Source: Desulfohalobiaceae bacterium
GTDB lineage: Bacteria; Desulfobacterota; Desulfovibrionia; Desulfovibrionales; Desulfothermaceae
Reading direction: 5' to 3'
DNA: 55,984 nucleotides
Assembly: GCA_027013815.1 (NCBI GenBank)
Contig: JALWFY010000038.1
Span: 1 to 55,984 of the forward strand
The notes under the pieces were generated by a model. That model worked only from the letters and a program-made list of their open reading frames with translations, did no database searches and had not been told where the DNA came from. Positions within the stretch are counted from its first letter, which is position 1. Each line of letters starts with the position of its first letter. Position numbers and translations under genes: made by a program. Shown here piece after piece: positions 1 through 55,984 of the stretch.

Positions 1-516
1 CTCAGTTCAAATACCATCTTCATAGACAGAATCTATAATGATGCAAAGTTAAAAGTAACAAGTGAATTTAAAAAGATTGATCACCTAGATAAAGATACAA
101 TTTTTGAATATCTAGACTATAAAATGCAGGAGTTAAATTTAGCATTAGATAAAGAGATCATTTGGGAATATCTAGGAGGATGTATTCCTTTAATTCAAAA
201 AATGTTTAGAAAATTAAAATATTATAATTCATTAAAAGATTATTTAGAAAGTGAAACTAAATTAGCTAAAAGCGAAATAGTTGAAATTATGAAAAGATTT
301 TTAGATGATAAAAAAAGGACAATTTTTAAAGAAATAGCAAAAGAAATTATAAATAGAAGATATTATGAAAGCAAAGAAGATGAAAAAAAAGAATATTTAG
401 AAGTAATTGATCTTATGAGTAAGAGGGAAATATTTTTCTATGATCCACTTGAGCAGATTATAAAAGGAAACCATAGACTATATGAAAAAGCATTTGAGAA
501 ATTAACAAAAATTTAA
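1..516 (+). CDS. Archaeal-type ATPase, C-terminal part (partial at left edge)
   Basis: The reading frame is open from the first base, so this is the 171-residue tail of a gene that starts outside the window; the internal ATG at 124 is not its start. The first residues (LSSNTIFIDRIYNDAKL) match the sensor-1 region of the two complete ATPases at 47672-48733 and 48917-49978 (LTSNTIFIEKIYSDAKL). The end (FYDPLEQIIKGNHRLYEKAFEKL) matches their C-terminus (FYDPLELKVAGNSRIYEKGMEL). The family is the archaeal-type P-loop ATPases (ATPase_2, COG1672-like), whose cellular role is mostly unknown. The middle, probably winged-helix, part has diverged from both other copies. A third member in one window suggests the family is multicopy in this genome. 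Confidence 0.85.
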   Translation, partial: LSSNTIFIDRIYNDAKLKVTSEFKKIDHLDKDTIFEYLDYKMQELNLALDKEIIWEYLGGCIPLIQKMFRKLKYYNSLKDYLESETKLAKSEIVEIMKRFLDDKKRTIFKEIAKEIINRRYYESKEDEKKEYLEVIDLMSKREIFFYDPLEQIIKGNHRLYEKAFEKLTKI

Positions 517-572
517 TTATGGTAAAAATACTATGTAAAACATTAATTTAAAAAAAACAGGGGGAAGATGTT

Positions 573-737
573 ATTAAGAGTGCTAAAAAGGTCATATGAC
601 ATACAACTCTTGATAAAATAGCAGAAAAAGAAAAAAAATAGTTTATAACAAGCTGACATGGAAATATTAAATTAATGGATGATATAATTTTAAATCTTGA
701 AAATTTAATTAAAGAAGAAAATATAGGGTTGAAATAA
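573..737 (+). pseudogene. Possible decayed small gene before the first amidotransferase
   Basis: One frame across this gap reads as plausible protein broken by three stops. It gives pieces such as HTTLDKIAEKEKK, then stop, FITS, stop, and HGNIKLMDDIILNLENLIK, ending with a TAA at 735-737 just before the next gene. Reading through several stops in one frame suggests a decayed gene rather than random sequence, but AT-rich DNA makes Lys/Ile/Asn-rich frames by chance. I do not recognise a family. The rest of the 517-741 gap shows nothing else. Confidence 0.25.
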
Positions 738-741
738 AAAT

Positions 742-2556
742 ATGTGTGGTATAGCAGGTTCTGTTAATTTATCTCTTGATTTTGATTTTCTTTATTCTTG
801 TCTTAAACATAGGGGACCAGATGATGTTGGTTTATACAGATACAAAAATGTCTCTCTATTTCATACAAGACTTGCAATTCAAGATATAAAAGGAGGCAAA
901 CAACCCTTTTGTCTTAAAGATTTTATTATAATATTCAATGGTGAAATATATAATCATCTTGAATTAAGAAAACACTATTTAAAAGAATTTCAATTTCGAA
1001 CCAAGTCTGATACAGAAACCCTCCTCTATCTCTATATAAAATTTAAGCACCATATGTTTGACAAAATAGATGGCATGTTTTCTTTTTGCATATTGGATAA
1101 AAAGAAAAATATACTTTTTCTGGCAAAAGATAGGACAGGAAAAAAACCTTTATATTATTTTCTTGATAAAGACATCTTCTTTTTTGCAAGTGAATTAAGA
1201 ACATTTTCTTTTATAAAATCTCTTGAAATAAATGAAGAAGCCATTTTAACCTATCTTAAATGTGGATTTTTCCCTTTTGATACTACTCCATATAAAAATG
1301 TATGGAAACTAGAAAATGGTTCATTTCTTATTTATGACTTTAAAAATGGTACAATAAAAAAAGAAAAATTTTTTAACATATTAGATTATTACAAAGAAGA
1401 TAAAATAAGATCAAATAAAAATAGTATAATTGAAATACTAGAGGAGAAAATTTTAAAAAGCATAAAATATAGACTTCTTTCCTCAGACCTTGAAGTGGGA
1501 GCCTTTTTAAGCGGAGGTATTGACAGCTCTTTAATAGTGGCAATGGCATCCAATTACACATCTAAAGTGAAGACCTTTACAGTTAAGTTTGAAGGAAAGT
1601 ACGATGAATCTTCTCTTGCTAGATTAACCGCCCAAAAATATTGCACAGACCATACTGAGATATACATCTCAATGGATTTAAAAAAAGATATTTGGGAAAT
1701 ACTTAAAAATTATGCAATGCCTTTTATGGATTCATCTGCAATTCCAAGCTATTATGTAAGTAGAGAGGCCAAAAAACATATAACTGTAGTATTAAATGGT
1801 GATGGAGCCGATGAATTATTTGCAGGATATAGAAGATATGTTCCAATTGCCAATAACCTTATAAATTTTGCAAAAAAAATTAATTTTATTACAAGGTTTT
1901 TGCCAGTTCCCCATGAGAAAGAATCTTTTTATAATTATTTATATAGACTACTTAGTATAAGTTCCAAAAAGGATTTAGATCTTTACACCTCCTCAACAAA
2001 TGATATATTCGATGATGTATATGTAATAAGAAAAAACTCCATTCTAGATAGACTTGATAATTTTATTGTTGAGATCTTTAATAATAAAGATTTAACGGAG
2101 TTATCAAAATTTTTATATCTTGATTTCAAATTAATTTTGTTTTGTGACTTGCTTATTAAAATGGATATAGCAACAATGGCAAACTCATTGGAGGCAAGGA
2201 GTCCTTTTTTAAGCAAATATATGCTTGAATTTGTCCCTAAGTTGCCAGATAATTACAAGATAAACAGATTAACCACAAAATATATTTTAAGAGAATTGGC
2301 AAAAAAATATTTACCAAAAGAGATCATAAATCAACCTAAAAGAGGGTTTGAAGTACCTTTAAAAAAATGGATCAATTTTGACATAAAGGATATAATATCT
2401 GATGTCCTAAAAAAGGGTTGTTATTCAGAGAATTTTATAAATAGAAAATTCATTGATAGATTGCTTGATGGAAAAATAAAGGTGTCAGATGAAAAAAGGG
2501 CCAAAATGTTGTGGACTATGTTTTGTTTAGAGGTGTGGAAAAAACATTGGGCATAA
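742..2556 (+). CDS. asnB: Asparagine synthase (glutamine-hydrolysing)-like amidotransferase
   Basis: 604 residues with the two domains of class-II asparagine synthases. The N-terminal glutaminase domain starts MCGIAG, so Cys2 is available as nucleophile, followed by the RGPDD and FNGEIYN motifs. The C-terminal synthetase domain has the PP-loop SGGIDSS near residue 258 and LNGDGADELFAGY near residue 350. The family moves glutamine-derived ammonia to an ATP-activated carboxylate, classically aspartate. In glycan loci, relatives are thought to amidate sugars or glycan precursors. The adjoining GT4 and ATP-grasp genes favour that role over plain asparagine supply, which is inference. It is one of three paralogues in the window (24227-26110 and 29046-30842). 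Confidence 0.88.
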   Translation: MCGIAGSVNLSLDFDFLYSCLKHRGPDDVGLYRYKNVSLFHTRLAIQDIKGGKQPFCLKDFIIIFNGEIYNHLELRKHYLKEFQFRTKSDTETLLYLYIKFKHHMFDKIDGMFSFCILDKKKNILFLAKDRTGKKPLYYFLDKDIFFFASELRTFSFIKSLEINEEAILTYLKCGFFPFDTTPYKNVWKLENGSFLIYDFKNGTIKKEKFFNILDYYKEDKIRSNKNSIIEILEEKILKSIKYRLLSSDLEVGAFLSGGIDSSLIVAMASNYTSKVKTFTVKFEGKYDESSLARLTAQKYCTDHTEIYISMDLKKDIWEILKNYAMPFMDSSAIPSYYVSREAKKHITVVLNGDGADELFAGYRRYVPIANNLINFAKKINFITRFLPVPHEKESFYNYLYRLLSISSKKDLDLYTSSTNDIFDDVYVIRKNSILDRLDNFIVEIFNNKDLTELSKFLYLDFKLILFCDLLIKMDIATMANSLEARSPFLSKYMLEFVPKLPDNYKINRLTTKYILRELAKKYLPKEIINQPKRGFEVPLKKWINFDIKDIISDVLKKGCYSENFINRKFIDRLLDGKIKVSDEKRAKMLWTMFCLEVWKKHWA

Positions 2557-2618
2557 CTCGTAGATAATGATTGTAAAATAAGCGATAAGACGTACAAAAA
2601 ACAAATATAGATATTAAG

Positions 2619-3749
2619 ATGACCTTCAGAGCACCAAATACAAACCAACCCTTAAAGATAGCCTTTCTCTCCCACTTAGATTTGAACCTCTATCTTTTTA
2701 GACTCCCTATAATGCTTGAGCTAAAGAAAAAAGGGCTTGAGGTCTTTGCAATTGTGCCAAATGGCATTTATTTCAATAAATTTAGAGAACTTGGAATCAT
2801 GGCCATTGATTACAAAATAAAAAGGGAAAGTTTAAATATGCTCAATGAGATCAAAACTATAAAAAATATAAGAAGAATAATAAAAGACTTAAATCCTGAT
2901 ATCTTACATACCTTTATGCATAAACCCAATATCTATGGCAATCTTTCTGGCGCTAAAAATATTGTTAATACAATTACAGGTCTTGGAAGTTTTTTTATAA
3001 ATAAAGGTGTTAAACCCAAGTCAGTTAAAATGATCATTGAAAATCTCTATAGGTTCACATCAAAAAATGCCAAAAGGGTTGTTTTTCAAAATAGTGATGA
3101 TTTGAATTACTTTGTATTAAAAGGGATAATCCCCAAGAAAAAAACAACATTGATAAAAGGTAGTGGTATAAATACCCATGAATTTAGACCTATACCCAAA
3201 AATAAAGTACTCATAAAAAATTTAAATATAGATGAAAAACCTGTTGTTTTAATGGTAGCTAGGGTGATAAAAGATAAGGGGGTTCAAGAATATATAAAGG
3301 CAGCTGAAATATTAAAAGATAGGGCCAATTTTTTATATGCAGGTGATATTGACAGGGGTAATAAAAATAGCTTTATGCCAGATTGGAAAAATGTAAAATA
3401 CTTAGGATTTAGGACTGATATGAAGGAGTTGATTTCCATTTGTGACGTATTTGTGTTACCAAGTTACAGAGAAGGGATCCCAAGGACATTGCTTGAGGCT
3501 GCGTCTATGGCCAAGCCTATTGTAACTACAAATTCTGTAGGTTGCCGAGAAATTGTCCAGGATGGTAAAAATGGTTTTTTGGTTCCCATAAAAGACCATA
3601 TATCCCTTGCAAAAAAGATCAACACATTAATCAATAATGTAGAGTTAAGAAAACAGTTTGGTATCTCCGGGAGGGAAAAGGTGTTAAAGGAGTTTGATAT
3701 CAAAATAATTGTAAATGAATATATAAAGGTATATGAAGAAATAATCTAA
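2619..3749 (+). CDS. Glycosyltransferase family 4
   Basis: 376-residue GT-B fold transferase. The N-terminal acceptor domain begins around KIAFLSHLDL and holds VNTITGLGSFF, a motif common in transferases acting on lipid-linked bacillosamine or similar amino sugars (PglA/WbuB-like). The donor domain has VLMVARVIKDKGV (about 210) and the retaining E-x7-E motif in SYREGIPRTLLEAAS (about 285-298). No signal peptide, so it acts at the cytoplasmic membrane face. It lies 62 bases after the asparagine synthase-like gene. Donor and acceptor cannot be read from sequence. The ATG at 2619 has a poor ribosome site, so a later start near LKIAF is possible. Confidence 0.88.
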   Translation: MTFRAPNTNQPLKIAFLSHLDLNLYLFRLPIMLELKKKGLEVFAIVPNGIYFNKFRELGIMAIDYKIKRESLNMLNEIKTIKNIRRIIKDLNPDILHTFMHKPNIYGNLSGAKNIVNTITGLGSFFINKGVKPKSVKMIIENLYRFTSKNAKRVVFQNSDDLNYFVLKGIIPKKKTTLIKGSGINTHEFRPIPKNKVLIKNLNIDEKPVVLMVARVIKDKGVQEYIKAAEILKDRANFLYAGDIDRGNKNSFMPDWKNVKYLGFRTDMKELISICDVFVLPSYREGIPRTLLEAASMAKPIVTTNSVGCREIVQDGKNGFLVPIKDHISLAKKINTLINNVELRKQFGISGREKVLKEFDIKIIVNEYIKVYEEII

Positions 3750-3966
3750 ATAACGGATAAATAAATCCTTTACATGTGCTAATTGGAAGACCTCATAAAG
3801 TTAAAATAGTTCAAGTAATATACTGGAAAAATTAAGTATGGTAAAATCGAGATACTTGTAATATATTTTCTCATTAAAAATATTAGATTTCTTTATATTT
3901 AACTTATAAAAAATAGATGACTTTCTCAAAACTAACAATTATAAAGAAGGTTAGGGGTAATATAGG

Positions 3967-4929
3967 ATGATAAACAATATCTTAATAACAAGCGCTGGTC
4001 GAAGGGTAAGTTTAGTAAAGATTTTTCAAAAAACTCTAAAAAAATTTAATGAACATGGTAAAGTATACACAACGGATATGAATCCATATCTTAGCAGTGC
4101 ATGTCATGTATCAGATGGATATAAAAAAGTACCAAGGGTTACAGATAAAAACTATTTAAAAATATTAAAAAAATATTGTTTAGAGAAAAATATTTCAATA
4201 GTAGTCCCTACTATAGATCCTGAACTTGCTATTCTTGCAAGAGCAAAAGATGAATTCTTAGAGGATGGTATATTTCTAGCAATTTCCTCTTTAGATCTAT
4301 GTGAAACCTTTTATTTAAAACATAGCACAGAAAAGTTCTTCCTAACCCATAATATTCATACTCCCAAAATAATTTCAGATATAAAGAACTGTAATTATCC
4401 TATTTTTGCTAAATTAAATAACTCATCTTCCTCTATTGGGGCTCAAATAGTACATACTTATGAGAGGGCAAAGGATCTAATAAATAGTGGTGATTATATT
4501 TTTCAAGAATATGTTAAAGGAGAAGAATTTACCATAGACGCTTTTATAGATAAAACAGGAAATGTAATATGTATCGTTCCCAGACAAAGAATAGAAGTAA
4601 GAGCAGGAGAGGTAAGTAAAGCTAGGACTGTTAAAGATAAAAATATTATAGATTCAGTTAGAAATTTATGTAATAAGTTAAAAGGTGCTTATGGATGTCT
4701 TACTATCCAACTATTTAAAACAAAGGATAAAATAGTGTTTATAGAAATTAATCCTAGATTTGGAGGTGGATATCCTCTTAGCTATCATGCTGGTGCCAAT
4801 TACGCTGAATATTTGATAAGAGATTATCTTGGAGAACAATTGAGTTACAATGAAAATTGGAAGGATAATTTAATTATGCTTAGATATGACGCAGAGGTAA
4901 TTGTAGATGGTAATAGTATTCGATCTTGA
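3967..4929 (+). CDS. ATP-grasp ligase (CarB/PylC-like)
   Basis: 320-residue ATP-grasp protein. A Rossmann-like N-terminus (NILITSAGRRVSLVK) is followed by the ATP-grasp core, with FAKLNNSSSSIGAQ in the nucleotide loop, FQEYVKGEEFTID in the middle and the metal-binding EINPRFGGGYPLS near residue 263. Such enzymes join a carboxylate, through an acyl-phosphate, to an amine or thiol. Members in polysaccharide loci probably attach amino acids or other acyl groups to sugars. It overlaps the following HAD gene by 23 bases, so the pair is very likely co-translated. The 217-base gap upstream (3750-3966) shows no clear feature. The substrate is unknown. Confidence 0.85.
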   Translation: MINNILITSAGRRVSLVKIFQKTLKKFNEHGKVYTTDMNPYLSSACHVSDGYKKVPRVTDKNYLKILKKYCLEKNISIVVPTIDPELAILARAKDEFLEDGIFLAISSLDLCETFYLKHSTEKFFLTHNIHTPKIISDIKNCNYPIFAKLNNSSSSIGAQIVHTYERAKDLINSGDYIFQEYVKGEEFTIDAFIDKTGNVICIVPRQRIEVRAGEVSKARTVKDKNIIDSVRNLCNKLKGAYGCLTIQLFKTKDKIVFIEINPRFGGGYPLSYHAGANYAEYLIRDYLGEQLSYNENWKDNLIMLRYDAEVIVDGNSIRS

Positions 4930-5542
4930 TGATACCTTATATAATGAAATAGATTTTGTTAAAAGTGGTTTTAGAGAAGTAGCAAGATACTTACACAATG
5001 AAGTTTATTACGAATATATGATGAAGGTTTTTAGAGAGGAGGGAAGCGGAAAGATATTTAATAAATTAATTGAAAAATATAATCTTTCTATTTCTCTTAA
5101 AAAATTAATAGAAATCTATAGATTCCATTATCCTGATATTTCTTTAACAAAAGATACAATAGAACTATTGGACTTTACACAACAATTTCATACTGCCCTT
5201 ATTAGTGATGGACATTATATAATGCAAAAAAATAAATTTTTTTCTCTAGGACTAAAAAAATACATCGAATTTCCTATATTTACAGACTTTTACCAAACAG
5301 ACAAGCTTGACATTAAAATTTTTAAGCTAGTTATGGAATTTTTTAAAGAGGAAAAACACTTTATATATATAGCAGATAATCCTAAAAAGGATTTTATAGT
5401 TCCAAACAAATTAGGATGGATAACCATTAGATATAAAAATCCGTTGGGTATATACAAAGATCTAGAAAGTAATACTCATTTTGAAATAAAAGATATAAAA
5501 CACTGTATTGAAATATTAAAGAGATTACAAACTCCTATTTAA
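4907..5542 (+). CDS. HAD-family hydrolase
   Basis: 211 residues. Haloacid-dehalogenase motif I is at the very N-terminus (VFDLDDTLYNE, with the Asp nucleophile and Asp+2). Motif II is ALISDGH, motif III is the Lys in TDKLDIKIF, and motif IV is IADNPKKDF. The start ATG at 4907 lies inside the ATP-grasp gene and puts motif I five residues from the start, as usual for the family. It is probably a small-molecule or sugar-phosphate phosphatase working with its overlapping ATP-grasp partner. That partnership comes from the overlap, not from a recognised pathway. Confidence 0.85.
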   Translation: MVIVFDLDDTLYNEIDFVKSGFREVARYLHNEVYYEYMMKVFREEGSGKIFNKLIEKYNLSISLKKLIEIYRFHYPDISLTKDTIELLDFTQQFHTALISDGHYIMQKNKFFSLGLKKYIEFPIFTDFYQTDKLDIKIFKLVMEFFKEEKHFIYIADNPKKDFIVPNKLGWITIRYKNPLGIYKDLESNTHFEIKDIKHCIEILKRLQTPI

Positions 5543-5648
5543 TTTAAATAAAATTAGTTCCAAATCAAAATCAAAAAATAATACAATAGAATTATATTTT
5601 TAAACATGGTTTATTATAAACTTTTTAGAAATTAAGAGAGGATATATT

Positions 5649-6164
5649 ATGATTCAAGAATCTCTATTAAAAAAAATAGATATATTAAAGGAAGTTAATG
5701 AAGATATATTAAATGAAATACAAAAGGGCTGTCAATTAAAGACCCTAAATAAAGGAGAAATATTATTTGAATATAAATCTAGGATCTCATCTCTTTATAT
5801 GATATTGGATGGACGAGTGGAACTCATTCTTCCTATAAAGGACAAAACAGAACTAAAGATCTATGAGGCCAAGGCAGGAGATACCATTGGACTATCCTCT
5901 CTACTAGATGATAGTTGTCACACCATATACACAGCCAGATGTTCAAAGGCCCCAACTCAAGTAATAGAACTAAAGGCTGAAATCTTAAAGGAAATATTTA
6001 ATAAAGACATAGGATTTGCCTATACCTTTAGTAAAATCCTTTTAAAGGAATTTAACACACAAAAGGTGAGGCAAAATATCATATTTTTAAATACCATATT
6101 AGATCATCCTGCACTTAAAAAGGTTGTCAAGGGGCCTTATACCCTTAACAACCTTGCAGTCTAA
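5649..6164 (+). CDS. Cyclic-nucleotide-binding-domain (Crp-like) protein without HTH
   Basis: 171 residues. Residues about 8-125 form a cNMP-binding beta-barrel like that of Crp/Fnr (ISSLYMILDGRVELI, AGDTIGLSSLLDD). The phosphate-binding cassette is not canonical, since the usual Arg-Ala pair is not evident, so the ligand is uncertain. There is no C-terminal helix-turn-helix, so it is not a complete Crp regulator and more likely acts as a sensor or partner domain. Start: GAGAGG at about 5635-5641 sits a normal distance before the ATG. Its last codons double as the putA terminator of the opposite strand (6117-6155). Confidence 0.75.
   Translation: MIQESLLKKIDILKEVNEDILNEIQKGCQLKTLNKGEILFEYKSRISSLYMILDGRVELILPIKDKTELKIYEAKAGDTIGLSSLLDDSCHTIYTARCSKAPTQVIELKAEILKEIFNKDIGFAYTFSKILLKEFNTQKVRQNIIFLNTILDHPALKKVVKGPYTLNNLAV
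6117..6155 (-). terminator. Rho-independent terminator of putA, inside the end of the convergent gene
   Basis: On the minus strand AAGGTTGTTAAGGG pairs with CCCTTGACAACCTT (8 bp, one mismatch, then 5 bp), followed directly by TTTTT. It lies 18 bases after the putA stop codon. The T-run exists only on the minus strand, so it should act for putA and not for the plus-strand gene it lies in. Confidence 0.75.
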
Positions 6165-6172
6165 AATCCAGA

Positions 6173-9100
6173 TTACTCTACCCACTCATCTCCTTCGTTG
6201 ATTGGGGCAAATCCCCTTCTCATGGTATTTTCTGTAATACAAATAGGATCTAAGAACTGAAGTAGATAGTCAGGGCCACCTGCCTTGGAGCCAATGCCAG
6301 ATAGTTTGAATCCACCAAAGGGTTGTCTTTCCACAAGGGCACCTGTTATTCCCCTATTTAGGTATAGGTTTCCAACCCTAAATTCACGTCTAGTCCTTTC
6401 CAAATTCCTTGGACTACGTGTGAATACACCACCTGTAAGTGCATACCTTGTTGAATTTGCCCATTTTATGGCCTCATTAAAGTCTTTGACCTTCATAATT
6501 GAAAGCACTGGTCCAAATATCTCTTCTTGGGCTAATCTGCACTCTGGAGTAATGTTTTCCACAATAGTAAGTGGCACATAATATCCCTTTTGCGGAATAT
6601 CATCTCTAATTAAGAGTATATTCCCTTCTTGTTTTGCGATCTCTATATATCTTAGTATCTTTTCCTGAGCAGACTTATCTACCACAGGTCCCATATAATA
6701 GGTGGGATCTTCTGCTGGACCTATTTTTATTGATTTTGCTGCTTCTACCAATCTTTTTACAAATTTATCGTAAATAGGCTCTACTACTATAACCCTTGAA
6801 CAGGCAGAACATTTTTGTCCTTGATATCCAAAGGCTGAATATATTATATCAAGTACAGCCTCATCTAGATCAGCATCATCGTCAACAATTATTGCATTTT
6901 TACCACCCATTTCAGCAATCACCCTTTTCACATGATCTTGGCCCTGACTCACCTTTGCAGCCTTTTCCACTATCCTAAGCCCCACTTCCATGGATCCAGT
7001 AAAGGCTATTACACTTATATCTGGATGTTCTACTAGATAGTCCCCTATCTCACTCCCACTTCCTGGCACATAGTTAAATACCCCGCCTGGAAGTCCTGCG
7101 GCCTTAAATATTTCAGCAAGGGTAAAACCAACCACAGAAGACAATGAAGCTGGTTTGTATAATACAGGATTTCCTGCCACAATTGCAGCAGCGCTCATGC
7201 CACATGAAATAGCTAAAGGAAAATTCCATGGGGCAATTACTGCAGCAATACCTTTGCCTTGATATATGAGATGATTAATCTCTCCAGGTGCCCTTCCCAT
7301 GCGTCTTGGGGATCCAAGACGGATCATTTCTCTGGCATAATACTCTAGAAAATCAATTGCTTCTGCCACATCAGCATGGGCCTGGTCCCATTGTTTACCT
7401 ACCTCTAAGATCTGCCATGCAGCCAATCTGAATATATTTTTCCTTGCATAGTCAGCAGCTTTAAAGAGATACTTTGCCCTATCTTCTGGGTTTAAGTCCC
7501 TCCATTCTGGAAGCACTGATTTTGCAGCCCTTATTGCATGGTCTATTTCTGTCTTAGTTGCCTGAGAAATGTATCCAATTACCTCATCTGGATCTGCAGG
7601 ATTAACTGAGGGGATCTTATTTGAGGTCAAAACTTCCTTACCACCAATAATGAGGGAATAAGTCTTGCCAAGCTCCTTTCTAACATCAGAGATCGCCCTT
7701 TTAAAGGCCTCCCTTTGCTCTTTTTTTGTAAAATCCACAAAAGGATGGTTTTTAAAGGGTAAAATACCCTTCTCTTGTTCCTCTTTTAACCCTTGCGTTT
7801 GTTTTTTTCTCTCTTTTACTAAGATATTTGGGTCTTCTAAGAGTCTGTCTAGATCTGCGCCCTCTACAAAACTCTGTCTTAAAAAGGATTCATTTGCTGT
7901 ATTCTCTAAAAGCCTTCTCACCAAATAGGCCATGCCAGGTACAAGTTCCCCATATGGTGCATATAACCTCACCCTCTTGGCCACGTTCTGGAGTCCTTTT
8001 CTAACAGGCTCTGCCATCCCATATAAGACCTGAAATTCATATCTACTCTCATCTATCTGAAATTCCCTAGCCATTTCCATAACCGCTGAGATGGTCCTAA
8101 TATTATGAGAACCACAAGCAAAGTAACAAATATCACTATTTTTCAGGATCATCTCTGCATGCCTTTCATATGCAGCATCAGTTTCTGCTTTAATAGTATA
8201 TACAGGTATATCCCAACCCCTTTGTTTGGCAATTACAGTCTCATAATCCCAGTATGCCCCTTTGACCAGTCTAATAGAAATATTTGTCCCCTGTTCCCTG
8301 GCCCAATCAAGGAGCTGTTCTAAATCTTGATCTGTATCTTTGAGATATGACTGCAGCACAACTGCCAGTTGATCAAAATCTTTAAAATCAGGGTCCATTT
8401 TAAGCCTTTTATAAACCTCTAGGGTAATATCCTTATATGAATATTGTTCCATATCAATACAGAGGTGACCCCCTATCTCTTTTACCTTAGATACTATTGG
8501 TCTCAGCCTCTCACAAATCATGTTCACACTGTTATCAAAATCAGATGGTCGTGCCTGAGAATAAAGGGCAGAAGGCTTGATGGAACAATTGACCTTAGGG
8601 GCATAACCCCAATCTAGATCACCACCTGTAATCAATCCATCCCATTTCTTTGCCTCTTTTGCCAGGGCATCCAATAGATCTAAATAACTCCTTTGATATA
8701 CAAGAGCCTCTTCTTCACTAACTGTTGCTTCACCAAGTATATCCACTGTAAATGCAAAATTATCCTTTCTCAGTTTATTTAAGGTCTTAAGACCCTGTTT
8801 TGTATTTTCACCAATAATAAACTGCATTGCCATAGACTTGATGTTTGAAGAAATAGTCTTTGCCAAGATCTTCCCTCCAAAGACCTTTCCTATTCCACCA
8901 GCCCCTTTTGCCCCCCACTTGAGGACTGCAGGTAGGTTGTCGTCATCTCCAAAATATTCTTCAATGTGTCTAATGAGTGATTCCGATGTATTTAAATAGG
9001 GCAATACATCTACAAAGCGAAAGAGTTGAATCTTGAAGTTCTCACTCTTCATTGCCCAATCCATTACCTTTCCAGTCCACCAGCTCTTATTGAACACCGA

Positions 9101-9178
9101 TGGGGCCTCCCCACTAATTGACCTAAAAAACTCCTTCCCCCTAGCCTTTATTCTTTGATTCAAGGCCTCTTTGTCCAT
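6173..9178 (-). CDS. putA: Bifunctional proline dehydrogenase / L-glutamate-gamma-semialdehyde dehydrogenase
   Basis: 1001 residues: the short PutA type that lacks the N-terminal DNA-binding domain of the longer trifunctional enzymes. It oxidises proline to P5C with FAD and then P5C to glutamate with NAD+. A helical arm (about 1-125) is followed by the PRODH barrel (to about 450, with KGAYWDYE and QVLYGMAEPVRKGL) and the aldehyde dehydrogenase domain (about 500-985). The latter has AEMGGKNAIIV and the catalytic Cys790 in GYQGQKCSACSR. A strong AGGAGG site supports the start. The Lrp-family gene lies 18 bases upstream on the same strand, so both are probably one operon with local regulation. 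Confidence 0.96.
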   Translation of the reverse strand: MDKEALNQRIKARGKEFFRSISGEAPSVFNKSWWTGKVMDWAMKSENFKIQLFRFVDVLPYLNTSESLIRHIEEYFGDDDNLPAVLKWGAKGAGGIGKVFGGKILAKTISSNIKSMAMQFIIGENTKQGLKTLNKLRKDNFAFTVDILGEATVSEEEALVYQRSYLDLLDALAKEAKKWDGLITGGDLDWGYAPKVNCSIKPSALYSQARPSDFDNSVNMICERLRPIVSKVKEIGGHLCIDMEQYSYKDITLEVYKRLKMDPDFKDFDQLAVVLQSYLKDTDQDLEQLLDWAREQGTNISIRLVKGAYWDYETVIAKQRGWDIPVYTIKAETDAAYERHAEMILKNSDICYFACGSHNIRTISAVMEMAREFQIDESRYEFQVLYGMAEPVRKGLQNVAKRVRLYAPYGELVPGMAYLVRRLLENTANESFLRQSFVEGADLDRLLEDPNILVKERKKQTQGLKEEQEKGILPFKNHPFVDFTKKEQREAFKRAISDVRKELGKTYSLIIGGKEVLTSNKIPSVNPADPDEVIGYISQATKTEIDHAIRAAKSVLPEWRDLNPEDRAKYLFKAADYARKNIFRLAAWQILEVGKQWDQAHADVAEAIDFLEYYAREMIRLGSPRRMGRAPGEINHLIYQGKGIAAVIAPWNFPLAISCGMSAAAIVAGNPVLYKPASLSSVVGFTLAEIFKAAGLPGGVFNYVPGSGSEIGDYLVEHPDISVIAFTGSMEVGLRIVEKAAKVSQGQDHVKRVIAEMGGKNAIIVDDDADLDEAVLDIIYSAFGYQGQKCSACSRVIVVEPIYDKFVKRLVEAAKSIKIGPAEDPTYYMGPVVDKSAQEKILRYIEIAKQEGNILLIRDDIPQKGYYVPLTIVENITPECRLAQEEIFGPVLSIMKVKDFNEAIKWANSTRYALTGGVFTRSPRNLERTRREFRVGNLYLNRGITGALVERQPFGGFKLSGIGSKAGGPDYLLQFLDPICITENTMRRGFAPINEGDEWVE

Positions 9179-9196
9179 AATAGATATACCTCCTCT

Positions 9197-9688
9197 TTAT
9201 TTCTTGTCTTTTGTTGTATTCTTTTGCCTGATATGAATTGAATCTAGATCCAGACTTAGGGTCTCCAATAACTCGCTGATCACAAGAGTAGTCCTTGTAT
9301 CTTTAACTCCTCCCAGGCTACCTAATTTTTTTAATAAGTCCCTTAATCCATCTGTATCTGAGACCCTTGCCTTAATTAAATAATTATATTCTCCAGCAAT
9401 ATAAAATACCTCTTGCACCTCTTCTATACCTGAAATTTTGTGTCCAATTTCAGTGGAACCCACTGCATCCTCTGTCTTGACTAAAATAAGTGTTGTGATA
9501 ACTAGCCCTAATGCCCTATGATTTATCCTAGTCTCATATCCCAAGATAATGCCTTTTTTTTCCAGCTTTCTTATCCGCTCCAATACCCCAGAGGGGGCCA
9601 TCTTTATTTGCCTGGCTATCTCTGCATTTGAAATGCGTGCATTCTTTTGAAGCAAATTCAAAATTTTTTTATCAATATCGTCAATCAT
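9197..9688 (-). CDS. Lrp/AsnC-family transcriptional regulator
   Basis: 163 residues. The N-terminal helix-turn-helix (about 2-50: IDDIDKKILNLLQKNARISN, then AEIARQIKMAPSGVLERIRK) precedes a RAM/ligand-binding domain (about 65-145). These regulators bind amino acids and assemble as dimers to octamers. The gene lies between putA (18 bases downstream, same strand) and the divergent branched-chain amino acid transporter. It may therefore control proline catabolism, as PutR-type Lrp proteins do in some proteobacteria, the transporter, or both; this is inference. AAAGGAG lies a normal distance before the ATG at 9688. Confidence 0.9.
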   Translation of the reverse strand: MIDDIDKKILNLLQKNARISNAEIARQIKMAPSGVLERIRKLEKKGIILGYETRINHRALGLVITTLILVKTEDAVGSTEIGHKISGIEEVQEVFYIAGEYNYLIKARVSDTDGLRDLLKKLGSLGGVKDTRTTLVISELLETLSLDLDSIHIRQKNTTKDKK

Positions 9689-9952
9689 TCTTGATTTTCT
9701 CCTTTATTTTGTTTATAGTTCATAAAAATATCTTGAGTCAAGAATTTTATTCATAATCCAACTAACTTTAATTGTATATTTTTTTAATAGTAAAAGCTGT
9801 TTAAGAAACAAAATTTTAATTGACTCAAAAGTTTTTTTTGTTTAATGCTCTGTGAACATTTTTATTTTTATAATGGTAATTTTTTTATTTTTACTAAATT
9901 TTAACAGGGGGATTTTTTTTATTTCTCAATTTTAGCCATAAAGGAGGAGGTC
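9689..9952. promoter_or_regulatory. Divergent control region between the Lrp-family gene and livJ
   Basis: 264 bases of very AT-rich, A/T-tract-rich DNA between divergent genes, without an ORF. Lrp-type regulators typically bind such DNA, and divergent placement suggests control of both sides. I cannot define individual operators or a sure -35/-10 pair. Only the strong AAGGAGGAGG ribosome site of livJ (about 9940-9949) is clear. Confidence 0.4.
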
Positions 9953-11086
9953 ATGGTTAAAAAAATCTTACTTTTTACATTATGTTTGAGCTTGTTTTAT
10001 ATACCAATGGGCTTTGCCAAGTCCAAGATAAAAATTGGTCTTATGTGTCCTCAAACAGGGAGTTGGGCCAGTGAAGGTATTGATATGAAAAAAATTGTAA
10101 ATCTCTTGGCAGAGGATATCAACAAAAAGGGAGGGGTCCTTGGCAGAAAGATAGAAATCATAGATGAAGATGATGGTGGTGATCCCAGGACTGCTGCCCT
10201 TGCTGCGAACAAACTATGTACCAGAGGGATCGTGGCTGTAATAGGTACCTATGGATCATCTGTAACTGAGGCAACTCAAAACATCTTCAATGAAAATAAA
10301 ATAATTCAGATCGCCAATGGTTCCACAGCAATAAGGCTAACTGAAAAGGGATATAAATATTTTTTTAGGACTTGTCCAAGAGATGATGAACAGGGAAGAG
10401 TCGCTGCCAAGACCATTAAAAAGTTTGGATTCAAAAGAGTTGCCATCTTGCACGACAATACCACTTATGCAAAAGGCCTTGCTGAAGAGGCAAAACAAAA
10501 CCTAGAAAAAATGGGCGGAGTAAAAATAGTATTTTTTGATGCATTGACACCAGGAGAGAGGGATTACACTACGATTTTGACCAAACTACAATCTAAAAAA
10601 CCTGATGTAGTATTTTTTACTGGATATTATCCAGAAGCTGGACTCTTATTAAAACAAAAGAAAGAAATGGGATGGAATGTTCCATTTATTGGCGGAGATG
10701 CCACCAACAATCCAGACCTTGTAAAAATAGCTGGTCTAGATGCAGCAAAGGGTTTTTATTTCTTGAGCCCCCCTGTTCCTCAGGATTTAGATACCCCTCA
10801 GGCAAAAGCATTTTTAAAGGCATATCAAGCCAAATATCATGCACTTCCAGGTTCTGTATGGGCAGTGTTGTCTGGAGATGCACTCCTTGCCATAGTTAAG
10901 GCAATCGATGGATCCAAGTCTACAGATCCCGATAAAATGGCCTATTATCTACATTATAAATTAAAAGACATGCCAGGACTTACTGGAAAGATCTCTTTTA
11001 ATGAAAAGGGAGATAGGGTAGGAGACCTATATAGGGTTTATAAAGTAGACGATAAGGGCAACTTTGTACTCCAGCCCAAGGACTAG
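9953..11086 (+). CDS. livJ: Branched-chain amino acid ABC transporter, periplasmic binding protein
   Basis: 377 residues with a Sec signal peptide (MVKKILLFTLCLSLFYIPMGFA, cut near 22) and a type-I periplasmic-binding fold (Peripla_BP_6). Recognisable parts are KIGLMCPQTGSWASEG, DDGGDPRTAALAANKL and VVFFTGYYPEAGLLLKQ. It captures leucine, isoleucine, valine or related amino acids for the permease encoded next. The gene follows a strong ribosome site and is separated from livH by a hairpin that probably lowers expression of the membrane parts. The fold cannot exclude amides or aromatic amino acids as ligands. Confidence 0.92.
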   Translation: MVKKILLFTLCLSLFYIPMGFAKSKIKIGLMCPQTGSWASEGIDMKKIVNLLAEDINKKGGVLGRKIEIIDEDDGGDPRTAALAANKLCTRGIVAVIGTYGSSVTEATQNIFNENKIIQIANGSTAIRLTEKGYKYFFRTCPRDDEQGRVAAKTIKKFGFKRVAILHDNTTYAKGLAEEAKQNLEKMGGVKIVFFDALTPGERDYTTILTKLQSKKPDVVFFTGYYPEAGLLLKQKKEMGWNVPFIGGDATNNPDLVKIAGLDAAKGFYFLSPPVPQDLDTPQAKAFLKAYQAKYHALPGSVWAVLSGDALLAIVKAIDGSKSTDPDKMAYYLHYKLKDMPGLTGKISFNEKGDRVGDLYRVYKVDDKGNFVLQPKD

Positions 11087-11095
11087 TGCAAATAA

Positions 11096-11125
11096 GGGGA
11101 AAGTTCAGCTTTCCCCTCTCTTTTT
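11096..11125 (+). terminator. Intra-operon terminator/attenuator between livJ and livH
   Basis: GGGGAAAG (11096-11103) pairs perfectly with CTTTCCCC (11109-11116) across a 5-base loop and is followed by TCTCTTTTT. Placed between the binding-protein gene and the permease genes, such a structure would give more binding protein than membrane components by partial termination or 3'-end protection. Confidence 0.8.
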
Positions 11126-11160
11126 AAAAAGTTCATACCCTGCTTAGTGGAGTATTATCC

Positions 11161-12066
11161 ATGGAACTCTTTTTTCAACAATTAACAAATGGACTGGCCA
11201 TAGGTGGAATTTACGCTCTAATAGCCCTAGGCTACACCATGGTATATGGGGTCTTAAAACTAATAAATTTCGCCCACGGAGACCTATTCACCCTGGGGGC
11301 TTACATAGGTTTTACGCTCCTTACGTCTATGAATCTCATTGGAAAGATTGGTCCCCTGCCAACACTATTTTTATTTGGTATAATTATAATGGGACTAGTT
11401 GGGATTGCAGGAATAGTCTTAGAAAGAATAGCCTACAGGCCCCTTCGGTCCGCAGACAGATTAGCTGCAGTAGTTTCTGCATTAGGGGCATCAATTGTAA
11501 TCTCCAACTCCATAATGTTGATATATGGGGCCAGATTCCTAGTATATCCCCACCATATATTACCTAATTTTACCATAAACCTGCTTGGGATGAAGATTCC
11601 CTTTATGAGAATTGCCATGCTCCTGCTCTCAATCATATTAATGATAATCTTATATCTATTTGTTCAAAAGACCAGGATTGGTACGGCTATAAGGGCAACG
11701 GCAATAGACCATGGTGCTGCCAGGCTCATGGGAATAGATGTAAATAAGATTATCTCTGTTGTGTTCTTTATAGGACCAGCCCTAGGAGGGGCAGCGGGAT
11801 TCATGGTAGGCCTATATTATGGACAACTCAACTTTATGATGGGTTGGATGTACGGCCTAAAGGCATTCATTGCAGCAGTAATTGGTGGTATTGGAAATAT
11901 ACCTGGGGCAATGTTAGGTGGATTACTCTTAGGGGTTATTGAAGCACTGGGAGCTGCTTACATTTCCACCTCATGGAAGGATGCCATAGCATTCTTTGTC
12001 CTGATTATCATATTAATTGTAAGGCCAACGGGAATACTTGGAGAAAGGGTAGCTGACAAAATATAA
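11161..12066 (+). CDS. livH: Branched-chain amino acid ABC transporter permease
   Basis: 301-residue inner-membrane permease of the LivH type with about eight hydrophobic segments. Family signatures include NGLAIGGIYALIALGYTMVY, LKLINFAHGDLFTLGAY near the N-terminus and FIAAVIGGIGNIPGAMLGG near residue 237. It forms the channel together with LivM. It is second in a livJ-livH-livM-livG-livF order and lies just after the livJ terminator-like hairpin. Confidence 0.95.
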   Translation: MELFFQQLTNGLAIGGIYALIALGYTMVYGVLKLINFAHGDLFTLGAYIGFTLLTSMNLIGKIGPLPTLFLFGIIIMGLVGIAGIVLERIAYRPLRSADRLAAVVSALGASIVISNSIMLIYGARFLVYPHHILPNFTINLLGMKIPFMRIAMLLLSIILMIILYLFVQKTRIGTAIRATAIDHGAARLMGIDVNKIISVVFFIGPALGGAAGFMVGLYYGQLNFMMGWMYGLKAFIAAVIGGIGNIPGAMLGGLLLGVIEALGAAYISTSWKDAIAFFVLIIILIVRPTGILGERVADKI

Positions 12067-12092
12067 ACCTTAAAACCAAATACTAATGTGAC

Positions 12093-13028
12093 ATGAACAG
12101 AAAATATCTAATCTGGGCAATTTGTTTGATATTCTTTTTGTCTCCCTTATTTTTAAATGCATATTGGGTAGATGTTTTAAATAATATTGGCATATATGCC
12201 ATTTTAGCACTTAGCCTAAATTTTATCTTAGGTGACACTGGTCTATTTCATATGGGCCATGCTGCATTTTTTGCTGTAGGTGCATATACTACTGCAATAT
12301 TAAACACTATGTATCACATCCCAATATTATTTTTAATTCCATTTAGCGGAATAACTGCTGCTATTTTTGCATACTTAGTTGCAAGGCCAATAATCCATCT
12401 CAGGGGTGACTATCTATTAATTGTCACCATAGGAATTGTTGAAATAGTGAGAATCGCCTTAGTAAACAACATCTTTGGTCTAACTGGTGGATCAAATGGT
12501 ATATTTGGGATATCTAGACCACACCTCTTTGGATTAATAATAAGAAGGCCCACACACTTTTTTTATTATATCTGGATATTTCTCGCTGTAAGTGTCTTTT
12601 TATTTCACAGACTCAGAAATTCTAGATTTGGTCGGGCATTAAATTATATTAAGGAAGACGAAGTAGCAGCAGAAGGGACAGGAGTAGATATTGCCAAATA
12701 TAAGTTAATTGCCTTTGTTTTAGGGGCCTTTTGGGCAGGCATGGTGGGAAATATCTATGCCTCAAAAATGACAATTATCTCCCCTGAATCATTTACGTTT
12801 TGGGAATCTGTTATATATTTCTGTATAGTTATATTAGGTGGTTCTGGGAGTATTACTGGAGTAATTTTAGGCTCATTTTTATTAATTGGTTTGCCTGAGC
12901 TCTTTCGGGAATTTGCCCAGGCAAGGATGTTGGTATTTGGATTGGCAATGATTATAATGATGATATTTAGACCTCAGGGGATCTTGCCTCCACCACCTAG
13001 AAAATACAATGTGGATCAAATAAACTAA
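12093..13028 (+). CDS. livM: Branched-chain amino acid ABC transporter permease
   Basis: 311-residue permease of the LivM type: hydrophobic throughout, with [20 protein letters not shown] (about 40-59) and the coupling-loop region [19 protein letters not shown] (about 187-205). [19 protein letters not shown] lies near residue 245. It pairs with LivH to form the transport path in the cytoplasmic membrane. The spacing to livH (26 bases) and livG (19 bases to its likely start) fits one transcript. Confidence 0.94.
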
Positions 13029-13047
13029 AATCCTGGAGTTGAAGTAT

Positions 13048-13812
13048 ATGGCGCTTCTCCATCTAAAAAACCTAACTAAATATTTTGGTGGTCTCACTGC
13101 AGTAGACAATGTTAGTTTTGATGTAAATGAGGGGTCTATAGTAGGTCTAATTGGTCCCAATGGTGCAGGGAAGACCACTGTATTTAACCTTATTACAGGT
13201 CATTATGTACCTGATCAAGGAGAAATCATATTCAATGGTCAAAACCTTGTAAAAAAGCCCACTCATATAATTGTATCCTTGGGAATCGCCAGGACCTTTC
13301 AAACCATTAGGCTATTTAAAGAACTCTCTGTCTTGGAAAATGCAATGTCTGGATACCATTGTAGGATGAAGGCTGGGATATTTGCTGGCATGTTTAAACC
13401 CAGATGGCAAAAAAGAGAAGAAAGACAGGCCATTGAAATAGCACTAAAGGAATTAAAGTTTGTTGGACTAGATGTTGATTTGAATCAAAAGTCAAAAAAT
13501 TTATCCTATGGGAATCAACGCCTTTTAGAGATTGCTAGGGCACTTGCATCGTCACCTAAGCTAATTATCTTGGACGAGCCGGCAGGGGGAATGAACGACC
13601 AGGAGACCAGAGAATTAGTTGAACTTATTCGTAATATCAGAGATAGGGGGATTACAGTCTTACTTATTGAACACGATATGAGCCTGGTCATGGATGTGTG
13701 CGAGTATATTGTAGTCCTGGACAATGGGAAAAAAATAGCTCATGGAGCCCCTGAAGAAGTCAGGGAAAACAAAAAAGTAATCGAGGCTTACCTTGGATTA
13801 GATGAGGAGTAG
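13048..13812 (+). CDS. livG: Branched-chain amino acid ABC transporter ATPase LivG
   Basis: 254-residue ABC ATPase: Walker [10 protein letters not shown] (about 36-44), Q-loop FQTIRLF, signature [15 protein letters not shown] and Walker [13 protein letters not shown]. The EPAGGMN form is typical of LivG. An in-frame TTG lies at 13039, but the GGAG at 13034-13037 leaves no room for it and is well spaced for the ATG at 13048, which I chose. It energises uptake together with LivF from the cytoplasmic side. Confidence 0.93.
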
Positions 13813-13814
13813 AG

Positions 13815-14519
13815 ATGCTTGAGATCAAAAATCTTCATGTAAAATATGGGTACATTGAAGCCATACATGGAATAGATATAAAAGTGAGTAAGGGAGAAAT
13901 AGTATCTATCCTTGGAGCAAATGGGGCTGGAAAATCCACTACTCTTATGACCATAAGCGGTCTAATAAAGCCTTCTGAAGGTAGCATCGTATTTGATGGC
14001 CAAGACATAACCAAACTACCAGCCAATAAGATTGTAGAAATGGGCATCTCTCAGGTCCCAGAAGGTAGAAGACTATTCGATACTCTAACAGTAGAAGAAA
14101 ATCTTGACCTTGGTGCATTCACTATAAAAGACAAAAACACCATAAAGAAAAACAAAGAATGGTCATATTCACTCTTTCCAAGATTAAAAGAGCGTAGGAA
14201 CCAACTTGCAGGGACATTGAGTGGTGGAGAACAACAGATGTTAGCCATTGCCAGGGGGCTAATGTCAAATCCAAGGCTCTTGCTTATGGACGAACCAAGC
14301 CTGGGACTTGCTCCTATTTTAGTAAAGTCTATATTCGAGACCATAAAGACAATAAATAAAAGTGGGGTAACTGTCTTGCTTGTGGAACAAAACGCAAAGG
14401 CTGCCCTTAAGCTAGCCAACAGGGGATATGTAATGGAAGTTGGAAAGATCGTACTTGAAGATGAAGCAAACAATTTACTCACAAATCCTCAAGTGAGAAA
14501 GGCCTATCTGGGAGGATAA
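13815..14519 (+). CDS. livF: Branched-chain amino acid ABC transporter ATPase LivF
   Basis: 234-residue ABC ATPase: Walker A GANGAGKSTT (about 34-43), GISQVPEGRRLFDTLTVEEN typical of LivF, signature LSGGEQQMLAIARGL and Walker B LLLMDEPSLGLAP. It starts two bases after the livG stop, with the ribosome site in the livG end (GAGGAG). It completes a five-gene high-affinity amino acid importer. Confidence 0.94.
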   Translation: MLEIKNLHVKYGYIEAIHGIDIKVSKGEIVSILGANGAGKSTTLMTISGLIKPSEGSIVFDGQDITKLPANKIVEMGISQVPEGRRLFDTLTVEENLDLGAFTIKDKNTIKKNKEWSYSLFPRLKERRNQLAGTLSGGEQQMLAIARGLMSNPRLLLMDEPSLGLAPILVKSIFETIKTINKSGVTVLLVEQNAKAALKLANRGYVMEVGKIVLEDEANNLLTNPQVRKAYLGG

Positions 14520-14532
14520 TTTTTTAAACAAT

Positions 14533-15132
14533 ATGCAAAGTTTTAAGGAGATACTTGAGTTATCCATACCCTTATTTCTCATAATGGACCCGTTTGCAAA
14601 TTCCACTGCATGTATAGCTATACTAAAAGATTACCAATCTACTGTGCAAAGAAAAATCATCTTAAGGGAGATGGTAATCGCCCTTGGAATAATGATCTTG
14701 TTTCAATTCTTTGGGTCCTTTTTGTTAGGGCTATTGTCCATTGACAACTCTACCCTCAGGATAGCAGGAGGAATAATCCTGTTTATAATCTCCCTAAAAT
14801 TAATATTCCCAGAAGACATGGGGACTATATCCCAATATGAAAAAGACCCTTTTATTGTCCCTATAGCAACGCCCTTTATAGCAGGGCCATCTCTCCTTGC
14901 AGCCATAATGTTATATTCCAAAAAGGTATCCTCTCAAATAGAGCTCTTTGTGGCAGTATTCATTGCATGGGCAAGTTCTTTAATAATTATGTTGTTTTTT
15001 ACAAAATTAAAATATATACTCAAACAAAGGGGGACAAAGGCAATTGAAAGATTAATGGGCCTTATCCTTGTATTACTTGCAGTCCAGATGTTAGAACAAG
15101 GGATCAGGTATTTTTTGGACACACTTAAATGA
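14533..15132 (+). CDS. MarC-family integral membrane protein
   Basis: 199 residues with six predicted membrane helices and the family's PLFLIMDPFANSTACIAILK start and VPIATPFIAGPSLLAAIMLY central motif. The MarC/SNATSE family is often labelled an amino acid (NAAT-type) exporter, but its function is poorly proven. It follows livF by 13 bases and overlaps the next gene by four bases (ATGA), so it may belong to the transporter transcript. Confidence 0.88.
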   Translation: MQSFKEILELSIPLFLIMDPFANSTACIAILKDYQSTVQRKIILREMVIALGIMILFQFFGSFLLGLLSIDNSTLRIAGGIILFIISLKLIFPEDMGTISQYEKDPFIVPIATPFIAGPSLLAAIMLYSKKVSSQIELFVAVFIAWASSLIIMLFFTKLKYILKQRGTKAIERLMGLILVLLAVQMLEQGIRYFLDTLK

Positions 15133-16370
15133 AAAAATTGATATTTTATTTTTTTATATTCTTATCTGCCTCACTTATAATACCACGCACCCTATACGCC
15201 ATATTAAACCCTCAAGAGGTTTTAGTAGTGGCCAATATGAATGCTAGACGTAGTGTATCCTTGGCCAAATATTACCTAAAAAAAAGGAATATACCTAAAA
15301 AAAATCTCCTTAAAATATGGTGTACTGATTCAGAGACCATATCTAGAAAAAATTACAATAAAAAAATCAAATTACCCATACAACAATTTCTAAAACGTCC
15401 TGACATGAGACGAATAAGGTGTATCCTATTAATTTATGGAATCCCCATAAAGGTAAAGGGAACTCCTCCTACCCTACTCCAAGAAACTGAACTCAAGAAC
15501 CTTAGCTTAAAAAGAGATATATTAAAAAAACAAATTACAGAAGAGAAAAACAAAAACAAGAAAAAGAGGCTTCAAAAAAAACTGAGGATTATCCAAAAAA
15601 AATTAACAAGATTAAACCTTATATTAAACACCTCTGCATCAGTTGATTCAGAATTATCCCTGGTCAAGGTCAATGACTATCCCCTTTCCTTTTGGTTACC
15701 TAATCCTTATTTTCTTCCCAATCAAAACAAAACATTAAAGTTTGGCAAACAGGATGTAATCCTGGTGTCTAGACTGGACGGACCGAGCCCTGATATTGTG
15801 AAAAGAATAATCAATGATTCCATTTATGCAGAAAATCATGGTCTAAAGGGTAGAGCATATTTTGATGCAAGGTGGAAGCTCAAAAAAAATATAATAAAAT
15901 TAAATGCTTATGGCTATTATGACTATTCCATCCACCTAGCAGCCAGAGAGATAAAAAGATCCAGATTAATGAAGGTGATACTGGATGATTCCCCAAAATT
16001 ATTTCAAAAGGGACAATGTATGGATGCTGCCCTATATTGTGGGTGGTATAGTCTAGGGCACTATATTGATGCATTTAAATGGGTTAGAGGAGCTGTGGGA
16101 TATCACATAGCGAGTATAGAATGTTCCACTTTGAGAAACAAAAATTCAAATATATGGTGTGTAAAGATGTTAGAGAAAGGGGTTGCTGCTACCATTGGAC
16201 CAGTATCAGAGCCATATGTTCAGGCATTCCCTGTCCCACATATATTCTTTGGCACCTTAATAGATGGCTATTGGTCTCTAGTGGAGTCCTATTACCTCTC
16301 ATTGCCTTATATATCATGGAAAATGGTCTTGATTGGCGACCCAATGTATAGGCCCTTTAAAAACAAATAA
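15129..16370 (+). CDS. TIGR03790-type secreted protein
   Basis: 413 residues with a signal peptide (MKKLIFYFFIFLSASLIIP, cleavage near 24). The pattern fits the uncharacterised TIGR03790 family: RCILLIYGIPIKVKGTPP (about 98-115), SRLDGPSPDIVKRIINDSIY (about 214-233), GWYSLGHYIDAFKWVRGAVGYH, AATIGPVSEPYVQAFPVPHI and LIGDPMYRPF at the end. A Lys-rich probable coiled coil (about 130-165) is inserted near the middle. The family is found in bacteria with complex surfaces, and its function is unknown. Its ATGA overlap with the MarC gene suggests translational coupling. Its end is three bases from the end of the convergent sigma-54 activator. Confidence 0.75.
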   Translation: MKKLIFYFFIFLSASLIIPRTLYAILNPQEVLVVANMNARRSVSLAKYYLKKRNIPKKNLLKIWCTDSETISRKNYNKKIKLPIQQFLKRPDMRRIRCILLIYGIPIKVKGTPPTLLQETELKNLSLKRDILKKQITEEKNKNKKKRLQKKLRIIQKKLTRLNLILNTSASVDSELSLVKVNDYPLSFWLPNPYFLPNQNKTLKFGKQDVILVSRLDGPSPDIVKRIINDSIYAENHGLKGRAYFDARWKLKKNIIKLNAYGYYDYSIHLAAREIKRSRLMKVILDDSPKLFQKGQCMDAALYCGWYSLGHYIDAFKWVRGAVGYHIASIECSTLRNKNSNIWCVKMLEKGVAATIGPVSEPYVQAFPVPHIFFGTLIDGYWSLVESYYLSLPYISWKMVLIGDPMYRPFKNK

Positions 16371-16373
16371 GCA

Positions 16374-17402
16374 CTATCTAATCCCTGGAGGTGGTGAGAT
16401 ATCCATATCCTTCATCTTATATAAAAGGGCCCTATAACTTATCTTAAGGAGCCTAGCAGTCTCTTTTCTGTTCCAATTGGTCTCTTTTAATATCTTTTCA
16501 ATTACCATTTTTTCAACTTTCTTAGTAACAGAATCCTTTATCTCTTTTAATGAAGGAATATTGCTCTTATTAAAATTTATATCTATACTTTTATCAAGGT
16601 CATGGATCCTAGATCCAATGGATGATACTAACTCATTTTTTTGAGTAAGCTTCTCCTGAAGCTCTTGTTTTACAGAAATAAAATCTCCTAAAACAAATAT
16701 TCGTTGAATATAGTTATAAAGTTCCCTGACATTTCCAGGCCAATGATATGTTTTAAACATCTCAAGCACATCCTCGTCCCAGGAAAACTCCTTATTGGGA
16801 TATTTTATCTTTAATTGGGAGATAAAATATTCTACTAGAGGAAGGATATCCTCTTTTCTATCTCTCAGTGGTGGGATGTGTATACATATTGTGCTCAATC
16901 TATAGAATAGATCTTCTCTAAATGATCCCGCTGCAATTTCAGCCTCTAAATTCTTATTAGTGGCAGCTACGACCCTGGCCATGGCCTTGACTTCTTTATG
17001 TCCCCCAATCCTAAAATATCTTCTATCCTGTAGTACTTGAAGTAATTTGGCCTGGAGAGAGATGGGCATCTCCCCTATTTCATCCAAAAAGATGGTACCA
17101 CCTTTTGCTAGTTCAAACTTCCCTATCCTCACGCTATTTGCCCCAGTAAAGGCTCCTTTTTCATAGCCAAAGAGCTCAGATTCCAGGAGATCTGCAGGAA
17201 TAGCCGCGCAATTTATCTTAACAAATGGTTCACTAATCCTCTTTGAATAAAAGTGTAGTGCCCTTGCAACCAACTCCTTACCAACTCCACTTTCTCCAGT
17301 AATCAGGACATTGAGATCATACTCGCCCACCTGTTTGGTAAGTCTAATAATATCTTTTATTGTCTTGCTTTTTCCAACAATGACAGGTTTTTCAAGATTC
17401 AT
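16374..17402 (-). CDS. Sigma-54-dependent activator (AAA+ and Fis-type HTH, no receiver)
   Basis: 342 residues. The AAA+ domain starts almost at once (VIVGKS) and has Walker A GESGVGKE (about 36-43), the sigma-54 contact loop GAFTGA, Walker B IFLDEIGE and the arginine-finger region FREDLFYRL. A Fis-type helix-turn-helix closes the protein (NWNRKETARLLKISYRALLY, about 305-325). It should remodel sigma-54 RNA polymerase at -24/-12 promoters. There is no input domain: the receiver is a separate upstream gene in the same frame. The two PEP-CTERM genes at 52-54 kb have -24/-12 promoters and are possible targets, by analogy with the PrsK/PrsR control described for PEP-CTERM systems. Confidence 0.92.
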   Translation of the reverse strand: MNLEKPVIVGKSKTIKDIIRLTKQVGEYDLNVLITGESGVGKELVARALHFYSKRISEPFVKINCAAIPADLLESELFGYEKGAFTGANSVRIGKFELAKGGTIFLDEIGEMPISLQAKLLQVLQDRRYFRIGGHKEVKAMARVVAATNKNLEAEIAAGSFREDLFYRLSTICIHIPPLRDRKEDILPLVEYFISQLKIKYPNKEFSWDEDVLEMFKTYHWPGNVRELYNYIQRIFVLGDFISVKQELQEKLTQKNELVSSIGSRIHDLDKSIDINFNKSNIPSLKEIKDSVTKKVEKMVIEKILKETNWNRKETARLLKISYRALLYKMKDMDISPPPGIR

Positions 17403-17417
17403 AAGCTATGAACTCTC

Positions 17418-17795
17418 TCAGTCTATTTTTAATAACTTTTTTATGTTTTCTTTTAACAATTCTAAATCATATGGTTTTTCCATTAAAATGTCTGGAGATT
17501 CCTCCATGGCTATTTTTTTAGGATACTCACCATATGCAGTAACACAGATAACTGGGATCTCAGGATGCTCTTGTCTAAGACAGCTTATAAGTCCAATCCC
17601 ACTCACATAGGGGAGCCTAATATCAGCTATTACTAAGTCATATTTTGCCTTTTTTATCTTTTCCAATCCCTCAAGACCATCTTTGGCAAAAAGGAGCTTA
17701 AAGTTCATTTCAGACAAGTATTCCCCTAGGAGTTCAGTCTGGACTGCATCATCTTCTATTATTAAAATAGTCTTTATTTTTTTATCTCTTTTCAT
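17418..17795 (-). CDS. Response-regulator receiver domain protein
   Basis: 125 residues, a stand-alone CheY-like receiver: acidic pair in TILIIEDDA (about 14), phospho-acceptor Asp in LVIADIRLP (about 57), switch Thr in CVTAYGE (about 86) and Lys in LMEKPYD (about 107). It ends where an NtrC-type protein would enter its linker. The AAA+ gene follows 15 bases later in the same frame, separated by TGA (17418-17420) and TAG (17406-17408). Together they look like an NtrC-type regulator split at the linker. No histidine kinase is next to it. Confidence 0.9.
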   Translation of the reverse strand: MKRDKKIKTILIIEDDAVQTELLGEYLSEMNFKLLFAKDGLEGLEKIKKAKYDLVIADIRLPYVSGIGLISCLRQEHPEIPVICVTAYGEYPKKIAMEESPDILMEKPYDLELLKENIKKLLKID

Positions 17796-17878
17796 ATATA
17801 TTTCTCACTTTTCTTTGGCCCTATATAAAAATATCTAAATTTCTCAAATAGATTTCATCAAATAAAAATATAAATCAA

Positions 17879-18466
17879 TTATTTTCTATATTTTATTATA
17901 CGGGCTGGATTCCCAACTACAACTGCATATTTCGGGACAGGAGACAGGACTATACTTCCTGCCCCAATTACTGCACCCATATCGATATTAGCAGCCACTA
18001 TGGCCCCATTTCCTATCCAGACGTCCTCCTGTATCTCTAGCTCCAAAAATCTACCCCCCTGTTCTTTAATAGGTATATCTGTCCTGTTAAAAAAATGTTG
18101 TTCTATCCCACTAAGTATGTGTACTCCTGTTCCTATTAATACATTATTACCTATTTTCACATGACCTATATCACACTTAGGACCAATGTAAACACCTTTT
18201 CCAATCCTTACTCTAGGGTCAGAAAAAGTAGTACAAAAACCAATACAACAATCAATTAAATCATCCCCTGTAACCCACTCCAATAAAGCCTTTCTAATAT
18301 TCTCTCCTAAAAAACCTGGGATAAGAGCAACCCACTGCATTATATAGGCAAAGGCCCTCCTTTTTTCAAAAATAGAAGAACCAATAAGATAAATCCCGAA
18401 AAATGGAAGTGTAATTACTTTAAATAACTGATAAATTGCTTTTTTGATTATCCTTTTATAGTTCAT
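17879..18466 (-). CDS. Left-handed beta-helix (hexapeptide) acyltransferase
   Basis: 195 residues from the ATG at 18466; a GTG at 18490 would add eight residues, and neither start has a good ribosome site. Hexapeptide repeats of the WbbJ/maltose-acetyltransferase type fill about 75-190 (RIGKGVYIGPKCDIGHVKIG, then NNVLIGTGVHILSG, WIGNGAIVAANIDMG and the closing VVVGNPARIIK). The N-terminal 60 residues are hydrophobic and basic and may attach to the membrane. It probably O-acetylates a sugar of the nearby glycan. It lies divergent from the glycan genes beginning at 20514, and the restriction-modification cassette has entered the region between them. Confidence 0.85.
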   Translation of the reverse strand: MNYKRIIKKAIYQLFKVITLPFFGIYLIGSSIFEKRRAFAYIMQWVALIPGFLGENIRKALLEWVTGDDLIDCCIGFCTTFSDPRVRIGKGVYIGPKCDIGHVKIGNNVLIGTGVHILSGIEQHFFNRTDIPIKEQGGRFLELEIQEDVWIGNGAIVAANIDMGAVIGAGSIVLSPVPKYAVVVGNPARIIKYRK

Positions 18467-18652
18467 TTTATAATAACACACCAATCTCACTGTTACAATT
18501 AATCATGTCCTTTTCATATATTTTTTTTAGAAAAATTACAATACAAAAACCCAACATAGAATTATAACTTGATAACTGCTCTTTTTTTTTGTACATTCTA
18601 GTTAGAATGATTAAATTAATCCTAAGTTAGCCAAATATAAGGAATGAATTTA

Positions 18653-19522
18653 ATGCCAGAATTATGGACAAAAGAGAAAGAGATTGAATTTTTTAGACAA
18701 GCCTTAGAAAATTTTGCAGAACCTGAGCAACTTTTCTATATTTCAGATGATGGGAAATATTATGCCTATTGGCCAAAGCCTTACAAAGGGAAAAAGTCTA
18801 CTCTCCAAAGCAGAAATGCCCTGATTGGTAATTTTACTGAAAAATATTCAGTAGATTTATTAAATAATTTTGCAAAAGATTATAACTTACATGCCGTACA
18901 AGGAGTAATTTGTAGAGAAATAGGTCTAACTCCTCAATCTCCATCAGATGTTGCAATTTGCAAAGTTAAAAGACGAGAACAAAGAGCTGAAGACATTATA
19001 GCTATTTTTGAAGTAAAAATGTCAATTGTATGGAATTGGGAATATAGAGACGGAAATCTAATCTGTATTGGAGATTATAAAACTCATCAAGGAAATCCTG
19101 GATTATTACGTTCCGATTCTATGCTAAAAGCTATTGGAAAAAGTATAAATATAAGAGTCTCAGGATACAAGGCATCGAAAATTCCAATAATCATTTTAGG
19201 AAACACTCCAATAACGAATAGCTATTTTAAAAAAGTTGACCATTTGAAATTGGCTGGCATCATACAAGGTTTTTGGTTAACTAATCCAAAGCCATTAGAT
19301 AATAATGGAGAAAATATAAAATCTACTGAACGTAAGGGATTTATACGATTTGATTCTATTCAAGAACTATATGCTGCTTTAGATAAGTTATTAGGCAAGG
19401 AAATGGAATTCTTTTCTAGCATGAAAAGCAAAAAGGAACTAGGTCAGATTATAGAGATAGCAAATAGAGAAGCCACCTACGAACAAAAGGCCGAGAAATT
19501 TCTAAATTTAATAAGGGAATAA
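18653..19522 (+). CDS. Type II restriction endonuclease (PD-(D/E)xK type)
   Basis: 289 residues. I chose the ATG at 18653 because AAGGA (18639-18643) is well spaced for it and abuts the earlier ATG at 18644. A PD-(D/E)xK-like centre is visible: SPSDVAICK followed about 20 residues later by IIAIFEVKMSI, where the E and K are in a hydrophobic strand. No specificity can be read. The paired DNA methyltransferase starts three bases after its stop, and both genes fill an integron cassette, so it is the nuclease half of a mobile restriction-modification system defending against foreign DNA. Confidence 0.82.
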   Translation: MPELWTKEKEIEFFRQALENFAEPEQLFYISDDGKYYAYWPKPYKGKKSTLQSRNALIGNFTEKYSVDLLNNFAKDYNLHAVQGVICREIGLTPQSPSDVAICKVKRREQRAEDIIAIFEVKMSIVWNWEYRDGNLICIGDYKTHQGNPGLLRSDSMLKAIGKSINIRVSGYKASKIPIIILGNTPITNSYFKKVDHLKLAGIIQGFWLTNPKPLDNNGENIKSTERKGFIRFDSIQELYAALDKLLGKEMEFFSSMKSKKELGQIIEIANREATYEQKAEKFLNLIRE

Positions 19523-19525
19523 ATA

Positions 19526-20431
19526 ATGGCGTTTAAACGTTCAGGAACAAAGACCAGCGCATTTGGAACACCAGGAAGGATTAATCACGATTCAACAAAA
19601 TTTTACAATACTCGTCTTTATGAAGGGATAATTCAAGCCAAGAAAGTAGAATATATTGAAAATCCAATTGATAATAAATACTTAAATAAGATTTTTTGCA
19701 AGTCAAGCGAATCTATGTCAGAATTGCCTGATAATAGCATTCATTTAATGATTACTTCTCCTCCATATAATGTTGCAAAGGAATATGATGAAGATTTATC
19801 CCTAGAAGAATATCTACAATTTCTTAATAGAGTATGGAGAGAAACTTATAGGGTGCTTGTTCCTGGGGGTAGGGTTTGTATAAATGTGGCAAATTTAGGC
19901 AGGAAACCATATATTCCTTTACACAGTTATATTATTCAAGGAATGCTAGAAATCGGCTATTTAATGAGAGGAGAGATAATTTGGAATAAAGCAGCAAGCG
20001 CAAGCCCATCAACCGCGTGGGGTAGTTGGTTATCTGCAGCTAATCCAGTTTTGAGAGACATTCATGAATATATTTTAATTTTTTGTAAAGAAACTTTTTC
20101 AAGAAAAAGAGGAGATAAAAAAAATACTATCAAGAAAGAACAGTTCCTTGAGTGGACAAAAAGCGTATGGACATTTCCAGCTGTATCAGCGAAAAAAATT
20201 GGGCATCCTGCCCCCTTTCCTGAGGAATTACCATATAGATTAATACAACTCTATTCTTTTAAAGATGATGTAGTCTTAGATCCTTTTGTTGGTAGTGGGA
20301 CAACCTGTTTGGCAGCACTAAAAACAGGACGTAACTATGTAGGATATGATAATAATCCTGAGTACGTGAGATTGGCAGAGAACAGGATTAGGGCCTATAC
20401 AAGGCAAGGACGATTATTTGAAAATGGCTAA
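19526..20431 (+). CDS. Type II DNA methyltransferase, beta-class (probably N4-cytosine)
   Basis: 301 residues. Catalytic motif IV TSPPYN (about 76-81) comes before the AdoMet-binding motif I LDPFVGSGTTCLAAL (about 252-266), the order of beta-class enzymes. The SPPY form is commonest in N4-cytosine methylases, but N6-adenine cannot be excluded. HPAPFPEELPYRLI just before motif I is typical of this group. It protects host DNA from the nuclease encoded three bases upstream. Its TAA stop lies within the attC R'' site, a common arrangement for a gene that fills an integron cassette. Confidence 0.92.
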   Translation: MAFKRSGTKTSAFGTPGRINHDSTKFYNTRLYEGIIQAKKVEYIENPIDNKYLNKIFCKSSESMSELPDNSIHLMITSPPYNVAKEYDEDLSLEEYLQFLNRVWRETYRVLVPGGRVCINVANLGRKPYIPLHSYIIQGMLEIGYLMRGEIIWNKAASASPSTAWGSWLSAANPVLRDIHEYILIFCKETFSRKRGDKKNTIKKEQFLEWTKSVWTFPAVSAKKIGHPAPFPEELPYRLIQLYSFKDDVVLDPFVGSGTTCLAALKTGRNYVGYDNNPEYVRLAENRIRAYTRQGRLFENG

Positions 20432-20509
20432 CATGCGGGTAACTTGACCGCCATTCCGCTGGGGCCTCCGGCCTTGCTCCATAGCGGCAAGTGACCCTGG
20501 ACGTTATTA
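20426..20509 (+). other. attC site (59-base-element type) of the restriction-modification cassette
   Basis: R'' GGCTAAC lies at the left and R' GTTATTA at the right, cut after the G at 20503. Inside, GGGTAACTTGACCGC pairs with GCGGCAAGTGACCC with an unpaired extra base, the extrahelical-base feature of attC recognition. The loop contains a small GGCC/GGCC hairpin. It is strikingly G+C-rich against the AT-rich genome, which marks it as foreign. Confidence 0.82.
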
Positions 20510-20513
20510 ACAA

Positions 20514-23081
20514 ATGAAAGACAAGACATATTTATTTAAAATTTTCCCCAGCCAAACTTCCTATGAGCAAAATTCCCTACTGAGCATAGGCATCCCATTA
20601 AAAAAAAATTTGATATTTGATAAAAATAAAATCCAGATTTCAGATGAAAAACAAAATGTATATCCATGTGAAATAATACCACTGTGTTACTGGAACAATA
20701 AAAGCATTAAATGGTCCCTTTTAAATATATGTCTTCCTCCATTATCTTCCCCAACAACCCTTTTCCTCAATCTCCTGGACAAAGAGAGAAATAAGGATAA
20801 ATTTTCAGGTCTGCAAGTTGATGTAGATAAGGACATTATTAAAATACATACAAGGGAACGTGAATTTATTTTGCACAGGCATAGCCCATGCATATTTAAA
20901 GACCTTGAATTAGACTTGGAATTTATAAAAAGTAATGGAGAGATAAAAAGATTTAGGGACGTAAAAAATAAGACCTTTAGAGTGCTGTCTAAAGGAAAGA
21001 TAAAGACAGACATTGAAATAAAAGGACAACTAATATTTTCTAAAAATGAAGTATTAAATATTAGATTTATTATATCATTTTTTTATCATTCAAATACCAT
21101 AAAAATGGAGGTTGAGGTACATAACCCTAACAGTTGCAACCATGCTGGGGGGAAATGGGACCTTGGAGACAAGGGAGCTATCTATTTTAAGGACTTTTCA
21201 TTATTATACAAGTTTAAGACTGTACCTTGTCAAATAAAATATACCCAAGATATAAAAAAATCCTTTGATCTAATATCACGAGACATAGATGGGTTGAAGA
21301 TTTATCAGGACTCCAGTGGTGGGGAAAACTGGGATTCTCCAAACCACATTGATCACAGTGGTAATCTTTGTGTTAAGTTTAAGGGATTTTATATAAAAGA
21401 AATAAAACAGGACAAGATTATAAATAAATCTCAAGGTGCTAGGGCCAACCCATTGGTAATGGCTAGAGGAGAGAGTTGGATCTGTGTATATGTTAAGGAT
21501 TTTTGGGAAAACTTCCCTAAAGCTATAGAAGTTAGCAACCAATATATTCGTATATCTTTATTTCCAAAGGAATCTAAGACCTTTTTTGAACTTCAAGGGG
21601 GAGAGAAGAAGACACATACCATATTTGTGGATTTTGATTCAGAGGACAAGGCAGGAGATATTTTAGGTCTAATTTTCCCACCTTTATTTAAAATAAACCC
21701 TGAATGGATACGTGAGAGTAGCGCCCTTCCCTATTTTTTACCAGAATCAGAAGACCAAAATAAAACCTATCTCTCTTATATAAAAAATATTATCCATGGA
21801 CCTAATTCTTTTTTTAAAAAAAGAGAACAAATAGATGAATATGGATGGAGAAACTTTGGAGACCTGTATGCAGACCATGAAGCAGTACATCATAAGGGAG
21901 AAAAACCCTTTATTTCCCATTATAACAATCAATATGATTTTTTATATGGGGCAATTATTAATTTCTTGAGGTCTGGTGAGTCAAAATGGTTTGACTTAGC
22001 AGAACCACTTGCAAGACACTTAATTGACATTGACATATATCACACAGACAAAGATAAATCTGCATATAATCATGGTATGTTCTGGCATACAGACCACTAT
22101 TTGGAGGCAAAAACCGCTACCCATAGGACTTATTCTAAATTAAATAAAACAACAGGTGGGGGGCCATCCAATGAACACAATTATACTACAGGGCTCTTAC
22201 ACTACTATTTTTTAACTGGTGATATTCTAGCCAAAGAAGCAGTAATAGAGTTGGCCCAGTGGGTAATAAATATGGATAGGGGAGATAAGACCCTATACGC
22301 AATATTTGACCAAGGTCCAACAGGACTTGCATCTCAAACCGTTGATCCAATGTATCATAGGCCAGGACGTGGTGCAGGAAATTCTATAAACGCATTAATT
22401 GACGCATATGTACTTACAAATCAAAGGAGATTCCTTTTTAAGGCAGAAGAAATTATTAGACGAACTATTCACCCAAAGGACAATATAAAGAAATTGGGAC
22501 TAGACAATCCTGAATTTAGGTGGTCATATCTAGTCTTTCTGCAAATCCTGGATAAATATATTTCTTTAAAATTAGAGTTAGATGAAAAAGATTGGATGTG
22601 TTTTTACGCAATAGAATCTCTTATTCACTATGGGAGATGGATGTTAGAAAATGAAGTACCATATATGGACGTACTTGATAGGGTAGAAATACCAACAGAA
22701 ACATGGCCAGCACAAGATATTAGAAAGGCATATGTACTAAATTGTGTATCAAAATACTTAGAAAATAACGAAAAAGAACTTTTTTTAAAAAAGGCTAGAT
22801 TCTTTTTTGATAGGTGTATACAGGATTTATTATCCTTTGAAACAGCATACCTTACCAGACCTATGGTACTTTTATCAACCTATGGGTCTCAGCAAGCATA
22901 CTTTGACAAAAAGATGTATAATAACTTTATATTTGTACTAAAACACAATTATTCCTTTGCACGTCCATCTAGGTTTGTTCCGCAAAAATATAGATGGAAA
23001 CAAACTTTTAAAAAAAATTTAAAGATATTTACAAGGGAACTACTTAGGATCATAAAGGATAAAACAAAAGCCATTTTCTAA
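20514..23081 (+). CDS. Exo-rhamnogalacturonan-lyase-like (PcRGLX/YetA-like) protein
   Basis: 855 residues, no signal peptide. The N-terminal part (SLLSIGIPLKKNLIF, KSIKWSLLNI) resembles the RIFT-barrel start of PcRGLX/YetA-like proteins, and HAGGKWDLGDKGAIYFKDFS (about 208-227) is a strong motif of that group. The C-terminal half (about 430-760) is helical with many Trp, His and Tyr residues (GWRNFGDLYADHEAVH, HNYTTGLLHYYFLTGD), fitting an alpha/alpha toroid that cleaves polysaccharide. It lies at the head of a glycan operon and touches the next GT4 gene by one base, so it may trim the product made here rather than plant pectin. Activity is unproven. The integron cassette ends 10 bases before its ATG. 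Confidence 0.68.
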   Translation: MKDKTYLFKIFPSQTSYEQNSLLSIGIPLKKNLIFDKNKIQISDEKQNVYPCEIIPLCYWNNKSIKWSLLNICLPPLSSPTTLFLNLLDKERNKDKFSGLQVDVDKDIIKIHTREREFILHRHSPCIFKDLELDLEFIKSNGEIKRFRDVKNKTFRVLSKGKIKTDIEIKGQLIFSKNEVLNIRFIISFFYHSNTIKMEVEVHNPNSCNHAGGKWDLGDKGAIYFKDFSLLYKFKTVPCQIKYTQDIKKSFDLISRDIDGLKIYQDSSGGENWDSPNHIDHSGNLCVKFKGFYIKEIKQDKIINKSQGARANPLVMARGESWICVYVKDFWENFPKAIEVSNQYIRISLFPKESKTFFELQGGEKKTHTIFVDFDSEDKAGDILGLIFPPLFKINPEWIRESSALPYFLPESEDQNKTYLSYIKNIIHGPNSFFKKREQIDEYGWRNFGDLYADHEAVHHKGEKPFISHYNNQYDFLYGAIINFLRSGESKWFDLAEPLARHLIDIDIYHTDKDKSAYNHGMFWHTDHYLEAKTATHRTYSKLNKTTGGGPSNEHNYTTGLLHYYFLTGDILAKEAVIELAQWVINMDRGDKTLYAIFDQGPTGLASQTVDPMYHRPGRGAGNSINALIDAYVLTNQRRFLFKAEEIIRRTIHPKDNIKKLGLDNPEFRWSYLVFLQILDKYISLKLELDEKDWMCFYAIESLIHYGRWMLENEVPYMDVLDRVEIPTETWPAQDIRKAYVLNCVSKYLENNEKELFLKKARFFFDRCIQDLLSFETAYLTRPMVLLSTYGSQQAYFDKKMYNNFIFVLKHNYSFARPSRFVPQKYRWKQTFKKNLKIFTRELLRIIKDKTKAIF

Positions 23082-24226
23082 TGACAAAATCAAAAAAAAT
23101 AAATATTACATTTGTAGTACACAGCCTAAACCCTGGTGGTGCTGAAAGGTTGGCACTGGATATGGCAATTGAATTAAAAAAAGATTACAATATAAACATA
23201 CTGTGTTTAGATGAGCCAGGGACCTGGGCAGAAAGAATAAGGGAAAACAAGATCTTTGTACATTCCTTATACAGAGAACAAGGCATTGATTTTACATTAC
23301 CTTATCTAATTTCAAGATATACAAAAAGATTCCATACTCACATAATACATGCCCATCAAACCACCCCGTGGTTTTATTCTGCCCTGTCAAGGTTATTAAA
23401 TCCACGTCCATACCTCTTGTTTGAGGAGCACGGTAGGTTTTATCCAGAAGTGCTCAACAAAAAAACGGTACTATTCAATAAGGCCGTTATAAATAGGCTC
23501 ACACATAGGGTAGTTGCAGTATCTGAAGATATAAAAAACAGGCTTGCAATATACGAAGGCATCCCTAAAGAAAAAATAGAGGTAATCTATAACGGGATCA
23601 AGTTGCAAGGATTAGACATAGACAAATTTAGGGAAGAGAAGAGAAAGGGACTAAACTTAAGGTCAGATGATTTTGTAATTGGAAGTGTTGGGAGATTGGA
23701 CCCAATAAAAAATTTTCCCATGTTAGTGCTAGCAGTTAAAGAATCAATAAAACAGATCCCCAATTTAAAGTGTGTAATTGTTGGTGATGGGTCTGAGTTT
23801 TGCAAAATAAAGGAAATAATACAAGAGCATGGCCTTACAAAGAATATCATTTTAACAGGGTATAGAAAAGATGCTGCCACATTGATCTCTGCCTTTGACT
23901 TATTTATACTTACCAGTTTTAGTGAAGGTATATCCATGGCAATATTAGAGGCAATGTGTATGGGAGTACCGTGTATTGCAACAAGGGTTGGTGGAAATCC
24001 TGAACTAATAGAGGACAAGGTCTCAGGTTGGCTTGTTGAGTCAAATGATTATAATGCACTATCCGACCTAATTTGTTATGTATTTAACAACAGGCAATTA
24101 TTAAAGGAAATTAGTGAATCTGCAAAAATAAGAATAAAGGATAAATTCCTTTTTCAAGATATGATAAAAAATTATAAAAAAATATATAATGAACTTATAT
24201 TAAAAGCCAATATAAGGTCAAATTAG
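23081..24226 (+). CDS. Glycosyltransferase family 4
   Basis: 381-residue GT-B transferase. FVVHSLNPGGAERLALDMA (about 11-29) is the N-terminal nucleotide-loop motif, GSVGRLDPIKNFPMLVLAV (about 204-222) starts the donor domain, and SFSEGISMAILEAMCMGVP has the E-x7-E pair. This shape is common among transferases of exosortase-A loci. It begins on the last base of the lyase-like gene and is followed directly by the amidotransferase, so the genes are translated as one unit. The sugar specificity is unknown. Confidence 0.9.
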   Translation: MTKSKKINITFVVHSLNPGGAERLALDMAIELKKDYNINILCLDEPGTWAERIRENKIFVHSLYREQGIDFTLPYLISRYTKRFHTHIIHAHQTTPWFYSALSRLLNPRPYLLFEEHGRFYPEVLNKKTVLFNKAVINRLTHRVVAVSEDIKNRLAIYEGIPKEKIEVIYNGIKLQGLDIDKFREEKRKGLNLRSDDFVIGSVGRLDPIKNFPMLVLAVKESIKQIPNLKCVIVGDGSEFCKIKEIIQEHGLTKNIILTGYRKDAATLISAFDLFILTSFSEGISMAILEAMCMGVPCIATRVGGNPELIEDKVSGWLVESNDYNALSDLICYVFNNRQLLKEISESAKIRIKDKFLFQDMIKNYKKIYNELILKANIRSN

Positions 24227-26110
24227 ATGTGCGGGATTACTGGATTTATAGATTTAAATGGCCTTGATATAAATAGTTCAAGATCTATTATAGAATCTAT
24301 GACCAACACCTTAATCCATAGGGGGCCAGACGAACATGGATATTATATTGATCAATTTGCAGCCTTAGGCCATAGGAGGCTCAGCATAATCGATCTATCG
24401 TCTGGAAAGCAGCCAATGGTAGTACCAAATAGGGCAGTTATTGTATTTAATGGAGAGATATACAATTTCCAAGAAATAAAAAAACAACTCCTTGCCCTTG
24501 GATATAGGTTTAATACAAATAGTGACACTGAGGTCATTTTAAACTCATACCTTGAATGGGATATTGGGTGCTTAAAAAAATTCATTGGGATGTTTTCATT
24601 TGCCATATGGGATATAAAAAGGAAAAGACTTTTTTTGGCCAGGGATAGAATAGGGAAAAAACCTCTATATTACTCCTATAAAAATAATTCCCTTTCTTTT
24701 TCCTCAGAAATAAAGGGGTTATTAAAACAAAGGGGCATTTCAAAGGATTTAGATTATGAGGCCCTGGATTGTTATTTTACCTTTGGCTATATACCAAGTC
24801 CAAGGAGTATTTTTAGACAAATAAAAAAATTAGAACCAGGAAGTTTTATTGTATTTGACAGAAATGGCATCCTAAAAAAAAGGTACTGGAAAATAGATTT
24901 TCAACCACAAGATGGGCTTGTTTTTAAACACGCAATAGAGGAATTTTTTGAAATATTTAAAGATGCAGTAAAAAAAAGGATGATCAGCGATGTGCCCATT
25001 GGGGCATTTTTGTCTGGGGGAATAGATTCATCCCTGGTTGTATCTCAGATGAATGAGATCTCTGATTCTAAAGTCCTCACAAACTCCATTGGATTTGAAC
25101 ACCAAAAATTTAATGAGCTTCCCATTGCAAGGGAAATTGCCTCAAGGTTAAATACCACTCACAGGGAATATACCCTAAGGGCTGACATATCCCAGCTCCT
25201 CCCCCGCCTTATCTATCATTTAGATGAACCACATGCTGATTCCAGTGCCATACCAACCTATTATGTGTGCAAAATGGCAAAAAATAATTGTACAGTTGCA
25301 CTTTCAGGAGATGGTGGAGATGAATCCTTTGGAGGTTACACCTTTAGATATATACCCCATTTATTTGAATCCAATTTAAGGAGAATAATCCCTTCTACCC
25401 TAAGAAGACTCATATTCTCCCCCTTAGGCCAGATTTACCCAAGGTCACAAAATTTACCAAAGCCTCTAAGGTTAAAGACCATTTTCCAAAATTTGGCTGT
25501 ATCTGATGAAATGGCATTTTATCAAGACCTAACATATTTACCATGGGATATCCGGGACAAGATTTATTCAAGGGATTTCAAAAGGAACCTGTTGGGATTT
25601 AGCCCTTTCGATCTTATCTACCCCTTATACAACAAGGTAAGACATCTAGACCCAGTGAGCAGGGCACAATTTTGTGACCTAAACTTTTATCTCCCTGAAG
25701 ACGTGCTTGTAAAGGTAGATAGGATGAGTATGGCCGTATCACTTGAAGTAAGGTCCCCTCTTTTAGATCACAGGATAATAGAGTTTGGGGCAAAGCTTCC
25801 CTTATCTCTAAAGATTTCAGGGAAAAAAGGAAAGATACTCCTTAAAAGGGCCCTCTCAAAATATCTTCCCAAGGATATTATTGATAGACCCAAACAGGGA
25901 TTTTCCATTCCAGAGGCAAAATGGTTAAGAGAAGAACTAAGACCATGGGTTGAAAAGGCGGTAAACAAACATGGCTCTATTGTAAATGAATTATTCAACA
26001 TGAGACAAATAAAGGCGTTATGGGATAGACATGTACAAAAAAAGGAAAATCACAGTGTATTTTTTTGGGGGATAATGATACTTTCCCTATGGGAGGAGAG
26101 GTTCTTATAG
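24227..26110 (+). CDS. Exosortase-A-associated type amidotransferase (asparagine synthase family)
   Basis: 627 residues with MCGITGF at the start (Cys2 nucleophile), HRGPDEHG, LGHRRLSIIDLS and FNGEIYNF in the glutaminase domain. SGGIDSSLVV (about 265) and LSGDGGDESFGGY (about 359) mark the synthetase domain. The full pattern matches the amidotransferase 1 type found in exosortase-A/PEP-CTERM glycan loci, where amidation of a sugar acid is suspected but not shown. It abuts the GT4 before it (0 bases) and the GT4 after it (0 bases), a tight three-gene block. No exosortase gene is visible here. Confidence 0.85.
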   Translation: MCGITGFIDLNGLDINSSRSIIESMTNTLIHRGPDEHGYYIDQFAALGHRRLSIIDLSSGKQPMVVPNRAVIVFNGEIYNFQEIKKQLLALGYRFNTNSDTEVILNSYLEWDIGCLKKFIGMFSFAIWDIKRKRLFLARDRIGKKPLYYSYKNNSLSFSSEIKGLLKQRGISKDLDYEALDCYFTFGYIPSPRSIFRQIKKLEPGSFIVFDRNGILKKRYWKIDFQPQDGLVFKHAIEEFFEIFKDAVKKRMISDVPIGAFLSGGIDSSLVVSQMNEISDSKVLTNSIGFEHQKFNELPIAREIASRLNTTHREYTLRADISQLLPRLIYHLDEPHADSSAIPTYYVCKMAKNNCTVALSGDGGDESFGGYTFRYIPHLFESNLRRIIPSTLRRLIFSPLGQIYPRSQNLPKPLRLKTIFQNLAVSDEMAFYQDLTYLPWDIRDKIYSRDFKRNLLGFSPFDLIYPLYNKVRHLDPVSRAQFCDLNFYLPEDVLVKVDRMSMAVSLEVRSPLLDHRIIEFGAKLPLSLKISGKKGKILLKRALSKYLPKDIIDRPKQGFSIPEAKWLREELRPWVEKAVNKHGSIVNELFNMRQIKALWDRHVQKKENHSVFFWGIMILSLWEERFL

Positions 26111-27223
26111 ATGAAAAAAATAAATGTCATGCAACTTGGAAGCCCAACAGGACTTTTTGGTGCAGAAAGATGGATACTTGCCCTTATTAAATATTTAGAT
26201 AAATCAAAAATAAATATTTTTGTAAGTGCAATAAAAGATAGCCCTGATTTAAAAGTTCCTTTATGCTCAGAGGCAGATTCTTTGGGCATAAGCACAAAGA
26301 TATTTGAGGCCTATGGAAAATTCAATTTTCGTGCAATAAAATTTATAAGAGACTATATAAAAAATAACAACATTCATATACTGCATACCCATGCCTATAA
26401 GCAAGATATAATTGGTTTATTTGCTACTATTGGAACAAATTGCAAGATAGTATCCACTCCACATGGATGGAGTAAAAAGGCAGATTTTAAACTAATGTGT
26501 TATGAAACATTAAACAGGGCCATATTCCCTTTTTTTGATGCAGTGGTCCCTCTATCTAAAGAACTATATAACTCTCTTAAAAGGATCCCTTTTTTAAAGT
26601 CAAAACTCTATTTAATTGAAAATGGCGTTGACATTGATGAGATTAAAAATATAAATAAAGTTGCTCCAGAAGTGAAAAAGTATAGGGACCAAGGATCTTT
26701 TATAATAGGATATATTGGTCAACTCATCCCAAGAAAAGGATTAGATATCTTATTTACTGCGTTAAAAGACATAGCTATCCCCAACTGGCATCTATTTGTG
26801 CTTGGAGATGGCGAACAAATGGATAGGCTAAAAAGGATGGCTTCTAATTTTAATATATTAAGTAAGATCCATTTTACTGGATTTAGGCAAGACAGACTGT
26901 CTTACCTTAAGGGTTTTGATGTGTTTGTCCTCCCATCCAGACTTGAGGGAATACCCAGGTGTCTTATGGAAGCTGGGGCAATGGGAAAGGCAATACTAGC
27001 ATCAGACATACCTGGATGTAGAGATGTTATAATCCATAACAAGACTGGACTATTATTCCATCCAGAAGACCCTAAGTCATTAAAAGAAAATCTATTAAAA
27101 TTGTATAAAGATAAACAACTAAGAGATTCTCTGGGCCAGCATGCATCACAATTTATTAAACAAAAATATAGTGCAAGAAGAATGGCACTGGAGTACGAAA
27201 CCCTATATTTTAAGTTAACTTAA
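26111..27223 (+). CDS. Glycosyltransferase family 4
   Basis: 370-residue GT-B transferase: VMQLGSPTGLFGAERWILAL (about 6-25), an acceptor-side LHTHAYKQD, the donor-domain start IGYIGQLIPRKGLDILFTAL and the retaining motif SRLEGIPRCLMEAGAMGKAI. It directly follows the amidotransferase. Its product probably joins the lipid-linked repeat unit. The toxin-antitoxin cassette is inserted 17 bases after its stop. Confidence 0.9.
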   Translation: MKKINVMQLGSPTGLFGAERWILALIKYLDKSKINIFVSAIKDSPDLKVPLCSEADSLGISTKIFEAYGKFNFRAIKFIRDYIKNNNIHILHTHAYKQDIIGLFATIGTNCKIVSTPHGWSKKADFKLMCYETLNRAIFPFFDAVVPLSKELYNSLKRIPFLKSKLYLIENGVDIDEIKNINKVAPEVKKYRDQGSFIIGYIGQLIPRKGLDILFTALKDIAIPNWHLFVLGDGEQMDRLKRMASNFNILSKIHFTGFRQDRLSYLKGFDVFVLPSRLEGIPRCLMEAGAMGKAILASDIPGCRDVIIHNKTGLLFHPEDPKSLKENLLKLYKDKQLRDSLGQHASQFIKQKYSARRMALEYETLYFKLT

Positions 27224-27246
27224 ACTAAAATTAAAAGAGGTTAGCT

Positions 27247-27447
27247 ATGACAAAAATTGAGCAGGTTATTTCTTCAATAGAATTACTATCTGAGCAAGAA
27301 TTTGCTAAATTAAGAGATTGGATTATTGAAAGAGATTTGGAAAGATGGGACAGGCAAATAGAAAGGGATTCAGAAGCTGGGCGATTAGATTTTTTAATTA
27401 AGGAAGCCTTTGATGAAAGAGAAAATGGTAAATTAAAAGAGATATAA
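27247..27447 (+). CDS. Antitoxin of a RelE/ParE-type module
   Basis: 66-residue acidic, mostly helical protein (MTKIEQVISSIELLSEQEFA, ERWDRQIERDSEAGRLDFLI). The arrangement resembles small addiction-module antitoxins in which a short helical N-terminus precedes a flexible toxin-binding tail with the conserved D..AGRLD stretch. The toxin gene starts on the next base after its stop. It should neutralise the toxin by binding it and may repress the operon, although no clear DNA-binding fold is visible. Its ribosome site is supplied by flanking DNA. Confidence 0.8.
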   Translation: MTKIEQVISSIELLSEQEFAKLRDWIIERDLERWDRQIERDSEAGRLDFLIKEAFDERENGKLKEI

Positions 27448-27702
27448 ATGCACCGGACAACAGATCGATTTTGGAAGTGTTTTGAAGATCTACCTTATGA
27501 TATTCAAAAATTAGCAAAGAAAAGTTTTGACTTGCTTAAAACAGATCCTTTACATCCCTCTTTGCATTTTAAAAAAGTGGGGAAGTTTTGGTCTGTAAGA
27601 ATAGGGCTCAATTATCGGGCACTTGCTGTTCAGGATGAAGAAGGATTTATTTGGGTTTGGATTGGGAATCATAAAGAATATGACAAGATGATAAAAAAAT
27701 AA
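27448..27702 (+). CDS. RelE/ParE-superfamily toxin
   Basis: 84 residues with the compact RelE/ParE pattern: two helices (DIQKLAKKSFDLLKTDPLHP), strands with the SVRIGLNYRAL arginine region and a closing IGNHKEYDKMI. The family includes ribosome-dependent mRNA interferases and gyrase poisons, and the sequence does not decide between them. The stop codon TAA directly precedes and touches the attC R'' site. Such modules are frequent integron cassettes and may stabilise cassette DNA. Confidence 0.88.
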   Translation: MHRTTDRFWKCFEDLPYDIQKLAKKSFDLLKTDPLHPSLHFKKVGKFWSVRIGLNYRALAVQDEEGFIWVWIGNHKEYDKMIKK

Positions 27703-27760
27703 GCTAACAATTCATCCAGCGAACGACGTATTACGCCGCCTCTGAATCTAGACGTTATAT
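27702..27760 (+). other. attC site (59-base-element) of the toxin-antitoxin cassette
   Basis: Exactly 59 bases from R'' AGCTAAC to R' GTTATAT. The left arm AACAATTCATCCAGCG and the right arm CCGCCTCTGAATCTAGACG can pair (TTCA with TGAA and flanking bases), with mismatches typical of attC sites. The order TAACAATTCA...TGAATCTAGACGTTA is very close in layout to classical cassette sites such as that of aadA. Confidence 0.85.
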
Positions 27761-27780
27761 AAAAAACAAATACAAAGCAC

Positions 27781-29007
27781 ATGCAAATAATAAAACGTAT
27801 CCTACCTTTTGATTGTTCAAAAAAAGAATTTTTATTCTTTGTCTTATACACCTTGTTTATAATTTATGGGTCATTGTTTCCTTTCGAGTTTAAGCTCTCC
27901 AATATTCCCATAGAGGTCCACAATCTAAAGAGCTTTTTGTTGTGCAATTATTGTTTCAAGACTTCAATTGGAGACATTGTCACAAATCTTTTCCTGTTTG
28001 TGCCTTTTGGCTTTCTAGGGGTGCGCAGCATGCGAAGCCCATTCAAACCCCTATATTATACCTTTGTTATTACATTAATTTGTATTCCCATAGCCCATGG
28101 GGTACAACTTGCTCAATTCTTTGTAAAGGGAAGGGTCCCTAGTTTAATGGATTCTATTTGTAATATTATTGGTTGCTTCTTAGCTGGATTATTTGGCTCT
28201 ATATCAAAATTTCGTTTTATATTTGGGAAAAGAGGACAAGAACTCTGGAAATCCTTACCGTTATTAATAATGATATGTTGGATTTTATATAATTTAGTAC
28301 CTTTTATACCCACTCTAGACTTTGGAGAGATAAAAAATAGCCTAAAACCTTTGTTACTACACCCCCAGTTTGATTTCTTAAATACAATAAAAAACACAAT
28401 TGGCTGGTTAATCTTCTATTATATGTACAAACAATACAAAGATAAAAATTTGGAACTTAAAAATCTTTCAATAATTATCATAATTATATTAATATCAAAA
28501 ATATTTATTGAGAGAACAGTCTTACGAGTAGCAGACGTATTAGGCGGTTTTTTGTCTTTGTTATTATTAAAAATATTAAAGGAAAAGGTCCAAAATCCAA
28601 GAATATTATTTTCAATTATTCTTTTTTATTTAACCATAGAAGGGCTATGGCCCTTTGATTTTTCTCTTGCACAACGTACAAATTTTAATATTATTCCTTT
28701 TTATGGATATCTAACAGGTAGTCTATTTGTTACTGCTCATATGATGTTCCAAAAAGCATTCTTCTATGCCAGCCTTATCTGGATCTTAGAACAGTGCAAT
28801 GTAAGATGGTCTAGGGCTACCATCTTTTGTGTATTATGGGCAGCTACCATTGAAATTGCCCAAATCTGGTTTGCATCCCATACTCCAGAGACCACAGATC
28901 CTTTGCTCATGTTTTTAATAGCACTTTGGATAAAAAAAAATAGACCTTATGATAAAATAAAAAATAAAACAAAGTACTTAGGGCCAGATAGGAGGAAAAA
29001 ACATTAG
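27781..29007 (+). CDS. VanZ-like membrane protein, two VanZ-type halves
   Basis: 408 residues. Two VanZ-like parts are visible: about 15-135 (YGSLFPFEF, then DIVTNLFLFVPFGFLGV and QFFVKGRVPSLMDSICNIIG) and about 275-400 (EGLWPFDF, ending with IEIAQIWFASHTPETTDPLL). About nine membrane helices are likely. VanZ-like proteins are common in exosortase and glycan loci, but the molecular role is unclear. The ATG has no convincing ribosome site, and the TA cassette lies 26 bases upstream. Its end is 39 bases from the end of the convergent amidotransferase-like gene. Confidence 0.8.
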   Translation: MQIIKRILPFDCSKKEFLFFVLYTLFIIYGSLFPFEFKLSNIPIEVHNLKSFLLCNYCFKTSIGDIVTNLFLFVPFGFLGVRSMRSPFKPLYYTFVITLICIPIAHGVQLAQFFVKGRVPSLMDSICNIIGCFLAGLFGSISKFRFIFGKRGQELWKSLPLLIMICWILYNLVPFIPTLDFGEIKNSLKPLLLHPQFDFLNTIKNTIGWLIFYYMYKQYKDKNLELKNLSIIIIIILISKIFIERTVLRVADVLGGFLSLLLLKILKEKVQNPRILFSIILFYLTIEGLWPFDFSLAQRTNFNIIPFYGYLTGSLFVTAHMMFQKAFFYASLIWILEQCNVRWSRATIFCVLWAATIEIAQIWFASHTPETTDPLLMFLIALWIKKNRPYDKIKNKTKYLGPDRRKKH

Positions 29008-29045
29008 TTATATTTTAATTTAATGCAATAATATAAAAAATTTCT

Positions 29046-30842
29046 CTAATCTATAAATGTCCTAAACCATATCTCCAATCCAACAATAGTACCAAGAAAC
29101 CGGGCATAATCTTTCTTTCCTTGTATATGGCTTTCAAACAAATCCCTCAGTCCCTTTGGTTCATATAATCCCCTGTCCAATGTCTTTTTATCAAACAATA
29201 TTTTTTGTATACTATCCTTAAAAAATTCCCTGTGCCATTTTTCAAATTCAGTATAATGTCTAAATCCAGGAATACTCAATTTCTTCATTAGAGAATTAAA
29301 TTTGTCTGTAAAAAACAACCTAATAGGTCCAGCATCCAAGGGAGCGCCTGTATTTGAATTGGGTATTTTAATAAGATTAGGGTTACATTCTTTTATAATT
29401 TTAAAATGAATCTCACCAGAGAACCTATACTTAATTGGAAGGATAAGGAGCTTTCTTAAAAATCCTTCATCTATATAGGGCATCCTCACCACAACATATT
29501 CCCTAAAAATAGATAGAGATGATACAACCTGTCTTCTAATCCACTGGTCAATATAATAATAAATCAAAATATCTGGCAGTAAAATAGAATCCCCACATTT
29601 CATCATCTCCTGTTCTAAGGAATCCCTTGCGCATCCTTTTATTGATTTTAAAGTTTTTGGAGTCAAAAATCTTGAGAGTTCCTCCTCACCTACAACCAAG
29701 TTTGCCTTTTTGAAAATATAATCTACTACTTTACTAAAGCTAGAAAGCCTAAATACCTCTGGCTCACATTGGACTGGATAGGCAAGGGCTGCCTTTGCTA
29801 TCTCTCCCCCATGCCCCCTTAACAAAAATTTAAATGGCGCTCTCTTTAAATAATCTAGTGCCACTTTTTCAGTTGATTCATGGGGATGATAAAATCCATC
29901 ACTAAAAAAAATTAAAGTTCTAGCTAGTTCTGTAAAATTGGACAAATCTTGCTTTTTTATCTCCAAAAAAGTGTGTCTAGTCTCGCAAGATTTTGCCATT
30001 TTGTATGCAAGCTTTTCATCCTCACATCCCTTTAACCCTAACGTATAAGAATAAACTCCCTTACTCTTGTTTCCCATTGCTGCCAAGATGGCTCTAGAAT
30101 CAAGTCCTCCAGATAGGGATATGCCTAACGCATCTAAATGATTTAATCTCTTTTCCACACTGTTTTTAAACTCATTTACAATTTCTGCTTCTAAATCCTT
30201 ATTGTATTTTTGTTCTTTTGAAAAAAGATTTAAAAGATCCCAGTATGGCTTTATATTTAAATTATTTCTCCCTATACTGTATTCTAAAATTGAACTAGGA
30301 GATAATAATTTTATATCCTCAAAAAGGGTCTTATTGCCCAGCACATGACCAAAATGATAGAAATCAGCTATAGCTGAATAATCGATCCTTTTCTTTAGTT
30401 CTGGGGTAATGAGCAATGGCCTAATATGAGTGGAAAAGCAAAAAATCTCATCAGAAGCATAAAAATAAATAGGCAGTAATCCAAATTTGTCTGTTGCTAT
30501 TTTTATTAATCTCTTATTATAATCTATTTCTATAATTACAAATATTCCATCTGCATCTTGTACCCATGAATCAATTTCACATAATGTGTCCAAATCTCTA
30601 TTATATACTTCACCATAAAAACAGATATCCTTGTCTTTATATTTTTTTAAATAACATATCTTTTTTTCAAAAAAATATTTAAAATAGGTAAGCCCAAAAA
30701 CAAACCCCAATTCCTTATTTTCCAAGACCTCACTATGGGCACCATTACTGGGTTTTATTCTATCTAACATGTTAACAAATATCTTATTTGAAAAACTATT
30801 TTTTTTACTATTTTTTTTTAAAACACCTACTATTCCAGGCAT
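29046..30842 (-). CDS. Asparagine synthase-like protein without the catalytic Cys
   Basis: 598 residues from the ATG at 30842, chosen because AGGAGG (about 30847-30852 on the minus strand) serves it; a GTG at 30863 has no site. The protein starts MPGIVG, so Pro replaces the Cys2 nucleophile of class-II glutaminases. The glutaminase fold is still traceable (CFYGEVYNRD, ATDKFGLLPIYFY). The synthetase domain keeps the PP-loop LSGGLDSRA near residue 240. It therefore probably adenylates a carboxylate but cannot hydrolyse glutamine, as in beta-lactam synthetase-like relatives, or it uses free ammonia or another amine. It begins 8 bases after the UbiA-like gene ends. Confidence 0.82.
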   Translation of the reverse strand: MPGIVGVLKKNSKKNSFSNKIFVNMLDRIKPSNGAHSEVLENKELGFVFGLTYFKYFFEKKICYLKKYKDKDICFYGEVYNRDLDTLCEIDSWVQDADGIFVIIEIDYNKRLIKIATDKFGLLPIYFYASDEIFCFSTHIRPLLITPELKKRIDYSAIADFYHFGHVLGNKTLFEDIKLLSPSSILEYSIGRNNLNIKPYWDLLNLFSKEQKYNKDLEAEIVNEFKNSVEKRLNHLDALGISLSGGLDSRAILAAMGNKSKGVYSYTLGLKGCEDEKLAYKMAKSCETRHTFLEIKKQDLSNFTELARTLIFFSDGFYHPHESTEKVALDYLKRAPFKFLLRGHGGEIAKAALAYPVQCEPEVFRLSSFSKVVDYIFKKANLVVGEEELSRFLTPKTLKSIKGCARDSLEQEMMKCGDSILLPDILIYYYIDQWIRRQVVSSLSIFREYVVVRMPYIDEGFLRKLLILPIKYRFSGEIHFKIIKECNPNLIKIPNSNTGAPLDAGPIRLFFTDKFNSLMKKLSIPGFRHYTEFEKWHREFFKDSIQKILFDKKTLDRGLYEPKGLRDLFESHIQGKKDYARFLGTIVGLEIWFRTFID

Positions 30843-30850
30843 AACCCCTC

Positions 30851-31804
30851 CTAAAATTGCCACAATGGATTAATATTATATGGAATTACCTTAAATAGTT
30901 TATAAAGCCACGGTAATTTCACAAACAATAAAAATATAAAGGCCACAAAACATGCACCAAGATATAGCATAAGTCCTATTTCTCTATATAAATGCTCTGG
31001 ATTTTGTACAGGACTGTTTTCCTTAAAACCAATTTTCAAATAATATGAAAAAAAACCTACAATTAAAGGCACGGAAAAAATTAGTTCAAGGTGATATTTT
31101 ACTATAAAAACCCCTAAAAAAAAGGCACAAAAAATAGCATAATAAAATATACTCAAGATGAGCCTTGTTTCATTATAATAGGCAAAAGAACTCCTGTATT
31201 TTGAAGCTATTTCTTTATTGGCTATGGCCCTGTATTCTGCAAACCTTTTTGTGGCCATAAAAAATGCACCTGCCATCCAATAGGCAATAGTCAAAGAAAT
31301 CGGAGGGACTTTATGGGGCAAAAGGGCAAACCATCCTAAAAATAACCTGAGGGGATTGTTGATGGATTCAGATAACACATCTAAATATGGAATTTCCTTT
31401 GTCCTGATTGGGGGTACATTGTAAAATATCCCCATAATCCATAAACTTAAAGCAGAGACAAAAAAAGAAGGATTTACTAAATATGAAGTTCCAAGTCCTA
31501 TTAATGAAAGTAAGACCCACTCCATATAGGCCATAACAATATTTACCCGACCAGAAGGAATTGGCCTTTTTTTCTTGGTGGGATGAAGTGCATCCTTGGA
31601 AGCATCTAAAATTTCATTAATAACATAATTACTAGAGGCAACAATGCACACAGAAACAACTCCCAACAATATATTAAAAAACCAATTTTTATCTATAAGT
31701 GATGGTTCAATAAAAAAAGCTAGCACTATTCCCAACACCATAAAACCATTTTTAAACCAATGGTCAGGTCTGGCTATTGAAATATATGCCCTTATCTTTT
31801 TCAT
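30851..31804 (-). CDS. UbiA-family prenyltransferase, decaprenyl-phosphate phosphoribosyltransferase-like
   Basis: 317 residues with about nine membrane helices. SIARPDHWFKNGFMVLGI (about 7-24) and the metal-binding NEILDASKDALHPTKKKRPI (about 63-82) are the signatures of polyprenyl-phosphate phosphoribosyltransferases, which move ribose 5-phosphate from PRPP to a lipid phosphate. It overlaps the start region of the HAD gene end by four bases. Together with that phosphatase and the GT39 gene in the same direction it could provide a lipid-linked pentose donor; this pathway is inference. The same family includes quinone and haem prenyltransferases, but the motifs favour the sugar branch. Confidence 0.82.
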   Translation of the reverse strand: MKKIRAYISIARPDHWFKNGFMVLGIVLAFFIEPSLIDKNWFFNILLGVVSVCIVASSNYVINEILDASKDALHPTKKKRPIPSGRVNIVMAYMEWVLLSLIGLGTSYLVNPSFFVSALSLWIMGIFYNVPPIRTKEIPYLDVLSESINNPLRLFLGWFALLPHKVPPISLTIAYWMAGAFFMATKRFAEYRAIANKEIASKYRSSFAYYNETRLILSIFYYAIFCAFFLGVFIVKYHLELIFSVPLIVGFFSYYLKIGFKENSPVQNPEHLYREIGLMLYLGACFVAFIFLLFVKLPWLYKLFKVIPYNINPLWQF

Positions 31805-32493
31805 CTTTTTCTATCCTTCACAAGTGTTCTCTCCAGATTAAAGTAATTCATTTCACCATAGTAGGAATCATAACTCCCTATTTTTATAAACTTAACTCCT
31901 ATATCTTCAGCACACATTCTGTCTATTTCTCTATCTCCTACGTAAATAAGTTCATGTTTTGCTAAATTCCATTTACTTAGAACCATCTCAATCCCTTTAA
32001 AACTAGGTTTAAATGCATTTATCTCTATATCATCAGCACTAATTACCAAATCAAAATATCTATCTATACCCATGGCCCTTAATTTGTCCTGCGCAGGATA
32101 ATCTGAAAATACACCCAATTTTAATCCCATTTTTTTAGCTAAATCTAAGAAACTTTCTAAATTTGAGAACATACTGTCTTTTAAGTAATCAAGTGGATAT
32201 AGATAAATCCATTTTTTTATTATTGTTTTTATCTCCTCAAGAGGTAGCACAAAATGCTCTGCTACTTTAATATACTGTAACTCTTTTAGAGGACATACAG
32301 ACTCCTTTTTATATCTCAATAGTTCTCTGTTTTTTCTAAAAAAATATACTATTTTTGCTTCTTTATATACTTGTTTAGGGTTAATCAAAAAAAATTTTAA
32401 CAACTTAACTATCATCCTATAGCGTAAATATCTTTGATTATATAAAGTACCATCTACATCAAAGAGTATTCCCCTTATATTATTGAATAACAT
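31801..32493 (-). CDS. HAD-family hydrolase
   Basis: 230 residues from the ATG at 32493; a TTG at 32505 would add four. Motif I is GILFDVDGTLYNQ near the N-terminus, motif II GVFSDYP, motif III is a Lys near NAFKPSF and motif IV is YVGDREIDRMCA. It is probably a phosphatase of the phosphoglycolate-phosphatase type. The four-base overlap with the phosphoribosyltransferase gene suggests it removes the 5-phosphate from the lipid-linked ribose phosphate, although other substrates are possible. Confidence 0.85.
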   Translation of the reverse strand: MLFNNIRGILFDVDGTLYNQRYLRYRMIVKLLKFFLINPKQVYKEAKIVYFFRKNRELLRYKKESVCPLKELQYIKVAEHFVLPLEEIKTIIKKWIYLYPLDYLKDSMFSNLESFLDLAKKMGLKLGVFSDYPAQDKLRAMGIDRYFDLVISADDIEINAFKPSFKGIEMVLSKWNLAKHELIYVGDREIDRMCAEDIGVKFIKIGSYDSYYGEMNYFNLERTLVKDRKR

Positions 32494-32518
32494 AAACTTT
32501 TGCAATTTAGATTTTATC

Positions 32519-33499
32519 TTATATATCTTGTTTAATCTTTTTTACATCACGTACAAAAATATTTTCTCCTAAATAGAACATAGATAATATACCAATTATA
32601 GTAGTTGGTATGTACCAGAGAGAATGGAATAGGATAGAAAAACTAAAAGCTGTATTTGGGTCTATATTAAATAGAGATAATCCTTTTATTGTAACAAATT
32701 GAAAGGTACCTATATAACCTGGAGCTGAAGGTATCATTACTCCTAGATTTATAACACCTGCTAAAAGTATAGTTTGTAACCATGTTAAATTTAAATGAAA
32801 TATTAAAAGAGATGTTTTTAAGAAAAATATCCACATAACCCAAGAAAAAAAAGACAAAAGAATTGCTATAAGCATGTCTTGTATTGATAAACTCTCAAAA
32901 CCAGAAATAAGCATACTTGAATAGAATTTAAGATTTACCTCTAATCTAGCACGAATACTTTGAGGAACAATTAATAATAAAAGATCTATACATTTTTCTC
33001 TTAATTTAAAAAAAAAGAAAAAAAAGAGAAACACTAAAACAAGCAGCCCAAAAGTAAATCTAGCAATATAAATAGGCCACATGGAAATACCATGCAAAAA
33101 AAATGCACTTAACACAAAAATAAATAGCCATACAACATCAAGAATCCTCTCAATAATTATAGAAGAAAACACTCTTGTCCTGCTAATGTGTGCTTCACTT
33201 CCCACGCTATATGCCCTTACGAATTCTCCAAGCCTTGCAGGAAAAATATTATTGGCCATAAGACCTAACATAAGGTGAAAAAACAACCTAAAATGTGAAA
33301 TATTTATCTTACCCAGTAATTTCCCCCACAACATACTCCTTATAACATTACTCAATAAAAATAATATTATTGAAACAAAGACAAATCTATAATCTGCAGA
33401 CCGAAAGGATTGAGCAATATGTCTAAAATCTAAGGAATAAATAGAAAGTATTAAAAATATAGCAGAGAGAAAAAATCCAAAAATCTTTATTTTTGACAT
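32519..33499 (-). CDS. Lysylphosphatidylglycerol-synthase-like transmembrane protein (UPF0104/AglD-like)
   Basis: 326 residues with about eight membrane helices and the family motifs HLMLGLMANNIFPARLGEFVRA (about 71-92) and GVMIPSAPGYIGTFQ (about 249-263). The family contains the membrane part of MprF and AglD-like proteins and is thought to move lipids or lipid-linked sugars across the membrane. It lies 25 bases upstream of the HAD gene in the same direction, which would fit flipping a lipid-linked sugar. Confidence 0.85.
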   Translation of the reverse strand: MSKIKIFGFFLSAIFLILSIYSLDFRHIAQSFRSADYRFVFVSIILFLLSNVIRSMLWGKLLGKINISHFRLFFHLMLGLMANNIFPARLGEFVRAYSVGSEAHISRTRVFSSIIIERILDVVWLFIFVLSAFFLHGISMWPIYIARFTFGLLVLVFLFFFFFFKLREKCIDLLLLIVPQSIRARLEVNLKFYSSMLISGFESLSIQDMLIAILLSFFSWVMWIFFLKTSLLIFHLNLTWLQTILLAGVINLGVMIPSAPGYIGTFQFVTIKGLSLFNIDPNTAFSFSILFHSLWYIPTTIIGILSMFYLGENIFVRDVKKIKQDI

Positions 33500-33518
33500 A
33501 AAAGCTGCGCTTCGTTTT

Positions 33519-35021
33519 TTATGGCCTATCCCTTAAAACAAATTCCACTTCTCTCATGGTCTTTGCCCATGCAATAGCTGCAACCTCCATACCCTTGGCA
33601 GTCCAATGCACGCCATCTCTCCAAATAAACTCATGTCTGTCCCCAGCATTTTGAACTTCATTAAACACATAAGCCACAGGGATCTTATTTTTTCTTGCCT
33701 CCTTGATTAATATCTCATTAAACTGAGCCTCTGGTTTAGAGGTGGGATCTTTAAATCCCCTGGGAGGAATAGTACCAATAACAGGAACAATCCCCTTTTT
33801 TTCTGCCTTTTTTGCTATTTGTATTACATCGTCTGCCCATTTTTTGTATGTTATATTGTCCCTTATTCTTCCTTTAACATTATTTGTGCCAAACATTATG
33901 AACATAAATTCAGGATACATCTTACTTAAGATCTTTTTATCCACATTATTTTTCCCCCAACCCGTGGTCATTCCAGCATATCCATAGGCCCTTACCCTAT
34001 AGATCCCCAATGCTCCTGCTACAAAGCGAGGATATAAGGTTGGACCTGTCAATGAATCCCCATATAACACAACTAGACTCTTTTGTACTCTACCTACGCC
34101 CTTTTTATGGATTTCTCTCACATGAAACGCATAATTTGCCCTATCTTTTTCCCATGTGTCTAAAATTTTAGGCATTGCATTTATTTTTGATTTAACAGAC
34201 ACAATATCTGACCACTTACCAATATTATTCTCAAAATCACAAGCAAGGACCCTATATCTATATTCTCCTATACCAACACCTGTATCTAAATAATAAGGAT
34301 GATAGCTCTCTGCAATCTTTTTAAACTTACCACTACCCTTTGCCCTTGATATCACATAGACCATGGGAAAAACATTGTCCTCTGCTTCTTTCCAATCTAG
34401 TTTTATGCCTTTTTTTGTAATATAAGCCCTTAAATCCTTAACCTTTGTTGGAGGAGTTTTGTCTTCTCCCCTATATACAATAAAATTGTCCAGGATAATA
34501 CTAACCTGTTTGCCCTTTGGGTCTGGTGACCAAAATCTTATATTTTTAAAATAAGTATCATTTCTTATAAATCCCCTGCTTTTTGAATTATACCTAAAGG
34601 TATCTACGTAGTATAACACAGGAACCCATTTATTATTAAATAAAAATCTATAATCATAGGGTGTAGTATTATCATCAGATTTTGAGTCAAACATATTTAA
34701 CCTAGCAAACTGAAAATTTTCTCCTTTTGCAAAAAAAGCCACCTTTAGCCCTTTTGAACCCTTAATATTAATATCTAGCATTGGACCTGACCATTTTTGT
34801 TTACAAATTGTAAGAAGTGCTTTTCCTGAAATAGCATTACTTATGAGTGATTGTTTTACTTTTCTTGAGCCATGAAATCCTTTTTTAGATCTATTAAAAT
34901 CATTTTTATAATAAATAACCACTCCATCTTTTTCCTGATAACTATTTGAATTTTTAGAACATGCCAATAATCCCCCAAAAATTATCATTAAAATAATAGC
35001 CCTTTTTACCATATTTTTCAC
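33519..35021 (-). CDS. SGNH/GDSL-hydrolase lipoprotein with an Fn3-like domain
   Basis: 500 residues. The lipobox LLAC (Cys21) follows a short hydrophobic stretch, so it is a predicted lipoprotein. Residues about 25-190 form a beta-rich ligand-binding-like domain. Residues about 192-280 look like fibronectin type III (TPPTKVKDLRAYITKKGIKL). A C-terminal SGNH domain (about 313-490) has VLYGDSLTG (Ser), the block II Gly in GYAGMTTGW, FGTNNVK and the Asp-His pair in WRDGVHWTAKG. It probably removes acyl or acetyl groups from the exported polysaccharide. The next gene encodes a glycosidase-like protein nine bases away. Confidence 0.85.
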   Translation of the reverse strand: MKNMVKRAIILMIIFGGLLACSKNSNSYQEKDGVVIYYKNDFNRSKKGFHGSRKVKQSLISNAISGKALLTICKQKWSGPMLDINIKGSKGLKVAFFAKGENFQFARLNMFDSKSDDNTTPYDYRFLFNNKWVPVLYYVDTFRYNSKSRGFIRNDTYFKNIRFWSPDPKGKQVSIILDNFIVYRGEDKTPPTKVKDLRAYITKKGIKLDWKEAEDNVFPMVYVISRAKGSGKFKKIAESYHPYYLDTGVGIGEYRYRVLACDFENNIGKWSDIVSVKSKINAMPKILDTWEKDRANYAFHVREIHKKGVGRVQKSLVVLYGDSLTGPTLYPRFVAGALGIYRVRAYGYAGMTTGWGKNNVDKKILSKMYPEFMFIMFGTNNVKGRIRDNITYKKWADDVIQIAKKAEKKGIVPVIGTIPPRGFKDPTSKPEAQFNEILIKEARKNKIPVAYVFNEVQNAGDRHEFIWRDGVHWTAKGMEVAAIAWAKTMREVEFVLRDRP

Positions 35022-35029
35022 CTCATCCT

Positions 35030-36304
35030 TTAATTATTGTACAAAATTACCACACCATGCCATGGAAATAGATTAATTTCATCTATTTTCTCATATTCCA
35101 GATGTCCATGATAGTTTCCATCCCTATCAACAGGTCCTCCTCCAACTAGTATAACCTGAACAAGTGTCTTTTTAAACTTAATCCTATACGGCGAATTGGA
35201 TATATTCACCCATACTTCACCATTTTTATATTCCCTTTTATACACACCCCTTTTTTGTTCAAGTTCATACAAAGACTTAATTATATCTTTTTTAGGACAT
35301 CCCAAATTAATTCCGTATTCTGGATACCAGGATAAAATTTTGTTATGAAAATAATTTATATAACAATAATTGCCTTTTATCAAAAGATATGAGCAGAGAT
35401 AATACATCCTCTTTGTTATATCTTCATTTTTCTTTAAATAGGATTGAAAGATAACTATCTTATCCCTTTTTATTAACCTCAATGTCCTATCCATTGCCAT
35501 CTTCCAGTCAGATGCACTTTTTGTATCAAATGCACCTTCAATAAAAGCCCCTGATGCTGTTGAATAATAATCTGTATTATCCCATGTAGTAAATAATCCA
35601 CAAGTATTTGGTATAGTGGCATAGCCATGCTTTTCTAAAAATTGTGTAAGATCCTTCATAAAATCTTCATAACCCTGCTTCCATGTTCTATATCCTAGCT
35701 CTTTAAAAATCTTATATCTTGCATTTTTATTCTTAAGCCTTGGATCTAAGTAAGATACCTCCCATTGAAGAAGTCCTATGTTGGCAGAATCCAAAAATAC
35801 CCCTTGATAGTTACCAGCTTTTATTTGTCTTAGAATAGATCTCTTCCAATAATCTCTAAATCCCTTGTTTGCAATATTCATAAGGTATTTTCCATCTATC
35901 CTAGAATATACCCTCTCTCCTTTTTCATTGTGCCAAAACCAATCCTCGTGTTGGTTCACATAGTCCCAGTCATTTCCCCAATGCTCTCCATCAATAATAA
36001 AAGTATGTTTTGGATTTTGTTGCCATATTCCAAGGTGATAATGCAATACTACAAATGGCCTCTTAAAATATCTTGTATAGAATCGTATTCTTTTAGATAT
36101 ATTTAAGGTTAGTTTTTGCGAGCCCACAAAATGAGTTGCAACAAATCTAACCTGTCTCTCACTCATTCCCCCTGGCAATTGATCTGCTATAACCATTATA
36201 CTACACCTAGTGTTGGGAAATCCAAATTTATCACTAGATAAGCCATTGGATACAAAATATAATAACACATATATACAAACAATGCATACAAAAAATTTCT
36301 TCAT
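35030..36304 (-). CDS. Secreted glycosidase-like protein (GHL15-type)
   Basis: 424 residues from the ATG at 36304; the GAGGGG before it decides the start over the GTG at 36322, which lies in that site. A signal peptide (MKKFFVCIVCIYVLLYFVSN) is followed by a likely TIM barrel with FVVLHYHLGIWQQN, YLMNIANKGFRDYWKRSI and GVFLDSANIG, where the Asp is a likely active-site residue. This fits putative glycoside hydrolases of the GHL15 family. It lies between the SGNH lipoprotein and the GT39 gene in one operon, so it may trim the polysaccharide outside the cell. Confidence 0.72.
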   Translation of the reverse strand: MKKFFVCIVCIYVLLYFVSNGLSSDKFGFPNTRCSIMVIADQLPGGMSERQVRFVATHFVGSQKLTLNISKRIRFYTRYFKRPFVVLHYHLGIWQQNPKHTFIIDGEHWGNDWDYVNQHEDWFWHNEKGERVYSRIDGKYLMNIANKGFRDYWKRSILRQIKAGNYQGVFLDSANIGLLQWEVSYLDPRLKNKNARYKIFKELGYRTWKQGYEDFMKDLTQFLEKHGYATIPNTCGLFTTWDNTDYYSTASGAFIEGAFDTKSASDWKMAMDRTLRLIKRDKIVIFQSYLKKNEDITKRMYYLCSYLLIKGNYCYINYFHNKILSWYPEYGINLGCPKKDIIKSLYELEQKRGVYKREYKNGEVWVNISNSPYRIKFKKTLVQVILVGGGPVDRDGNYHGHLEYEKIDEINLFPWHGVVILYNN

Positions 36305-36329
36305 AATATCACCCCTCTTCACTAAATAG

Positions 36330-37736
36330 CTATATCTTTAAAACTCGCTTAATGAATTGTAATATTTTTTCTTTACTTCCTATAAAGATATCATAGGACC
36401 ATATTATACCAAAAAAAATAATTACAGAAGCAGAAATTGTCTTAAAATGTTTTTCTCTTTTCATATCAGGTAGGTTATATATAAAATATGCAGTGTACAT
36501 ACATAAAAAGGGAATTAAGGGTAAGTGGTACCTTGAATGTCCAAAAACCAATGCATGAATTCCAGTAAAATATAAAAATAATAACAAGATAAATATATCA
36601 AAATAGGTTCTTTTATAAAATATACGCCAAATAAGAGCAATAAAACCCAAAATAGCTACAAAAACATATGATAATAAAATAAATACTGACAAGAAAATTT
36701 GTAAAATTCTATTTTCAAGACCAGGGAAATATCCCTTTTGCATGCCTGCAATAATGGTACGCTCCAACTGCCAAAAATTGGCTATTTTAATTAAACTACG
36801 TATTAACGTTAAACCAGGATGGGAGAGTATAAATTCAAAGGCCTTTTTTGTGGCCCATCTCTGCTTTTCTGCCTCATTTAGGCCATGCAACTCTTTTCCA
36901 TGCCCCCTATACCAAGCAATCTCAGGGGGATTGTCCACCGCAGCCCATGCCCTATGAAGTGGAGTGTGCTCATAATTGCCCATATAAAGATTTAAACCTC
37001 CCATGGTATCTACTGCAACAAAATGTCCAAATACCCTGTAATTTCTGATAATCCATGGAGATAAAGTTAAAATCACACTAATAATAAAAAGAATACTTGC
37101 TATGATACCATGCTTTCTCCTTGGGAAAACAAAAAAAATAAATATTCCAACAAATGGTATTAAGGGATATAGCACACTCCTTGTTAAACTACTAAGTCCC
37201 CATGAAATACCTGCTAAAATAATAAAAAGTATGTAGTTATAATTATTAAATATTTTACAACTATCTACTGATAAAACAAAAAAGCAAATGGATAATAAAA
37301 ATAAAAATATAAAAAGAGTTTCAGTTAAAATTAAATAATTAAAAATGGTTAATGAAGGATAAAAAAGAAAAATCAAACAGGATAAAATAGCAATATTCTT
37401 ATCTTTAAAAATTCTTTTTCCAATCCAATAAACTAAATATCCACTAACCAATGAAATGAATATTTGAATCACACGGACCACATTGTAATTATTAGCTCCA
37501 AATAATTTATAAGTTAAAAACAAGAACACAGGATACAAAGGAGGGCGAATAGCAGTGAGATGCCCATGTCTCCATCCAAATTCACCACTATTTAAGATAC
37601 ACAGGGCCAATTTATTATATTGTTGTTCATCAACTATGCTTAATGTCTGATGTTGAAAAATAAAGAAAAAAAACAAGCGGTAAAAACAAAACAATAGTAA
37701 AAAAAAAATATTCCTTTTAATTTCTTTTTTTAACAT
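36330..37736 (-). CDS. Glycosyltransferase family 39 (PMT/ArnT-like)
   Basis: 468 residues, about ten membrane helices. The first outside loop has the acidic DEQQYNK (about 36-42), and RPPLYPVFLFLTYKLFG (about 64-80) is the family signature. Such enzymes take a sugar from a polyprenyl-phosphate donor on the outer face of the membrane and add it to protein, lipid A or glycan. A lipid-linked pentose from the UbiA/HAD genes 5 kb downstream would be a fitting donor. The acceptor is unknown. Confidence 0.85.
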   Translation of the reverse strand: MLKKEIKRNIFFLLLFCFYRLFFFFIFQHQTLSIVDEQQYNKLALCILNSGEFGWRHGHLTAIRPPLYPVFLFLTYKLFGANNYNVVRVIQIFISLVSGYLVYWIGKRIFKDKNIAILSCLIFLFYPSLTIFNYLILTETLFIFLFLLSICFFVLSVDSCKIFNNYNYILFIILAGISWGLSSLTRSVLYPLIPFVGIFIFFVFPRRKHGIIASILFIISVILTLSPWIIRNYRVFGHFVAVDTMGGLNLYMGNYEHTPLHRAWAAVDNPPEIAWYRGHGKELHGLNEAEKQRWATKKAFEFILSHPGLTLIRSLIKIANFWQLERTIIAGMQKGYFPGLENRILQIFLSVFILLSYVFVAILGFIALIWRIFYKRTYFDIFILLLFLYFTGIHALVFGHSRYHLPLIPFLCMYTAYFIYNLPDMKREKHFKTISASVIIFFGIIWSYDIFIGSKEKILQFIKRVLKI

Positions 37737-37827
37737 AATTCATTCATCTATTATTTTATTGTTATAAGTTCTTCTCATCTATTGCCATGACAAGTAGGAA
37801 CCACAAAGATAGTTTTATAAAAATCTA

Positions 37828-37953
37828 TTATCCTAAAATGCCATAAATGACCAGCACTGGTATGCATTTGGAGCTAGCTTCTTTTTCTAGATCATCATCT
37901 TCTTCTAGCTACCCCATAAACTTCTCATCATAATCACTTATAGAAATTTTCAT
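37828..37953 (-). pseudogene. Small translationally coupled ORF broken by a stop
   Basis: The ATG at 37951-37953 overlaps the TGA of the GT4 gene as ATGA, the usual sign of translational coupling. It encodes MKISISDYDEKFMG, then TAG, and continues in the same frame as LEEDDDLEKEASSKCIPVLV and a few more residues to a TAA. This looks like a decayed small gene. No family is recognised and chance cannot be excluded. The rest of the gap to 37737 shows nothing. Confidence 0.33.
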
Positions 37954-39128
37954 AGTAACTCCCTAAAATAATTATAAACTCTCATTGTAACTTTATGCCA
38001 GTCATGCTCTCTTGCCCATTGTTTAGCCTGAATACCTAGGCTTTTTCTTTTCTCTACATTTAGAGATAATCTTTTAATACCATCTTTTATTTCTTCAAGG
38101 TTTGTCCCATCAACCACAATTCCCGTTTTACCGTCCAAGACAGCCTCACTCTGACCTCCCACATTTCCTGCTATGGAAGGTATACCTGCAGCAGCAGCCT
38201 CCATAAATACAATGCCGAAACCCTCAATCATAGAGCCAACTTGAATAGAAGGCATAATGTGTATATCAGCGGCACAAAAACTTTTAATCTTTTCCTCTTC
38301 TGAAACTCTCCCTAAAAACTTGACCCATTGTTGTAATTCCAATTCATTTACCAAGTCTCTCAATTTTCCTTCTTCCTCTCCAACTCCTCCCACAACATAT
38401 CCCAAGGGTAAACCCTCTTTTCGGAACTCAGCTAAAACTTTTATGACAGCATCTTGATTTTTTCTTGGCTCCATCCTGGCAATAGTAATTAAAATTATTG
38501 TATCCTGGGGGAACCCCCATCTTTTTCGCCATAACAACCTTTCTTTTTCTTCAATTTGATAACAAGAAAACTCAACCCCAGGATGAACTACCTTTATCTT
38601 TGATTTATCATAAAAAGAACTTACTATATTTTTTGTTGAATAACTATTAGCAATAATCATGTCAGAGTTTTTAAGAACTGCCTTAGTAAGCATCTTTAGT
38701 TGAAAACTTGTATTTGCAACTAGAAATTCTTCTCCATGGGCATAAGTGATAAGTTTCAATTTCCTTCCCCACATTAATTTTAAAGGCAAAATCAATATCC
38801 CCTCTGGAACAACCTTTGTTATATGCACAAAAATGGGTCCACTTCTAAACTGTTTTCTAAAAAAATTAAAAATCTTCAAAAAATTCCTAAAATAATTAAT
38901 ATCCATACCCCATGAAGTAATCTTAAAAGGAACACGGAATATAGATTTTATAGAACCATGATCTCCTTTATCAAAAAAAATTTGTTCTTCTAATTTATTT
39001 GGAATGTGTGAGGTCAGGACACATGTATCATAGGGCCAATTTTTACCTATTTCATAAAGCCAAAGGTGAGCTCCTCCAATCTTAGGGAAAAAATCCAAGG
39101 AAAGAATTATATTTTTAAACTTCTCCAT
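37950..39128 (-). CDS. Glycosyltransferase family 4
   Basis: 392-residue GT-B transferase: FFPKIGGAHLWLYEIGKNWP (about 14-33), LITIARMEPRKNQDAVIKVL (about 213-232) at the start of the donor domain and GSMIEGFGIVFMEAAAAGIP with the E-x7-E pair. It overlaps the O-ligase gene by 14 bases, so the two are co-translated. It presumably adds one sugar of the repeat unit. Specificity is unknown. Confidence 0.9.
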   Translation of the reverse strand: MEKFKNIILSLDFFPKIGGAHLWLYEIGKNWPYDTCVLTSHIPNKLEEQIFFDKGDHGSIKSIFRVPFKITSWGMDINYFRNFLKIFNFFRKQFRSGPIFVHITKVVPEGILILPLKLMWGRKLKLITYAHGEEFLVANTSFQLKMLTKAVLKNSDMIIANSYSTKNIVSSFYDKSKIKVVHPGVEFSCYQIEEKERLLWRKRWGFPQDTIILITIARMEPRKNQDAVIKVLAEFRKEGLPLGYVVGGVGEEEGKLRDLVNELELQQWVKFLGRVSEEEKIKSFCAADIHIMPSIQVGSMIEGFGIVFMEAAAAGIPSIAGNVGGQSEAVLDGKTGIVVDGTNLEEIKDGIKRLSLNVEKRKSLGIQAKQWAREHDWHKVTMRVYNYFRELL

Positions 39129-40395
39129 TTCTAAAAACTTTTTTTGATAAATATATTAGAGAATTGGCTAAGATGACAAGATAAAATTGAATTTCAAAAC
39201 CATTTAAAGTCAAAAATAATGAACAAACCAAAAAACCACATAGGCCAATCAACGTAGCGTCTGATAAATAAAAACAAAAAGAATCTTGTGCAAATATATT
39301 TCTACTTTTAAATAAAGCCACTATACAATAAAACATAAATAAAAAATAGGAAATTCCAGCTATAACACCAGATTCAGCAAAAATCTCAATAAAGGTATTA
39401 TGAGCCACTCTAGGTTTCTTATCTGAAAAATATGGAAAAGCCTGACCAAAAGACGCTATACCTACTCCTGTAAAAGGATGTGATAATAGCATTCTAATTC
39501 CTGCCTTCCATGCCTCTATTCTAGTTCTAGCAGATGATTCCTGCTCATAATGCTCTATAGTTTTAGCTCTAGCTTTTAAAACAGGGCCACCTTGCCATAT
39601 ATAGGCTATTATAAAGGCGGGAATAAGCAAAATCCCTATCATCTTTTTAGGGCATCTTAGACCAGAAAAAAGACTTACAAATGCAGCACCAACAAGCCCC
39701 CCCCTAGATGCTGTTAAAAAAATAGCATGCCAGGCAAAGGGAATAGCTAACCAAAAACTCCACCTAAGATACCATTTTTTAAAATGCCAACCTAAATAAA
39801 AAAGAAAAGGAATACCCACTACAAAAACCATGGCAAAATTATTTTCATCTGAATATAAACCATGTCCTGTAATGTCTTTAGGTCCAGAAAGACGAATAAA
39901 AAACTTGCCTGATAGATACTGCATATTTGCCCAATAGGTTAAATATATAACTGCAATAGGGAGGACAAAAGAAAACAATTTAACTTTCTTTTCATCACTT
40001 ATGCAACATAATCCTATAAAGAAAAAAATAAAAATCTTAATCATATTTAATAATACAGTATAAGGTTCAAAAAAGCGCCATTTATTAATAACATCAACAT
40101 AAGGTCCCCATAAGTATGATAAAAAAACAAAGACAAAATATACAATTCCCCAAAATACAACTTTATTTTTTACATGTTCAAAATTAATGACACCTCTAGA
40201 AATAGAAATCATAAACCCAATAATGGTAGGAATAGCAATCAAATAAAAGGCTCTTAATCCCTGAAAATTCCACCACCAAATGTACTGAGGACCCAATATA
40301 TCAAATAAATAGCCAATAATTATTCCAAACCAAGGATGGATTAAAGAGTACAAAGCATTTGAAATTAAAAGCAAAAATAAAATAATTTTACCCAT
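39115..40395 (-). CDS. O-antigen-ligase-family protein, exosortase-A-associated type
   Basis: 426 residues, about eleven membrane helices, with a Wzy_C-type core: LTASRGGLVGAAFVSLFSG (about 228-246) and the outside loop GVGIASFGQAFPYFSDKK, then VAHNTFIEIFAESGVIAG. The N-terminus (HPWFGIIIGYLFDILGPQYI) resembles the O-ligase found beside exosortase-A systems (TIGR03097-like). It should transfer or polymerise lipid-linked glycan on the outer face of the membrane, possibly onto PEP-CTERM proteins, which is a hypothesis in the field. The 243-base region upstream (40396-40638) holds no gene. Confidence 0.82.
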   Translation of the reverse strand: MGKIILFLLLISNALYSLIHPWFGIIIGYLFDILGPQYIWWWNFQGLRAFYLIAIPTIIGFMISISRGVINFEHVKNKVVFWGIVYFVFVFLSYLWGPYVDVINKWRFFEPYTVLLNMIKIFIFFFIGLCCISDEKKVKLFSFVLPIAVIYLTYWANMQYLSGKFFIRLSGPKDITGHGLYSDENNFAMVFVVGIPFLFYLGWHFKKWYLRWSFWLAIPFAWHAIFLTASRGGLVGAAFVSLFSGLRCPKKMIGILLIPAFIIAYIWQGGPVLKARAKTIEHYEQESSARTRIEAWKAGIRMLLSHPFTGVGIASFGQAFPYFSDKKPRVAHNTFIEIFAESGVIAGISYFLFMFYCIVALFKSRNIFAQDSFCFYLSDATLIGLCGFLVCSLFLTLNGFEIQFYLVILANSLIYLSKKVFRNGEV

Positions 40396-40638
40396 ATTAC
40401 TTTTTGTTTAGCCCTTTAGAATATCTGTAATAATGTCATCCTCTAAATATAAGTTATTTAATAAAACTTATATAATCCATTTTTCTTTTCTATTATATAT
40501 CATCTAGCTTATTTAGTCGTTCTATCTATGTTTTCTATTCAAAATTTAAAAACCTTTTACCAGGTTACACACAAGACTTAAACGTGCTAGGTTAAAAAGC
40601 AGAGCCATTGCCTAAAAATAGTCTACACCACAATACTT

Positions 40639-41808
40639 TCAATGAATCATCTCGTTGAAATTTTCATTTTTTTCTAAATTATTAGATAGTGATTTTTTAT
40701 AATGACTAAGATTAATATATATATTTTTTAATTTTTTAAAATTTTCTTTGTATCCAAATTTATCAATAGCATAAACCCTATTTGAAATTATAGGATAGTT
40801 TTTATCGTCACATCTTATTTGGTCCACACCTTTAGCGAAACTTTTATAATCATTTGAAGCAGCAAGAAAAGAGTAAGGAGCTTCTGATAAAATTTCTTTT
40901 AATCCACCTACATTAGAAGCAACTACTGGCAATCCAGCCAATAATCCTTCAACAGCTACTCTTCCAAAGGGTTCATAAGTTGAGGGCACTATTAACACAT
41001 CTAAGCCAGCAAGGATCTTTCCTATATTATCTTGAAAACCTAAAAATTTCACAAAATCTTGTATTCCTAATTCATCAATCAACTTACAAAGACTATGTTC
41101 ATTTTTCTTTTCCACATTTAAATCCTTCCCTACTATTACAAATCTATAATCCATTGAAATGTTTAACAATTCTCTAGCCATAAATAAAAAAGTATCATGT
41201 CCTTTTTGCTCAGACAAATTTCCAACAATACCTACTAAAAATTTGTTATCCCATTTCCATTTTTGTCTTACCATGTTTCGCAATTGAGGCATATAATAGT
41301 CATCAGGATCAAAAAAATTATAAATTACTTCGGTTTTTACATAACTCGGAAAGTCTGGATTTTTTCTTAAAAAAAGCTCCTTCATAAAAAAACTATTAAA
41401 CACAATCACCGAAGGTAATATTTTCATATAATAACTAATACTTTCTTTTTCCACTGAAAATCTAATATGGCAAACTGTTGGCTTTTTTAAAATCTTTGCA
41501 GAAAAAGATACAGCACGATAACAAAACAAATCATTAGCATGAATAACATCAGGTGAATATTTACAAATCTTAACAATATATTGAATAATTTTCCAAATAA
41601 AATTAACTAAATAAGGCCTATTTGATACATGATGACTTAAAATTTCATATTTAATATTATTTTCTACCAGAAACTCACTTAATTTCCCATGAGCAGGGGT
41701 AAAAACAATTGGCTCGTCGCCACTTTTTTTTAACAATTTAACCATTTTTAATAGACTTCTGTTTCCTCCTCCCACATGCTCAGAATTTGCAATAAACACA
41801 ATCTTCAT
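40639..41808 (-). CDS. Glycosyltransferase family 4
   Basis: 389-residue GT-B transferase with IANSEHVGGGNRSLLKMVKL (about 6-25), VGIVGNLSEQKGHDTFLFMA (about 191-210) and STYEPFGRVAVEGLLAGLPV carrying the E-x7-E motif. It starts one base after the stop of the next upstream transferase gene (41810-42841). A basic Lys/Asn-rich C-terminal tail follows the domain. The donor sugar is unknown. Confidence 0.9.
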   Translation of the reverse strand: MKIVFIANSEHVGGGNRSLLKMVKLLKKSGDEPIVFTPAHGKLSEFLVENNIKYEILSHHVSNRPYLVNFIWKIIQYIVKICKYSPDVIHANDLFCYRAVSFSAKILKKPTVCHIRFSVEKESISYYMKILPSVIVFNSFFMKELFLRKNPDFPSYVKTEVIYNFFDPDDYYMPQLRNMVRQKWKWDNKFLVGIVGNLSEQKGHDTFLFMARELLNISMDYRFVIVGKDLNVEKKNEHSLCKLIDELGIQDFVKFLGFQDNIGKILAGLDVLIVPSTYEPFGRVAVEGLLAGLPVVASNVGGLKEILSEAPYSFLAASNDYKSFAKGVDQIRCDDKNYPIISNRVYAIDKFGYKENFKKLKNIYINLSHYKKSLSNNLEKNENFNEMIH

Positions 41809-41809
41809 A

Positions 41810-42841
41810 TTACTTATTTAAAACCTCCTTATACAATTTAGCATACTCATTAATAAATTTTTCTTTGGAAAAGAATTTTTGGGCCACATATCTAGTACGA
41901 GATGCAAAGTGATCCCAATAATTTTCTACTATCCTTATACTTTCAACAAGATTATTATCGTCATAGGATAATCCTGCCCTATATTTATTAATTAAATCTC
42001 TTATACCCACTCCCGGTCCCACTATTACTGGTCGTCCACAAGCTAATGCTTCCATAATAGAGGTAGGACATGATTTTCCGCCATCCTTTTTAAAAGGAGC
42101 TATCACTACATGGCACTTACTATACAATTCTCTCATGTCTTTTATTTTTTCATGAATCAATTGAATATTTCTCAAACCCCGATTTTTTACTTCTTCTTTA
42201 ATTTTAAAAAAAGAATCTCCCCAAGGACGCCATAAGAATACAAATCTTACTTCAGTCAACCTTTGAGCTGCGTCCAGGAGATCAAAAACCCCCCTTGTTT
42301 CCAATTCCTTAATTGTTGGAGGTGAAGAGGCAAATAAGACAGTGAAATCCTTTCTTGGCTTTTCACTAGGAACATCCAGAAACTGCTTTAGATCTATCCC
42401 AGGATAAATGACTTTAACCTTCTCCTGTCCTAATCCCTTTTTTATTAGTGACCTCTGCTGGTTCTCACTATCAACAACAATAAAAGAAAACCTTTTATAG
42501 TATTGAAATGGTAATGTGGCCTCACCTGTTACACTAGTCAAAATAGAATTTTTAGAAATACTGGAAATATAAATCCAATTATCTAATCTATCATAAATAT
42601 GGTTTATTCTATGCATTCTAGATGTTATTAAAACAAACAGTTTTGCCAAGTAGTACCATTTATTTGAAAATCCAATAATTTTATTCCTAATATCAAGCTT
42701 GAAACTTTGTAAATCACTAATGCCCACTACTGTACCTTTAAAATGGCCAGCTAATGTAAATAATTCCTTGCTGATACCTTCCATATCAGGCTCTAACCAT
42801 CCTGTATAATATACTACTGACATTGGCATACAGCAATCCAT
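41810..42841 (-). CDS. Glycosyltransferase family 4
   Basis: 343 residues with a GT-B donor domain (FTVLFASSPPTIKELETRGV, IAPFKKDGGKSCPTSIMEAL). The acceptor domain is short and the E-x7-E motif is altered (GGKSCPTSIME), as in some divergent members. The first in-frame start overlaps the methyltransferase by 28 bases; a later ATG at 42823 (MSVVYY) may be the true start. It is probably co-translated with both neighbours. Confidence 0.82.
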   Translation of the reverse strand: MDCCMPMSVVYYTGWLEPDMEGISKELFTLAGHFKGTVVGISDLQSFKLDIRNKIIGFSNKWYYLAKLFVLITSRMHRINHIYDRLDNWIYISSISKNSILTSVTGEATLPFQYYKRFSFIVVDSENQQRSLIKKGLGQEKVKVIYPGIDLKQFLDVPSEKPRKDFTVLFASSPPTIKELETRGVFDLLDAAQRLTEVRFVFLWRPWGDSFFKIKEEVKNRGLRNIQLIHEKIKDMRELYSKCHVVIAPFKKDGGKSCPTSIMEALACGRPVIVGPGVGIRDLINKYRAGLSYDDNNLVESIRIVENYWDHFASRTRYVAQKFFSKEKFINEYAKLYKEVLNK

Positions 42842-43569
42842 TCTAAGTTTCTATTTTTAAAGTTAAATTCTATAAACTTTAAAATCTGATAAGTTAATTT
42901 AGGAATTTTAGGACCTAAATATATCTGTATTTTTGAAAGAATATTATAATAGGGATAAACAGGTATCATTTTATTTATACCAAAACCTTCCTCCTGCATT
43001 TCATTGACAAATTCTTTTTTAGTAAAAAGTTTATCATAAACCGGATAATTATCCTCCCCTTCTTTTGTTCGCAAAGGTAGAGAAATATCTTTATTTACTA
43101 CATCAAAAATAAATAGTCCTTTCTCCTTCAAATGCTTTCTCACTACTCTATATATTTTTGTCCTATCATCCCTTTTAAAATGCCTTATAAATCTAAAAGT
43201 GTACACCAAATCAAATTTTTCCTTCAGATCCATGGCAAAAATGTCTTCTTTTCTTAAGCTCCATTTTCCTTTTTTATCTATCTTTGATAATCTCCTTTGA
43301 GCAATATTCAACATCTCTTCACTAGCATCCACAGCTATGCCCTTTTCAAACATTGATAAATTTATATCAGCGGTTAACCTACCAGGTCCACAAGCCAACT
43401 CCAATATAGTACTAATATTATCAGATATTATATAAGAATTAATAACAGTTATTTGTTTTTCATGAAGAATTCGCCCTAAAGGAAAAGAAAATCTTTTTTC
43501 TAAATATTTTTCAGCACATTCTTTGTCCTGATAATATTCCTTTAACTCATTACTTCTTTTTATAGCCAT
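42814..43569 (-). CDS. SAM-dependent methyltransferase (class I)
   Basis: 251 residues. Motif I ILELACGPGRLTADI (about 57-71) binds AdoMet, and GIAVDASEEMLNIAQRRL (about 77-94), FDLVYTFRFIRHF and KEKGLFIFDVV complete the Rossmann fold. It probably methylates a sugar or the end of a glycan chain, since it overlaps a transferase gene. The 260 bases upstream (43570-43829) hold no clear feature. Confidence 0.87.
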   Translation of the reverse strand: MAIKRSNELKEYYQDKECAEKYLEKRFSFPLGRILHEKQITVINSYIISDNISTILELACGPGRLTADINLSMFEKGIAVDASEEMLNIAQRRLSKIDKKGKWSLRKEDIFAMDLKEKFDLVYTFRFIRHFKRDDRTKIYRVVRKHLKEKGLFIFDVVNKDISLPLRTKEGEDNYPVYDKLFTKKEFVNEMQEEGFGINKMIPVYPYYNILSKIQIYLGPKIPKLTYQILKFIEFNFKNRNLEWIAVCQCQ

Positions 43570-43829
43570 TTTTCATCCTTCTTTATAGACTTTATTAAAA
43601 AAATTTTAACTTTATTAGATTTGTTGTTATAAGCAAAATATTCACTAACAAATAAATCCATAAGCAACGAACAATGATAGATAAGTCCACTTATTCATTC
43701 TGTGAAAGATCTTTAAGACTACTAAGGCATCAATTTTAGTTATGTAATTGCTTCTACTCTTCATTTGAAAACCATCTGTCCTTTATTAAAGGCCTTATAA
43801 AAAATTTGTGACAACTTTTAAATTCCTAC

Positions 43830-45413
43830 TTATAATTTAACAATATAGCCCATTTTGTTAGAATTACGTTTTATAACGGTAGTTTTTTCCCTATGAGCTT
43901 TATTTTGTAAAATAGCTTGGAACTTTCTCTCAGTAAGTAAACCGCCCCATTTTTCATGCCACATATGGCAATAAAAATTCTGATGATCAGATAGCACCTT
44001 TTCGTGTAAACCAAGTTTCAAAAAACGTACATAGAGATCGTCATCTTCTGCACCCCAAATTTTGTAAAATTCATCGTATCCTCCTATCAATTCAAAATAA
44101 ACCTTATAAGTTATTAAAGGACCATAGGATGGTTGTGCATTCCATCTTTTAATACCAATATCTTTTACCCTGTTGATATCAGCCCCCTGTCTTTTTAAAT
44201 AAAGATTATAAAAGTGGCTATTTTCTTCTTCTGGAAGGTCTAAACAAAATGAATAAATGACTGCACAGGGATCATCTTTTAAAATTTTTATAGAGGATTG
44301 AAAAAAGGTGGGAGAAAAAATGATGTCTACATCAGAAATTGCAACTATTGGTGAAAAGACATTTCTCAGGCCAATATTTAATGCATGTGCTTTGCTCCAC
44401 TCATGGTCAATATTAATGTAGAGATATTTAAAACCATAAGAATTGACAATTGTTAAATACTCGCTTATGTATTTAGTGGTACTGCCATAATCAATAACTA
44501 AACACTCTATTTTTCCTACATCATATTTCTGTTTTTTTATACTATCAAGTGAGTGATATAGTCTAAAAGGTTCTACATTTCTAATAGGTATTATAACTCC
44601 TATATTATAATTACTGTATTTAAAATTGATTCTGGAACGAAAATATAACCTACGAAATGGCGCTAAAAAATAGTTTATCAAACCTCCTCTTCTCTGAATT
44701 ACATGTTCTAAACGCCAGGGTAAAAATTTTTTTTCAAAAAACCATCTGGTTTTAACCTTTTCTAGTAGGTTATTAGATTGACTAGAAAAATCCCTCTGAC
44801 CTTTTGTTTGGGTTTGAATAGTGTTCAGTCTAACAGGTTTTATTGTAACACGTGAAATTTCTAAAAAGTCTAAGACATAAAAAAAGCTTTCAGGAGAATT
44901 TAGGACACTAATATCAAATACTTTAAAATTTTGGGGATAAGATAGTTGTAATTCAGATGCGTTAGAATAATACTCCTCCCAATATAAAGATAAAGCCTCC
45001 TCTTTTGCTTTAACATTATATTTAGGAAAACATCGATCCCATATATAATCTTTGCGCCAAAATCTACCATCATGCTCTATCCAATGATTTCTGCCTTCTG
45101 TTTTTTTTAAATAAGAACTAACGGTATCTTTTTTCTTACGTTTTAAACAAATAAATTTAGTTTTTGGAAAAACAGAAAGAACTTTTTCTACATATGGCAA
45201 CCAATAAAATCCAATATCTCCCACATACTGCTTATCTGTATCATTTAAAAATTTTCTAATTTTTTGAATAGCTATATCCGATTGGCCGTACCAGGGCAAC
45301 ATAAAACCTTTATGAACAAAAAAAGAAGAAGGTATTTGATTTAATATATTACACAAAGAAACAGTGCCACATCTTCCTGTTCCCAGACCAATAATAAGTT
45401 TCTTTTTATTCAT
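43830..45413 (-). CDS. Sulfotransferase-GT2 fusion protein
   Basis: 527 residues from the ATG at 45413; a TTG at 45449 is a weaker start. The N-terminal half (about 1-230) looks like a PAPS sulfotransferase: P-loop-like LIIGLGTGRCGTVSLCNIL (5-phosphosulfate loop) and VFPKTKFICLKRKKKDTVSS (3-phosphate region). The C-terminal half (about 265-520) is a GT2 transferase with a GT-A fold: IGVIIPIRN, the metal-binding DVD in VAISDVDIIF and GGYDEFYKIWGAEDDDLYVR, the galactosyltransferase/chondroitin-synthase-like motif. One chain would add and sulfate a sugar. I found no PAPS-making genes in the window. Confidence 0.82.
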   Translation of the reverse strand: MNKKKLIIGLGTGRCGTVSLCNILNQIPSSFFVHKGFMLPWYGQSDIAIQKIRKFLNDTDKQYVGDIGFYWLPYVEKVLSVFPKTKFICLKRKKKDTVSSYLKKTEGRNHWIEHDGRFWRKDYIWDRCFPKYNVKAKEEALSLYWEEYYSNASELQLSYPQNFKVFDISVLNSPESFFYVLDFLEISRVTIKPVRLNTIQTQTKGQRDFSSQSNNLLEKVKTRWFFEKKFLPWRLEHVIQRRGGLINYFLAPFRRLYFRSRINFKYSNYNIGVIIPIRNVEPFRLYHSLDSIKKQKYDVGKIECLVIDYGSTTKYISEYLTIVNSYGFKYLYINIDHEWSKAHALNIGLRNVFSPIVAISDVDIIFSPTFFQSSIKILKDDPCAVIYSFCLDLPEEENSHFYNLYLKRQGADINRVKDIGIKRWNAQPSYGPLITYKVYFELIGGYDEFYKIWGAEDDDLYVRFLKLGLHEKVLSDHQNFYCHMWHEKWGGLLTERKFQAILQNKAHREKTTVIKRNSNKMGYIVKL

Positions 45414-45500
45414 AAAACCATCCGTCTTTTTAAGAATGGAACTGTTCAAAATTCTATTATTTAAATAACTTATTTAAGATATATTTATATCCACAATAAC

Positions 45501-46967
45501 TTAAAAATTAAAAATAATCTTTATCTTTTGGACGATCTCCTTTCTAATAATAGGGAACAAAATAGATATAAAAGACAAATAAACCACAAGTCCCAAGAGA
45601 GAAGAAGAAATTAAAACAGTAAAAAATTTAAGTTCAATAACAAGTAATATTTTTTTTACAGTTAAGACTACTAAATATGAGCACAAAGAAGAAATAAATA
45701 TAGGTAATAACAACAAGAAAAATCTAAAAGGATTAACCTTTAACAAATAAAAAAAAGTTAAAAACAAAACTACAAAAGAAGGAAGCACTGAAAGCAACAT
45801 TCCAAAAGCCACACCTAAAAGACCATAAAAATGGCCTAACAAACCAACAACTATAATAGTGAAAATTAAGACTATTAAAGATATTTTATAAGGTATATCT
45901 GGCCTATTTTTACAATAAAAAATATAACCTGTTGGCTGATCTAACAACTTCAATGCAGCACAAATACATAAAATTTGTAGAGGAATAACAATGGGTAACC
46001 ATTGATTTCCCCAAAAAAGAGGAACAACAATATCAGAAGTGCCAGCCAAAATAAATAATATTGGATAGCAAATTAGACAGACATATTTGACTGCATTGAC
46101 ATAGTTATTGAAAAGTTTTTCATTATCATCTTGAACCTCTGAAAATGTAGGAAATAAAACTTCTCCTACTGGCCTAGAAATACGATCTAACACTAAGTGT
46201 GGCAAACGATAGGCAAATTCATAAAGGCCAAGTTGATAACTGCCTAACAATCGCCCTACCAAAAAATAATCCACATTTTGTTTAAGATAATTGGTAATTC
46301 CAAAAAGCCAGGAATAAAAACCAAAGCGAAAGAGATATCGAAAAGAATCTTTATGAAAGGCAAATTTAGGAAACCAACGCCCCATAGAAAACCACAAAAC
46401 CAGATTATAAAATAAGGTATTTACTATCATCCCGATGACTAAAGCCCAATAAGTAAGCCCAGTAAAGGCCACCAAAATAATAGCCGTCGTAGATTCAAGT
46501 AAAATGGCAATACCACGAATTATATTAATTTTTTTAAATTGTAAATGCTTGCTCGCCAAAGTTTGGGGGATTAAACCGAGAATCTGAAGAAGAGGGATAA
46601 AGGAAATAATCTGAACAACCGGCTCAACCCGAGGCTCTTTCCAAAAATACGCGGCTAGAGGCGCAGAAAGAAATATTGCCAGAAATATTATAAATCTCAC
46701 TGTACAGGAAAGCCAAAAAGCCGTACTCAAATCATCTTCCGAAATCTCCTTTTTTACAATAATCCCGGACCCAAAACCCAAAGAGAGGGCAGTTATCAAA
46801 AATTCTTGATACAGCAGGGCCATGCCAAAGAGACCGAAGTCAGAAGGCCTTAGCGCCCGGGCAAGATATATGCTCGCCCCTAGGCGGACTAGGGTTTGCC
46901 ATCCTCCACCTACAATCTGCCATAAAGCACTGCGTCCAGCCCGTTGGGCTAATGTTTGGTCTGACAT
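45501..46967 (-). CDS. Wzx-type oligosaccharide flippase (MOP superfamily)
   Basis: 488 residues with 12-14 membrane helices. The N-terminus (RAGRSALWQIVGGGWQTLVR, then LGASIYLARALRPSDFGLFG) is typical of WzxC-like lipid-linked repeat-unit exporters. It should move undecaprenyl-diphosphate-linked repeat units to the periplasm for polymerisation and ligation. It is the first gene of the long minus-strand glycan run, next to the repeat island. Its first 60 or so codons are clearly richer in G+C than the rest and than all neighbours. Confidence 0.9.
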   Translation of the reverse strand: MSDQTLAQRAGRSALWQIVGGGWQTLVRLGASIYLARALRPSDFGLFGMALLYQEFLITALSLGFGSGIIVKKEISEDDLSTAFWLSCTVRFIIFLAIFLSAPLAAYFWKEPRVEPVVQIISFIPLLQILGLIPQTLASKHLQFKKINIIRGIAILLESTTAIILVAFTGLTYWALVIGMIVNTLFYNLVLWFSMGRWFPKFAFHKDSFRYLFRFGFYSWLFGITNYLKQNVDYFLVGRLLGSYQLGLYEFAYRLPHLVLDRISRPVGEVLFPTFSEVQDDNEKLFNNYVNAVKYVCLICYPILFILAGTSDIVVPLFWGNQWLPIVIPLQILCICAALKLLDQPTGYIFYCKNRPDIPYKISLIVLIFTIIVVGLLGHFYGLLGVAFGMLLSVLPSFVVLFLTFFYLLKVNPFRFFLLLLPIFISSLCSYLVVLTVKKILLVIELKFFTVLISSSLLGLVVYLSFISILFPIIRKEIVQKIKIIFNF

Positions 46968-47055
46968 TATTTCTTTTTTACTTTCTTACTACCATAAGGA
47001 TATGCAAATTTTGTTATATTAATTCCGCGAGTTCTAATGCAAGGAATATTCCTAT

Positions 47056-47262
47056 TTAGTTAAATAGTTAAATTGTTAAATAGTTATTTTTAGTTAAATT
47101 GTTAAATTGTTAAATAGTTAAATGGGAAGAAGGTAATACAAATTAATTTAGTCAACCATTCAACTATTCCACCATTCTACCATTCAACCATTCCACCATT
47201 TAACCATTCCACCATTCAACTATTCAACCATTCCACTATTCCACTATTTAACTACTTAATTT
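47056..47262. repeat. Octamer repeat tract 1 with conserved core
   Basis: To the left of the core are head-to-tail octamers of the GTTAAATA/GTTAAATT type. The core GGGAAGAAGGTAATACAA starts at 47124. To the right are octamers CAACCATT/CCACCATT/CAACTATT. The right units are the reverse complement of the left ones with transitions, so the tract turns around at the core. It lies between the flippase and the first S23-type gene. Confidence 0.85.
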
Positions 47263-47625
47263 AGATTTATCTCTTAGATACCTAATATAGCCATTTAACA
47301 TCTTCAAAAGCGTATAACATTCATTTCTTAGGTATTTAAAATCTTGAAACGTTAAATAACCCTCATCTAATGCAACAGTCAAATGATCTATCATCTCATA
47401 GATAGAACCCCTTGCCTGTCTACAAAATTGCATATTTTCTTTATAATGAAACCTACCATAACCTTCAGGGATATTTGCCGTTATGGACCTAGATGCCCTA
47501 ATCATTTGATCTGCCAGCCTATATTTCTCCTCTATGGGTGGGTCTTTTACCTTATCTGAGATTTTAATCCTAAATTTTCTGGCTTCTTGCCAGATCTGCA
47601 AATCCTCAAAGGAAAAACTACCAAT
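47248..47625 (-). CDS. S23-type four-helix-bundle protein, copy 1 (ATT start?)
   Basis: About 125 residues of the 23S-rRNA-intervening-sequence/S23 four-helix-bundle family (FRIKISDKVKDPPIEEKYRL, ITANIPEGYGRFHYKENMQF, LRNECYTLLKMLNGYIRYLR). Function is unknown; relatives occur within 23S rRNA insertions and as free genes. The frame is intact, but at the position where copies 2 and 3 have ATG this copy has ATT (47623-47625), after the same GAGGTAAGG site. An ATT start is possible; otherwise a TTG at 47599-47601 would be used. Confidence 0.8.
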   Translation of the reverse strand: MGSFSFEDLQIWQEARKFRIKISDKVKDPPIEEKYRLADQMIRASRSITANIPEGYGRFHYKENMQFCRQARGSIYEMIDHLTVALDEGYLTFQDFKYLRNECYTLLKMLNGYIRYLRDKSKLSS

Positions 47626-47636
47626 ATCCTTACCTC

Positions 47637-47680
47637 TATTCCACCATTCAACTATTCCACCATTTCACTATTTAACCAAT
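47637..47680. repeat. Octamer repeat tract 2
   Basis: Short run of CCACCATT, CAACTATT, CCACCATT, TCACTATT and TAACCA units between the four-helix-bundle gene and the end of the first ATPase gene, overlapping its last codons. It has the same units as the other tracts but no core. Confidence 0.75.
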
Positions 47681-48733
47681 AACCAGCTCCATCCCCTTCT
47701 CATATATCCTGCTATTTCCTGCAACCTTTAACTCCAAAGGATCATAAAATAGTATCTCTTTTTCTGCCCATTTTTCTATCACCGGGAGATAGTGTCTCTT
47801 TTTCTTAGATAATTCAAAACAACCATTATATAAAATTTCCTTGGAAATCTCTTCAAATAAGACTATTTCTGTATCTTTAAATCCACCCCTTACCATAAAA
47901 TCCACTATCTCTGTATAGGCAAGCCATTGCTCTTGTTTTAAAAACTCCTTTATGTCTTTATTTTTTTTCTTATGAGAGATAATTTTTAAGATATCAGATA
48001 CGCAGCCCCCATAGTAATCCCAGACCAAGTCCATTTCCTGGTCGCTAAAACCTTGAGCAATTAGCCACTCCTTAATTTTATCTCTATTTAAATGATCTAC
48101 TTTTTTAAATTGGGAAGTTTTCTTTAGTTTTGCATCACTATAAATTTTTTCTATAAATATTGTATTTGATGTTAGGACCAAGACATGACACAGATGGGTC
48201 TCTTTGGTTAGTCTTACACAAAAATTTAAAAATTCCTTTAAGAGTTCTCTGTTGCTATTTATATATATCTCATTTAACTTCTGTATCTCATCTATTATTA
48301 AAATACACCTCTTATCCCTAGACTCCTGTTCTATTGATTTCATCAATTCTTCAAATAGATCCCTTTCTTTATTTTTGACCTCTGATAACACCTTCCTCTG
48401 GATACTAAAAAATTTTAGAGAAAACTTCTTGTCTGTCTCAACGCTCTTTTTATAAATGTCATCTGGGGTTATAAATGAATATAAAAAACTATCATATGAT
48501 GATATTAACTTACCCCTTAAATTTAAATACTTAACCCAATATTTATCATCATTTAAGAGTTTGTTCTCAACAACATACTCCATTACTGTGGTCTTGCCAC
48601 TGCTCTTTGGGCCATATACAAATAATATCCTTTGAGGCGCTTCCAAGAACCAATCTGTGAAAAACTCTATTTCCTCTTCTCTGTCTATGAATGGAACTCC
48701 TCTATATGTCCTTATTTGCATAATAATCACCAT
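47672..48733 (-). CDS. Archaeal-type ATPase (ATPase_2 family), copy A
   Basis: 353 residues: FIDREEEIEFF near the N-terminus, Walker A VYGPKSSGKTT (about 39-49), Walker B CILIIDEIQKL (about 144-154) and sensor LTSNTIFI (about 204-211). A probable winged-helix tail ends FYDPLELKVAGNSRIYEKG. GGTGAT before the second ATG (48721) makes that start likely. Its first 213 or so residues and last 30 are almost identical to copy B, but the middle of the tail differs. The family comprises STAND-like P-loop proteins of unknown role. It lies between octamer tracts. Confidence 0.88.
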   Translation of the reverse strand: MVIIMQIRTYRGVPFIDREEEIEFFTDWFLEAPQRILFVYGPKSSGKTTVMEYVVENKLLNDDKYWVKYLNLRGKLISSYDSFLYSFITPDDIYKKSVETDKKFSLKFFSIQRKVLSEVKNKERDLFEELMKSIEQESRDKRCILIIDEIQKLNEIYINSNRELLKEFLNFCVRLTKETHLCHVLVLTSNTIFIEKIYSDAKLKKTSQFKKVDHLNRDKIKEWLIAQGFSDQEMDLVWDYYGGCVSDILKIISHKKKNKDIKEFLKQEQWLAYTEIVDFMVRGGFKDTEIVLFEEISKEILYNGCFELSKKKRHYLPVIEKWAEKEILFYDPLELKVAGNSRIYEKGMELVIG

Positions 48734-48737
48734 GTTT

Positions 48738-48922
48738 TTTTAGTTAAATAGTTATTTTTAGTTAAATTGTTAAATTGTTAAATAGTTAAATGGGATTAGT
48801 GAAATAGTTATTTATTAGTTAAATTGTTAAATGGGAAGAAGGTAATACAAGTTAATTTAGTCCACAATTCCACTATTTAACCATTTCACTATTCAACTAT
48901 TCAACCATTCCACCATTCAACC
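48738..48922. repeat. Octamer repeat tract 3 with conserved core
   Basis: It lies between the start of ATPase copy A and the end of copy B. Left units are GTTAAATA-like, including a TTAGTGAAATAGTTA variant. The core GGGAAGAAGGTAATACAA begins at 48833, and right units are CCACTATT, TAACCATT and CAACCATT. It has the same inverted layout as tract 1. Confidence 0.85.
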
Positions 48923-49978
48923 AATAACCAGTTCCATCCCCTTCTCATATATCCTGCTATTTCCTGTAACTTTTAACTCCAAAGGGTCATAGAATAGTAT
49001 CTCTTTTTCTGCCCATTTTTCTAAAAAAATTTTCTCATCCCTACTAATGTCATCCAAAGGATAATAGCCTTGATCTATTATTCGCTTGGCTATTTTTTTA
49101 AATAATTCCCTATCCTTTTTTTCAAAATCTGTTAAATAATCCACTATCTCTGTATAGGCAAGCCATTGCTCCCTTTTTAAATATTCTTGCAAATTAAAAT
49201 CCCTATTTTTTTTATATAGCCTTAACATTTTAAGTATCCTGGATAGATTTCCTCCAAGATAGTCCCATATAAGTTCTATATCCTTATTCTTTAACCCCTC
49301 TATATTTAACCAGGTTTTTATCTGATTCTTATCTAAGTGATCTATTTTCTTGAAATCAGATGTTTCCTTTAATTTTGCATCACTATAGATCCTTTCTATA
49401 AATATTGTATTTGAAGTTAGGATCAGGACATGACACAGATGGGTCTCTTTGGTTAGTCTTACACAAAAATTTAAAAATTCCTTTAAGAGTTCCCTGTTGC
49501 TACTTATATATATCTCATTTAATTTCTGGATCTCATCTATTATTAAAATACACCTCTTATCCCTAGACTCCTCTTCTATTGATTTCATCAATTCTTCAAA
49601 TAAATCCCTTTCTTTATTTTTGACCTCTGATAACACCTTTCTCTGGATACTAAAAAACTTTAGAGAAAACTTCCTGTCTGTCTCAACGCTCTTCTTATAA
49701 ATATCATCTGGAGTGATAAAAGAATACAAAAAACTATCATATGATGATATTAATTTACCCCTTAAATTTAAGTACTTAACCCAATATTTATCATCATTTA
49801 AGAGTTTGTTTTCAACAACATACTCCATTACTGTGGTCTTGCCACTGCTCTTTGGGCCATATACAAATAATATCCTCTGAGGTGCTTCCAAAAACCAATC
49901 TTGGAAAAACTCTATTTCCTCTTCCCTATCTATAAATGGCACTCCTCTATAGGTCCTTATTTGCATGACAATCACCAT
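48917..49978 (-). CDS. Archaeal-type ATPase (ATPase_2 family), copy B
   Basis: 353 residues, same length as copy A. Walker A VYGPKSSGKTT, Walker B CILIIDEIQKL and the N-terminal two thirds differ from copy A at only a few positions. Residues about 214-325 are quite different (for example LNIEGLKNKDIELIWDYLGG against LIAQGFSDQEMDLVWDYYGG). The last 30 or so residues agree again. The second ATG at 49966 with GGTGAT before it is the probable start. This constant-variable-constant pattern points to recombination or selection on the tail. Confidence 0.88.
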   Translation of the reverse strand: MVIVMQIRTYRGVPFIDREEEIEFFQDWFLEAPQRILFVYGPKSSGKTTVMEYVVENKLLNDDKYWVKYLNLRGKLISSYDSFLYSFITPDDIYKKSVETDRKFSLKFFSIQRKVLSEVKNKERDLFEELMKSIEEESRDKRCILIIDEIQKLNEIYISSNRELLKEFLNFCVRLTKETHLCHVLILTSNTIFIERIYSDAKLKETSDFKKIDHLDKNQIKTWLNIEGLKNKDIELIWDYLGGNLSRILKMLRLYKKNRDFNLQEYLKREQWLAYTEIVDYLTDFEKKDRELFKKIAKRIIDQGYYPLDDISRDEKIFLEKWAEKEILFYDPLELKVTGNSRIYEKGMELVIG

Positions 49979-49984
49979 GTTTTT

Positions 49985-50088
49985 TTAGTTAAATTGTTAA
50001 ATAGTTAAATGGGAAGAAGGTAATACAAGTTAATTTAGTCCACAATTCCACTATTTAACCATTCCACCATTTCACCATTCAACTATTA
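49985..50088. repeat. Octamer repeat tract 4 with conserved core
   Basis: AGTTAAATTGTTAAATAGTT units, the core GGGAAGAAGGTAATACAA from 50011 and CCACTATT/TAACCATT/CCACCATT units follow in order. It lies between ATPase copy B and the second four-helix-bundle gene. Confidence 0.85.
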
Positions 50089-50455
50089 GATTTTGATCTA
50101 TCCTTTAGATACCTAATATAGCCATTTAACATCTTCAAGAGTGTATAACATTCATTTCTTAGGTATTCAAAATCATGAAACGTTATATAACCCTCATCTA
50201 ATGCAACAGTCAAATGATCTATCATCTCATAGATAGACCCCCTTGTCTGTCTACAAAATTGCATATTTTTTTATAATGAAACCTGCCATAACCTTCTGCA
50301 ATATTAGCTGTTATGAACTTAGATGCCCTAATCATTTGATCGCTTAACCTATATTTCTCCTCTATGGGTAAGTCTTTTACCTTATCTGAAATTTTAATCC
50401 TAAACTTTATGGCCTCTTGCCAGATCTGCAAATCTTCAAAGGAAAAACCACCCAT
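50079..50455 (-). pseudogene. S23-type four-helix-bundle protein, copy 2 (frameshifted)
   Basis: It starts with a proper ATG at 50455 after GAGGTAAAG and reads as the family up to GYGRFHYKK. There the frame is lost at an A7 run (minus strand; T7 at 50266-50272) where copy 1 has AAAGAAAA. The rest continues in another frame to SKSNS. One base restores the full protein, so it is either a pseudogene or uses slippage on A7. Copy 3 shares the same lesion. Confidence 0.8.
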
Positions 50456-50460
50456 ATCTT

Positions 50461-50500
50461 TACCTCTATTCCACCATCAACCATTCAACTATTTAACTAA
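50461..50500. repeat. Octamer repeat tract 5
   Basis: A few CCACCATC, AACCATT and CAACTATT units before the second four-helix-bundle gene, running into the last codons of the GT2 gene. It has no core. Confidence 0.65.
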
Positions 50501-51433
50501 ATCAGCCATTCCCCATAGACACCCAATTGCCCTTGCTACAAAATATACACTATAGAACCTTATGGCGTGGAAAAATCTTATATTTCCAGACAATCTATAT
50601 AACCTAAAAGAATATATAAAAATAGGAATAAAAAGAAGTGGCAAGCTAAAGGCCAGTAAGTGGATGTTGCTCATAAAAAGCCCAACTAGAGCTAAAACAA
50701 AGAAAAAAACAATCCAAAGGGGTGTTATTATACTGGGAAGTTCTTTTAAAGTAATCCTTCGTCCCTTAATGGATTTTATATTACCCTTTGCACGCCATAT
50801 CTCTTTTTTAAAGAGTTCCTTAAAATTTTTATCTTCTCCAAGATGAATAAAGTTGGCCTTGGATGTACAATATATCTTCCCCAATCTATTTATCCTATCA
50901 CAAAAATAATAATCTTCACATGTAATAATGTCTTCTGGAAAGCCTCCACACTCAAAAAAGTCCTCTTTTTTTAAAAAAAGATTCCATCCACCTGTAAAAT
51001 CAATATATTTATCTGATTTTGTCTTATTTAGACAAACCCTTATCTTTTCTATGAATGTAGGATTATTGCTTACAATTTGTGGTGCGCAAACCATTGCACA
51101 CCTTCTATCACTTAGTTCTTTTAGCATCACATTTAACCAGTTCGAAGATATGAAAACATCTGCATCTAAAAATGCAAAAAATTTCCCTTGGGCCATTTGG
51201 GCCCCTCTATTCCTTAAGAATGAGATGGTTTTATTTTCATCTTCATATAATATTTTGATCAGAAATGGATAATTAGAGGGTTTTAAGTTTAAAATTTTAT
51301 TTTGAGTTATAATTATTACTTCTATTTTATTTAAATCAAAATCTTGTTTTGAAATACCATCCAAAGTCTTGATTAATAACTCCTCCCTCCCCTTGTGGGG
51401 GATAATGAAAGATACTAATATTTCTCTATTCAA
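50489..51433 (-). CDS. Glycosyltransferase family 2
   Basis: 314 residues: a GT-A domain (SFIIPHKGREELLIKTLDGI; acidic LDADVF near residue 93; TCEDYYFCDRINRLG near residue 165) and two C-terminal membrane helices (about 232-275). The start is a TTG at 51433, supported by AGGAGG eight bases before it. It lies between octamer tracts with four-helix-bundle copies on both sides, so it may be cargo of that repeat island or an older glycan gene split off by it. Confidence 0.85.
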   Translation of the reverse strand: MNREILVSFIIPHKGREELLIKTLDGISKQDFDLNKIEVIIITQNKILNLKPSNYPFLIKILYEDENKTISFLRNRGAQMAQGKFFAFLDADVFISSNWLNVMLKELSDRRCAMVCAPQIVSNNPTFIEKIRVCLNKTKSDKYIDFTGGWNLFLKKEDFFECGGFPEDIITCEDYYFCDRINRLGKIYCTSKANFIHLGEDKNFKELFKKEIWRAKGNIKSIKGRRITLKELPSIITPLWIVFFFVLALVGLFMSNIHLLAFSLPLLFIPIFIYSFRLYRLSGNIRFFHAIRFYSVYFVARAIGCLWGMADLVK

Positions 51434-51465
51434 TCAACTAACCTCCTACTTCCCTTACTTAACAT

Positions 51466-51685
51466 TAGTGAAATAGTTATTTTAGTTAAATTGTTAAATA
51501 GTGAAATAGTTAAATGGGGTTAGTGAAATAGTAACATGGTTAAATAGGAAAATAGTTAAATTGTTAAATGGGAAGAAGGTAATACAAGTTAATTTAGTCC
51601 ACAATTCCACTATTTAACCATTCTACCATTCAACTATTCCACCATCCAACTATTCAACCATTCCACTATTCCACTATTTAACTAC
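51466..51685. repeat. Octamer repeat tract 6 with conserved core
   Basis: The longest tract. GTTAAATA-type units with two TTAGTGAAATAGT variants lead to the core GGGAAGAAGGTAATACAA at 51570. CCACTATT/TAACCATT/CAACTATT units then continue into the third four-helix-bundle gene. Confidence 0.85.
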
Positions 51686-52054
51686 TTAATTTAGATTTAT
51701 CTCTTAGATACCTAATATAGCCATTTAACATCTTCAAGAGCGTATAACATTCATTTTTTAAGTATTCAAAATCATAAAACGTCATATAACCCTCAACTAA
51801 ACCAACAGTCAAATGGTCTCTCATCTCATAGATAGAACCCCTTGTCTGTCTACAAAATTGCATATTTTTTTATAATGAAACCTGCCATAACCTTCTGCAA
51901 TATTAGCTGTTATGAACTTAGATGCCCTAATCATTTGATCGCTTAACCTATATTTCTCCTCTATGGGTAAGTCTTTTACCTTATCTGAAATTTTAATCCT
52001 AAACTTTATGGCCTCTTGCCAGATCTGCAAATCCTCAAAGGAAAAACTACCCAT
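51678..52054 (-). pseudogene. S23-type four-helix-bundle protein, copy 3 (same frameshift as copy 2)
   Basis: It has an ATG start at 52054 after GAGGTAAGG and family sequence to GYGRFHYKK, then loss of frame at the same A7 run (T7 at 51865-51871). The remainder is in the next frame, ending RYLRDKSKLSS like copy 1. The N-terminal half matches copy 2 closely, whereas the last residues match copy 1, so this is a mosaic. Confidence 0.8.
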
Positions 52055-52062
52055 ATCCTTAC

Positions 52063-52171
52063 CTCTATTCCACTATTCCACCATTTAACTATTTAACCAT
52101 TCCACTATTCCACTATTTCACTATTCCACTATTCCACTATTCCACCATTCAACCACTCAACTATTTAACTA
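52063..52171. repeat. Octamer repeat tract 7
   Basis: About thirteen consecutive octamers (CCACTATT, CCACCATT, TAACTATT, TCACTATT, CAACCATT), all in one orientation, after the third four-helix-bundle gene start. It has no core or left-hand arm. This is the right end of the repeat island. Confidence 0.85.
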
Positions 52172-52212
52172 TGAAAAACATTCTAAACAAAAAATAATAA
52201 ATTTGTAGACAA

Positions 52213-52261
52213 TAAAATAGCTCAAGAAAAAGACTAATAAATTCATCTTCTTCTTGAGCTA
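52213..52261 (-). terminator. Terminator of the first PEP-CTERM gene
   Basis: TAGCTCAAGAA (52218-52228) pairs perfectly with TTCTTGAGCTA (52251-52261). On the minus strand the stem is followed by TTTTA. It lies about 70 bases after the stop of the PEP-CTERM gene. Confidence 0.65.
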
Positions 52262-52329
52262 CTGGTAAAAATAAAAAGATTATAACAAACAACTTTTAGT
52301 TTTAAGAACTAGTATTACCTTTAACTTCT

Positions 52330-52977
52330 TTATTTAACAAACTTTCTACGGCCATACCCTAACAAACCAACAAATCCACTCCCTAAAAGCAAAAGAGTTG
52401 TAGGTTCTGGTACAGGGGCTCCTGGCCCAGAATCAATATAAGCCCAAGACTGTACTGAATCATCACCAGTGTTTCCTGCATAAATAGCAAGATCTAAAGT
52501 TGTTCCCGTATAATTTGTAAGATCATAAGTAAATAATTTCCATCCTGTTGAATCTAAGCCTGAACCAGTATCTATATCTTTAGCGTTAATAGAGAGCATA
52601 GGTGTTCCATTTACCTGGATTTCAAATCCTGGCTCATCCCATCCAGAATAGTCCCAAGTATAATAATTATACCACAACTCCAAGGAATTCATACCAGATA
52701 CATCTACAGTTTGAGAAATAAAATTATTTGTGTATCCTTGCGTTCCATAATCCCCAGTAAAGTCATTTATGTCATCCCCATTAAAATCAACCGTACCTAT
52801 CCATGCAGCATAATTCCCTTCATGGACAATAGATGATTGCACACCTGCTTGTCCGCCAGATGTCCAACCTGAAAGATCCCCTGTTTCAAAACCACTATTA
52901 ATAATCATTGATATTGCACTATTCGAACTACCAAGGACAAAAATTATAACACAAAAAAATAATAATAACCTTTTCAT
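52330..52977 (-). CDS. PEP-CTERM sorting-signal protein
   Basis: 215 residues. A signal peptide (MKRLLLFFCVIIFVLGSSNS) leads to a Gly/Asn/Asp/Thr-rich beta-sandwich region (SGFETGDLSGWTSGGQAGVQ, DLAIYAGNTGDDSVQSWAYI) resembling carbohydrate-binding-type jelly rolls. The C-terminal sorting signal has VPEPTT, a hydrophobic helix and a basic end (GYGRRKFVK). The exosortase should cut at the PEP motif and hold or release the protein at the cell surface. AGGAGGGC and a -24/-12 promoter lie directly upstream. Confidence 0.93.
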   Translation of the reverse strand: MKRLLLFFCVIIFVLGSSNSAISMIINSGFETGDLSGWTSGGQAGVQSSIVHEGNYAAWIGTVDFNGDDINDFTGDYGTQGYTNNFISQTVDVSGMNSLELWYNYYTWDYSGWDEPGFEIQVNGTPMLSINAKDIDTGSGLDSTGWKLFTYDLTNYTGTTLDLAIYAGNTGDDSVQSWAYIDSGPGAPVPEPTTLLLLGSGFVGLLGYGRRKFVK

Positions 52978-53019
52978 GGTACAGCCCTCCTTTAGAAATT
53001 TATCTATAAGTTTGTTTTA

Positions 53020-53035
53020 TGCAAAAATAGTACCA
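53020..53035 (-). promoter_or_regulatory. Sigma-54 (-24/-12) promoter of the first PEP-CTERM gene
   Basis: On the minus strand TGGTACTATTTTTGCA: GG and GC are separated by exactly 10 bases, and the match to TGGCAC-N5-TTGCA is nearly complete. It ends 42 bases before the ATG, leaving room for a short leader. Confidence 0.82.
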
Positions 53036-53191
53036 GTCTATGTCTAAATCAAACTTTTATATCTCTTCACATTTATAAGTCTTTCTAGATCATTCTTATT
53101 CTCTAACCTCCCCTACTCATACATCTTAAGGAAGTTTTTAAATAAAAAAATCCATAAGAACAAACCATGAAGTTTCAAATTTATAATATAT

Positions 53192-53235
53192 AAAAAAGCT
53201 CAAAAAAAGAGGAATAACTCACTCTTTTTTTGAGC
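53192..53235 (-). terminator. Terminator after the decayed PEP-CTERM gene
   Basis: On the minus strand GCTCAAAAAAAGAG pairs with CTCTTTTTTTGAGC, followed by TTTTTT. It is a strong intrinsic terminator 44 bases after the stop of the remnant ORF, evidence that a real transcription unit existed here. Confidence 0.8.
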
Positions 53236-53278
53236 CAAAGAATAAAAATTAACTTTTCTTGATTAGAAAATAATTAGC

Positions 53279-53449
53279 CTAAGTTTTTTCTCTTATTTTT
53301 AGAAAACATCCGCCAAGTAATCCAGAACCCAAAAAAAGCACTGTACATAGCTCAGGTACTGGCTGAGGCACAACATTACCATTTCTAACCTGAAACATCA
53401 TTTCCCCTGGATTAGAATCTAAATCCAAAAGTAAAGAAAAAGCACACAT
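53279..53449 (-). pseudogene. Remnant of a third PEP-CTERM protein (C-terminal end only)
   Basis: A 56-codon ORF encodes LLLDLDSNPGEMMFQVRNGN, then VVPQPVPELCTVLFLGSGLL and a basic end LKIREKT. This is the end of a PEP-CTERM protein with PEL in place of PEP. The likely earlier part is in another frame upstream (EFKFKCKFNEDFGRLTINFY), so the gene appears frameshifted and truncated. It has its own terminator. The rest of the 53450-53622 gap shows no intact gene and no -24/-12 promoter. Confidence 0.65.
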
Positions 53450-53622
53450 AAAAATTAATAGTCAATCTACCAAAATCTTCATTAAACTTACACTTAAATT
53501 TAAATTCTCTAGAAATATGTCCAGAGATGACCCTCTATACTTCTTAATCCTTCTTTAGTTATAAATTGGGGAAATACTCAACATAAAGAGGCTATTAATA
53601 CCCATTGCACCTCAATCATTTA

Positions 53623-54384
53623 TCAACCACAATTCACAAACTGTTGACGTCCATATCCCAATAAACCAACAAATCCTACACCTAAAAGCAACATAGTAGA
53701 AGGCTCAGGCACGGGGGTACAGCAATTTGCCGCAAGATTAATTTCATTAAATAATAGGTCATGATCTGCATTACCCCATTCTAAAGTCATGGTTGTAATC
53801 CAAACTTGTCCTTGTCCGTAGTGGTATCTTGCGTATATGGGATTCCCCAAATCATCCGTTATCAATATATCTGCATTTCCTGGAAGATGAGTAAGATATC
53901 CATGGGCTGTTGAGCCCCAATTATCTATACTCGCATCTGTTACATTATTAAATAAGGGATCACCAGCAAACATAGGATTTATATTACCTGTGTTGGTTGC
54001 TCTATGTGTTCCATCAACGCCACCAGGTCCAATATCAGTATAATCTCCAGACCAATCTGCATAATGGATCAATGCCAACCCACCATTATCAACATAATTT
54101 TCAACTCTGTTCATATCTATATAGGTATCAAAATTATGGGTATCTTCAGCGGATCCAACCAAATAAAGAAAACAATAACTAGATAAATCCCATGTATTAA
54201 ACTGGGAATGAGTTATCTTATCAAAAGACACCCCACTTTGACTTAAGGCTTCATACGGTTGAATAGTTAATCCATTATAGGACCATATATCATTTGTCTG
54301 AACTAACAAGGCCGTTGCACTTGCCTTCCCTGCCATACAAAAAAATAATATTATTCCACATAAAAATATTAATACTTTCTTCAT
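53623..54384 (-). CDS. PEP-CTERM sorting-signal protein
   Basis: 253 residues. The signal peptide (MKKVLIFLCGIILFFCMAGK, then ASA) is followed by a region (about 25-225) that resembles a glutamine-amidotransferase-like or ThuA-like fold (NYVDNGGLALIHYADWSGDY, YGQGQVWITTMTLEWGNAD). The end is the PEP-CTERM tag VPEPSTMLLLGVGFVGLLGY with a basic tail. It is expected to be exported and processed by exosortase. AAGGAGGGG and a -24/-12 promoter lie upstream. The actual role is unknown. Confidence 0.92.
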   Translation of the reverse strand: MKKVLIFLCGIILFFCMAGKASATALLVQTNDIWSYNGLTIQPYEALSQSGVSFDKITHSQFNTWDLSSYCFLYLVGSAEDTHNFDTYIDMNRVENYVDNGGLALIHYADWSGDYTDIGPGGVDGTHRATNTGNINPMFAGDPLFNNVTDASIDNWGSTAHGYLTHLPGNADILITDDLGNPIYARYHYGQGQVWITTMTLEWGNADHDLLFNEINLAANCCTPVPEPSTMLLLGVGFVGLLGYGRQQFVNCG

Positions 54385-54434
54385 GACTTATCCCCTCCTT
54401 AATAATAAAGGAATACTTTCCTAAAAAATGAGAA

Positions 54435-54450
54435 AGCAATAATTATACCA
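54435..54450 (-). promoter_or_regulatory. Sigma-54 (-24/-12) promoter of the second PEP-CTERM gene
   Basis: On the minus strand TGGTATAATTATTGCT: GG and GC are exactly 10 bases apart. It ends 50 bases before the ATG. Of the 54385-54744 gap, only this, the ribosome site and the hairpin at 54704-54740 are recognisable. Confidence 0.78.
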
Positions 54451-54703
54451 ATCTAAAATGAAAAATTTTTCAATTATCTATGGTGGGATATATCCATGAA
54501 AATCAGCTTTTTTATATATTGTCGATAATTAGTTATTAGATTTAAAAACTTTTTTTAGAACAGAATAATTTAGTTATAGGAACTAAAATTTATATAAATT
54601 ATAAGTAATACTTTTTAATTAACTAGTTAGCTATTATCTAATTTAGATACAAAATAAAACTTCTGCCAGGACGCAACTTTTTTTACAACTATATAAATTT
54701 ATC

Positions 54704-54740
54704 CTAAATAAGAGAATTAAATTCTCTCTAACTTATTTAG
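54704..54740 (-). terminator. Hairpin after the FemAB-like gene
   Basis: CTAAATAAG (54704-54712) pairs with CTTATTTAG (54732-54740), with an inner AGAGAATT/AATTCTCT pairing. It lies four bases after the stop of the FemAB-like gene, but no strong T-run follows, so it may be a processing signal rather than an intrinsic terminator. Confidence 0.45.
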
Positions 54741-54744
54741 TGAT

Positions 54745-55809
54745 TTATAGATCAATATACTTTCTAATCCTTGGTCCTAATAAAGTCGTGGCTTTTAGAG
54801 GAAGCTTACTCCACAAATTAATTATTATATCCTTTTTTAAAGGAAATTTCTTTTTGTTCAAAGTATTCTTAGATATAATATACCAAAAGATCTCTTTTAC
54901 TTCTGCTCCCCACTGCTTTTTAAATCTATATGTACCCTCACCAGGAGTAGACCTACCAAAATCAAAAAATTTATAACCATGTTCACAGCCATATTTAAGC
55001 ATCTCCCAATATAACAACATATTGGGACTGAGTCTGCTATATTCCCTTAAAGAGGATGCCCATGGGTTATAAAGGGTATCCTTAAACCCTACCACTAAGC
55101 TTGCAGCCATTGGAATACGGTCCTTGTACACTATGAAAATTTTTGCACTATGCAAAAAATTTCTTACAGTATTTTTTATTAAATTGATACTATGCACAGG
55201 AGACCCTAACAACCTCATATTTATTGTAAAAACCTTGTAGAAGTCATTGCTTAATTCTTCCCCCCCAATCTTAACTTCTAACCCTTCTTTAATAGGTCTC
55301 CTAATTTGACTCCTGAGCTTTGACTTAAAAGATTTAAATAATTCATCAGAGGAAGAGGGTAATTTTAATATTAATCTAACCTTATCCTTTTTTTCGTAAA
55401 CATGAGAAAAACTCCCTTTATTCACAAAATCAATAGAATCTAAAGGATATTCTTGTCTTAAACAAACTTGTGAGATCCTTTCCCTCTTTGCCCACTCAAT
55501 CGCGTGATTTATTAAAAGGATTTCTATATCTTTATCTTTGGCCAAAATTCCTCCTAGATCAAAAAAAGGAATGGATATGAACTTTTTTTTCACTCCATAT
55601 GTATTTATTTTTATAATTGGTAAAATTCCACAGGGTTCCGTACTATTAGGCATTGCAACAAAATAATATCCTCTATGTCCATAGGTATTATGGATCACTC
55701 TCTCCCATTCAACCAACTGATACACATTAGATTTAGGGTGGGATAATACAAATTGATTCCAAATTTGTCTGTGTTCCTCCTTAGCAAAAATAATCTTTAT
55801 ATCCTTCAT
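54745..55809 (-). CDS. FemAB-like GNAT protein, PEP-CTERM-system-associated type
   Basis: 354 residues from the ATG at 55809 (MKDIKIIFAKEE); an upstream start at 55851 is less likely. Two GNAT-like halves are visible: SNVYQLVEWERVIHNTYGHR in the first and AASLVVGFKDTLYNPWASSL, then SPNMLLYWEMLKYGCEHGYK and FDFGRSTPGEGTYRFKKQWG in the second. The last motif is typical of FemAB-related proteins of exosortase-A loci (TIGR03019-like). The family may add an amino acid or acyl group to a surface polymer, but the substrate is unknown. Confidence 0.85.
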   Translation of the reverse strand: MKDIKIIFAKEEHRQIWNQFVLSHPKSNVYQLVEWERVIHNTYGHRGYYFVAMPNSTEPCGILPIIKINTYGVKKKFISIPFFDLGGILAKDKDIEILLINHAIEWAKRERISQVCLRQEYPLDSIDFVNKGSFSHVYEKKDKVRLILKLPSSSDELFKSFKSKLRSQIRRPIKEGLEVKIGGEELSNDFYKVFTINMRLLGSPVHSINLIKNTVRNFLHSAKIFIVYKDRIPMAASLVVGFKDTLYNPWASSLREYSRLSPNMLLYWEMLKYGCEHGYKFFDFGRSTPGEGTYRFKKQWGAEVKEIFWYIISKNTLNKKKFPLKKDIIINLWSKLPLKATTLLGPRIRKYIDL

Positions 55810-55882
55810 AAAAACCTGCCCAACCTTTTTTAGAATAATATGCAGGACCAAGAATAAATACCAATAAATCCCGTTCCAAAAT

Positions 55883-55984
55883 TTAAAAAAACTTGAAACT
55901 ATATCGTCTTAGTCTTCCATGTAATACTAGACCTATAACAATCCCAATTACATTAAGTAACACATCCTCTAAAGAGGCATATCT
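55883..55984 (-). CDS. VanZ-like membrane protein, C-terminal end (partial at right edge)
   Basis: The frame is open from the right edge to a TAA at 55883-55885 and encodes RYASLEDVLLNVIGIVIGLV, then LHGRLRRYSFKFF. The S-x-x-D-x-x-x-N-x-x-G pattern inside a last membrane helix is the end of VanZ-like proteins. It is too short for the track of longer ORFs. It would be upstream of the FemAB-like gene in the same direction. Confidence 0.65.
   Translation of the reverse strand, partial: RYASLEDVLLNVIGIVIGLVLHGRLRRYSFKFF

Follow-up and report, generated by a model that had tools for sequence, protein, structure and literature searches.

A predicted restriction-modification gene pair with the anatomy of a single integron cassette in a glycan locus of a Desulfohalobiaceae bacterium

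Gene organization and cassette ends

The DNA analysed in this study is a stretch of 55,984 nucleotides of the genome of a Desulfohalobiaceae bacterium (assembly GCA_027013815.1, contig JALWFY010000038.1), hereafter referred to as the window. Between the genes for a hexapeptide acyltransferase and a PcRGLX-like glycan protein, the window carries two genes, herein named R and M, that are enclosed together with a single attC site in a unit with the ends of an integron gene cassette (Table 1). The opening point of this cassette lies between G and TT (18627-20503), and its left core GTTAGCC is the exact reverse complement, 1.8 kb apart, of the R'' heptamer GGCTAAC of its own attC, as had been pointed out in the first-pass annotation of the sequence. 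The unit is compact, with R starting 17 bp into the cassette [note that the true start of R is probably the ATG at 18653, judging from the sequence] and with the TAA stop codon of M (20429-20431) lying inside R'', an overlap that had likewise been noticed. Of the 100 open reading frames on both strands of the window, no more than two, counted as ORFs or ORF pairs, stand between such heptamers and have R'' at their stop codon. Because both are also matches of the attC models (see below), a chance origin of the bracket around R and M is very unlikely. Neither transposase, phage gene nor target duplication was seen at the junctions of this cassette.

Table 1. Features of the two cassettes and their flanks in the window
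Feature	Position	Strand	Description	Basis or remark
Left flanking gene	17879..18448	-	hexapeptide acyltransferase	PF00132; orthologue at the same place in sister genome G001
Left junction core G^TTAGCC	18626..18632	+	host G, then remainder of cassette R'	exact complement of R''
Integron gene cassette	18627..20503	+	R, M and one attC; 1877 bp	heptamers, attC model, absence from G001
AAGGA	18639..18643	+	likely ribosome-binding site of R	sequence
R	18644..19522	+	predicted PD-(D/E)XK type II restriction endonuclease	292 aa from 18644
M	19526..20431	+	N4/N6 DNA methyltransferase	SPPY and DPFVGSGTT motifs
attC	20426..20509	+	R'' 20426-20432; extrahelical A 20447	right core G^TTATTA 20503-20509
Right flanking gene	20514..23081	+	PcRGLX-like glycan protein	PF21346; start codon 10 bp past junction
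Second lone cassette	27241..27754	+	toxin-antitoxin; 514 bp	GTTAGCT 27240-27246 / AGCTAAC 27702-27708
Putative antitoxin	27247..27447	+	66 aa	ATG directly after cassette core
ParE-like toxin	27448..27702	+	84 aa	PF24732 E 9e-7, above gathering score
attC of second cassette	27702..27760	+		right core G^TTATAT

M was identified as a DNA methyltransferase by both Pfam (PF01555, E 3.9e-49) and PADLOC (MTase_II, 448.7 bits). R belongs to no family in Pfam, NCBIfam or PADLOC, its sequence matches no solved chain, and no homologue was found in the plasmid and phage collections. In the alignment of R homologues D99 and E120-x-K122 are invariant, and the predicted model of R (pLDDT 88) is closest to BsaWI, NucC, AgeI, PfoI, PspGI and SgrAI (Z 9-11), with a VIA-align Z of 11.1 to BsaWI (rmsd 4.5 over 167 residues) and 10.7 to AgeI; Foldseek alone gave weak matches, none with E below 0.001. 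Since D99, E120 and K122 are kept and the predicted model lies nearest to BsaWI and the related enzymes, R is likely a PD-(D/E)XK nuclease. It resembles the BsaWI/AgeI/SgrAI/Cfr10I-Bse634I group in predicted fold (VIA-align Z 8-11) and in the D...ExK motif, but differs in showing no sequence match to the solved chains. With the gene for a PF01555 methyltransferase adjoining that of the nuclease, for which fold and motif come from the predicted model, the pair has the composition of a type II restriction-modification (R-M) system, in agreement with the initial reading of these two genes. We infer that R would cleave, and M would protect, one common DNA motif.

attC models, a second cassette and the integron integrase

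After rejoining of R', the attC (20426-20509) folded into one hairpin (dG -20.9 kcal/mol, z -3.65; none of 200 shuffles was as good) that includes the R''/R' pairing, an inner stem and the single extrahelical base predicted from the letters alone. A search of Rfam gave no match for attC, which is uninformative. Two covariance models were constructed using attC sites of arrays, some of these arrays lying beside integron integrases in four relatives (G006, G011, G020 and G026) and others within a subset of the homologous R-M loci, with the window excluded from both models. The cruder model R1, for which RNAalifold missed the outer stems, gave 11.2 bits on the attC of the R-M cassette and was superseded by model R2, based on 49 attC sites of other genomes with the stems (23 pairs) written in by hand; the R2 alignment shows strong covariation as compared with shuffles and slides. 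R2 matched exactly 20426-20509 with 29.1 bits (E 1.9e-5 in the window with filters off, 8.8e-4 genome-wide), a modest score against the 40-58 bits of the best arrays. The covariance-model search proposed in the first-pass annotation thus detected the attC at the very place expected, by use of a home-made model and not that of IntegronFinder. With filters off, R2 identified in the whole window this attC plus one other site and nothing more. A weak match at 46610-46652 (15.9 bits), found by R1 only, was dropped after R2 did not confirm it. Given that R2 with filters off detected no attC left of 18626 in the window, there is no upstream cassette.

The R-M cassette had been described as standing alone in the glycan locus, but a toxin-antitoxin gene pair was found in a second lone cassette 6.8 kb away (7.2 kb from attC to attC), flanked by genes for a glycosyltransferase and a VanZ-like protein. 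The stop of its ParE-like toxin shares one base with R'', and the 66-aa putative antitoxin has no Pfam family. Its attC was detected by both R1 (25 bits, E 3.8e-5 over 338 kb) and R2 (19.6 bits, E 0.0086 in the window, filters off).

The absence of an integrase, also claimed at the outset, holds for the window and its contig (C38), on which no intI match was found, but not for the genome: an intact intI is encoded on another contig (C121:240-1169; 424.7 bits, above the curated cut-off). Its product matches the Vibrio IntI structure (PDB 2A3V) over nearly the full length with E 1.6e-81, including the IntI-specific insertion, and the gene extends to the end of the contig, the side on which attI and an array would be expected. 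A damaged, degenerate intI copy is located on C106, and contig-end sequence is common to C121 and C106 (L009 and L010).

The uninterrupted locus in a sister genome and homologous R-M loci

A genome of the same genus (G001; about 50-80% identical by gene, 43% complete and with frameshifts) carries the locus in collinear order, sigma-54 regulator, response regulator, acyltransferase, PcRGLX, glycosyltransferase, AsnB, glycosyltransferase and VanZ, with neither the R-M nor the toxin-antitoxin genes. The acyltransferase and PcRGLX-like orthologues are directly adjacent therein, with an intergenic gap of about 119 bp at the R-M place. At the toxin-antitoxin place the gap is about 36 bp, as compared with the 557 bp that it measures in the window. 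Of the empty site that the first-pass annotation had suggested seeking in relatives, G001 thus supplies an uninterrupted target locus, as attG insertion would predict, whereas the target sequence itself is not conserved at base level at that distance. Because AACAAATG just 5' of the PcRGLX start codon is common to G001 and the window, the right junction keeps the native leader of the PcRGLX-like gene.

We then surveyed the best 80 R-encoding loci in a GTDB scan of bacteria and archaea, of which 72 were testable for cassette ends. M adjoins R in nearly all of the 80. Homologous R-M pairs with their own, different and self-matching cassette ends were identified in ten other genomes of several phyla. 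A tight R'/R'' bracket encloses R and M in 10 of the 72 loci, window included, against 0.9-1.9% after swapping of flanks, a comparison that covers nine of the ten other genomes; most of the R homologues (about 60 of 72) carry no cassette ends. The loci with a tight bracket belong to Desulfobacteraceae, Bacteroidales, another member of Bacteroidota, other deltaproteobacteria, Nitrospirota and a contig of Archaeoglobaceae. A wider heptamer scan, which marked 16 of the 72 loci on a background of 11.5%, was superseded by this tight test. In other phyla the ends of the homologues differ, but each pair matches itself and stands at the same places. Together with the attC model and G001, these ends support the original reading of the R-M genes as an integron cassette.

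Five of the bracketed loci (L040, L043, L051, L053 and L061) carry an attC also on the left side and thus lie within arrays. In a further three loci (L039, L049 and L060) an attC is present 3' of M, but no left core matches it. The homologue nearest to the window (L078; about 85% for R, 91% for M) has the ends GTTAGGC/GCCTAAC, its left core being at the same distance from R as in the window and followed by the common leader AATATAAGGA; an attC of the same kind is located about 490 bp beyond its M. Near-copies occur in two different phyla, namely L051 in Nitrospirota and L053 in Desulfobacterales. On the tree of R plus M the cassette-borne members require at least six changes of state, and therefore cassette carriage is clustered, yet repeatedly gained or lost. 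L091, on a contig binned as Archaeoglobaceae, holds the R-M pair in a cassette that is flanked on each side by an attC-like site.

Route of insertion and relation to known cassettes

We consider it highly probable that the R-M unit was inserted by IntI as a single cassette at an attG-like site and is expressed from a host promoter. An integron integrase would have joined the attC of a circular R-M cassette, its folded strand serving as the IntI substrate, to the chromosomal attG-like (secondary) site AATCCTAAG^TTATTAACAAATG, in which the target G^TTAT lies just 5' of a glycan-operon gene, and would have left a single cassette without attI or a neighbouring attC. The toxin-antitoxin cassette would have entered likewise at AAAGAGG^TTATATAAA, 6.8 kb downstream, and precise insertion implies the empty alleles AATCCTAAGTTATTAACAAATG at the R-M site and AAAAGAGGTTATATAAAAAAC at the toxin-antitoxin site. 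As only 17-26 bp precede R, leaving no room for a cassette promoter, R and M would most likely be transcribed from a host promoter upstream of 18626; a scan for promoter consensus gave nothing above background. Three lone-cassette targets in this genome, TCCTAAG^TTATTAA and AAAGAGG^TTATATA in the window and AAAAGAG^TTATAAC on contig C181, all contain GTTAT, in agreement with GWTMW/GNT, the IntI1 secondary-site consensus (PMC4618277).

The cassette might instead be the last survivor of a former array rather than a single insertion, as decay of arrays is a common reading of CALINs and the genome holds other attC remnants on C151, C192 and C29, but this is improbable because no trace of an attC is left on the left even with filters off, the flanking genes are directly adjacent in G001, and a second insertion of the same kind occupies an equally clean site 6.8 kb off. 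Still less probable is the entry of the R-M genes by transposon, phage or homologous recombination, with the heptamers and the hairpin being due to chance or to an unrelated terminator-like repeat: R-M genes are mobile by many routes and most of the homologous pairs lie outside detectable cassettes, but such entry is at odds with the attC-model match of both bracketed ORFs or ORF pairs of the window, with the different self-matching ends of homologues in other phyla and with the lack of any transposase, phage gene or target duplication at the junctions. Least of all do we expect a misassembly in which attC-like repeats brought the contig of a cassette into the glycan locus. The genome is a draft of 219 contigs, and assemblies are known to break at attC sites (PMC9024848), but the left junction has only the 7-bp core in common with any attC, which would not suffice for a misjoin, coding sequence continues on both flanks, and two separate junction pairs would be required.

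Single-cassette insertion at an attG-like site is itself known. The insertion of single cassettes at attG or secondary sites, short G^TT sites outside the integron, is attributed to Loot et al. 2024 (as cited in PMC11023631 and PMC12901181), the source of the concept of attG, and to Francia et al. 1993 (as cited in PMC10127599). The cassettes described herein are likewise single and outside an integron, with targets that fit GWTMW/GNT. This work, as cited, is mostly experimental or concerns E. coli, Vibrio and Xanthomonas, whereas the present case is natural, comparatively supported, from Desulfovibrionales and with two cassettes in one locus. The R-M cassette also resembles a SALIN (PMC12690207), one attC plus cassette with intI and attI not nearby, inasmuch as C38 gave no intI match and the next attC, 7.2 kb off, is that of another lone cassette, as judged with our own models and not the IntegronFinder software. 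It is unlike the SALIN as described there in that the same genome encodes an intact intI, on another contig, and therefore the cassette may have retained its mobility in trans. Genes for DNA methylation and restriction recur as cargo of cassettes (archaeal integrons, PMC9668308; Xanthomonas, PMC12444791), but in the present case one R-M family was followed across several phyla with exact ends, its R lying outside the family models.

With attG-site cassettes, SALINs and R-M cargo all on record, and the mechanism known, the locus is thus a well-documented natural case and not a new kind of element. To these precedents it adds a clean natural example in which an attC supported by an independent model is combined with an empty site from comparison and a twin insertion in the same locus, and also a family of R-M cassettes that crosses phyla. 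Cassette insertion outside integrons, hitherto shown mostly in the laboratory, is seen here in nature and twice in one locus. A defence system thereby stands in an ordinary metabolic locus with no visible mobile element, where defence-island searches would miss it; one R-M family moves between phyla as a cassette, including a contig binned as archaeal; and a fold assignment is given to R, a protein outside all searched family libraries.

A tentative and rather doubtful idea is that, in this family, addiction-type cargo (R-M, ParE-like and PIN-domain toxins, HigBA-like) would persist outside arrays in dispersed, independent cassettes, using host promoters and punishing its loss, so that the chromosome would be colonised by single cassettes; the ORF-less, mostly attC-ended repeats of G006 (see below) would be its extreme form. 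That such cargo may be enriched among lone cassettes draws on five or six cases. Lone cassettes elsewhere in the genome, a draft in 219 contigs, were sought with the attC models only. On C181 (L134, 269-976) a lone PIN-domain toxin cassette was detected with the exact ends GTTAGAT/ATCTAAC at the target G^TTATAA and no attC on its left, and on C91 (L024, 1437-2225) a HigBA-like cassette with the exact ends GTTCGCT/AGCGAAC, 3' of which lie a further attC-like stretch and a HicB-like gene. Other attC-bearing places were found on C29 and C192, and degenerate attC-like remnants on the minus strand of C151 (L018, about 1200-1560). Several scattered model matches in G006, which belongs to the same family, were left out of the count of gene cassettes, since they represent a single repeat family whose copies mostly lack a matching left core. 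This repeat of about 186 bp without an ORF is dispersed in at least 40 copies (L186-L215), most of which end in an attC-like hairpin and some of which do not, some copies lying inside a larger dispersed repeat; it looks like a non-coding, MITE-like integron cassette.
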